Assembly: GCA_027451445.1 (NCBI GenBank)
Contig: DAIDJG010000385.1
Span: forward strand, 1 to 36,733
Length of the DNA stretch: 36,733 nt
From: Singulisphaera sp.
GTDB lineage: Bacteria > Planctomycetota > Planctomycetia > Isosphaerales > Isosphaeraceae
Direction of reading: 5' to 3'
Under the pieces are notes generated by a model that did not search any database, was not told where the DNA came from, and was given only the letters and a program-made list of their open reading frames with translations. The position numbers were made by a program, and so were the translations under genes. Each line of letters opens with the position of its first letter. The first letter of the stretch is position 1. Positions 1 through 36,733 of this stretch are shown piece after piece.

Positions 1-322
1 GCCCTATTTGAACGGTATTGGGGTTAGGGGGGGTGGGCAGTGGCAGTCCGACGAGTGCAACTCCGCCACGAACCGCATGCGGTTAATGCCCACGGGGAGC
101 GGGGTTGGCCTCCGCCACCGGCGCCCCATTCCGCTCCAAGCACCCTCCTACAACCGGTAAAGACGAAGCCACACTTTACGGCGAAACGTCGCGGCAGACA
201 GACATCATGACGGAAACGTTCATCATCCTCAATTCGAGCATACGCATAGAGCTACGCCATTTCCGAACAAATGATCCGCTTGCGATGGCGAAGCGAAGAA
301 CCGAGAGCGAAGGCCACTGCCC

Positions 323-357
323 ACCCCCCCCAACCCCCCCCTTCCCAAGGGGGGGAG
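323..357. repeat. C/G-rich hairpin repeat, copy 1
   Basis: A C-run, AA, a second C-run, TTCCCAA and a G-run form a hairpin. The arms 335-343 and 347-355 (CCCCCCCTT / AAGGGGGGG) pair perfectly around a CCC loop. A second copy of the same layout lies about 80 bases away. Both copies are followed by a similar TTATATGATT or TTTATGATT tail, so this is a repeated unit rather than a chance palindrome. It lies just past the end of the minus-strand GH38-like gene and could help end its transcript, but no T-tract follows on that strand. Confidence 0.75.
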
Positions 358-411
358 TTATATGATTCGCCGTTGCGACGGGGGTGGCCATAGCGTTAAG
401 TTAACGCGTAA

Positions 412-449
412 GCCCCCCAACCCCCCTTCCCAAGGGGGGATTTATGATT
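412..449. repeat. C/G-rich hairpin repeat, copy 2
   Basis: This is the second copy of the unit at 323-357. The arms 421-428 and 432-439 (CCCCCCTT / AAGGGGGG) pair perfectly around CCC. The copy starts 30 bases from the stop of the minus-strand gene at 470. Similar C-rich dispersed hairpins are common between genes in planctomycetes and cyanobacteria. Membership of a genome-wide family is inferred from the two copies seen here. Confidence 0.75.
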
Positions 450-469
450 TCTCTCCCTTGATGAATCCT

Positions 470-3382
470 TCATCCCAACGTCACATCAATCCTCGCCAAC
501 TCGTGCGGCGTCAGGTCGATCAGAACGGCATCGCCGTCGATGGGAAGGTCCACGATGAGCTCGTTTTGAAAATCGGTCTGTCTGGCCCAGGTGGGGTTGC
601 GGAAGCAGCGCAGACGGCAGCGGGAGGGGCTTCCGGACGTTTCGAGGACATGAATCGCAACGCCCCAGCCGCGGCCGTCGCCAGAGGCGTCGACGTGCTC
701 GATGTGGGTCACGGCGACCGACTTGCTGTCGAGGTAGAATAACCAACCCGTCGGCCCTGACTTGGGGGGACCGGCGTCGGTCGGGACGACGAAGGCGGGT
801 GTGATGAAATCGAGCGCGGCGTGGAACAGGTGCTCCTGATCAAGGACGACGCCCACCCGGAACGATCGCTCGGTTTCCCGGCCGGCGACCAGGAGCGTGT
901 CGAGCATGCGCGTGCCGTGGCGCTGATGGTGGGCCAAGCCACCGAAGAGCAGGCCGGTGCGCTGACGGCGTGTGGAGATGTCGAAGGCGTCGGGCGTCTC
1001 GGGACGGTCGGCCTCGGTCAATTCGGGCGCGAGCAGCCCGGTGCGGCGCAGCATTGAGTTGGGATCCGGCCAGGCCCAACGGCACGCGAGGTTGTGCGCC
1101 CAGGGATCGGCAGATGCCAGGCGTTCGAGCCAGGCCGTGTCGAGCTCACTGAGCGTGATCTCGACGTCGAGCAAGGGCCGGCCGCTCCAGAGCCGGTAGC
1201 GCTGGTAAAACGCCGCGAGCTTGCGGCCGTCGCGCGGGTCGAGGAGAGAACCGGTGGAAAAGGCCTGGACCAGGGCCGGGCCGGCGTAGTCGACCTCGAA
1301 ACGATTGCACTGCATACGGCTCGGTGCCGGCTTTCCATCGGCACCCACCAATCCGTTGATCACGAGCTGCTGGCCCACGCGCGCGGTCTCTTCCTTGACC
1401 GCGCAGATGCTGCGCAGGCCACCGGTGTTCTTGTCGATTTCGACCTGGAGCGTTTCGTTCTTGAGCGTCCGCTCGCGTGCGGAGAGGGCCCCGCCCAGAA
1501 TCTGCGGCACCTCGACGTTCGGCTCGCGCGGGACCCACGCAAAGCCGAAGGCGGGGAGATCGACTACGCCCCAGACCCCCTCGTCCGTGAACTGGGCGGC
1601 CCGGAGTGGTCCCTCGGGGCGAAGATCGGGTTGGGCGTCAGGTAAAAGAACGGGGACTCGTCGCGCGACCCCCAATGGGTTGAAAACGAGATAGCCCGGC
1701 CGGCCGGCCGTCGCCGATCCGACGAGGGCGTGGGCGAGGGCGCCGGCCCAGAGTGGCTCCTGGTGATCGAGCGCTGACCGAGCAGCGTCATGCGAGCCGG
1801 TCTCGAGTGTCTCCTCCAGGGCGGTGGGACACGGGTCATCGGCGGGTTCGGAAGGGGTCGACATCAACGAGAGTGCCACCGCGCGCGTGACGGAAAGAGC
1901 GTCGAACCGAGCACGCAACCGCGCGTGGCTCGCCTTTCGCGAGATCGGGGCGGTGTCTTTGCGAGCGATCGCCTGCGCGAGGTAGGGCGTGACGTACTGG
2001 TCCGGCTCGGGCCGAAATCCCTCGAATGGACGATCGGTCAAGTGGAAGTAGTCGTTCAGCGTCACCCAGCGAGCGAAGACCGGCGAGTAATTTGACGAGC
2101 GTCGCAGGTCGACGAACCAGGGCGCAAGGCCGTGCGGCCAGTGGATGAGAGGAAGGGTCGCGACGTGGTCCTCGCGCATCGACTGGGCAAGACGCCAGGG
2201 GAACTGTGATCCCGTAAGCGCCTTGTCGGCGCCCAACGGCGGCCGCGTGAGGGCCTCCAGGCTGGTGCCGTCCGGGCTTTCCCAGAGGCGCTTCGCTTCG
2301 GCGCGAATGGGAAATCGCCCCGCGTCGAATCCCAAATGCAGTGCGAACCGGAACCCGAACCGCCGCGCCACCTGCGGCAACTGCGGATAGAGCCCGAACC
2401 GTCGCCGCCCGAGCGTTTCGACATTGCGGTTGTCGAGGTGCGCGCGATAGACGGAGCCACCTTTGCGAAACTGCCACAGGACGGACTCGACCGGCAAAAG
2501 CGGTTCTTCCACCTCGGTGTATGCGCCGCCGGCGATATCGGCCCAACCCTCGCTGATCGCCTCGCGGAGTGCAGCGACGCGTTCGGCGTCCCGCTCCGCC
2601 TGGTTCTCGACAGCGCGCGCCGTCGCGATGAAGGTGATCGCAGAGCGCGCGGTGAGTGCGTCGGCGAGCACGCCGCCAGGCATCGCGGCATCGAGAAGGC
2701 ACATGTCAATCAGGTAGGCGTCGACCGGGTAATAACGCTCGCGAGCCTGAGTGAGCAGCTCGAACGAGGCGCGGAGGCGGTTGATCGCCGTCGGACGGTC
2801 GCCGGTCTGCCAAACATCCGCGCCGGTGAGGGCCTCGCGCGCCAGGCTCTCGTGATCGAGAGCATCCGCGTGGCCCATGGCGATGGTCAGGTCCTTGAGG
2901 AACCAATGTGCTGTGCCGAGCGCCAAAAAGTCAGCCGCGACGGCGACCATCTCGTCGGCCTCGGCTGTTTCGGGGGTCCCCACGGCGCCGAGGCGTTCCT
3001 GAATTGCGCGGATGAGGGCGGGGCGGTCCGTACCGCTTTCGATCAAGATCGTCCCGGCCTCCTCGGCCTCGGTTCGGTACCCGGAGGGGAGCCGTTCGAG
3101 AGTCCCTTCCGCAACGATGCGGACCTCGCGCGGACCGGGTGGCGAGGGACCATCGACACTTTCGATTCGGGGCAGGGCGTCGGCTCGTGTCAAGAACGAC
3201 GGATGCCAGAGGGCCGTCACGGCGCACCACGCACCCAGGGCTTCCGCCTCGGAAGACCCCGGCGGAGGCTCGCATCCGTCGCCCGCGACGAGCGCGATCA
3301 ACGACCAACCGCCCCCCCGGCGCACCGGGGTCTCGGGCGCTTCGAGGGCGGACTCCATCGGATCGTCCGTGGGCATGCTCAT
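470..3382 (-). CDS. GH38-like (alpha-mannosidase-related) large protein, possibly catalytically altered
   Basis: A cytoplasmic-looking protein of 970 residues with no signal peptide. Around residues 280-345 a segment reads GGAYTEVEEPLLPVESVLW, then an LYPQLPQVARRFGF stretch. This resembles the family-38 glycosidase pattern of G-x-W-V-E-P, an S-E-S-L-x-R-Q-like segment and F-G-x-x-x-Q-L-P-Q. The C-terminal half is beta-rich, as in the glycosidase-38 C-terminal domains. The usual N-terminal metal-binding HxD and the nucleophile-bearing P-D-x-F-G are not visible; the matching place reads RRRFG. The protein may therefore be a non-canonical or inactive member. The start is ATG at 3382 with GGGAG nine bases upstream. 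It begins 4 bases after the YceH-family gene stops, so the two are probably cotranscribed. Substrate unknown. Confidence 0.6.
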   Translation of the reverse strand: MSMPTDDPMESALEAPETPVRRGGGWSLIALVAGDGCEPPPGSSEAEALGAWCAVTALWHPSFLTRADALPRIESVDGPSPPGPREVRIVAEGTLERLPSGYRTEAEEAGTILIESGTDRPALIRAIQERLGAVGTPETAEADEMVAVAADFLALGTAHWFLKDLTIAMGHADALDHESLAREALTGADVWQTGDRPTAINRLRASFELLTQARERYYPVDAYLIDMCLLDAAMPGGVLADALTARSAITFIATARAVENQAERDAERVAALREAISEGWADIAGGAYTEVEEPLLPVESVLWQFRKGGSVYRAHLDNRNVETLGRRRFGLYPQLPQVARRFGFRFALHLGFDAGRFPIRAEAKRLWESPDGTSLEALTRPPLGADKALTGSQFPWRLAQSMREDHVATLPLIHWPHGLAPWFVDLRRSSNYSPVFARWVTLNDYFHLTDRPFEGFRPEPDQYVTPYLAQAIARKDTAPISRKASHARLRARFDALSVTRAVALSLMSTPSEPADDPCPTALEETLETGSHDAARSALDHQEPLWAGALAHALVGSATAGRPGYLVFNPLGVARRVPVLLPDAQPDLRPEGPLRAAQFTDEGVWGVVDLPAFGFAWVPREPNVEVPQILGGALSARERTLKNETLQVEIDKNTGGLRSICAVKEETARVGQQLVINGLVGADGKPAPSRMQCNRFEVDYAGPALVQAFSTGSLLDPRDGRKLAAFYQRYRLWSGRPLLDVEITLSELDTAWLERLASADPWAHNLACRWAWPDPNSMLRRTGLLAPELTEADRPETPDAFDISTRRQRTGLLFGGLAHHQRHGTRMLDTLLVAGRETERSFRVGVVLDQEHLFHAALDFITPAFVVPTDAGPPKSGPTGWLFYLDSKSVAVTHIEHVDASGDGRGWGVAIHVLETSGSPSRCRLRCFRNPTWARQTDFQNELIVDLPIDGDAVLIDLTPHELARIDVTLG

Positions 3383-3386
3383 GCGA

Positions 3387-4121
3387 TCACGCTCCCAACG
3401 CTTTCTTCAGGTCACGGATCTCGGTTTCGAGGGACTGAACCGTTCCTCGCAACGCGTCGAGCTCGGCTCGCAACGAAGCGATTTCCGAGACCCAGCCAGG
3501 TGCCGCCGCCTCGGCACGGAGGGCTGCTGCGCGGGCGGGGCGGTCGTCCTCGTCACCGTACATGCCCGGCTGCTGTGCGAACGCCTGGCGGACGCGCTCG
3601 GCCTCGTCGGGAGGATAAAGGTTATGCGTCAACACCACGCCGCGCTTCTGACCCGGGGGCGAGAGATAGACGACCAGTCCCTTCGCCGTGAGGGCTTCGA
3701 GCACCGTCTGAAGCGCGGGGAGGTCCGCGAAGGGCTCCATCCGGCTCGCTCGGGCGCGCAGGTCGCCTTCCGTCTGAGCGCCTCGCAGGAGCAATTCGGC
3801 GATGACGGCGAGCTCGACCTTGTTCACCTTCAACCAGTCGTAGAGCGTATGCTTCCAGCGCTCCACGCGGCCGCCGGCTTCGATCTTTACGACGGCTCCT
3901 TTCTTGCGCAGGCCCTGGAGGATCTCCTCGATGTCGTCGGCGTCGTAGTTGGTCACGGGGTCACGGTTTGACTTCTGGTTGCTTCCCGAGACGATCGCCG
4001 CGACCGTCATCGGGTAGTATTCCGGCGTGGTTTTCGCCTTCTCGACCAGGACGCCCAGTACCCGGCGCTCGCGAGGGTTGAGAGGGACCCACGTTTTCTC
4101 GGTCGTCGATTCGGGAGTCAT
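3387..4121 (-). CDS. YceH-family (UPF0502/DUF480) protein
   Basis: A 244-residue protein that opens with the family signature: LNPRERRVLGVLVEKAKTTP, then YYPMTVAAIVSGSNQKSNR, then an R-D-P-V-T-x-Y-D-like stretch. Two winged-helix-like domains follow (roughly residues 10-95 and 100-190). The C-terminal 40 residues (ASLRAELDALRGTVQSLE) are a predicted coiled coil. The family has a DNA-binding-like fold but no firmly established biochemical role that I can state. Length matches the family's usual 200-240 residues plus the coiled coil. The only ATG in place is at 4121, and the sequence before it has no strong ribosome binding site. It is upstream of, and almost abutting, the GH38-like gene. Confidence 0.88.
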   Translation of the reverse strand: MTPESTTEKTWVPLNPRERRVLGVLVEKAKTTPEYYPMTVAAIVSGSNQKSNRDPVTNYDADDIEEILQGLRKKGAVVKIEAGGRVERWKHTLYDWLKVNKVELAVIAELLLRGAQTEGDLRARASRMEPFADLPALQTVLEALTAKGLVVYLSPPGQKRGVVLTHNLYPPDEAERVRQAFAQQPGMYGDEDDRPARAAALRAEAAAPGWVSEIASLRAELDALRGTVQSLETEIRDLKKALGA

Positions 4122-4185
4122 GAATGCTCAGGGGAGAGAATGGTACGGCAAGCGATGCGCTGCCGGGGGGGTTAGCAACACCTAA

Positions 4186-4331
4186 CAAAATGCCAGATGC
4201 GAGATGCAAAATGGCAGATGCAAGATGTCAGACGAACTATTGCACGAGCCGAGGAACTTGGCTTTCACCGTTCTTTTGGCAATTGCCATTTTGCATTTGT
4301 CATCTGCCATCTGCCATTTTTCGTTTGCCAG
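4186..4331. repeat. Inverted array of ATGCCAGATG-type short units (locus A)
   Basis: The left arm (4186-4236) is a run of degenerate 8-12 base units such as AAATGCCAGATG, GAGATGCAAA and ATGGCAGATG. The right arm (4277-4331) carries the same units in reverse complement: TTGCCATTTTGCATTTG, then CATCTGCCATCTGCCATT. The arms could pair imperfectly around a loop of about 40 bases. The 18-base string GCATTTGTCATCTGCCAT at 4293-4310 recurs exactly at 9403-9420 in locus B. It fills the gap between the AhpD-like gene and the YceH-family gene. No coding sense is visible. Confidence 0.8.
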
Positions 4332-4362
4332 TAAGAAAGGCTCATTGCACCGAGTCGCCGCG

Positions 4363-4881
4363 CTAGGGTAGCTCGAGCCGAAGCGTCTCGGTGATGCGGT
4401 TCGTGAAGTTGGCGATGCCGACGGCCATCGCGAGCTCGACGATTTCGCGGTCGGAGAGCTTGTCGTGCAGGCGCTTGAGGAGAGCTTCGCTCGCGTTGAT
4501 TTGTCGGGTGACTTCGTCGGCGTAGCGGAGCACGTCGCGCTGAAGGTCGTCGTAAACGTCGCTGGTCTCGAACTCGGAGGTTTCCTGGACCTGCCGCTCG
4601 CTCAGACCCGATTTCCGGCCGTGGCCTCGGTGATAGTGCAGGCAATAGACGCAGCCGTTCACCTCGGACGCCTTGATATAGGCGAGCTCGCGGAGCTTGC
4701 CGTCGAGCTTCGTTTTGGCGAGCGCACTGTTGAGAGCGAGAAAGCCTTCCAGCAACTCGGGGTTGTGCGCCATGGCTTTGAAGATGGCGGGTACCGCTCC
4801 GAGCTTTTTTTCCATGCCTTCGAGGATCGGACGCAGCTTCTCGGCGGCCTCATCTTTCTCAACGTAGCTGACGACGGCCAT
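4363..4881 (-). CDS. AhpD-like / carboxymuconolactone decarboxylase-family peroxidase
   Basis: A 172-residue all-helical protein. The AhpD active-site pattern E-x11-C-x2-C-x3-H is complete: Glu65, Cys77, Cys80 and His84, within NGCVYCLHYHRGHG. Family members reduce peroxides through this cysteine pair with help from a proton relay. Length and the later segment DREIVELAMAVGIANFTNRI fit the CMD-domain, peroxidase-related subfamily. There is no signal peptide, so it should be cytoplasmic. The ATG at 4881 has GAGGGA about ten bases upstream. It lies on the same strand as its neighbours but more than 100 bases from each, so it may have its own promoter. The natural substrate and electron donor cannot be read from the sequence. 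Confidence 0.9.
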   Translation of the reverse strand: MAVVSYVEKDEAAEKLRPILEGMEKKLGAVPAIFKAMAHNPELLEGFLALNSALAKTKLDGKLRELAYIKASEVNGCVYCLHYHRGHGRKSGLSERQVQETSEFETSDVYDDLQRDVLRYADEVTRQINASEALLKRLHDKLSDREIVELAMAVGIANFTNRITETLRLELP

Positions 4882-4992
4882 AATCAGTTTCCCTCTCTGG
4901 CAACGTTGCGCGACCTTGCCGACCCAGGCGGAAGGCCCATCCTAGCCTCACGTGTTGGCGTGTATCAAGCACGCACTGCGGAGTCTGTCGGG

Positions 4993-5778
4993 TCAGAATC
5001 GTTTCAATCGATTCGCGAGCGCGGTGAATTGCGGGCCGATCGGGAGGCTGGGTTCTGGCCAGATGGTGAGGAACCCTCGATACTCGATCTCTTCGAGGGC
5101 GCCGAGGTAGGCTTCCCAATCAAGAGCGCCGGGCGGAAAGCCGAAACCTCGAGGGTTGGACACGACGATCGCGGCCGACGACGTCGCGTCGCTCGCATAG
5201 GCGTGTGCAACCCACTCGCCCAGGACGGTCGTAGCGGCCACCGGGTCGATTCGATTCTGAAGGAAGCCGGCGGGATTGATGCTGGCGGCAAGACCAGGCG
5301 TATTCAGGCTGTCGAGCACGGCACGCAGCTCTTCGCCTGACTCCATACCTGTCTCAATGACGAGGCGGATGCCGCGATGGTCGGCGCGCTGAGACAGCTC
5401 GCGGAGGGCTCCCAGAAGCGCCTCACGGCGCGGAGTGTCCGACTCCGGCGGCACAGCGCCGACGCGCGCAAGGACGAGCCGCGCGCCCAGCTCGTACGCC
5501 AGTGCAAATGCGGCGTCGGCGCGTCGGATCCGGTCGTCGAGTTGGTCGAGCGTGTCGAAGGGGCGCCGGGTTGGCAGGTGGAGCGCGATCATCGACATTT
5601 CGGCGGTGCGGAGCAGGTTCCGCAGGTCGCGCCGGCCAGACTCGGACAGGCGGTCGGGGGCAATGTCGCCGATGGCGTCGAGCACGATGCCCTTGGCGCC
5701 GAGCTTCGCGGCTTCGAGGATTTGCTCGCGCAAGGGTTGGTTTGGGGGAAGTCGCAGCCCGAGGGGAGAACGGATCAT
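4993..5778 (-). CDS. Sugar phosphate isomerase/epimerase-like TIM-barrel protein
   Basis: A 261-residue protein with the xylose-isomerase-like TIM-barrel pattern. The order is an N-terminal AKLGAKGIVLDA strand-helix, MSMIALHLPTRRPF, a repeated RRADAAFALAYELGARLVL segment, GIRLVIETG (the usual metal-ligand glutamate strand), SINPAGFL in place of the common D-x-G-H strand, and EIEYRGFLTIWPE at the end. The family isomerises or epimerises sugars, often with a divalent metal. Some usual metal-ligand positions look changed (no clear W-D-x-G-H), so substrate and activity are open. The start is ATG at 5778 with GGAA about nine bases before it. It is divergent from pabB, leaving about 100 bases for both promoters. 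Confidence 0.75.
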   Translation of the reverse strand: MIRSPLGLRLPPNQPLREQILEAAKLGAKGIVLDAIGDIAPDRLSESGRRDLRNLLRTAEMSMIALHLPTRRPFDTLDQLDDRIRRADAAFALAYELGARLVLARVGAVPPESDTPRREALLGALRELSQRADHRGIRLVIETGMESGEELRAVLDSLNTPGLAASINPAGFLQNRIDPVAATTVLGEWVAHAYASDATSSAAIVVSNPRGFGFPPGALDWEAYLGALEEIEYRGFLTIWPEPSLPIGPQFTALANRLKRF

Positions 5779-5878
5779 AGCGAAGGTTCCTTAACGTTTC
5801 GATGGCGGGTCCCATCCTAACAAACCTGCCACCGCAGCGCGAAACTGCTCTTTGACGCGGATGGGTCAAAGGGGTTAA

Positions 5879-7354
5879 ATGAAGGGCAGGGGGCGGGCCG
5901 GCTGCGGTCGTGCCCCGTTTTGGTTTCGCGCGAGCACGCATGTGGCGATCGTTCCCCCTCCTCCCATCACCTGCCGTCTCTCCATCCCAGCCGAATGCCT
6001 GGCACCGCTCATCGGGTCGTGGGAGGAGCCTGCGTTGCTCGAGAGCGGTCCGGGGTTCGGTGAAGCTGGGCGTTGGAGCATCCTGACGGCCCGGCCGAGG
6101 TTGGTCTTTGAGGCCAGGGATCACGGCTGGTCTGTTCGTTCGACGAGCGGCGTCGCGACGGAAAGCGGTACCGATCCACTGGACGGGCTGAGTCGGTTCC
6201 TGGACCGCTACGGATTTGCCGATCCGCGCGAACTGCCGGACCCGGATTCGCCACCCTTTCAGGGGGGCCTGGTCGGCTTCTTCGGATACGACCTGGCTCC
6301 GCGTCTTGAGCGGCTTCCCCGGAAGGCCTCGCGTGCGTCCCAGCTTCCGGACATCCGCTTCGCACTCTATGACACCGCGGTAACCATCGATCACCTGGAG
6401 GGTGAAGTCGTTCTCTGGGCGCACGACATCCTCGACGAAGGGGATAGCGCGACCAACCGGCGCTACCGGGAGTGGAAGAAGGCACTGGAGCGACGCCCGC
6501 CGACGATCGCGAGAACGAGCGGTCTCACACCGCTGGAGAGCAACTTCACATACCAGGGTTATCTCGAGGCCGTCAGGCGTTCGTTGGACTACATCGCGGC
6601 GGGGGATGTGTTCCAGATCAATCTGTCGCAGCGATTTCATGCGGTGGGTGAACCCGTTCCGCTCGACTTGTATCTCAGGCTCAAACAGCGGAGCCCCGCT
6701 CCGTTCTCGGCGTTCCTTCAGTGGGATGATGCCGCTATCGTCAGTGCCAGTCCGGAATGGTTCTACCAGACGCGCGGGGACTTGCTGATCACGAGGCCGA
6801 TCAAGGGGACACGTCCGCGCGGACTGAATCCCGATGACGATGCGCGGCTCGCTGCGGAACTGGCACGAAGTGCTAAGGACCGCGCCGAGCTGACGATGAT
6901 CGTCGACCTCGAGCGGAACGACCTGGGCCGCGTCTGCCGCTATGGGTCAGTCCGAGTGAGTGAGGCCTTGACCGTCGAGACCTTTGCGCAGGTCCATCAT
7001 CTCGTGGCGACCGTCGAGGGACGGTTGCGACCTGAGACTGGGCCCATCGACGTCGTGGCCGCACTTTTTCCCGGCGGGTCAATCACAGGGGCGCCGAAGA
7101 TCCGGGCGATGGAGATCATCGACGAACTGGAGCCGAGCCGGCGAAGCGTCTACACGGGTGCGATCGGCTACTTCAGCCGCGGCGGCGCGAGCGCGTTCAA
7201 CATTGCGATTCGCACGATACTCGTCGAGGGCTCGCAGGTCAGTTTCCAGGTTGGCGGCGGGATCGTGGCGGATTCGGATCCGGAAACGGAGTATCGCGAG
7301 ACCTTGCACAAGGCGGCGGGAATGCGGTCGGTGATCGAGGAGTCCGGGCCATGA
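5879..7354 (+). CDS. pabB: Aminodeoxychorismate synthase component I (PabB-type)
   Basis: A 491-residue chorismate-binding enzyme that would convert chorismate to 4-amino-4-deoxychorismate for folate synthesis, using ammonia from a separate PabA that is not in this window. The N-terminal half (about 25-200) is the anthranilate-synthase-I N-domain. The C-terminal half carries FQINLSQRF, ITRPIKGTRPRG, MIVDLERNDLGRV, FPGGSITGAPKIRAMEIIDE and the closing VGGGIVADSDPETEY. Lys309 in PIKGT is the residue that separates PabB from anthranilate synthase TrpE (PIAGT). The first ATG at 5879 has AAAGGGG just upstream; GTG at 5942 is an in-frame alternative that would remove an unconserved 21-residue extension. 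Its stop overlaps the start of pabC by four bases. Confidence 0.93.
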   Translation: MKGRGRAGCGRAPFWFRASTHVAIVPPPPITCRLSIPAECLAPLIGSWEEPALLESGPGFGEAGRWSILTARPRLVFEARDHGWSVRSTSGVATESGTDPLDGLSRFLDRYGFADPRELPDPDSPPFQGGLVGFFGYDLAPRLERLPRKASRASQLPDIRFALYDTAVTIDHLEGEVVLWAHDILDEGDSATNRRYREWKKALERRPPTIARTSGLTPLESNFTYQGYLEAVRRSLDYIAAGDVFQINLSQRFHAVGEPVPLDLYLRLKQRSPAPFSAFLQWDDAAIVSASPEWFYQTRGDLLITRPIKGTRPRGLNPDDDARLAAELARSAKDRAELTMIVDLERNDLGRVCRYGSVRVSEALTVETFAQVHHLVATVEGRLRPETGPIDVVAALFPGGSITGAPKIRAMEIIDELEPSRRSVYTGAIGYFSRGGASAFNIAIRTILVEGSQVSFQVGGGIVADSDPETEYRETLHKAAGMRSVIEESGP

Positions 7355-8208
7355 TCTGGGTCGCCGGCCGGATCGTGCGGGACGACGAGTTGAAGATCAG
7401 CGTGCTCGATCGCACGTTCGAGCACGGCCTGGGGTTGTTCGAGACGCTACGAACATGGAATGGGAGGGCGCCTCTTCTCAGCAAGCATCTGGCACGCATG
7501 ACGGCGTCGGCGCAGGAGTTGGATCTACCGCTGATCGCCGAGGCACTTCCGGATGAGAGTGCGGTCGACGCGTTACTGCGGGCGGAAGGTGCTCTGGGCA
7601 ATGTCGTGCTTCGTATCACGACGTCGGGTGGTCTTACCGCCGAGAGCGGGTCGGTCGTGTGGATGAGGGCGCTCCCGTTGCCACCTGCAACGCGAGCCGA
7701 GGGAGCCGCCGTTTCGATCGGCGAATTTTCGGTCACGTTCAGCGACCTATTGGTACGCCACAAGGCGCTCAATTACTGGGGTCGTCGACGTGCCTTCGAG
7801 AACGCGCGCGCGTTTCGGTTCGACGAGGCGCTCAGTACGACGACCGACGGCTGCGTCTGGGAAGGGAGCCGCACAAACCTTTTCCTCGTCGAGGGCGACG
7901 TTCTCACCACGGCGTCGACGAGAGGCCCGATCGTACCGGGAATCATGCGCCAACTTGTCCTTGACGTGGCGAAGGAACTTCCGATGGTGGTTCGCGAGAT
8001 GGATCAAATTCCGATCAAGCAGATCTTTGGTGCGGACGAGCTGTTCCTCACAAATTCGGTTCGGTGCCTTATTCCCGTAGCGTCCGCTCATCATCTTGGT
8101 GCCCGGCCTGGCTTGCCGAGGGCGTGGACCGCGCCAGGTCCGTGGACCCGGCGTCTTTCCTTGATGGTTCAACAGCGCCTCCACCCCGAAGGAGCCCAAC
8201 CGGCATGA
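7351..8208 (+). CDS. pabC: Class IV aminotransferase fold, 4-amino-4-deoxychorismate lyase (PabC-type)
   Basis: A 285-residue PLP enzyme that would release pyruvate from aminodeoxychorismate to give p-aminobenzoate, the next step after PabB. Visible family marks are DRTFEHGLGLFETLR near the N-terminus, the PLP-binding lysine Lys138 in RHKALNYWGRR, TTDGCVWEGSRTNLFLV, GPIVPGIMR and ADELFLTNSVRCLIPV. The start ATG is embedded in the pabB stop (ATGA at 7351-7354), which indicates translational coupling. The next gene is joined in the same way. From sequence alone a branched-chain or D-amino-acid aminotransferase is possible, but the position after pabB makes PabC much more likely. Confidence 0.88.
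   Translation: MIWVAGRIVRDDELKISVLDRTFEHGLGLFETLRTWNGRAPLLSKHLARMTASAQELDLPLIAEALPDESAVDALLRAEGALGNVVLRITTSGGLTAESGSVVWMRALPLPPATRAEGAAVSIGEFSVTFSDLLVRHKALNYWGRRRAFENARAFRFDEALSTTTDGCVWEGSRTNLFLVEGDVLTTASTRGPIVPGIMRQLVLDVAKELPMVVREMDQIPIKQIFGADELFLTNSVRCLIPVASAHHLGARPGLPRAWTAPGPWTRRLSLMVQQRLHPEGAQPA
8188..8208 (+). promoter_or_regulatory. Shine-Dalgarno and ATGA overlap fixing the nif3-family start
   Basis: GAAGGAG at 8188-8194 lies inside the end of pabC, ten bases before ATG 8205. The ATG overlaps the pabC TGA as ATGA. This chooses 8205 over an in-frame start near 8064, which would add 47 residues of pabC shadow sequence. Confidence 0.85.
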
Positions 8209-9326
8209 CCACCGTCGCTGACGTGACCCGCTGGCTCGATGACTTTGCCCCCACGCGTCTCGCGGAATCGTGGGACAACGTGGGTCTCCTCTGGGGCGAT
8301 CCCAGCACCGAGGTGACGCGGGTCATGACCTGCTTGACCGTCACGCCCAGGACGGCCCTGGAAGCGGTCCACGAGCGTGCCGAGCTGATCGTGAGCCATC
8401 ATCCGATTCTGTTTCGAGCGACTCAGCGCGTTCGCGCGGACCGACCCGAAACAGGTGCGCTCTGGACACTCGCTCGGGCAGGAATTTCGATCCTCAGTCC
8501 ACACACGTCGTTCGATAACACGGTCGGCGGCATCAACGACGGCCTGGCGATGCGATTCGGGCTTCAGGATGTGCGTCCGCTCCGTCCTGGCGCGAGCCCG
8601 ACGTCGTTCAAGGTCGTGGTCTTCACGCCGGAAGCGGATCGCGAAGCGGTTCTGCATGCGGCGTTTCATGCCGGCGCAGGGCGGATCGGAGCCTATTCCG
8701 AGTGCTCGTTCGCGATCCCGGGGCAGGGGACCTTCTTCGGAGGCGCGGAATCCAACCCAACCGTCGGACAAGCCGGCCGTCGCGAAACGGTAGAGGAACT
8801 GCGTCTTGAGATCGTCTGCCCCGGCGAGCGGCTCTCGGCGGTCCTCGCCGCGATTCGCCAGGCGCATTCTTATGAGGAGCCCGCGATTGACGTTTATCCC
8901 CTGCAATGCGGGCCGCAGGGGCCCGGAGCGGGTCGGGTCGGGCGCTTGCCGCAGGCAATGACCCTGCGCGAACTCTCGGAGCGGGTCGCGCGGACGCTTG
9001 CCTCCGACGGCTTGCAGACGGTTGGGGATCCTCATCGACCGGTCGCGAGCCTGGCGATTGTGTGCGGCGCGGGGGACGATTTCCTTGGCGACGCCGTGCG
9101 AGCGGGTGCCGAAGCCCTCCTCACGGGCGAAGCCCGGTTCCACCGTGCTCTCGAGGCCGAGGCGCTCGGGATCGGTTTGATCGTCGCCGGCCATCACGCG
9201 ACGGAACGGCCGGGTGTCGAGGATCTGGCGCGTCGGATCGGCGACGCCTTCGCCCATCTCACGGTTTGGCCCAGCCGCCGTGAGGCGGATCCGCTCTGGA
9301 GCGAAATTCGGGGAAGTGGAGGCTAA
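8205..9326 (+). CDS. Nif3/YbgI-family dinuclear metal protein (GTP cyclohydrolase I type 2 homologue)
   Basis: A 373-residue protein of the NIF3 family, long form (YqfO-type) with a central inserted PII-like domain at about residues 125-235. Metal-ligand motifs are visible: SHHPILF (His65, His66), SPHTSFDN and, near the C-terminus, AGHHATERPGVEDLA. The N-terminus (LAESWDNVGLLWGD) and CLTVTPRTALEA are typical. The family forms hexameric rings with two metals per subunit. Its reaction is not settled, although some members are annotated as GTP cyclohydrolase I type 2, the first folate step. Translational coupling to pabB and pabC places this member in a folate-precursor operon. No terminator with a T-tract follows it. 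Confidence 0.92.
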   Translation: MTTVADVTRWLDDFAPTRLAESWDNVGLLWGDPSTEVTRVMTCLTVTPRTALEAVHERAELIVSHHPILFRATQRVRADRPETGALWTLARAGISILSPHTSFDNTVGGINDGLAMRFGLQDVRPLRPGASPTSFKVVVFTPEADREAVLHAAFHAGAGRIGAYSECSFAIPGQGTFFGGAESNPTVGQAGRRETVEELRLEIVCPGERLSAVLAAIRQAHSYEEPAIDVYPLQCGPQGPGAGRVGRLPQAMTLRELSERVARTLASDGLQTVGDPHRPVASLAIVCGAGDDFLGDAVRAGAEALLTGEARFHRALEAEALGIGLIVAGHHATERPGVEDLARRIGDAFAHLTVWPSRREADPLWSEIRGSGG

Positions 9327-9357
9327 CCGGAAACTGGATAGGAAGGGATGGAGATTC

Positions 9358-9433
9358 GAAATGCCAGATGGATGTCAGATGCAAAATGTGAGATGGCATA
9401 GAGCATTTGTCATCTGCCATTCGTCATGATGCA
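9358..9433. repeat. Inverted array of ATGCCAGATG-type short units (locus B)
   Basis: This is the second copy of the short-unit array seen at 4186-4331. The left arm begins AAATGCCAGATGGATG and continues GTCAGATGCAAAATG. The right arm carries GCATTTGTCATCTGCCAT at 9403-9420, identical over 18 bases to 4293-4310. It lies between the end of the nif3-family gene and the minus-strand terminator, so both loci are intergenic. Shared units and the same inverted layout make it a dispersed family. Confidence 0.8.
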
Positions 9434-9466
9434 TCAAAAAAGGAACCCCCAGCGAGGCTGGGGGTA
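9434..9466 (-). terminator. Rho-independent terminator for the small minus-strand gene
   Basis: A perfect 8-bp stem, CCCCCAGC / GCTGGGGG (9446-9453 and 9457-9464), has a three-base loop. On the minus strand it is followed within four bases by a run of six T (the A-run at 9435-9441). The T-run is on the minus-strand side only, so it serves the gene ending at 9513, about 50 bases upstream on that strand. Confidence 0.85.
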
Positions 9467-9512
9467 AGAAAGAAGTCGGCGGTTCGGGTCGCGTCGCCTG
9501 TAAGGTCAGGCA

Positions 9513-9809
9513 TCAGCCAGCCACATCGGCTGCTTCACTGGCAGCGCCCTTGCCACTTCGGGTCGTCGGGACGGCAAGATAAGTCTGGTGCTCCCACTGG
9601 CCGGCCCAGGCCTGGCCCGCCCAGCGCTGCAGCGAAATGGCGCGTACGGTGGGACGGTCCTCGTCACGGATCACCTCACCCCAGGCGCCCGCATAGGCTG
9701 CGCGCACTTGAGAAGAGCTCTCACCCACGCAGAGAAGCCGCTCTCCGCCCGGCGCCAAACACGCGACCGCACGCCAATCTTGAGCGCCAGTGGATTCTGT
9801 CATGCTCAT
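9513..9809 (-). CDS. Small protein of unknown function (about 98 residues)
   Basis: I do not recognise this protein. It starts MSMTESTGAQDWRAVAC and has a run typical of a real small domain (GGERLLCVGESSSQVRAAY), then a W-rich stretch (WAGQAWAGQWEHQTYLAV) and a polar C-terminus. The case for a gene is indirect: a well-formed terminator with a T-tract lies at the correct distance downstream on the same strand, and an 11-bp hairpin lies 35 bases upstream. The reading frame stays open another 46 codons upstream, but that part looks non-coding, so ATG 9809 is preferred. Its ribosome binding site is weak. No signal peptide or membrane segment is visible. Confidence 0.6.
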   Translation of the reverse strand: MSMTESTGAQDWRAVACLAPGGERLLCVGESSSQVRAAYAGAWGEVIRDEDRPTVRAISLQRWAGQAWAGQWEHQTYLAVPTTRSGKGAASEAADVAG

Positions 9810-9844
9810 AGTTGTCTCAATCCCCGCCCAATGCCGACGTCGTT

Positions 9845-9875
9845 TCGAAGGGCCTCCAAGCTGAAGGTCCTTCGA
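9845..9875. promoter_or_regulatory. 11-bp hairpin upstream of the small minus-strand gene
   Basis: TCGAAGGGCCT (9845-9855) pairs with AGGTCCTTCGA (9865-9875), with only one G-T wobble and a nine-base loop. It lies 36 bases before the start of the 98-residue gene and would be in its 5' leader. Role unknown; it could be a leader structure or an upstream attenuator. Confidence 0.45.
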
Positions 9876-10315
9876 CCAAACGCCACACCGGGTCTTCAAG
9901 CCAATCGTGCAAACTCGTTCGTTAGGAAGGATCGTCTGCGACTGCAAGACCTAGAGAAAGGTGGGGGGCCTCGTTTCCCCTCTCCTCAGTCATCTTACGC
10001 CCGTGTCAACCGTTCGACAACGCACACGGATGGACGCGAGAGGCTCCCGAGGTGTTTGGGGCCGGCTCGGGAACGGGGGGACGCGCGTCCGAAAGCAGAA
10101 TCGACGGCAGGAGGGCGGGATCAGGCGTCAGGCGATCCGGCGTACATCAAAAGACATCGTACCGGATGCCCTTCGTCTAGCTCGTCGGCAGGCATTGTAA
10201 CGACTACGTTTGCTTAGAGCGAATGAATTCCGTAAATTCCTCGAAATTGACTCAACCCTTAGCTTGATCAGGCACTTATGGCGTCAACAAAGAGCCGCAA
10301 ATGATCCTTTGATGC
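9876..10315. other. Intergenic stretch without a supported gene
   Basis: About 440 bases between the upstream side of the small minus-strand gene and the end of the reductase gene. Open frames here are short, lack ribosome binding sites and give low-complexity arginine-rich translations. I see no RNA gene or clear repeat. Confidence 0.55.
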
Positions 10316-11320
10316 TCAGTTTCCGGTGATCTTGAGCAGGACTTTGCCACGGCGCCCCACAACTTCAGCTTCGCGCACGGCGTCGCTGATCGCATCGAGC
10401 GAGAACTGGGGACCCGGTTCGGTTGCCAGGACCCCGGCCCGAATGAGGCTCGCGATTTCGCGAAACAGTTTCAGGGACGTAGGAATGTTTTGCCGAGCCA
10501 TCCAGTGTCCTAGCCAGAAACCCTCGGCACGAATCCGGCCGGCGATCATGTGTCGGGAATTGATGCACACCGGCTCGCCCGTCAGAGTGCCGTACAAGAG
10601 CAATCGTCCGTCTGCAGTCAGCGACTCGAAGAGACCGGTCCCCGTGTCTCCTCCTACGGGATCGATGGCGTACTTCACGCCCGCCTCGCCCACTACGCGC
10701 CGCACTTGATCGGGGATGGGGCCGTCGCTCGACGAAATCACGGCGTCAGCGCCGAGGGCTTTGAGTTCGTCGATCGCCTCGCGCCGACGGACGACGTTGA
10801 GCGTCTTGAAGCCATCGTGGCGTCCGAGCTTGATGACCATCCGACCCAGGTTCGAACCCGCGGCCGATTGCAAGAGCCACGCGCCCGCGGGGACTCGTAA
10901 CACGTGTCGGATCATTGCCAAAACCGTGGCGGGGTTCACGAAGGCCGACGCCACTTGCTCATCCGGGAGGTCGTCTGGAAACGGCCGCGCATGGCGCGCG
11001 GAGATCACGGCGTATTCCGCCCAGTTCCCACCTTTGGAGTTGATGACGACCACGCGTTTCCCGAGCACGATTCGACCGAGCGGGTTCAGGCCCGGCCCGA
11101 TGCGGTCGACCACGCCGACGCCCTCAAAGCCGGGCGTCGCCGGGAGCTTGGGAAGGACTCCATAGAGGCCGCGAGTGACCAGTAGGTCCGACGGGTTGAT
11201 CGGACTGGCGATCATTCGCACCCGGACTTGCCCACGCCCGGGCTCGGGTATAGGCACGTCACGAACGGTGAGCACCTCGGCGGGTTCGCCGAACTTCTCG
11301 AAAACGACGGCTTTCATCAT
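10316..11320 (-). CDS. Zinc-independent medium-chain reductase (quinone oxidoreductase / enoyl-thioester reductase type)
   Basis: A 334-residue member of the MDR superfamily. The GroES-like N-domain has VRMIASPINPSDLLVTRGLYG and PATPGFEGVGVV. The Rossmann domain follows with LLQSAAGSNLGRMVIKLG, then TLNVVRRREAIDELKALGAD and ID-PVGGDTG. Structural-zinc cysteines are absent. The NPSD motif and the N-V-V-R-R segment resemble mitochondrial-type 2-enoyl thioester reductase (MECR/Etr1) and NADPH:quinone reductases, so NADPH is the likely cofactor; the substrate is open. Two adjacent ATGs (11320 and 11317) could start it. It is divergent from the sulfurtransferase gene. Confidence 0.85.
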   Translation of the reverse strand: MMKAVVFEKFGEPAEVLTVRDVPIPEPGRGQVRVRMIASPINPSDLLVTRGLYGVLPKLPATPGFEGVGVVDRIGPGLNPLGRIVLGKRVVVINSKGGNWAEYAVISARHARPFPDDLPDEQVASAFVNPATVLAMIRHVLRVPAGAWLLQSAAGSNLGRMVIKLGRHDGFKTLNVVRRREAIDELKALGADAVISSSDGPIPDQVRRVVGEAGVKYAIDPVGGDTGTGLFESLTADGRLLLYGTLTGEPVCINSRHMIAGRIRAEGFWLGHWMARQNIPTSLKLFREIASLIRAGVLATEPGPQFSLDAISDAVREAEVVGRRGKVLLKITGN

Positions 11321-11553
11321 GAAGGTTCTCGTACACTGAGGTCTCTGAAACTAGACTGACAACCCAACCAGAAGGCGTTTTGTCGGATGGGGAATTCCCG
11401 CCGGATCGTCCCTGCAACCCCAAAAAACCGTGCGGCGTTCCCACTATTCAACAGACGGCCCGGATCGTTTTTTGAGCGCGTTGCGGACAACGCCGTGCAG
11501 AGAATATCCGTTGCAAGCCCCCGTTTTTCCACCCTACTTGCGGAGACAGAGTC

Positions 11554-12417
11554 ATGTCCCACGATCCCTTGGTGTCGACCGACTGGCTTGCGGCTCACCT
11601 AAGCGATCCCAAGGTGCGCGTCGTCGACATGCGAGGTTACGTCACGACGCGCGTCGTGGAACCGGGGGTCGAGGAGGCGACGTATCGGGGTGCCGAAGAA
11701 GAGTACCTCAACAGCCACATTCCCGGCGCGGTCTACATCGACTGGACCCGTGACATCGTCGACGTGAACGACCCCGTCCCGGCACAAATTGCTCCTCCCT
11801 CGGAGTTTGCCCGCGCCATGGAGGAACGCGGAATCGGCGACGATACCCACGTCGTCGCCGTCGACCACATGGGCCGGCAATTTGCCACCCGGCTCTGGTG
11901 GGCCTTGACCTACTACGGGCACGACGCCGTCAGCGTCCTCGACGGTGGCTGGAATCGCTGGGTCGAAGAAGAGCGACCGGAGGAAAGCGGACCCGTCATG
12001 GTGGCACCCGCGACCTTCACGCCTCGCCCTCGCCCCGACCAGCGAGCGACTGCCGAACAGGTTCAGTCCTGGCTTGGACGGCCCGATTTGCAACTCATCG
12101 ATGCGCGTGACGCCGGCCAGTACACGGGGGCGCGACGGCGCGGTCCGCGAGGCGGACATATCCCGGGGGCTGTGAATTTGCCGCGAGAGGTGTTCTACGA
12201 CGAAGCCGGAACGTTCCTCCCCTTGGAGGAGATCCGCCGTCGCGTTAGCGAGCAGGGAATCCTCCCCGACCGACCCACGGTTGCCTACTGTAACGGCGGT
12301 GTCGCCGCGACCGTTGTGCTGTTCCAACTTGCCCGGCTCGGCTATCCACGACTCACCAACTACGACGGGTCCTGGAACGAGTGGAGCGGACGCTTCGACC
12401 TACCCGTTGAACCCTAA
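11554..12417 (+). CDS. Two-domain sulfurtransferase (rhodanese family)
   Basis: A 287-residue protein with two rhodanese domains. The first (about 5-135) has SHIPGAVYIDWTRDI and VLDGGWNRW but an Asp in place of the active cysteine (VVAVDHMGRQFA), as is usual. The second (about 160-285) has LIDARDAGQYTG, GGHIPGAVNLPRE and the catalytic Cys246 in AYCNGGVAAT, then YDGSWNEW. It would transfer sulfane sulfur from thiosulfate or 3-mercaptopyruvate to cyanide or thiol acceptors. The CNGGVA loop does not decide between the two donors. There is no signal peptide. GGAG lies about ten bases before ATG 11554. It is a single gene, with 236 bases before the molybdenum operon. Confidence 0.92.
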   Translation: MSHDPLVSTDWLAAHLSDPKVRVVDMRGYVTTRVVEPGVEEATYRGAEEEYLNSHIPGAVYIDWTRDIVDVNDPVPAQIAPPSEFARAMEERGIGDDTHVVAVDHMGRQFATRLWWALTYYGHDAVSVLDGGWNRWVEEERPEESGPVMVAPATFTPRPRPDQRATAEQVQSWLGRPDLQLIDARDAGQYTGARRRGPRGGHIPGAVNLPREVFYDEAGTFLPLEEIRRRVSEQGILPDRPTVAYCNGGVAATVVLFQLARLGYPRLTNYDGSWNEWSGRFDLPVEP

Positions 12418-12637
12418 TGCGCCGTACAACGTCACGGGTACGACACTCCTTTTTCTCTATTCTGCCCGGGTTCTCTGATTGACGTAATTGTCCTTCGTCG
12501 ACAAGTGAGACTCTCACGAAAATGGCCGGGACCGACGGACCAGATGCTTGCGAAGACGCGGCGCGATCGCAATAGTGCAAGCTTTCCGCTCGAGGCTTGG
12601 CGGCCCGCCTTGGACGCGCACTCGGGCTGGAGAAATC

Positions 12638-12655
12638 GGGGAGAGATGCTCCATG
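12638..12655 (+). promoter_or_regulatory. Ribosome binding site fixing the start of the [2Fe-2S] subunit
   Basis: GGGGAGAG at 12638-12645 precedes ATG 12653 by seven bases. The frame is open 35 codons further up, but those codons lack a binding site, and the Tat signal begins shortly after ATG 12653. Confidence 0.85.
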
Positions 12656-13282
12656 GCAGCACACGATTTGAAAGATGACGCTGTGCGCGGACACAGTCGC
12701 CGCGACTTCTTGCGCGGGTCGAGCGTCGCCGCAGCGACGGCGGTCTTGACTGGCCAGGCGACCACGGCGATCGAAGAAGCGAAAGCCGCCGAGAGCGAGC
12801 CGAAGGTTCTCTCGGGTGAGCTGAAGATCACGCTTCAGGTCAACGGCGAATCGCGTTCCTGCACCGTCGAGCCGCGGAGCACGTTGCTGGACACGCTCCG
12901 GCACCGGCTCGACGTGACGGGCCCCAAGCGGGTGTGCGACCGCGCGAGCTGCGGGGCGTGCACGACGATCGTCGACGGTGTACCCGTCTACTCTTGCACC
13001 ACGCTGGCGGTGGCCTGTCAGGGCAAGAAGATCGAGACCCTGGAAAGCTTCGACACCGGTCCGGCGGGCGTTCCCCACGCGTTTCATCAGCACGACGGGC
13101 TGATGTGCGGCTATTGCACGCCCGGCTTTGTGACCGCGTGCAAGGCGCTGCTGGACAAGAACCCGAACCCGACGCTCGACGAAGTGAGGCGTGGGCTTGA
13201 CGGCAACATCTGCCGCTGTGGCACGTACATTGGCGTCCTCGAAGCGGCCCTGGCCGCGGCCAAAGCGATGAAAGGAGCCTGA
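12653..13282 (+). CDS. Tat-exported [2Fe-2S] subunit of a xanthine dehydrogenase-family molybdenum hydroxylase
   Basis: A 209-residue electron-transfer subunit. A twin-arginine signal SRRDFLRG (Arg16-Arg17) and a short hydrophobic alanine-rich stretch point to export with cofactor already in place. The plant-type ferredoxin cluster has Cys95, Cys100, Cys103 and Cys115. The second, helical cluster has Cys152, Cys155, Cys187 and Cys189 (GYCTPGF and NICRCGTY). Both [2Fe-2S] sites are complete. It would pass electrons from the molybdenum centre to FAD. The gene is the first of four, with the catalytic subunit starting only three bases after its stop. The partner subunits lack signals and probably ride along with this one. 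The organic substrate (aldehyde, xanthine or N-heterocycle) is not evident. Confidence 0.93.
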   Translation: MAAHDLKDDAVRGHSRRDFLRGSSVAAATAVLTGQATTAIEEAKAAESEPKVLSGELKITLQVNGESRSCTVEPRSTLLDTLRHRLDVTGPKRVCDRASCGACTTIVDGVPVYSCTTLAVACQGKKIETLESFDTGPAGVPHAFHQHDGLMCGYCTPGFVTACKALLDKNPNPTLDEVRRGLDGNICRCGTYIGVLEAALAAAKAMKGA

Positions 13283-13285
13283 CCC

Positions 13286-15457
13286 ATGGCTGCTTGGCCC
13301 AAAGAACCTCGGCTGATCGGGACCAAGGTCCCTCGCCTTGACGGACTTGCCAAAGCCTCGGGCAAGGCCAAGTATCCGTCCGACGTCCGTCCTGAAGGCA
13401 CGCTCTTTGGCGTGGTGCTCTATAGCCCGCACGCCAACGCCACGGTGAAGTCGATCGACACCGCCGCTGCTGAGAAGATGCCGGGCGTCAAGGGGATCGT
13501 CGTCATCGCAGGTCAAGGGAAGAAGCTGCGATTCCAGGGGGACGACATCGCCATCGTTGCTGCGGAGACCGAGGAGCAGGCCCGCGACGCTGTCCGCGCG
13601 ATCAAGGTCGACTACGAAGTGCTGCCGCACTGCGTCACTGAATCGCAATCAATGGACGAAAAGGCGCCCCAAGTCTTCGACGGCGGCAACGTTCGGAAAG
13701 CCCGTGCGATCGTGAAGGGCAAACCCGAAGAGGCCCTGGAGAAGGCCGACGTCGTGGTCGAAGGGACGTACTCGCTGCCGGTGATCACGCACGTCTGCCT
13801 CGAGCCGCACGGCCTCACCGCGCAGGCCGAAGGCTCGTCCAAGATCACGGCCTGGGCGAGCACCCAGGCGGTGACTGTCGTGGCTGGCGAGCTTGCCGGT
13901 TCGTTCAACATCTCCCCTGCGGACGTCACGGTCTTGACGGAAGTCATGGGTGGTGGATTCGGCTCGAAGTTCGGCGCCGATATCTGGGGCCGGACCGCCG
14001 CAGAGCTGTCAAAGAAGTGCGGAGGACGTCCGGTCAAGGTCTTCCTCGACCGCGCTCAAGAGCACCTGGCGGCGGGCAATCGTCCGAGCGCGACCGGTCA
14101 CGTCAAGCTCGGCGCGAGCAAGGATGGGAAGCTCGTGGCGATGATCGCCGAGACATACGGAACCGGTGGCGTGCGCGGCGGCTCCAATTTCCCGCTGCCT
14201 TACGTCTACGACCTGAAAAACTCGTCGCGAGCCCACGCCGAGGTCTCAGTGAACGCCGGCGGTGCTCGCGCAATGCGCGCTCCGGGCCACCCGCAAGGTT
14301 GCGCGATCATGGAGGCGGCGCTGGACGACCTGGCCGCCAAGCTCGGGATGGATCCCGTCGAGATCCGGGTCAAGAACCTGGCCGAGGTGGACAACGTCCG
14401 AGGCGGCCGGCAGGGCGAGACCATCAACCGGACCCCGATGTACGAGGCCCAGTTGAAGCTCGGGGCCGAACTGATCGGCTGGCGCGACAAGTACAAGCCG
14501 CGTGGCGAGAACGGCAAGGGTGTCGTCAAGCGCGGACTTGGCGTGGCGCTCCACCAGTGGGGCGGCGGTGGTGCTGCGGACAAGCAAGTCTCCTGCACGA
14601 TCAACCCCGATGGGTCCGTTGAGATCAAGAGTGCGACGCAGGACATCGGTACCGGTGCCCGTACGATCCTGGCGATGATCACTGCCGAGGTCCTGGGGCT
14701 GAAGCCCACCGACATCAAGTCGAACATCGGCAATTCGACATTTCCGCCCGGTCAGTCGTCCGGCGGCTCGACGACGACCCCGTCCATGAGCCCACCCTGC
14801 CTCGCGGCAGCCACGCAAGCACGCGCCGCCTTCTTCAACAAGATCGCGCCTGCCCTCAGTACCGACGCCGAGACCCTCTCGCTCAAAGACGGGCAGGTCT
14901 GGGTCAATGGCGAACCTACCATGTCGTGGAAGGACGCTTGCCGCAAGCTGGGCATGGCGTCGATTTCCGAGACCGGCAAATTCGCGGACGGTTTGTCCTC
15001 AGTCGGCGTTGGCGGATGCCAGTTCGCCGAAGTCGAGGTCGACACTGAGACGGGCGTGGTCCGGGTCAAGAAGATCGTCGCGATCCAGGACAGCGGGCTG
15101 ATCATCGACAAGCTCACCTGGGAGAGCCAGGTCTACGGCGGAGTGATCGGCGGCCTGAACTACGGCCTGTTCGAGGAACGCGTCATGGACCCGACCACGG
15201 GCGTGATGCTGAACCCCGACATGGAGCTGTACAAGCTCGCGGGCGCCTCGGACATCCCGGAAATCATCGTCCGGGCCTACGAGACCGAGGAGATGAAAAA
15301 CCGCGGCGTGATCGGCGTGGGCGAACCCCCGACGATCGCCACCGCCGCCGCCATTGCGAATGCCGTCGCCAACGCCATTGGCGTCCGAGTCCCCGATTGG
15401 CCAATGTCACCCCGGAACGTTCTCAACGCCCTGGCTTCCAAAGAAGGGAAGGCGTAA
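13286..15457 (+). CDS. Molybdopterin-binding catalytic subunit, xanthine dehydrogenase / aldehyde oxidase family
   Basis: A 723-residue large subunit with the family's usual length. In order: IGTKVPRLDGLAKASGKAKY, the small a/b hammerhead domain to about residue 110, GGGFGSKFG (molybdopterin-binding glycine loop), NAGGARAMRAPGHPQG, an SGGSTTT loop, and GVGEPPTIATAAAIANAV with the catalytic Glu at about residue 680. These motifs place it in the MoCo hydroxylase family, which inserts water-derived oxygen into C-H bonds. There is no signal peptide. It begins three bases after the [2Fe-2S] subunit, and the FAD subunit begins four bases after its stop, so the stoichiometric complex is encoded as one unit. 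Family motifs alone do not reveal the substrate. Confidence 0.93.
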   Translation: MAAWPKEPRLIGTKVPRLDGLAKASGKAKYPSDVRPEGTLFGVVLYSPHANATVKSIDTAAAEKMPGVKGIVVIAGQGKKLRFQGDDIAIVAAETEEQARDAVRAIKVDYEVLPHCVTESQSMDEKAPQVFDGGNVRKARAIVKGKPEEALEKADVVVEGTYSLPVITHVCLEPHGLTAQAEGSSKITAWASTQAVTVVAGELAGSFNISPADVTVLTEVMGGGFGSKFGADIWGRTAAELSKKCGGRPVKVFLDRAQEHLAAGNRPSATGHVKLGASKDGKLVAMIAETYGTGGVRGGSNFPLPYVYDLKNSSRAHAEVSVNAGGARAMRAPGHPQGCAIMEAALDDLAAKLGMDPVEIRVKNLAEVDNVRGGRQGETINRTPMYEAQLKLGAELIGWRDKYKPRGENGKGVVKRGLGVALHQWGGGGAADKQVSCTINPDGSVEIKSATQDIGTGARTILAMITAEVLGLKPTDIKSNIGNSTFPPGQSSGGSTTTPSMSPPCLAAATQARAAFFNKIAPALSTDAETLSLKDGQVWVNGEPTMSWKDACRKLGMASISETGKFADGLSSVGVGGCQFAEVEVDTETGVVRVKKIVAIQDSGLIIDKLTWESQVYGGVIGGLNYGLFEERVMDPTTGVMLNPDMELYKLAGASDIPEIIVRAYETEEMKNRGVIGVGEPPTIATAAAIANAVANAIGVRVPDWPMSPRNVLNALASKEGKA

Positions 15458-15461
15458 ACCT

Positions 15462-16448
15462 ATGAAAGCTTTTGACTACGCCGCCCCGACGAGCGTCGCC
15501 GACGCTCTCAAACTCATGGAGCCGCCTCACACCGCGGCGCTCTCGGGCGGCACCGATCTGATCAATCGGATGAAGGACTACGTCTCGAGCCCCGAGCGCG
15601 TGGTTTACCTCAAGGACATCGATGCGCTCGAGTCCATTGAATCGAGCAGCAAGGGCGTGTCCATCGGCGCAGGCGCGACCCTGGCCGCTTTGCTCGAGCA
15701 CGGTGAGATCAAGAAGACCTATCCCTCGCTCTGGAAGGCCGCCTACGAAGTGGCGACCCCCCAGATCAGGAACATGGCGACGGTGGGGGGCAACCTCCTC
15801 CAGCGCCCACGTTGCTGGTACTATCGCGCGGGCAACGGTCTACTGGCGCTCAAGGATGGCAAAAGCCTGGTGCGCGAGGGCGACAACCGGTTCCACGCCA
15901 TCTTCATGACCGACGGCGATGCCCTGTTCGTCAATCCGTCAAGCCTTGCAGTGCCCTTGATCGCCCTGGGCGCCAAGGCCACGATCCTGGGGCCGAAAGG
16001 GGAGCGTACGGTTCCCGTCGCGGAGCTGTATCGCGTGCCCAAGGGCAGCCAGGAGCGAGAACTGACCGTCCAGCACGGCGAGATCCTGACCAAGGTCGTT
16101 GTACCCGCGACACACGCGAAGAACGCGTCGTACGAGGCGCGGCACAAGCAGGCGCACGACTGGCCGCTTGCGCTCGCTTCCGTGGCGCTGGAGATGGACG
16201 GTCAAAAGGTCGGTTCGGCGCGCGTGGTGCTCGGCGCCGTGGCGCCGGTCCCCCTGCGGAGCGAGGCGGCGGAAAAGGCCATCGAAGGCAAGGCTCTGAA
16301 CCACGAGTCAGCGACTGCGGCCGGTGACGCGGCGGTCAAGGACGCCAAGCCGCTGTCGATGAACGCCTACAAGGTCCAGTTGACCAAGGTCGCCGTCAAG
16401 CGCGCGTTGCTCGCTGCGGTGGGCGATCGTTACTGGGAGGAGGGGTGA
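15462..16448 (+). CDS. FAD-binding subunit of the molybdenum hydroxylase (CoxM/PaoB-like)
   Basis: A 328-residue FAD subunit. Its N-domain has the AALSGGTDLINRMKD pyrophosphate loop. The second FAD motif is IRNMATVGGNLLQRPRCWYY (residues about 101-120). The CO-dehydrogenase-flavoprotein C-terminal domain follows (about 225-325). It accepts electrons from the [2Fe-2S] subunit. In PaoB-like relatives, several cysteines after QRxRC bind an extra [4Fe-4S] cluster. Here only Cys118 remains and the rest of the cysteine loop is missing, so that cluster is probably absent. The start ATG 15462 has GAAGGGAAGG upstream, overlapping the previous stop; the in-frame ATG 108 bases earlier lies inside the Mo-subunit gene. 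The stop codon touches the ribosome binding site of the next gene. Confidence 0.9.
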   Translation: MKAFDYAAPTSVADALKLMEPPHTAALSGGTDLINRMKDYVSSPERVVYLKDIDALESIESSSKGVSIGAGATLAALLEHGEIKKTYPSLWKAAYEVATPQIRNMATVGGNLLQRPRCWYYRAGNGLLALKDGKSLVREGDNRFHAIFMTDGDALFVNPSSLAVPLIALGAKATILGPKGERTVPVAELYRVPKGSQERELTVQHGEILTKVVVPATHAKNASYEARHKQAHDWPLALASVALEMDGQKVGSARVVLGAVAPVPLRSEAAEKAIEGKALNHESATAAGDAAVKDAKPLSMNAYKVQLTKVAVKRALLAAVGDRYWEEG

Positions 16449-16457
16449 CCCGCCATG
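16436..16457 (+). promoter_or_regulatory. Strong ribosome binding site of the cysteine-rich small gene
   Basis: GGAGGAGGGG at 16436-16445 ends at the FAD-subunit stop (TGA 16446-16448), nine bases before ATG 16455. It is the longest purine binding site in the operon and argues that the 77-residue gene is truly translated. Confidence 0.85.
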
Positions 16458-16688
16458 TCGAGCGCCGACTCTACGGAACTCCCCATCGTCGAAACGTCCG
16501 TCCCCTGCCGTCACCTGCGGAACAAGGGGATGTACGTCTACACGGACGGTAGCGGTGAGTCGCACGGTGACTACGACAACACGATTTTCTGGTGCTTGAA
16601 GACCATGACAGGCTTCGGGCCCGATGACACGTACGTGGGTCGTGAAGAGTGCTGTAACGTCAACCGGGCGTGCTTCGAGCCGCTTTGA
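16455..16688 (+). CDS. Cysteine-rich small protein of unknown function at the end of the molybdenum hydroxylase operon
   Basis: A 77-residue protein that I cannot assign to a named family. It has five cysteines (Cys18, Cys47, Cys66, Cys67, Cys73) and two histidines (His20, His37), arranged as PCRHLRNKGMYVY, a GDYDNTIFWCLKTMTGFGPD centre and REECCNVNRACFEPL. There is no signal peptide or membrane segment. The aromatic, acidic middle and paired cysteines suggest a small metal- or cluster-binding fold. It begins six bases after the FAD-subunit stop with a very strong ribosome binding site, and the operon terminator follows 28 bases after its stop, so it belongs to the hydroxylase operon. It could be a fourth subunit, an assembly factor or a metal chaperone; these roles are inference. 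Confidence 0.8.
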   Translation: MSSADSTELPIVETSVPCRHLRNKGMYVYTDGSGESHGDYDNTIFWCLKTMTGFGPDDTYVGREECCNVNRACFEPL

Positions 16689-16715
16689 CCGGTTGAGCAT
16701 CGTGCCAAGAGAACG

Positions 16716-16754
16716 AAGGCCGGGAGGGAATCGTATTCCTCCCGGCCTGTTTTA
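16716..16754 (+). terminator. Rho-independent terminator of the molybdenum hydroxylase operon
   Basis: AGGCCGGGAGGGAAT pairs with ATTCCTCCCGGCCT around CGT, with a single bulged G. This gives a stem of about 14 bp at 16716-16747, followed by GTTTTAC. It lies 28 bases past the stop of the small cysteine-rich gene. Confidence 0.9.
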
Positions 16755-16756
16755 CT

Positions 16757-17041
16757 CATGCGGACGAAGCAGCTAAGGTGCTGCTGGAAGTCGAAGGTGG
16801 GGGTGCTCGGCGACCCGGAGTTGGAACCGCCCGGGAAGCAGCCGTTGGCCGACTCGTAATGGTTGGCCGCGAGGGCGATCTGCTTGAGGTTGTTCGTGCA
16901 GTTGGCGCGTCATGCGGCCTCACGAGCCGCCTGCACGGCGGGGAGCAGCAAGGTGATCAATACGGCGATGATCGCGATCACGACCAACAGTTCGATGAGC
17001 GTAACAGCACGGTTCCGTTTTCGAGCACTCGTGGGGAATAT
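16757..17041 (-). pseudogene. Decayed DUF1559 / type II pseudopilin-like gene (N-terminal fragment)
   Basis: The minus-strand frame reads [20 protein letters not shown], then a hydrophobic helix ending in [13 protein letters not shown]. This is the prepilin cleavage/methylation site and helix of DUF1559 proteins, which are abundant in planctomycetes. A TGA at 16912-16910 then interrupts the frame where the family has Arg (a CGA-to-TGA change would explain it). The same frame continues RANCTNNLKQIALAANHYES and ends at FVRM, next to the operon terminator; the C-terminal 200 or so residues are missing. The place of the usual start codon reads ATA (17041-17039). The start change, the internal stop and the 3' loss together make it a pseudogene. 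Confidence 0.85.
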
Positions 17042-17790
17042 TCGCAGGTCTGCTGAATCCGGGTGAGGGGGAAAACGATAACGCGGACACGAATTAATTG
17101 AAACTATTTTTAATTTTGATTGATGATTGTGACGGCGTTGGGACGACGTTAAAAGCAAACTTCCCCCCTGGAAGTGCTGTGCCACCCTGCACCGGTTGTT
17201 AAATGCACTTGAAGATTTCGTGAATTCGACATTTTTTAAGCCGCTTGATCGCCGCGAGCGACACCCCGGCGCCCTCCAGACAGTCGGCACGCTGGCGAGT
17301 GTGACGGAACCGCCTCAAAGCGGAATAGGCACGTGGGATACACCGAGATGCACGGACAGCCTCAAGCACGCACTGAAGTCGGCCAGCCGGCCTTTTGGAC
17401 GGGTTTGGAAGACGTGGACAAAATCAATTGACGAGCGTGAAAGTACCCGACGAGCCGAGCGCCGCTCAACGGAAGGCGAACGACGATGGTACCGCGAGGC
17501 ATTGAGCGGCGCACGTAAACCTTTCGACCCGCCGAGAGCGAAGAGTGTTCATCATCCAAGTCGAGGCGCGAACTGGTCGCTTAGCGATCTGTAAAGCGCA
17601 ACGTCCCGCACGCGGATCGTCGATCCGCCGTCCTGGAAGGCATCACGAACGATGGCCCGCCCGAAACCGATCGCCACTCGTAAGCTATCTGCAACGTGCT
17701 TGGTAGGACGAACAGCCCTGCGGTCGCGGAGGATTCCGCGCTGGACCGTGCGCTCCAGCGATCACGTCTTGAGCTATTGCGGGTTGAGAA
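17042..17790. other. Intergenic stretch of about 750 bases, probable decayed DNA
   Basis: I see no supported gene. A patch with more A and T (about 17060-17160) is followed by sequence of mixed composition with only short open frames. One minus-strand frame (17554-17764) stays open for 69 codons without an ATG and is discussed under rejected items. Because pseudogenes lie on both sides, this is probably eroded coding sequence. Confidence 0.5.
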
Positions 17791-18252
17791 TCAGCGTCCT
17801 GCGACGAAGTCCTGCGCAACGGGCTTGCCGTTTAGCGTAGCCGTGAGTTTGCCGCGCAGACCTTCAAGGAGATACGGGCCCAGCTTGGACGCGAACCTGC
17901 ACCCTCCGGCGGGGTCGTCGACTTTGGGCTCAGCCTTTAGAGTGAGCGTCTCGATATGATTACGCCCCTCGTTCACGTCCACGCGAACATCGGAAGGGGC
18001 TGGCGCGAGAGGGGTCTTACGATCCGCTTGGAAGAAATAGACAACGACGGCGGTATTCGGCTTAACACGCCGGTCTTCCACTTCCGGTTCATTGACAAGC
18101 TCGACCCAGCCTTGGTTCTCGGGGAGTTGGTAAAGGGTCGCCTGGTGCGGTCCAATTTCTGCGCGGGGCACGGGGGGCGACACTCCCGTGCCTCCGCATC
18201 CGAATCCGAGTAACCCAAGAAGCGGGAGAATGTTTCGAAGCTTGGTGCGCAT
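17791..18252 (-). CDS. Small secreted lipoprotein of unknown function
   Basis: A 153-residue protein with a lipoprotein signal: MRTKLRN, then a hydrophobic ILPLLGLLGFGC with the lipobox cysteine at residue 19. The mature part (VELVNEPEVEDRRVKPNTA, then AVVVYFFQADRKTPLAPAPS, and a closing LTATLNGKPVAQDF) has a beta-strand pattern like a small periplasmic domain. I do not recognise the family. ATG 18252 has AGGA six bases upstream. It is intact although both flanks are pseudogenes, and it is divergent from the photolyase remnant. Confidence 0.75.
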   Translation of the reverse strand: MRTKLRNILPLLGLLGFGCGGTGVSPPVPRAEIGPHQATLYQLPENQGWVELVNEPEVEDRRVKPNTAVVVYFFQADRKTPLAPAPSDVRVDVNEGRNHIETLTLKAEPKVDDPAGGCRFASKLGPYLLEGLRGKLTATLNGKPVAQDFVAGR

Positions 18253-18293
18253 GGCGATCCTGTGTCAGTGAATGGTGCAGACGAAGGCCGCGC

Positions 18294-19015
18294 GCTGCGC
18301 TGGTCGTTGGCGACGAGAACCGGTCACGGTGGGACAAGCATGGCGACGCTCGATTGCGGCGCGCCTGGATGTTCCGTTCCACCTGGTCGACGCCGACGTC
18401 GTTGTGCCCTCGTCACTTTCCCCAAGGAGGAGTACGCTGCGCGTACATTGAGGCCCAAATTGCACCGGGTGTGGAAGGAGTAGCTGAAACCAACGCCGAA
18501 TCCGGTGGCGCACGTACCGTGGGCCAAAGAGACGCTGCCGCACGGGGAATCCATTGATGTTGCACGACTTCTCGACCGTCTCGAAATCGGTGGCGCGTCA
18601 GGCGTCGCTGGCTATCGCTGCGGATCCGGCGAGGCTCGGAGACCGTTACGCCGGTTCATTAACGAACGTCTGCCACGCTACGATGTCGCACGGAACGAAC
18701 CGATCCCCTACATGACGAGCGAACTCTCGGCGCACCTCCACTTCGGCCACATCCGCCCGGTAACCATCGCCTTAGCCGTGCTCGAGAGCGATGCACCTCG
18801 GGCTTGCATCGACGCCTACCTCGAACAGCTCATCGTCCGGCGCGAGCTCGCCGTGAACTTCGTCGCCCGCAATCCTGACTATGATCGGTTGGAGGGCTGT
18901 CCTGAATGGGCTCGCGCCACGCTCGCGGCGCATCGGGATGACCCACGACCGTTCTTTTACACTGCACGCCAGTTCGAAGCCGCGGAAACCCACGACCCGC
19001 TCTGGAACGCCGCTC
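18294..19015 (+). pseudogene. Class II CPD photolyase remnant (phrB-like), frameshifted and truncated at both ends
   Basis: Class II deoxyribodipyrimidine photolyase sequence appears in three successive frames. The first carries AALVVGDEN (from 18294). The second carries RLDVPFHLVDADVVVPSSL (from 18362). The third carries FPKEEYAARTLRPKLHR (to 18480). The third frame is broken by TAG at 18481-18483, where the family has Tyr in E-Y-L-K-P, and then runs on as LKPTPNPVAHVPW, RFINERLPRYDVARNEPIPY, LSAHLHFGHIRPVTIALAV, YLEQLIVRRELAVNFVARN and HDPLWNAAQ. About 200 N-terminal residues and the C-terminal third, including much of the FAD pocket, are missing. It ends exactly at the palindromic element at 19016. 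It can no longer make a working DNA-repair enzyme. Confidence 0.93.
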
Positions 19016-19193
19016 AGAGTCTGTCCCGGAAGCGGAGCGGAGCCGGAAAACGGGGACTGGCTCCGAGTCTTCGAGGTGCCTGTCCCCGTTTTCCGGCGGA
19101 GCGGGAAGCGAGAAATGGGGACAGGCACCGTCCGAAGACGTCCGGAGCCAGTCCCCATTTTTCGCTTCCCGCCGCCCTATTGGGACAGACTCT
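19016..19193. mobile_element. 178-bp palindromic REP/BIME-like element with terminal inverted repeats
   Basis: The ends are perfect 12-bp inverted repeats, AGAGTCTGTCCC (19016-19027) and GGGACAGACTCT (19182-19193). Inside are two hairpins. The first has perfect 16-bp arms (19042-19057 and 19082-19097, core AAAACGGGGAC / GTCCCCGTTTT). The second has 22-bp arms with one mismatch (19101-19122 and 19151-19172). Their loops are near reverse complements (TGGCTCCG...GGTGCCT), so this is one unit in two orientations. The layout resembles REP elements moved by RAYT (IS200/IS605-like) transposases. No transposase is present, and I see no target duplication. Confidence 0.85.
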
Positions 19194-19263
19194 AAGTCGC
19201 GAAGCGCGGCTGCGCTCAGCAGCAATCGAGTCGGGCCGCGCGGTTTAGCAGATGCCTGCCCGA

Positions 19264-20781
19264 TCACGCGGAAGTCCGACGCGACTTCGGTTTGTGGGTG
19301 CGCAGCCAGTTCACGGCCACTTCGTGATCGCTGAAGCGGAGGGCCCGGTCGGCGAAGATCTGGTAGCTACTCGCCCCTTTGCCGGCGATCAGGACACCGT
19401 CCCCCGGACACGCATCGCGTAGGGCCGTTTCGATGGCCCGGTGGCGGTCGGTCTCGATCCGGACGCGGCCAGGTTGGCGGAAGCCAGCCAGGAGATCGTC
19501 AAAGATCTGATTCGGATCCTCGGTCCTTGGGTTGTTCGTCGTGAGAATGATCCGATCGGCGCCCTGCTCGGCGGCCTCGGCAAGCGCGTGCCGCACGAAA
19601 CGCGGCTGATTCCCTTCGGCTCCGATCACGCAGTGAAGGGTTCCGGAGGTCAGCTCCCGAAAGGCTTCGAGCGCGTGCTGGAGCGGGGGACCCGAGCAGG
19701 CCTCGTCCAGGCGGACCTCGAAATCCTGGCCCTCCCGGATGGCCTCCATTCGTCGGGAAACCGTGGTCGCCGCTTCCAGTCCCGCGACCACGGAATCCAC
19801 CATCACGCCCTTCGACCACGCGACCGCCGCAGCCGCGAGCGCCTGCGAGACACTCGCGCGCCCCACGAGGGGGAGTTCGACGACCGCGTCGTGTCCGAAA
19901 CCACGGAGGACGAAACGGGTTCCATCGGAATGAACGCGTTCGATCCGACCGGTTACATCCGCCTCTCGGTCGAGGGCGAAGGTCACCCGGCGCGCATCGA
20001 GGTTGATTCCTCCGAGCAGTTCGGCATGCGGGTCGTCGGCATTGACGATCGCCACTCCGCCGGGCACGATCTTTTGAACGAGTTTTGCCTTGCGCCGGCG
20101 ACGATCGACCAGGTCATGCGTGTTCCAGCCGATGGGTCCGCCCAGGTCGGACACCACCGCGGCGTCAAACTTCAGACCTTCCAGGCGTTTGAGCTCGAGC
20201 GCCTCAGGGGCGACCTCGATGACCCCCGTGCTGCAACCGCGATCGACCATCGCCGCGAGCATGACGGCAAGGCTTTCGGTCCGAGGAACGGGCTGGCCCA
20301 GGGGGTGGGTGTCGACGCCGTCGGACCACCCTTGCGCGCTCACGAGTCCCATCCGCTCGCCGTTGGACTCGAGAATCGAGCGGAGCAAGAGGCTTGTGAC
20401 CGACTTACCGCACGTCCCCGTGACCCCAAGAAGGGAGAGCTGATGCGAAGGGTCGCCCGCCAGCGCCTGGCAGACTTTCGCCAGGGCGATTCGGGAGTTA
20501 GGTACGATGGCCTGCAACGCCCCTGCCTCGGGGCAGACGCGCTCAACGATCACACCCGCGGCGCCTCGTTCAAGGGCCTGGGCGACGAACGCGTGTCCAT
20601 CGTGGCGCGCACCTCGAACCGCGACAAACACTTGCCCGGGATCGATACGGCGGCTGTCTGAGGTGCAGCCGGAAACCTCCCAGTCGGGGCAACCGACGAA
20701 TCGGGCCTCGGGGAGCAGCCGGCGCAGGCTCACCGAGGGGATGCCCTTTTGCGGCAGACGGTCGACGAACCAGCGCGCCAT
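19264..20781 (-). CDS. MurE-like Mur ligase-family protein with divergent active-site motifs
   Basis: A 505-residue protein with the three Mur-ligase domains. The N-domain has SDSRRIDPGQVFVAVRG, the uridine-nucleotide-binding type. The central ATPase has GVTGTCGKSVTS (Lys126 in the P-loop) and VAIVNADDP. The C-domain runs from about 340 to 495. Many MurE signature sites are changed: E-V-S-S-H-A-L reads EVAPEALEL, T-x-D-H-L-D-x-H reads GGPIGWNTHDL, Y-A-H-x-P-D-A-L reads DEACSGPPLQHAL, G-C-G-G-D-R-D reads GAEGNQ, D-N-P-R reads NNPR (417-419) and G-K-G-H-E reads GKGASSYQ. It may act on a different substrate or lack ligase activity. The start ATG 20781 has GGAGG nine bases upstream. No other cell-wall gene is nearby. 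Confidence 0.8.
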   Translation of the reverse strand: MARWFVDRLPQKGIPSVSLRRLLPEARFVGCPDWEVSGCTSDSRRIDPGQVFVAVRGARHDGHAFVAQALERGAAGVIVERVCPEAGALQAIVPNSRIALAKVCQALAGDPSHQLSLLGVTGTCGKSVTSLLLRSILESNGERMGLVSAQGWSDGVDTHPLGQPVPRTESLAVMLAAMVDRGCSTGVIEVAPEALELKRLEGLKFDAAVVSDLGGPIGWNTHDLVDRRRRKAKLVQKIVPGGVAIVNADDPHAELLGGINLDARRVTFALDREADVTGRIERVHSDGTRFVLRGFGHDAVVELPLVGRASVSQALAAAAVAWSKGVMVDSVVAGLEAATTVSRRMEAIREGQDFEVRLDEACSGPPLQHALEAFRELTSGTLHCVIGAEGNQPRFVRHALAEAAEQGADRIILTTNNPRTEDPNQIFDDLLAGFRQPGRVRIETDRHRAIETALRDACPGDGVLIAGKGASSYQIFADRALRFSDHEVAVNWLRTHKPKSRRTSA

Positions 20782-20998
20782 TCGCTCACGCCTCCATGCT
20801 CACCTCGCCCGGCCAGCCATGGCCAGGTTGCTTCTTGTGCGTCGTCTCACCCGGAAGCGGCGGCATTCTTGGCCATTCGCCGAAAAAAGGCAATGCCAGA
20901 GTCTCGCCCTGCCGATACTTCTTGGTTCTCTCGCGAGTCGGTGAGTTTCACGTCCTACTGACGGGCCGGCGCGGGTGAGATTCGCGGGAGCCATTTGC

Positions 20999-21358
20999 TC
21001 AGACCGACCGGAGTTCGAGAACCTCGTACAACGCCTCGATCTCGTTCTGAGCGTCGTGCAACCTGCCCGGATCCGGGCCGGCGACGACCTTCAAATGATC
21101 GCAATCCGCCCGTCCGGTGCAGACCGCGACCCGGATCGGCAGCCCCGACCGGCGGATTTGCTGCAACACCTCGATACCGTCGCCGTGCGGCAGGTTCAGG
21201 TCCATGACTAGAAAGTCGGGCGGCGGCTCGAGCGCAGCCAGTCCCTCGTCAAGTGTGGTCGCTGAAATGACCGTGCAGATCGCGTGTTCGAAGATCTGAC
21301 GGATCATTTCCCGAGTCGGATCATCGTCTTCGACAATCAGGAGTCGACTAGTATCCAT
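20999..21358 (-). CDS. Single-domain response regulator (receiver) lacking the conserved lysine
   Basis: A 119-residue receiver domain with no output domain. The acidic pocket (Glu10, Asp11, Asp12 in LLIVEDDD), the phospho-acceptor Asp53 in VMDLNLPHGDG and the Thr81 switch (VCTGRAD) are present. The usual K-P near residue 100 is missing; that place reads GRLHDAQNEIEAL. It would act by protein contact, like CheY or Spo0F-type regulators, not by binding DNA itself. ATG 21358 is preferred; GTG 21403 in the same frame is possible and would add 15 residues. No kinase gene is in the window. It is divergent from the esterase gene. Confidence 0.85.
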   Translation of the reverse strand: MDTSRLLIVEDDDPTREMIRQIFEHAICTVISATTLDEGLAALEPPPDFLVMDLNLPHGDGIEVLQQIRRSGLPIRVAVCTGRADCDHLKVVAGPDPGRLHDAQNEIEALYEVLELRSV

Positions 21359-21698
21359 GATGCGGTCCGTTGGGTCCTGGACAACGACCCAAATTGACGA
21401 CACCGGCCTTTCATCGGCGTCTACTATAACACGACCTCAGCCTTTCTCCAACGGGTAGTCGCGCAATGATGCGTGTTGACATCGGAGGATTGGATATTGA
21501 ATGATTGGAGTGTCGATCTGACGATCGCGAGAATAGACCCAGGGCTGCCAACGACTTTCCGGGTCATGGGTCTGCCGCGATCGCGTTCCGATCGATACAA
21601 TGGTTGCATCGAGCGCGGCACCAGATTGGAGCGATTCCGGTCAGGGGATTCCGGTGCTTGCTCAGGGTATCGTGGTCGCAGCAGGGGAGAGCATTGGC
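21359..21698. other. Divergent intergenic region between the receiver and esterase genes
   Basis: About 340 bases without a supported gene. It must hold the promoters of both the receiver gene (minus) and the esterase (plus). The region from 21600 is in frame with the esterase and open, but the ribosome binding site supports the later start at 21699. I see no clear operator. Confidence 0.5.
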
Positions 21699-22634
21699 AT
21701 GCCCATCGATCGTCAGGTGCAAGTCCTTCTCGATCAGATGGCCGAGCAACCGGGTGTGGCGATTCAATCTCTGTCGCCGGGCGAAGCACGTGCTCAGATG
21801 GAATTGGCGACGAAAGTGCTCGGTCCGGGCCCGAGTATCGCGATCATTGAGGACCGACACGTTCCAGGACCCGGCGGGATGTTGCGAATCCGAATCATCT
21901 CACCCGGCGGAGATCAACTCCGTCCGGGGCTCGTCTACTTCCACGGTGGTGGGTGGGTGATCGGCAGTATCGAGACCCATGACGCGTTGTGCCGGTCGTT
22001 GGCGCATGAGGCGGGGGTCGTGGTCGTGTCGGTCGACTACCGACTGGCGCCCGAGAATCCCTATCCTGCTGCGGTCGATGACGCTTACGAGGCACTCGTG
22101 TGGGTCGCAGCGCACGCCGCGGAGTTGGGGATCGACGCGTCTCGGATTGCCGTGGGCGGTGATAGCGCTGGGGGGAACCTCGCTGCGGTATGCGCCCTCA
22201 GGGCGAGAGATCGGGGAACCCCGTCATTGGCGTTCCAACTGCTCATCTACCCGATCACCGACTGCGACCTCGACACGCGTTCTTACCTCCAGAACGCCCA
22301 AGGCTACATGTTGACTCGTGATGCCATGGCGTGGTTTTGGAACCATTACGTGCCCGACCCGGCAAGTCGACTCGAGCCGAATGCGTCCCCATTACGCGCG
22401 CCGGACCTCTCGGGCCTCCCTCCCGCGCTGGTCATTTCCGCCGAATACGACCCGCTCTGCGACGAAGCTGAGGCCTACGCCTCGCGGCTCGCTGAGGCTG
22501 GAGTGAGCGTGAAACTGACGCGCTACAACGGCATGATCCACGGCTTTTTGCGGCGCCACAACTTCCTCGACCAGGGCCGGGTCGCCTTGCACGAGGCGTC
22601 AGAGGCGCTTCGAACCATGTTGCCGGCCCGTTGA
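21699..22634 (+). CDS. Alpha/beta hydrolase, hormone-sensitive-lipase (HSL, Aes-like) family esterase
   Basis: A 311-residue enzyme with a full HSL-family set. His82 begins the oxyanion motif HGGGW. The nucleophile Ser156 is in GGDSAGGN. Asp251 is in EYDPLCDEAEAY and His281 in MIHGF, which complete the catalytic triad. VDYRLAPENPYPAAVDD is also typical. It would hydrolyse short-chain acyl esters and should be cytoplasmic, since no signal peptide is seen. The start is ATG 21699, with GGGGAG about nine bases upstream; the frame is open 33 codons earlier without a better site. The natural substrate is unknown. Fae follows 134 bases downstream on the same strand, too far apart to prove an operon. 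Confidence 0.93.
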   Translation: MPIDRQVQVLLDQMAEQPGVAIQSLSPGEARAQMELATKVLGPGPSIAIIEDRHVPGPGGMLRIRIISPGGDQLRPGLVYFHGGGWVIGSIETHDALCRSLAHEAGVVVVSVDYRLAPENPYPAAVDDAYEALVWVAAHAAELGIDASRIAVGGDSAGGNLAAVCALRARDRGTPSLAFQLLIYPITDCDLDTRSYLQNAQGYMLTRDAMAWFWNHYVPDPASRLEPNASPLRAPDLSGLPPALVISAEYDPLCDEAEAYASRLAEAGVSVKLTRYNGMIHGFLRRHNFLDQGRVALHEASEALRTMLPAR

Positions 22635-22768
22635 CGAATCGCGAGGCCGGCAATCTCCGATATGCCGCGGGGTGATGCCGGCGTTGTCACACGCGTCGGG
22701 TCCTCCCATAATCGAGCGTTTTCCAAACCGCCGGCTGAACGGCCGGAGTAAGGCACAAAGGAACTCCC

Positions 22769-23317
22769 ATGAGTGAGCGGATCGTTTTGCGGACGGGTGA
22801 GGCCCTGGTCGAGGGGTCTGAGGATTATCTCTGTGCGGAGCCGGAGGTCGTCATCGGTGAGCTCGACGGTCCGGTCGGCAATGCGCTGGCGTCGCTGATC
22901 GGCGAGCAGGTGAAGGGCCATACGAAGGTCTTCGCCATCCTCAACAGCGACGTACAGGTTCGGCCCGTGACTGTGATGGTCAGCAAGGTCACCGTGAAAA
23001 GTGCAGAATACACCAACATCCTGATGGGCACGGTTCAGGCTGCGATCGCCAACGGCGTGCTCGACGCGGTTCGTGCTGGCGACATCCCCAAGGAAAAAGC
23101 CAACGACCTGGGAATCATCTACTCGGTTTGGCTCGATCCTTCGGTGACGAAAGTCGACAAGGTTGATCATAAAGCGCTTTTCGACATCCACCGCGAGGCC
23201 ACGGCCAAGGTGATTCGCAAGGCCATGCGGCATGAGCCGTCCATTGATTGGCTGCTCGCGAACCAGGACGAGGTGGTCCATTTCTTCCATCAGCAAGGAC
23301 TGGACGGAAACTTGTAA
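22769..23317 (+). CDS. Formaldehyde-activating enzyme homologue (Fae-like) without the usual catalytic histidine
   Basis: A 182-residue Fae-family protein. Fae joins formaldehyde to tetrahydromethanopterin, a pathway found in planctomycetes and methylotrophs. Visible marks are RTGEALVEG, GELDGPVGNALASLIG, TVMVSKVTVKS and the A-N-D-L-G-I-I-Y-S-V-W-L-D-P block. In canonical Fae the catalytic His lies in N-E-V-A-H-I-D just before this core; here that place reads YLCAEPEVVIG, so by my alignment the histidine is Glu24. This suggests a Fae paralogue with altered activity, perhaps a carrier or sensor. The start is ATG 22769, with AAAGGA seven bases upstream. Its own promoter is likely, as the esterase ends 134 bases earlier. 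Confidence 0.88.
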   Translation: MSERIVLRTGEALVEGSEDYLCAEPEVVIGELDGPVGNALASLIGEQVKGHTKVFAILNSDVQVRPVTVMVSKVTVKSAEYTNILMGTVQAAIANGVLDAVRAGDIPKEKANDLGIIYSVWLDPSVTKVDKVDHKALFDIHREATAKVIRKAMRHEPSIDWLLANQDEVVHFFHQQGLDGNL

Positions 23318-23471
23318 CGCAGCGCGCGTGGATCCGCTGCCATTTCGAAGAGGTGATTCTTGATGAAGGCTTGACGCCTTCGCTCCCTCGTTTCCGTTTG
23401 CACAGATAGAGCCCCTCGCGCCGAGTCGATCGTCGCGAGGCGCGTTTCGATCCTGCTCGAGAGATCAATTC

Positions 23472-23840
23472 ATGGCGAAGCTCTATCTGCCGGCTGTTAT
23501 CTGGACGGCCTTGCTGATCACGCTCTGTCTGCTCCCGCGCGGCATGACGCCGGAGCGGGATTCGGGCGGACCCGCGTTGAAGATTCCGCATCTCGACAAG
23601 GTCGCACATGCCGGACTTTTTGGGGGCTTCGGACTGTTCTGGACTCGAGCGGCGGCAAGCACGACCCGTCTCCGAACAATCTTTGTGCTCGGGGTGATGC
23701 TCGCGGTCGGTACCGAGCTTGCGCAAGCGCTGCCAATCGTCGCTCGCGATCCCGACGTGCTCGACGCGCTGGCGGACGTGGTGGGGCTTTGTGCTGGGAT
23801 GAGCGTTCCTCGCTTCTTACCCGTCCTCTCGACAACGTGA
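23472..23840 (+). CDS. VanZ-family small membrane protein
   Basis: A 122-residue protein with the VanZ pattern: an N-terminal membrane helix (VIWTALLITLCLLP), LDKVAHAGLFGGFGLFW, a second helix (FVLGVMLAVGTELAQALP) and the signature DPDVLDALADVVGLCAG. VanZ proteins are named for a teicoplanin-resistance gene, but most members have unknown roles and occur without van genes. None are here, so I give no resistance function. It has three to four membrane segments, slightly short for the family. It is convergent with the peptidase gene, whose stop is 55 bases away. Confidence 0.85.
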   Translation: MAKLYLPAVIWTALLITLCLLPRGMTPERDSGGPALKIPHLDKVAHAGLFGGFGLFWTRAAASTTRLRTIFVLGVMLAVGTELAQALPIVARDPDVLDALADVVGLCAGMSVPRFLPVLSTT

Positions 23841-23894
23841 ACACGGTACCCGCCTCAGTCCTTCGCAGCCGGCACAATCATCGCGATCGCACAC

Positions 23895-25766
23895 TTACCG
23901 TGTCAGCACTTCGTCTTCGAGACCCGCCGCTTGAGGCGGTGCGGCCATGGGCAATTCGGCCCATCCTGCGATGCGTCTTCCCTGATCGTCGGTCCCAACC
24001 ACCTTGAAGATCAGCGGTCCGGTGCGGGATGCAGCACTAGGAAGTGCGATGGGCCTGGACTGCAATCGGCCTCCCGCGGGAAGCGCTGAGGTGCCGAATC
24101 GAGAGGCGATCCCAAGCATGTCGATCCCTCCGCGCCGGTAGGGCGCGGAGTGAGGATCGACCGCCGGCACGACGGGCTCCCAGGACAGGGATGAGAGCCG
24201 CACGGCGCTCCCACGCCGTTCCGACACCCTCGAGGTGACTTGAACCTCTTGCGAACCGGACGGCTGCCAGTCGACCGAGAGTTCGACTCCCGCCAGATCA
24301 TCGGGCAGTCGAACCGCCGTGACTTGCATCTCCGCTTCGGGAACCCCCGTGATCTGAATCTCAACCGCACCCGTCGTTGCGCCCTCGACCACGACATAGT
24401 GGCTTGTGGTGCCATAAGCCTCCCAGGCGTTAGGCACACCTCCCGGGGTGACACTCACAGGGCGAGGGCCGGCGAGCTCCCAGTCGTCGAACGGAGCACG
24501 GAGGTTGAGCGTGCGGTAGCTGCGATCCAATCGAGGCTCGGGCTCGAGTCCGCTCAGGAACAAGGCGGTGGACCATTCTCGATAGAGCTCCGCAAAGGGC
24601 AGACCGGTCGCCGCCTCGAGGCTCGCGGCCCCTCGGAGATTGGAGTGCAGAAGCGCCGGCAGCAACTGGGGGCCGAACCGGTCCAGACACCAGCGGAGGA
24701 ATAGATACGTGGCTCCGCGATTGCCGTGGCTCCGAAACAGATCGTCGGCGTAGTAGTCTTCCACGACCAGACGGTATCGCTCGGGGTTCGTCAAGAAGGC
24801 GCTCACACGGTAGTCGAGGTTGGACCGCGAGAAGTCGTGCAAGTCCTCGGCAAGGTGGGCCAGGCCTTCATCGAGCCAGTCTTCCTCTTCCACCCCGTGG
24901 GAAGCGAGCCGAGCGGGCGTACTGAAGGCGATGGCGTGCGTGTATTCGTGCGCGAGCACCGTGCGGAGATGTGGTCCGGCGGTGAGCGCCGTGCTCAGGT
25001 ACATCATGTCGCCGTGGTTGCTGTACGGGGCGGCGCATCTCATGTCGAGGTCCGCGCTACGCACAAACCCGTCGACCGCATGCTTTCCGCCCCCCAAGCG
25101 GGTCAGCCAGCTTGTCATAAACACGGTAAAGCGACCGTCGCCGTCTGAGTCGTACGCCATCCCGAGGGATGTCGCGGCCTTGGGAAAAATCTGGTCGTCG
25201 AAAGTGGCTACGAGATCGCGCAGGACGTCCGGTTTCACCACAGGAAGATCGTGATCGTCGACATAAACCTGTATGCGCTCACCAACGGCACGCAGTTCGC
25301 CCCTTAAGGCCTGATAGTTCGATACGCTTGTCACGTCCCCCTCGCGCACGAGCAGATGGAACGTTCGCACGCGAGGCGGCATACGGTCCACCGGGTCGGG
25401 GATTGGGGGAAGTGCCGGAGCTTGAAGTTTGGCCGTGTTTCGTAACGGTTCTGGGACCAATTCCGGCTCGATGGCCTGTGTGGTGGCTCGAGCCGAGAGG
25501 CGCATCGGGAAGGACCTGCCTGATTTCGCCAGGGCCGACACAATTACTAATGTGCGCGACGAGGCCATCGTGGTCGGAAGTGAGAACCGTGCGTTTCCCT
25601 GATGGACCGCGATGGCGCGCGGCTGCCACAAGGGCCACGTCACGTTCTCGATCGCGTGCGGTGTGAGGACCTCGGTGCCCGCCCTGACGCTGGCGAAAAG
25701 CGCCAGGACGACGAGGCTCAGAACGAATAATCCACCGCGTCGTTGGTGAACGCCCTGATCGACCAT
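23895..25766 (-). CDS. Secreted M30-like (gluzincin) zinc metallopeptidase
   Basis: A 623-residue exported protein. The signal peptide is GLFVLSLVVLALFASVRAG, following the basic VDQGVHQRRG start. The zinc site is complete: HEYTH with His273 and His277 as ligands and Glu274 catalytic, and Glu300 in DWLDEGLAHLAED as the third ligand, 26 residues later. This gluzincin spacing and the calcium-loop-like YDSDGDGRFTVFM segment fit the hyicolysin/M30 group. The C-terminal 250 residues are beta-rich and look like adhesive or binding modules. Start ATG 25766 is favoured because the signal peptide begins there; the frame is open 56 codons further upstream with basic, non-secretory sequence. It would degrade extracellular proteins. 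Confidence 0.85.
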   Translation of the reverse strand: MVDQGVHQRRGGLFVLSLVVLALFASVRAGTEVLTPHAIENVTWPLWQPRAIAVHQGNARFSLPTTMASSRTLVIVSALAKSGRSFPMRLSARATTQAIEPELVPEPLRNTAKLQAPALPPIPDPVDRMPPRVRTFHLLVREGDVTSVSNYQALRGELRAVGERIQVYVDDHDLPVVKPDVLRDLVATFDDQIFPKAATSLGMAYDSDGDGRFTVFMTSWLTRLGGGKHAVDGFVRSADLDMRCAAPYSNHGDMMYLSTALTAGPHLRTVLAHEYTHAIAFSTPARLASHGVEEEDWLDEGLAHLAEDLHDFSRSNLDYRVSAFLTNPERYRLVVEDYYADDLFRSHGNRGATYLFLRWCLDRFGPQLLPALLHSNLRGAASLEAATGLPFAELYREWSTALFLSGLEPEPRLDRSYRTLNLRAPFDDWELAGPRPVSVTPGGVPNAWEAYGTTSHYVVVEGATTGAVEIQITGVPEAEMQVTAVRLPDDLAGVELSVDWQPSGSQEVQVTSRVSERRGSAVRLSSLSWEPVVPAVDPHSAPYRRGGIDMLGIASRFGTSALPAGGRLQSRPIALPSAASRTGPLIFKVVGTDDQGRRIAGWAELPMAAPPQAAGLEDEVLTR

Positions 25767-26134
25767 GGACCGCACCAACACGCGAGTTTCCGCGGTTCTC
25801 GACGTCCCCCTCGGGGACCGAATCGGGACCGCCAACAGCCTTTTCGATCGGTCTCGCCGCTTGTCCGGCTTGAATGGTTTGCGCCGGATCTTCGTATTGG
25901 ATAAGGAGATCCTCGATTTACCGCCGAAATACATTCAAGATCGGAGCACGCCAGGGCGCGGCGGTGTGACTTGAAGAAAAACGATCTGTCGCGACGGGCT
26001 TTCGGTGTCTCCGCGGCGAGTCAGCGTTTCGCGATTATTGCCGAGGCGCTTCGTGTCAGTCGCCTTGCCGAGTGCCCGGAGCCACGTCAAACTGGACGTT
26101 TGCGCCCAGGACGAGTCCGCAATCGAGGGACGAC
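25767..26134. other. Divergent intergenic region between the peptidase and MFS genes
   Basis: About 370 bases holding both promoters. A small hairpin GTCCCCCTCGGGGAC is at 25804-25818. Both neighbouring frames extend into this region without a ribosome binding site, so I treat the extensions as leader sequence. I see no RNA gene. Confidence 0.5.
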
Positions 26135-27499
26135 GTGAACGAACCGCAAGGCCCCAACGGAAATGGGGAAACTGTGCCGGCCGACCGCGATCCGGAGTTC
26201 GCGGCGCCCGCGATCAAGCCGGCGGTTCGATACCCCATCGTCCGCGCGCTCGCTTATCGCAACTACCGGCTCTTCATGTCGGGGCAACTCGTCTCGCTGA
26301 TCGGAACCTGGATGCAAGGCGTTGCACAATCCTGGCTTGTCTATCGGCTGACCGGATCGGCGGTGTTACTGGGGTTTGTCGGATTCGCGGGCCAGATTCC
26401 CGTGTTCCTGCTCGCCCCGCTGGGCGGCAGTCTGGCGGATGCCCAGAACCGTCACCGCATCATCGTCGTCACTCAGACAACGGCAATGACGTTGGCCTTC
26501 ATCTTGGCGGGCCTTACGTTGTCCGGGAGCGTCCGGATCTGGCATGTGTTTGTGCTCTCAGCGTGTTTGGGCATTGTCAACGCCTTTGACATCCCGGCGC
26601 GTCAGGCGTTTCTCGTCGACATGGTGGGCAAGGTCGACCTGCTCAACGCGATCGCGCTCAATTCGTCGATGGTCAATGGCGCGCGCATTCTCGGCCCCGC
26701 GGCGGCGGGGCTCGCCTTGTCGATGGTCGGCGAAGGTTGGTGCTTCCTGATCAACGGAGCGAGCTATCTCGCCGTGATCGCCGGGCTGCTCGCCATGCGG
26801 CTCGAACCGCGTGCGCAGACCGGACACCGTGGCTCACCGCTTGCGCATGTGGTTGAAGGATTTGGTTTTGTGGCATGCACGGCGCCGATCCGAGCGCTCT
26901 TGCTGCTGCTGGGCGTGATCAGCATTGCGGGCATGCCGTATTCGACTTTGATGCCGATCATTGCGGACCGCATTCTGCACGCTGGCCCGCGCGGACTCGG
27001 CCTGTTGATGGGGGCGACGGGGGTCGGCGCCTTGTGTGGCGCTTTGACACTCGCGGCTCGGACGGGGATTCGCGGACTCGGACGCTGGGTGGCGATGGCT
27101 GCGGCGGGTTTTGGGACGAGCCTGATCGCGTTCTCGTTCTCGCGCTCGTTCGGACTGTCCGTCGCTTTGCTCGTTCCCGTAGGCTTTGCGATGATGCTGG
27201 GCATGTCGGCTTCGAACACGTTGATTCAGGTTATGGTCCCGGACCGACTGCGAGGGCGGGTGATGGCGGTTTATTCGATGATGTTCATGGGAATGGCCCC
27301 GTTTGGTTCGCTGCTTGCGGGCTTCGTCGCCGAGCGGTTCGGAGCGCCGTCGGCGATCCGCCTCGGCGGAGCCGCGTGCCTCGCCGGCGCTGCTGTGTTT
27401 GCGCTTCGCCTGCCCGCGCTCCGAGCGGAGGGACGCCGACTCATCGATGCGCATGGCGTTGCCGTTGGTGACAACGGCGACGGAAAGGCGTCGCGGTGA
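26135..27499 (+). CDS. Major facilitator superfamily exporter (MFS_3 / EntS-like)
   Basis: A 454-residue membrane transporter of 12 predicted helices. The N-half begins with RNYRLFMSGQLVSLIGTWMQ, an opening characteristic of this MFS subfamily, and has the loop GGSLADAQNRHRIIV after helix 2. The C-half has RLRGRVMAVYSMMFMGMAP, where the R-G-R-V-M segment is a loop typical of EntS-type efflux proteins. Siderophores and drugs are known substrates of the subfamily; this one's substrate is unknown. The start is GTG 26135 with GAGGGA only four bases upstream; an in-frame extension to 26072 has no binding site. It is divergent from the peptidase and has no partner gene in an operon. Confidence 0.88.
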   Translation: MNEPQGPNGNGETVPADRDPEFAAPAIKPAVRYPIVRALAYRNYRLFMSGQLVSLIGTWMQGVAQSWLVYRLTGSAVLLGFVGFAGQIPVFLLAPLGGSLADAQNRHRIIVVTQTTAMTLAFILAGLTLSGSVRIWHVFVLSACLGIVNAFDIPARQAFLVDMVGKVDLLNAIALNSSMVNGARILGPAAAGLALSMVGEGWCFLINGASYLAVIAGLLAMRLEPRAQTGHRGSPLAHVVEGFGFVACTAPIRALLLLLGVISIAGMPYSTLMPIIADRILHAGPRGLGLLMGATGVGALCGALTLAARTGIRGLGRWVAMAAAGFGTSLIAFSFSRSFGLSVALLVPVGFAMMLGMSASNTLIQVMVPDRLRGRVMAVYSMMFMGMAPFGSLLAGFVAERFGAPSAIRLGGAACLAGAAVFALRLPALRAEGRRLIDAHGVAVGDNGDGKASR

Positions 27500-27680
27500 T
27501 TGGTGTTCGGCGTGCTGGACTGGATCTTCAGATGTTACCCACCACCAACGGCTTGCGAGCGGGCGGGGAAGAACGTTCCGATTTGCAGCCTCGCGTGAAC
27601 CGAACCGCGATCGCCGATTACTCTCTGTCTCGTAGGGACAAAAACAAAACCCGATCACACCGAGCTGACCACATTTTCAT

Positions 27681-27700
27681 GCCGGGAACTTGTTCCCGGC
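27681..27700. terminator. Hairpin downstream of the first DUF1501 gene
   Basis: GCCGGGAA (27681-27688) pairs perfectly with TTCCCGGC (27693-27700) around CTTG. It begins 8 bases after the stop of the minus-strand DUF1501 gene and about 180 bases after the plus-strand MFS gene. No T-tract follows on either strand, so it is only a possible terminator. Confidence 0.45.
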
Positions 27701-27707
27701 CAAATGC

Positions 27708-29090
27708 TTAGCTGCGAAAGAGCCTCTGAAGCGGTTGACCCTCCGCCAACCGATACGGGCGGTCGGTAAGGTCACGGATCTCGCTCGCCGGATCGAGGCC
27801 AAACCGCCAGAGCAGCGTGGCGGCGAGATCTCCTGGCGTGACCCCGTCGCGGTCGGGATAGGCGCCGAGCTTGTCGCTCGCACCATGGATGGTTCCCCCC
27901 TGGACGCCTCCACCCGCGAGAATGGTGGTGAAGCAATACGGCCAGTGATCGCGCCCGGCATTCGCGTTGATCTTGGGCGTCCGGCCGAACTCCCCCATGG
28001 CGATCACGAGTGTTGAGTCGAGCATTCCACGCTCCGTCAAATCCTCGATCAACGTCGCAAAGGCCCGGTCGGCCGGAGGTAGCAGGTCGTTCCGGTGTCT
28101 CGGGAAAACGTCTTGGTGCGCGTCCCAGTTTGCGAGCTGGCCGTTGCGCTCGTGATCATAAACGGTGACGAACCGAACTCCTGCCTCGACCAATCTTCGT
28201 GCCAGCAGAACGCTTTGGCCGTGTTTCGTACGCCCGTAGCGATCGCGCAGTTTCGGATCTTCACGATCGAGGTGAAACGCCTGGCGCACGGGTTCAGAGC
28301 GTAGGAGCTGGTAGGCCTTTTGGCTGTAAACGTCGAGCGCCGAGGCCGCATCTTCATGCTCGGCTTTCGGCCAGACCGGGTCTGCGGAGCGGAGGAGCGC
28401 GGCTCTTGAATCGAGCCGATCGAGAGGGAGATCCGCAGGCAAATCCAATTCGTCGAGTCGGAAATCCGGGGTGTTCGGGTCGCGGGTGACCTGAAACGGG
28501 CTGTGCTTCGAGCCCAGGAATCCCGCCACCTGTCCGGGGAGCTGGACCACGTTGTACATCACGTGGGGCAATGCCACGAACGTGGGTACGCCCGGGCGCT
28601 CGCTGAGACGATGGCTGAGGAGCGAGCCAAGACAGGGCGGGTCGTTGCGGTCGTTCCCCAGGAGTTCCAGATCCCCCTTCGCCGGCGAACGCCCGCTCAG
28701 CGTGGCGAACGCGGCGGCATTGTGGTTCGTCATCGGGTGGTGCATGCTGCGGATGATCGCCAGCCGGTCGACCACCTTCGCGGAGTGCGGCTGATGTTCG
28801 CCGATGCGGATTCCGGGTACGTTGGTCGCGATCGACTGGAACTCGCCTCGAACCTCCCTGGGAGCGTCGGGCTTCATATCCCAGGTTTCGAGATGGCTGG
28901 GACCGCCGTAGTAGAAGATGAGAATGCACGAGCGGATCGGCTGCGATCGGCGCGAGAGCGTCTTGACCGCATCCGCGCGCAGCGCATCGGCAAGGCTCAA
29001 ACCAAAACATCCCAGGCCGCCGATACTCAGCCAGCGCCGACGGGTTAAAGACCGTGTTCGATGACCGATGGGCCCGGGTTCAGTGCGCAT
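27708..29090 (-). CDS. DUF1501 protein (planctomycete sulfatase-like fold)
   Basis: A 460-residue DUF1501 member. The N-terminus has a Tat-like signal SLTRRRWLSIGGLG followed by a hydrophobic stretch. Family marks are ILIFYYGGPSHLETWDMKP, IRSMHHPMTNHNAA, GVRFVTVYDHERNG, LVIAMGEFGRTPKINANAGR and DHWPYCFTTILAGGGV. The fold is related to alkaline phosphatase/sulfatase enzymes, but the reaction of DUF1501 proteins is not established. ATG 29090 has GGAG nine bases upstream; the frame is open earlier, but those codons look like leader. It is divergent from the PSCyt1/DUF1549/DUF1553 gene, the family it usually partners. Confidence 0.92.
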   Translation of the reverse strand: MRTEPGPIGHRTRSLTRRRWLSIGGLGCFGLSLADALRADAVKTLSRRSQPIRSCILIFYYGGPSHLETWDMKPDAPREVRGEFQSIATNVPGIRIGEHQPHSAKVVDRLAIIRSMHHPMTNHNAAAFATLSGRSPAKGDLELLGNDRNDPPCLGSLLSHRLSERPGVPTFVALPHVMYNVVQLPGQVAGFLGSKHSPFQVTRDPNTPDFRLDELDLPADLPLDRLDSRAALLRSADPVWPKAEHEDAASALDVYSQKAYQLLRSEPVRQAFHLDREDPKLRDRYGRTKHGQSVLLARRLVEAGVRFVTVYDHERNGQLANWDAHQDVFPRHRNDLLPPADRAFATLIEDLTERGMLDSTLVIAMGEFGRTPKINANAGRDHWPYCFTTILAGGGVQGGTIHGASDKLGAYPDRDGVTPGDLAATLLWRFGLDPASEIRDLTDRPYRLAEGQPLQRLFRS

Positions 29091-29414
29091 AGCGGAATCT
29101 CCGGTGTGTGTCAGGAGCGGTCGCAGAATGAACCCCGCGCGATTGCAATTGTGCCGATTGTACAATACTTGTTCGAAAACGGCTTGCCCAATCCGTTGGT
29201 TTTCCGGGCCTGTCACAGGAAAAACGTGACCGAGCGAATGGCAAAAGACGAGCGGACCGAATAAGATGGAGGTCCGCCTGTGAAGTCGGTGGTGTCGGAA
29301 CTACGACCCCCAACTCGAGTTGGCCATACGGCCTCGAATGCTGTAAGGCCTCTCATCCCCGCCCCCGGTTGGTGTCCCCTTTGCGGACAACGAGTCAAAA
29401 AGAGGTTCTGCGGA
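29091..29414. promoter_or_regulatory. Divergent promoter region with nested palindromes
   Basis: It separates the minus-strand DUF1501 gene from the plus-strand PSCyt1 gene. Two small perfect palindromes, ATTGCAAT (29142-29149) and ATTGTACAAT (29157-29166), lie 7 bases apart near its left end. The second contains TACAAT, which could be a -10 element. They could form a shared operator, but this rests on sequence alone. Confidence 0.4.
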
Positions 29415-32237
29415 ATGCTCAGACCCGTCGCGATTGCAGGGATCGGCGTGCTTCTGATGAGTTTCTGTGCGCACGCAATCGGCGCCGAAGGCAACGCTGA
29501 GGGCCTCGCGTTTTTCGAGGCGAAGATTCGCCCGGTACTCGTGAAAGAGTGCTACGCGTGCCATTCCGCGGAAGCCAAGAAGCTCAAGGGGGGCTTACGG
29601 CTCGACACGCGCGAGTCGGTGCTCAAAGGAGGCGATACCGGGCCGGCCCTGGCGCCGGGGAAGCCGGAGGAGAGTCTGATCCTGGAGGCTCTCCGGCACG
29701 ATGGGCTGGCGATGCCGCCGCGAGGCAAATTGCCGGACGCGGTGGTCGCCAACTTCGAACACTGGATCAAGATGGGAGCGCCCGATCCTCGGGTGGGTAA
29801 AGCGGCTCCCGTGAAGGCGGGGATCGACCTGGATAGTGGGCGGAAGTTCTGGTCGTATCAACCGCCTCGGCGACACACGACGCCGGTGGTCAAGGATCCT
29901 GGGTGGTGTCGCAACGAGATCGACGGATTTGTCCTCGCCAGGCTGGAGGCGCAGGGGTTGCGACCCGTCGGAGATGCCGACAAGATCGCGCTCGCACGCC
30001 GCGTGTCGTACGACCTTATCGGTCTGCCCCTGGCGCCGGGAGAGGTCGATGCGTTTGTCAACGATGATTCGCCGGCGGCTTATGAGCAGCTCGTCGATCG
30101 CTTGCTGGCATCGCCTCAGTTTGGCGAACGTTGGGGCCGGCACTGGCTGGACGTCGCGCGCTTTGGCGAGTCGTTGACGCTACGGGGGCTCATTTTCAAG
30201 GAGGCCTGGCGATACCGCGATTACGTCATCAACGCCTTCAATGCCGATTTGCCGTTCGACCGCTTCGTCCGCGAGCAGATTGCCGGCGACCTGCTGACGG
30301 CGGAGACTGTCGAAGCGCGGCAAGAGCAGATGATCGCGACGACGTTCCTGGCGCTCGGCAACAACAACCTGGAAGAGCAGGACAAAGGGCAGCTCCGGAT
30401 GGACGTCGTGGACGAGCAACTCGACACGATCGGCAAGGCGTTCCTCGCCCAAACGATCGGTTGCGCCCGCTGCCACGACCACAAATTCGACCCTATCCCA
30501 ACGCGCGACTACTATGCGCTCGCAGGAATCCTGCGTAATGCCAAGGCGATGGAGCACGCGAACGTCTCGCAATGGATTGAGCGTCCGTTGCCGCTTCCGA
30601 CGGAACAAGAAGCCCTGTATCAGCGGCACGAGAAAGCCGTGGCCGAACTCGAAGGCCGAATCAAGACGGAACAAACGCGCCTCGCGGCGCTCGGAGTGAA
30701 GCCGGGGAAGGCGAGAGGAGCGATCGCCGCGGGGGATCTTCCCGGGATCGTCGTGGATGACACGCAAGCGAAAAAAGTCGGCCAGTGGCAGGAGTCGCGC
30801 TTTGTGCCGACGTTCGTCGGTAACGGCTACCTCCACGACATGAACACGGGAAAAGGCGAGAAGTCGCTCACGTTTCAGCCGGAATTGCCGGAGGCCGGCG
30901 TTTACGAGGTCCGACTTTCTTACACGGCCGACACGAATCGCGCGAGTGCCGTACCGGTTACGATCCTCAGCGCCGATGGCGAAAAAACCGTATGCGTGAA
31001 CATGCGGACTCCGCCGCCGATCGACGGATGCTTTGTTTCGCTTGGTCGGTTCCGTTTCGAGCGGAGCAACCAGGGCTATGTGCTCGTCTCCAACGAGGGA
31101 ACCGACGGCACCGTGATCGCCGACGCGGTCGTCTTCCTGGCCGCTGAGCCGGTCGGCAAAGTTCCCGCGTCGCCCAAGGCGCGTGACGTCGATGACCAGA
31201 CATTGAAGCGGATGGAAGCGGAGCTCAAAAAACTTCGTGCCAGCGGTCCGAAGCGCCCGATGGTGATGTCTGTGCTCGAGGAGTCACAGATCGGTGACAC
31301 TCGGGTGCACATTCGTGGCAGCGTCCACACGTTGGGCGAAGCCGTCCCTCGCGGTTTTTTGCGGGTCGCGAGCGGTTCGACTCAACCGACGTTGCCGAGC
31401 GGCGAAAGCGGCCGGCGCGAACTCGCGGATTGGCTTGCCGGCCAAGAGAATCCTCTCGCCGCTCGTGTGATCGTCAATCGCGTGTGGCACTGGCTTTTCG
31501 GCGCGGGGCTCGTGCGGACGACCGATAACTTCGGTACGACCGGGGAACTGCCGTCACATCCCGAACTGCTCGACGACCTCGCCGTTCGTTTCGTGGGCGA
31601 GGGTTGGTCGATCAAGACGTTGATTCGCAGGATCGTTCTGTCGCGAACCTATCAACTGAGCACTCAGGATCAATCTCGCGCCCTCGCGGCCGATCCGGAG
31701 AACCGACTGCTCTGGCGCATGAATCATCGTCGGCTCGACGCGGAGTGTCTCCGCGACACGATGCTCGCCGTGAGCGCACAGCTCAAGCAGGAAATGAGCG
31801 GTGCCACCTTTCCGGCTGAGCTGGCCGCTGACTACGGATTCAAGCATTCGGACACCCGGCGCAGCATTTATGCTCCTGTCTTCCGCAACGCACTCCCCGA
31901 GTTTTTGGAAGTCTGCGACATGGCCGATCCCAGTATGGTGGTCGGCCGCCGGAACGTCAGCACCGTGGCTCCGCAGGCACTCTTTTTGATGAATCACCCG
32001 TTCGTCATCGAACAGGCCCGAGCCGCTGCGGCTCGGCTTCTGTCCGAACCCGTCCATGACGATGAGGAGCGAATCGTCCTGGCCTACCGCCGGACGCTCG
32101 GCCGGCCACCCTCGGAGGCTGAGGCGCGGCTCGCGCGGAAATTCCTTGAAGACGGCCGCGGAGAGAGCCTAGAAGCGAATTGGGCACTGATCTTCCAGGC
32201 TTTGTTCGGTTCGATGGATTTCCGCTATTCGTCCTGA
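29415..32237 (+). CDS. PSCyt1-DUF1549-golvesin-like-DUF1553 protein
   Basis: A 940-residue exported protein. After a signal peptide (LRPVAIAGIGVLLMSFCA, cut near IGA-E), residues about 30-120 form the PSCyt1 domain with heme-type Cys46-x-x-Cys49-His50. DUF1549 follows (about 165-385) and carries a second CARCH (Cys350, His354). Residues about 445-580 resemble a golvesin C-terminal-like, carbohydrate-binding module (PEAGVYEVRLSYTADTNRAS, then VSNEGTDGTVIADAVVFL). DUF1553 follows (about 660-930) with VIVNRVWHWLFGAGLV. The family is typical of planctomycetes and thought to act on polysaccharides or in electron transfer, but this is unproven. ATG 29415 has AGAGGT nine bases upstream. It is followed by the SUKH and second DUF1501 genes. 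Confidence 0.93.
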   Translation: MLRPVAIAGIGVLLMSFCAHAIGAEGNAEGLAFFEAKIRPVLVKECYACHSAEAKKLKGGLRLDTRESVLKGGDTGPALAPGKPEESLILEALRHDGLAMPPRGKLPDAVVANFEHWIKMGAPDPRVGKAAPVKAGIDLDSGRKFWSYQPPRRHTTPVVKDPGWCRNEIDGFVLARLEAQGLRPVGDADKIALARRVSYDLIGLPLAPGEVDAFVNDDSPAAYEQLVDRLLASPQFGERWGRHWLDVARFGESLTLRGLIFKEAWRYRDYVINAFNADLPFDRFVREQIAGDLLTAETVEARQEQMIATTFLALGNNNLEEQDKGQLRMDVVDEQLDTIGKAFLAQTIGCARCHDHKFDPIPTRDYYALAGILRNAKAMEHANVSQWIERPLPLPTEQEALYQRHEKAVAELEGRIKTEQTRLAALGVKPGKARGAIAAGDLPGIVVDDTQAKKVGQWQESRFVPTFVGNGYLHDMNTGKGEKSLTFQPELPEAGVYEVRLSYTADTNRASAVPVTILSADGEKTVCVNMRTPPPIDGCFVSLGRFRFERSNQGYVLVSNEGTDGTVIADAVVFLAAEPVGKVPASPKARDVDDQTLKRMEAELKKLRASGPKRPMVMSVLEESQIGDTRVHIRGSVHTLGEAVPRGFLRVASGSTQPTLPSGESGRRELADWLAGQENPLAARVIVNRVWHWLFGAGLVRTTDNFGTTGELPSHPELLDDLAVRFVGEGWSIKTLIRRIVLSRTYQLSTQDQSRALAADPENRLLWRMNHRRLDAECLRDTMLAVSAQLKQEMSGATFPAELAADYGFKHSDTRRSIYAPVFRNALPEFLEVCDMADPSMVVGRRNVSTVAPQALFLMNHPFVIEQARAAAARLLSEPVHDDEERIVLAYRRTLGRPPSEAEARLARKFLEDGRGESLEANWALIFQALFGSMDFRYSS

Positions 32238-32271
32238 ATCTGAGTTCGTCGAGACGGAGGCCTTACGGCTC

Positions 32272-32814
32272 ATGAACAATTCGGTGATCGACAAGCTTGC
32301 CGCCTACGTTCAATCGTTGGACACTGCTCCGACGTTCAACTGCGCGACCGAGAGCGCGATCGAACAGGCCGAACGAGATCTTGGGTTCTCCATTCCGCCG
32401 TTGCTCAGAGCGTGTTATCTCCAAATCGCAAACGGGGGATTCGGCCCCGGTTATGGCCTCGTTGGGGTAGCGGGAGGATATAAATCGGATTACGGAGATC
32501 TTGTCGAAACCTTCCGGGTAGCGAAGGAAGGGGCAGAATACAACGGGGGCGAGTGGCGAACCGGTCTTCTTCCGTTTTGCGAGTTTGGTTGCAACATTTT
32601 TTCGTGTGTGGACTGCAACGACGAAAAGAACGCCGTTTGGACGTCCGAGGAGTGCGAAGTCTGGCCTCAGACTTATGATTTATCGAAGTTTTTCGATCTT
32701 TGGATAGAGGGGGTCGACGTCCTCGGTTATGACAGTGTGGAAAAAGAAACCCGAGAGATCATCAATCCCTTCACGGGAAAGAAAGCGATAATTTCGCGCC
32801 GAAAACGGAGATGA
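32272..32814 (+). CDS. SUKH (SMI1/KNR4) family protein, possible immunity protein
   Basis: A 180-residue protein with the SUKH pattern: ATESAIEQAERDLGFSIPPL, LLRACYLQIANGGFGPGYGL, an LLPFCEFGCNIFSCVDC segment and a tryptophan-containing NAVWTSEECEVW. There is no signal peptide. SUKH proteins often serve as immunity proteins against polymorphic toxins, but many are of unknown role. No toxin is visible nearby. The gene is 34 bases after the PSCyt1 gene stop and 114 bases before the second DUF1501 gene. It lies inside what is usually a two-gene unit. By eye it is richer in A and T than its neighbours, so recent acquisition is possible. GGAGG lies about 15 bases before ATG 32272. Confidence 0.85.
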   Translation: MNNSVIDKLAAYVQSLDTAPTFNCATESAIEQAERDLGFSIPPLLRACYLQIANGGFGPGYGLVGVAGGYKSDYGDLVETFRVAKEGAEYNGGEWRTGLLPFCEFGCNIFSCVDCNDEKNAVWTSEECEVWPQTYDLSKFFDLWIEGVDVLGYDSVEKETREIINPFTGKKAIISRRKRR

Positions 32815-32928
32815 TTTGGATCCGTCGTGCGCTGTCTGACCGATCGCTGAGCAGAACCAGGCTCGCGTTGGAATCACAGTTTCCGCCGATGGCGGCCGTA
32901 TTCTTGGTTGGTTTTTGGGGTGAACGCC

Positions 32929-34341
32929 ATGAACATGCCGATCAGTCGACGAGATCTGTTGCGGGGCGCGGGTTGTGGGTTCGGCTATCTGGCCCTCGCA
33001 GGCCTTGCCACGGCGGAGACGGTCAACCCCCTGGCGCCCCGGGTTCCCCCAATCCCGGCGCGCGCGAAGCGAGTGATCTTCCTCTTCATGCAGGGTGGTG
33101 TGAGCCAGGTCGACTCGTTCGATCACAAGCCGCAGCTCGACTCCGCCGACGGCAAGATGATGTCATTCGACGATGCGCGGGTGCTGGCGAACACCGGGAA
33201 GCGGGGCTCATCCCAGCGCGTGATGAAGCCGCTCTGGAAGTTCGCGCAACACGGCGAGTGCGGTCGCTGGAGTTCGGATCTGTTCCCGGAGATCAACCGG
33301 CACGTCGATGACCTTTGCTTTATCCACTCGATGCACACCGAAGGCGTGGCCCACGGCCCGGCGACGTTGTTCCTGCACTGTGGCGCGACGACGAATATCC
33401 GGCCATCGTTCGGCTCCTGGCTGCTCTACGGGCTGGGGACCGAGAACGAGAACCTGCCCGGATTTGTCTCGATCGCTCCGTCGGCGGGCAATGGCGGGGC
33501 TCGAAACTACGGGAGTGCCTTCCTTCCGGCGGTTTATCAGGGGACACCGCTCGGGAAGGCCGGGGCGCCGGCGTCGCAGGCGACGATCCGCAATCTGACG
33601 AACCCCGGATTGTCCGCGGCGGCTCAGCGCCGCGAGTTTGACTTGTTGCGCGAGCTGAACGCCGAGCAGATCAAGAAAGCCCCAGGGGATTCCGAGCTGG
33701 AAGCGATCATCTCGTCGTACGAGCTGGCCTGGCGCATGCAGAGCCATGCGCCGCACGTCCTGGACCTCGCGGATGAGAGCCGAGACACGCTTGCGCTCTA
33801 CGGGATTGGCGAGCCGGCGACCGACAATTTCGGCCGGCAGTGCCTGATGGCGCGGCGGTTGAGCGAGTCCGGCGTGCGCTTTGTTCAGGTGACCTACGGG
33901 GACAGTACGGCGAATCCCGCATGGGATCAGCACTCCAACTTGCCGAAGCATGCGGAACACGCTCGCAACGTCGATCGCCCGATCGCCGGGCTCCTGGCCG
34001 ACCTCAAGCGGAGGGGCCTGCTTGAAGACACCCTGGTGTGGTGGGGCAGCGAGTTTGGACGTACTCCGTACGCCGAAAAGAACGGCACCGGTCGCGACCA
34101 CAATCCGGGCGGTTTTACCGTCTGGCTGGCGGGTGCCGGGGTCAAGCCGGGCTTTGCCTTCGGGGCGACGGATGAACTTGGCCACAAGGCGGTGGTCGAT
34201 AAAGTTCACATGCACGACCTGCACGCGACGATCTTGTATCTACTCGGCCTGGATCACGAAAAGCTCACGTTCCGCTACGCCGGGCGCCCGTTCCGGTTGA
34301 CGGACGTGTCGGGGACGGTGATCCACGACATACTGGCTTGA
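32929..34341 (+). CDS. DUF1501 protein, Tat-exported (second copy)
   Basis: A 470-residue DUF1501 protein. The Tat signal is clear: PISRRDLLRGAGCGFGYLAL. Family marks are IFLFMQGGVSQVDSFDHKP, FIHSMHTEGVAHGPATLFL, GVRFVQVTYGDS, LVWWGSEFGRTPYAEKNGTG and DHNPGGFTVWLAGAGVKPG. It is only moderately like the first DUF1501 gene. ATG 32929 has GGGGTG seven bases before; ATG 32935 is a second choice. It lies downstream of the PSCyt1/DUF1553 gene and the SUKH gene on the same strand. DUF1553-DUF1501 pairs are typical of planctomycetes, so the two probably work on the same substrate, whatever it is. Confidence 0.92.
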   Translation: MNMPISRRDLLRGAGCGFGYLALAGLATAETVNPLAPRVPPIPARAKRVIFLFMQGGVSQVDSFDHKPQLDSADGKMMSFDDARVLANTGKRGSSQRVMKPLWKFAQHGECGRWSSDLFPEINRHVDDLCFIHSMHTEGVAHGPATLFLHCGATTNIRPSFGSWLLYGLGTENENLPGFVSIAPSAGNGGARNYGSAFLPAVYQGTPLGKAGAPASQATIRNLTNPGLSAAAQRREFDLLRELNAEQIKKAPGDSELEAIISSYELAWRMQSHAPHVLDLADESRDTLALYGIGEPATDNFGRQCLMARRLSESGVRFVQVTYGDSTANPAWDQHSNLPKHAEHARNVDRPIAGLLADLKRRGLLEDTLVWWGSEFGRTPYAEKNGTGRDHNPGGFTVWLAGAGVKPGFAFGATDELGHKAVVDKVHMHDLHATILYLLGLDHEKLTFRYAGRPFRLTDVSGTVIHDILA

Positions 34342-34483
34342 GACAACACGAGATAACGTTCTCGGCCACCCCCTCGACCGCGCTGGATTGAGCCTGTATA
34401 GTTAAAGATCTCGCCCCTCCGCCCCGGGTCGCAACTGAGCCCCTGACGAGAGGAACCCCGCCGACGACTCTGGAAATCTCGAG

Positions 34484-35683
34484 ATGACGACACGCCAGCC
34501 CAACCAAGACGAGGTGCACTTCTCGCCCTCGTTCGTTCATCGGCTCTACTTCTCGAACGACGTGCTCGGCAACGATCACGAGATCCTGGCGAACGTGCTC
34601 GAACCGTCCGACGATCGTCCTGCGCGCGTGCAATTCTGGCTCGATGAGCACGTTGCGAGGGCGCAGCCCGATCTCAGAGCGAAGATCCGTGCATTCGCCG
34701 CGAAGTATCCAAGCCGGATCAAGCTCGCAGGGAACGTGCAGGTGGTGGTCGGTGGCGAGGCGGTCAAGAACGATATCCATATCCTGGAGCGCATGCTCAA
34801 GGTCTTCAACGCGGCGAATCTCGACCGGCGCTCGTATGTGGTGGTGATCGGCGGCGGTGCTGTGCTGGACGCCGTCGGGTTTGCCGCGGCCATCGCTCAC
34901 AGGGGCTTGCGACTGGTTCGCCTACCAACCACGACACTGGGACAGGCTGACTCCGGCGTCGGCGTGAAGAACGGCGTGAACCTGTTCGGTAAGAAGAACT
35001 GGCTCGGCGCCTTCGCGGTGCCCTGGGCGGTCATCAACGACACCGCGCTCCTCGCGACCCTGCCCGATCGCGACTTCATCTGCGGCTTCTCCGAGGCTGT
35101 GAAGGTCTCGCTCCTCAAGGAGCCGGCGCTCTTTGACACGCTCTGCGAACTGGCTCCTCGCGTCCGCGAACGCGACCTCGACGCGGCGCTCCCCGTCATT
35201 CGTGCGTCCGCCGAGTGGCATCGACGGCACATCACGCTCGGCGGCGACCCGTTCGAGGCCCTGGAGGCACGCCCCCTCGACTTCGGCCACTGGTCGGCTC
35301 ATAAACTCGAGGCGATGACCGAGTTTCAACTTCGGCACGGTGAAGCGGTGGCGATTGGACTGGCGATCGACACGGTGTATTCGGCCATGGCGCTCGGTCT
35401 GCCGGAGGCGGATGCGGAGCGCGTGTTGGGTTGCTTGAGGGACCTGGGATTCACGCTCGAGCATCCGATCCTGAACGACACGGAGACGCTGTTCCGCGGC
35501 CTCGAGGAGTTCCGCCAGCACCTGGGGGGACGCCTTACACTTACGATGCTTCGCGGCGTGGGCGCACCGATTGACGTCCACGAGATTGACGCCGGCAAAA
35601 TGCGTGAAGCCATTGCCCGGTTCGCGTGCGAAAAAGCGCCGGTATCAACCGGTCGCAAAGCGGGCTCGGGTTCGCGGGCCTAA
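34484..35683 (+). CDS. eboD: EboD-like protein (3-dehydroquinate-synthase superfamily)
   Basis: A 399-residue protein of the dehydroquinate-synthase fold. It matches the EboD branch, not housekeeping Aro[18 protein letters not shown] near the start, then [31 protein letters not shown] (NAD-binding), [43 protein letters not shown] (metal site) and [13 protein letters not shown]. EboD belongs to the ebo (eboA-F) cluster, implicated in making or exporting an unknown small molecule, possibly a cyclitol-like precursor. None of the other ebo genes is in the window. ATG 34484 is the first in-frame start with family similarity after it. An AroB function cannot be excluded. It is convergent with the ThuA gene, with a perfect hairpin between the stops. 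Confidence 0.82.
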
Positions 35684-35686
35684 CGT

Positions 35687-35714
35687 CTCGGCGCGGCATG
35701 CGAACCGCGCCGAG
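35687..35714. terminator. Perfect 10-bp hairpin between convergent eboD-like and ThuA genes
   Basis: CTCGGCGCGG (35687-35696) pairs exactly with CCGCGCCGAG (35705-35714), with an eight-base loop. It starts 4 bases after the eboD-like stop and ends 10 bases before the ThuA stop. It is therefore placed to end both transcripts. No T-tract is seen. Confidence 0.65.
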
Positions 35715-35724
35715 GGTGAACGGA

Positions 35725-36636
35725 TCATTTCGCATCCGACGGCGCGAGACTGACTTTGTCGGCGGTCGGGAGATTGTCCGGGATCGGTATCGTCACCTTA
35801 CCCGTCGCGGCCCACTCCGCGCCTCGGGCCACCAAGGTCTGAAAGCCGACGCAACGGATCGACGGGTCTCCTTTACCGCCGACGTGTCCCATCACAGTCG
35901 TGAAGACGCGTCCCTTGCCGTAGGGGATGACCCATACCATCGGCTCGTTGGTCCCGGTTCCCTTCATTTCCTTCGCGGCGAAGGCGGTGGCGAGGATGTG
36001 CATGTGCTCCGCCGGCCCGCGCTGGCCCTGGTAGAGTTCGTCCTTCGCGTGCATCCACTCGTGAGGCATGCCTTTCGTGATCGGGTGCTCAGCGTCTCGG
36101 ATCACGACCTTGAAGGCGTGCTGAGGGCCGTGACCCGCGCCGGGGCCTTCACCCTTGGGCGTGCGGACAACCTTGCCGTCCCCGTCAACAGTGACCCGCT
36201 CGCCATACTTGTTATCGCGCCAGCCGAGTCCGATCATCTTGTCGTATTCGCTCCAGCCGGCGAACGCGTTGTTGGCCGCATGGATGATCGCGAGACCGCC
36301 GCCGTTCGAGACATACTCTTCGAGAGCCTTCTCCACGCGGTCGGGCCAACGTTGGCCGTTGTAGTTGCTCAGAACCACGTCGTACTTGGTAAACTCCGGC
36401 TGGAAGGAATCCCACGCCCCCTTCGGCGCCTTGTTGTTGGGGGTTGTTGCCACGTCGACGGTGAAGCGGCCGGTGGCTTCGAGTGCGGCTTTCATCGGCG
36501 GGGTCATTTCTCGCCAGTTGTGATTGTTCTGGCCGTCGATGATGAGCATGCGCAGCTTCTCGGCGGCCGAGGCCGAATGGCCCCAGGCCACAGCGAAGAG
36601 CGCGACGAGTCCGTACAGAGCCAACTTTCGGTTCAT
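35725..36636 (-). CDS. Secreted ThuA-domain protein
   Basis: A 303-residue protein. The signal peptide is MNRKLALYGLVALFAVAWGH, with cleavage likely after SASA. The ThuA-like (glutamine-amidotransferase-like) fold follows, with LRMLIIDGQNNHNWREMTPP, VVLSNYNGQRWPDRVEKAL, GGGLAIIHAANNAFAGW, EHPITKGMPHEWMHAKDELY and GRVFTTVMGH. Planctomycetes carry many ThuA proteins; a role in sugar metabolism is inferred for the family, but the reaction is not firmly known. ATG 36636 has GGGAG eight bases upstream. It is convergent with the eboD-like gene. No ThuB partner is visible here. Confidence 0.9.
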   Translation of the reverse strand: MNRKLALYGLVALFAVAWGHSASAAEKLRMLIIDGQNNHNWREMTPPMKAALEATGRFTVDVATTPNNKAPKGAWDSFQPEFTKYDVVLSNYNGQRWPDRVEKALEEYVSNGGGLAIIHAANNAFAGWSEYDKMIGLGWRDNKYGERVTVDGDGKVVRTPKGEGPGAGHGPQHAFKVVIRDAEHPITKGMPHEWMHAKDELYQGQRGPAEHMHILATAFAAKEMKGTGTNEPMVWVIPYGKGRVFTTVMGHVGGKGDPSIRCVGFQTLVARGAEWAATGKVTIPIPDNLPTADKVSLAPSDAK

Positions 36637-36733
36637 TGTGTCGCTCCCAGGTTTGAAGGTGCAGCGCGGCCGCTGGGCCGTGCTCGGAACTGACAGACTG
36701 CGGAGCGCGGGGGCCGAAGTCAAGAGTGCCGAA

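Follow-up and report, generated by a model that had tools for sequence, protein, structure and literature searches.

The window, by which we mean the whole 36,733-nucleotide stretch that was analysed, belongs to a 10.9 Mb genome of the Planctomycetota family Isosphaeraceae. It contains an operon with the following features.

12653..13282, + strand: [2Fe-2S] (FeS) subunit with the Tat signal SRRDFLRG; domains Fer2_2 and TAT_signal; SD -8.1 kcal/mol
13286..15457, + strand: molybdopterin-binding Mo subunit; domains MoCoBD_1 and MoCoBD_2
15462..16448, + strand: FAD subunit; domains FAD_binding_5 and CO_deh_flav_C
16435..16445, + strand: ribosome-binding site of the small gene, GGGAGGAGGGG, within the last FAD codons; -12.6 kcal/mol to the anti-SD
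16455..16688, + strand: small gene, an ORF of 77 amino acids and the fourth gene of the operon; C18, C47, C66 and C73 invariant
16717..16748, + strand: intrinsic terminator ending the operon; 13-bp stem with 9 G-C pairs, then GTTTT

The enzyme itself is of a known kind, a Pao-like exported trimer of the xanthine-oxidase family. Pfam domains of this type are present on all three large subunits, and the gene order FeS-Mo-FAD-small is shared by the window and its relatives; the Mo subunit scored below every NCBIfam equivalog cut-off. The mechanically called ORF of the FeS subunit spans 12548-13282 and begins at TTG 12548. However, the gene probably starts at ATG 12653, since this codon has a ribosome-binding site and leads directly into the Tat motif. 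The stop codon of the FAD gene occupies 16446-16448, and the small gene starts 6 bases further on. The small gene pairs far more strongly with the anti-SD than the other three genes of the operon do (-12.6 versus -7.5 to -8.1 kcal/mol), and its ribosome-binding site ranks first among the 413 ATGs of the window; TACTGGGAGG is retained ahead of the small gene in many Isosphaeraceae. A site of this strength suggests that the small protein is made in subunit-like, stoichiometric amounts. The initial annotation had described a fourth gene of a molybdenum hydroxylase operon with the strongest ribosome-binding site of that operon and a terminator behind it, and the domain assignments, the pairing energies and the hairpin bear this out.

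In 19 loci examined with up to 8 kb of flanking DNA, no other gene accompanies the operon at a similar frequency. Ahead of the operon, at 11554-12417, the window carries a rhodanese-type sulfurtransferase resembling 3-mercaptopyruvate sulfurtransferase, and a homologue lies inside the fetched operon flank in 7 of 19 Isosphaeraceae-type loci; this protein could supply sulfur for the Mo cofactor, or it may be no more than a neighbour. Convergent with the operon, the - strand at 16756-17290 probably holds a decayed pilin-like gene, in which an N-terminal methylation motif is followed by an immediate stop. We take this gene to be of the DUF1559 type.

The small gene is a real protein-coding gene. 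A dN/dS of about 0.1 against Isosphaeraceae orthologues indicates a protein under purifying selection and, together with the 110 homologues that were collected, rules out a chance ORF. In the alignment of these homologues (A4, n=110) C18, C47, C66 and C73 are invariant in all 110 sequences, as are R71 and the start residue, while K24, L21, T50, G55, P56 and D57 are nearly so. The cysteines are spaced as C-X23-37-C-X17-19-C-X5-7-C, with no CxxC pair, and all four hold even among homologues that are only about 25% identical. The N-terminus varies in length and sequence, and inspection by eye revealed no signal-like segment there. The initial annotation had read the five cysteines and two histidines of the window protein as a sign of metal or cluster binding. 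All seven residues are present and a cysteine site is plausible, but only four of the cysteines are conserved (C67 occurs in 11 of 110 homologues) and neither histidine is invariant. Additional cysteines do occur elsewhere in the family; they shift in position and mostly lie a few residues from one of the four invariant ones (loci L056-L167). At least one is found in 73 of 74 small proteins encoded beside FAD subunits that bear the [4Fe-4S] loop cysteines and in only 19 of 34 beside FAD subunits that have lost them, counts in which the rows are not phylogenetically independent.

Comparison with known families yielded no convincing relative, in agreement with the earlier remark that no named subunit of this kind is known. 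The window protein matched nothing in Pfam, NCBIfam or the PDB, and single homologues gave only isolated weak matches in these collections. The XdhC_CoxI domain (PF02625) is absent. The absence of CxxC knuckles, paired in zinc ribbons and rubredoxins, also argues against a familiar knuckle of either type, and no PDB match to such proteins was obtained by sequence or by fold. One of the 110 homologues matches Cys_rich_CWC (PF14375) with an E value of 0.0033, whereas the window protein and the other homologues (109/110) do not; this match is taken as chance or convergence. AlphaFold2 gave a pLDDT of 48.7 with 26 close sequences and a mean of 75.2 with 110 diverse ones, in the latter case with block means of 84-92 over residues 41-77, so that the C-terminal half is predicted fairly confidently. 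A Foldseek search with the predicted model retrieved nothing matching from the PDB, a method that is weak on tiny, coil-rich proteins. Model and search result thus allow a new small fold but do not prove one. In the open-access literature we found no paper describing such a small protein. The component is therefore undescribed in Pfam, NCBIfam, the PDB and open-access papers, but it may still stand in other catalogues, as there are large collections of uncharacterised families that come from uncultivated taxa (PMC10849945).

The small gene was detected in 54 of 99 relatives, with Singulisphaera acidiphila and Tautonia among the loci of the same family that carry a homologue, and in 95 of 392 Planctomycetota genomes drawn evenly across the phylum, about a quarter. 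Among 289 Verrucomicrobiota genomes there were only two strong matches, with weak ones in G491, G494 and G674 (E 0.005-0.008), and plasmids gave no match above noise. These profile searches covered Planctomycetota and Verrucomicrobiota; the contig scan across all phyla used only short peptides of the window protein. No convincing homologue away from the operon was found in the 99 relatives, the 392 Planctomycetota or the 289 Verrucomicrobiota genomes. In all of the Isosphaeraceae loci that were examined, the FAD gene lies immediately upstream, with the Mo and FeS genes ahead of it where the contig reaches that far, and divergent loci show the same FAD-then-small arrangement with Mo and FeS further upstream. 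The gaps between the FAD and small genes are short and often are overlaps of -4 or -1, as expected of translation coupling. Apparent natural fusions of the two genes, which would have served as Rosetta-stone evidence, were rejected, the long frames being out-of-frame readings of GC-rich DNA.

The linkage holds in both directions. A FAD-subunit profile run on the 392 genomes separated a high class of 111 matches at or above 299 bits from a lower class at or below 275 bits. Of the 96 small-protein matches in these genomes, 93 have a high-class FAD gene directly upstream and one (G320) follows a FAD gene that the contig end truncates; the remaining two, G256 (E 0.006) and G356 (E 0.009), were discarded as spurious, both the motif and the FAD neighbour being absent. 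All 94 genuine matches thus directly follow a FAD subunit of one clade; a family found mostly away from molybdenum hydroxylase genes, which would have counted against the initial annotation, was not observed. Conversely, 93 of the 111 high-class FAD genes showed the small gene at once. Reading the DNA downstream of the other 18 gave seven with the gene, two cut by contig ends and nine without it, so that 100 of 109 readable clade members carry the small gene. No small-protein match was found behind a lower-class FAD gene in the 392 genomes, and the two lower-class operons that were read (L177, L178) have the E. coli-like order FeS-FAD-Mo.

The nine clade operons without the small gene (L093, L094, L098, L099 and L106, which represent one genus, and L090, L092, L096 and L105) all retain the FAD-loop cysteines. 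Six were read further; all keep the Mo and FAD genes, and at least five keep a Tat-bearing FeS gene. Judged from this gene content, the small protein is dispensable in some lineages, and since most of the operons read further keep the Tat-bearing FeS subunit, export in these lineages probably does not depend strictly on the small protein. An SRRxFLKG-type Tat motif is present on the FeS subunit in 65 of 72 related loci, and the other seven are paralogues, cut genes or mis-framed matches. PaoB and PaoC of the E. coli enzyme PaoABC have no signal of their own and are exported as hitchhikers, using the Tat signal that PaoA carries (PMC4273604). By analogy, the small protein could take the same route out.

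When aligned to 1rm6_B, 5y6q_B and 5g5g_B, which define the four [4Fe-4S] loop cysteines, the FAD subunit of the window has only C118 left (codon 15813-15815). The initial annotation had considered the small protein as a possible replacement for the missing loop, and the presence of the small gene in all 40 loop-lost rows of the FAD tree (136 rows) agrees with this. Yet the link to FAD subunits with all four loop cysteines is just as tight and extends over many families across the phylum; most of the diversity of the small-protein family lies beside such subunits, and most of the FAD clade outside the loop-lost group has all four. In the tree the loop-lost rows group together as a single clade (SH-aLRT 99), which is nested among operons that carry the small gene. 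The tree was built quickly and rooted at the midpoint, and the conclusion depends on this nesting, not on the root: the loop cysteines disappeared a single time, from a lineage in which the small gene was present beforehand, so the gene is older than the loss. The excess of small-gene presence in loop-lost over loop-bearing rows is not significant (Fisher p ~0.06, with approximate counts and rows that are not independent), and the homologues beside loop-lost FAD subunits contain fewer cysteines rather than more. Replacement of the missing loop is refuted as the origin of the gene and is highly improbable as an explanation of the protein; in a weaker version the protein would have become indispensable only once the loop was gone. 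Only two of the 40 loop-lost FAD subunits lack C118, and its persistence after the loss of the other three cluster cysteines suggests a possible role independent of the loop cluster. In some loop-lost FAD subunits (the Tautonia-like L012, L017, L018 and L022, together with L009 and L020) about 20-30 residues are inserted in the region of the cluster loop; these six loci represent one Isosphaeraceae subgroup.

In view of the above, the exported Mo enzyme probably has a fourth part that has been overlooked, or a helper dedicated to it, in the form of the small protein. The form that we favour, at a probability of roughly 0.5, is a dedicated accessory subunit of the Tat-exported xanthine-oxidase-family enzyme that has a metal or cluster site, docks on the FAD subunit and is exported with it. 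The analysis establishes the reality of the gene, its linkage, the four cysteines, the Tat signal of the partner and the greater age of the gene relative to the loop loss, whereas attachment to the FAD subunit, a bound metal, co-export and an electron role are what we infer. In this mechanism the small protein would be made right behind the FAD subunit through translation coupling and its very strong ribosome-binding site. The four invariant cysteines would hold a metal ion or an iron-sulfur cluster around which the protein folds, after which it would dock onto the FAD subunit. The complex including the small protein would then cross the membrane, hitchhiking on the FeS Tat signal like PaoB and PaoC in E. 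coli. Beyond the membrane the small protein could stabilise the flavin side of the enzyme or offer an exit for electrons from it. The nine operons of the same clade that lack the gene argue against a subunit, as do the lack of a CxxC pair and the failure of the predicted model to match anything in the PDB. A bolder version, in which a fourth subunit brings in a newly folded metal or iron-sulfur centre that extends or reroutes the flavin electrons to a periplasmic acceptor and became the sole redox site after the flavin once the [4Fe-4S] cluster was lost, seems to us doubtful.

The accessory subunit has to be weighed against a cytoplasmic maturation or quality-control factor, which would use its cysteine site to hold on to the FAD subunit, or to the trimer during assembly, until the cofactors are in and be released before Tat export. 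The two-way gene linkage fits this rival equally well, as the same linkage is expected of a maturation factor. The last-gene position recalls PaoD in paoABCD (PMC3909100), and the very small size of the protein, the lack of a recognisable signal sequence in spite of the exported enzyme and the absence of the gene from some otherwise complete operons point the same way. On the other hand, the strongest ribosome-binding site of the operon would be odd for a sub-stoichiometric chaperone, the protein has no XdhC/PaoD domain, and the genome encodes an XdhC-type chaperone elsewhere. A role restricted to inserting the [4Fe-4S] cluster of the FAD loop was rejected, as the small gene persists in all 40 rows of the loop-lost clade. 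On balance we consider a maturation factor unlikely, although it is the strongest competitor of the accessory subunit.

A further possibility is a metal-free structural subunit in which the four invariant cysteines, none of them in a CxxC pair, form two disulfides after export, the final site of the protein probably being periplasmic. However, proteins exported by Tat acquire their fold beforehand in the cytoplasm, whose reducing conditions would leave a tiny disulfide protein unfolded, and the fifth, shifting cysteine found in nearly all homologues on the loop-bearing side would leave an unpaired thiol; we rate this explanation as distinctly improbable. Small cysteine-rich proteins can also be regulators, and the gene could encode a metal or redox sensor or another small protein that merely shares the transcript. 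Such a regulator or bystander is very unlikely given that some 780 genome searches gave no convincing unlinked copy and that the gene is always found behind the FAD gene, often overlapping it, across deeply diverged families.

Molybdenum hydroxylases are textbook enzymes with a fixed chain of Mo, two [2Fe-2S] clusters, FAD and an optional [4Fe-4S] cluster, distributed over no more than three subunits. A fourth component that is tied to one exported enzyme lineage across a phylum, has four invariant cysteines and lacks known relatives would add a part to this well-studied enzyme family. As a target the protein is small and easy to clone, for example in the cultured Singulisphaera acidiphila (locus L032). 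The nine operons without the small gene provide a natural knockout set, and one ancestral loss of the FAD cluster combined with several lineages that lack the small gene amounts to a natural experiment on the purpose of each centre.

Among known systems, Cys_rich_CWC proteins (PF14375) are likewise small and cysteine-rich, and a CWC motif occurs in several small-protein homologues, but the four invariant cysteines of the small protein are spaced differently and include no CxxC pair. The FAD (beta) subunit of 4-hydroxybenzoyl-CoA reductase (1rm6_B) is homologous to the window FAD subunit (E 2.7e-41). Its cluster-loop cysteines match those of the loop-bearing FAD relatives in the clade, whereas three of them are gone from the window protein; for this reductase we know of no fourth small protein. 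The XdhC, CoxI and PaoD chaperones share with the small gene the position at the operon end and a dedicated partner of the xanthine-oxidase family. They differ in their PF02625 domain, which the small protein does not match, and the separate XdhC-type gene of this genome lies on contig C93. A close parallel in architecture is PaoABC of E. coli. It has the same Pfam domains on its three subunits and, as in the window operon, the Tat signal on the [2Fe-2S] subunit. PaoB (5g5g_B) is homologous to the window FAD subunit (E 1.3e-29), which differs from it in having lost three of the four loop cysteines. The Pao operon also ends in a fourth gene, but its order is FeS-FAD-Mo-PaoD instead of FeS-Mo-FAD-small, and PaoD is a 35-kDa chaperone of the XdhC family, whereas the window operon ends in a 77-residue protein of a different kind, without the XdhC domain.
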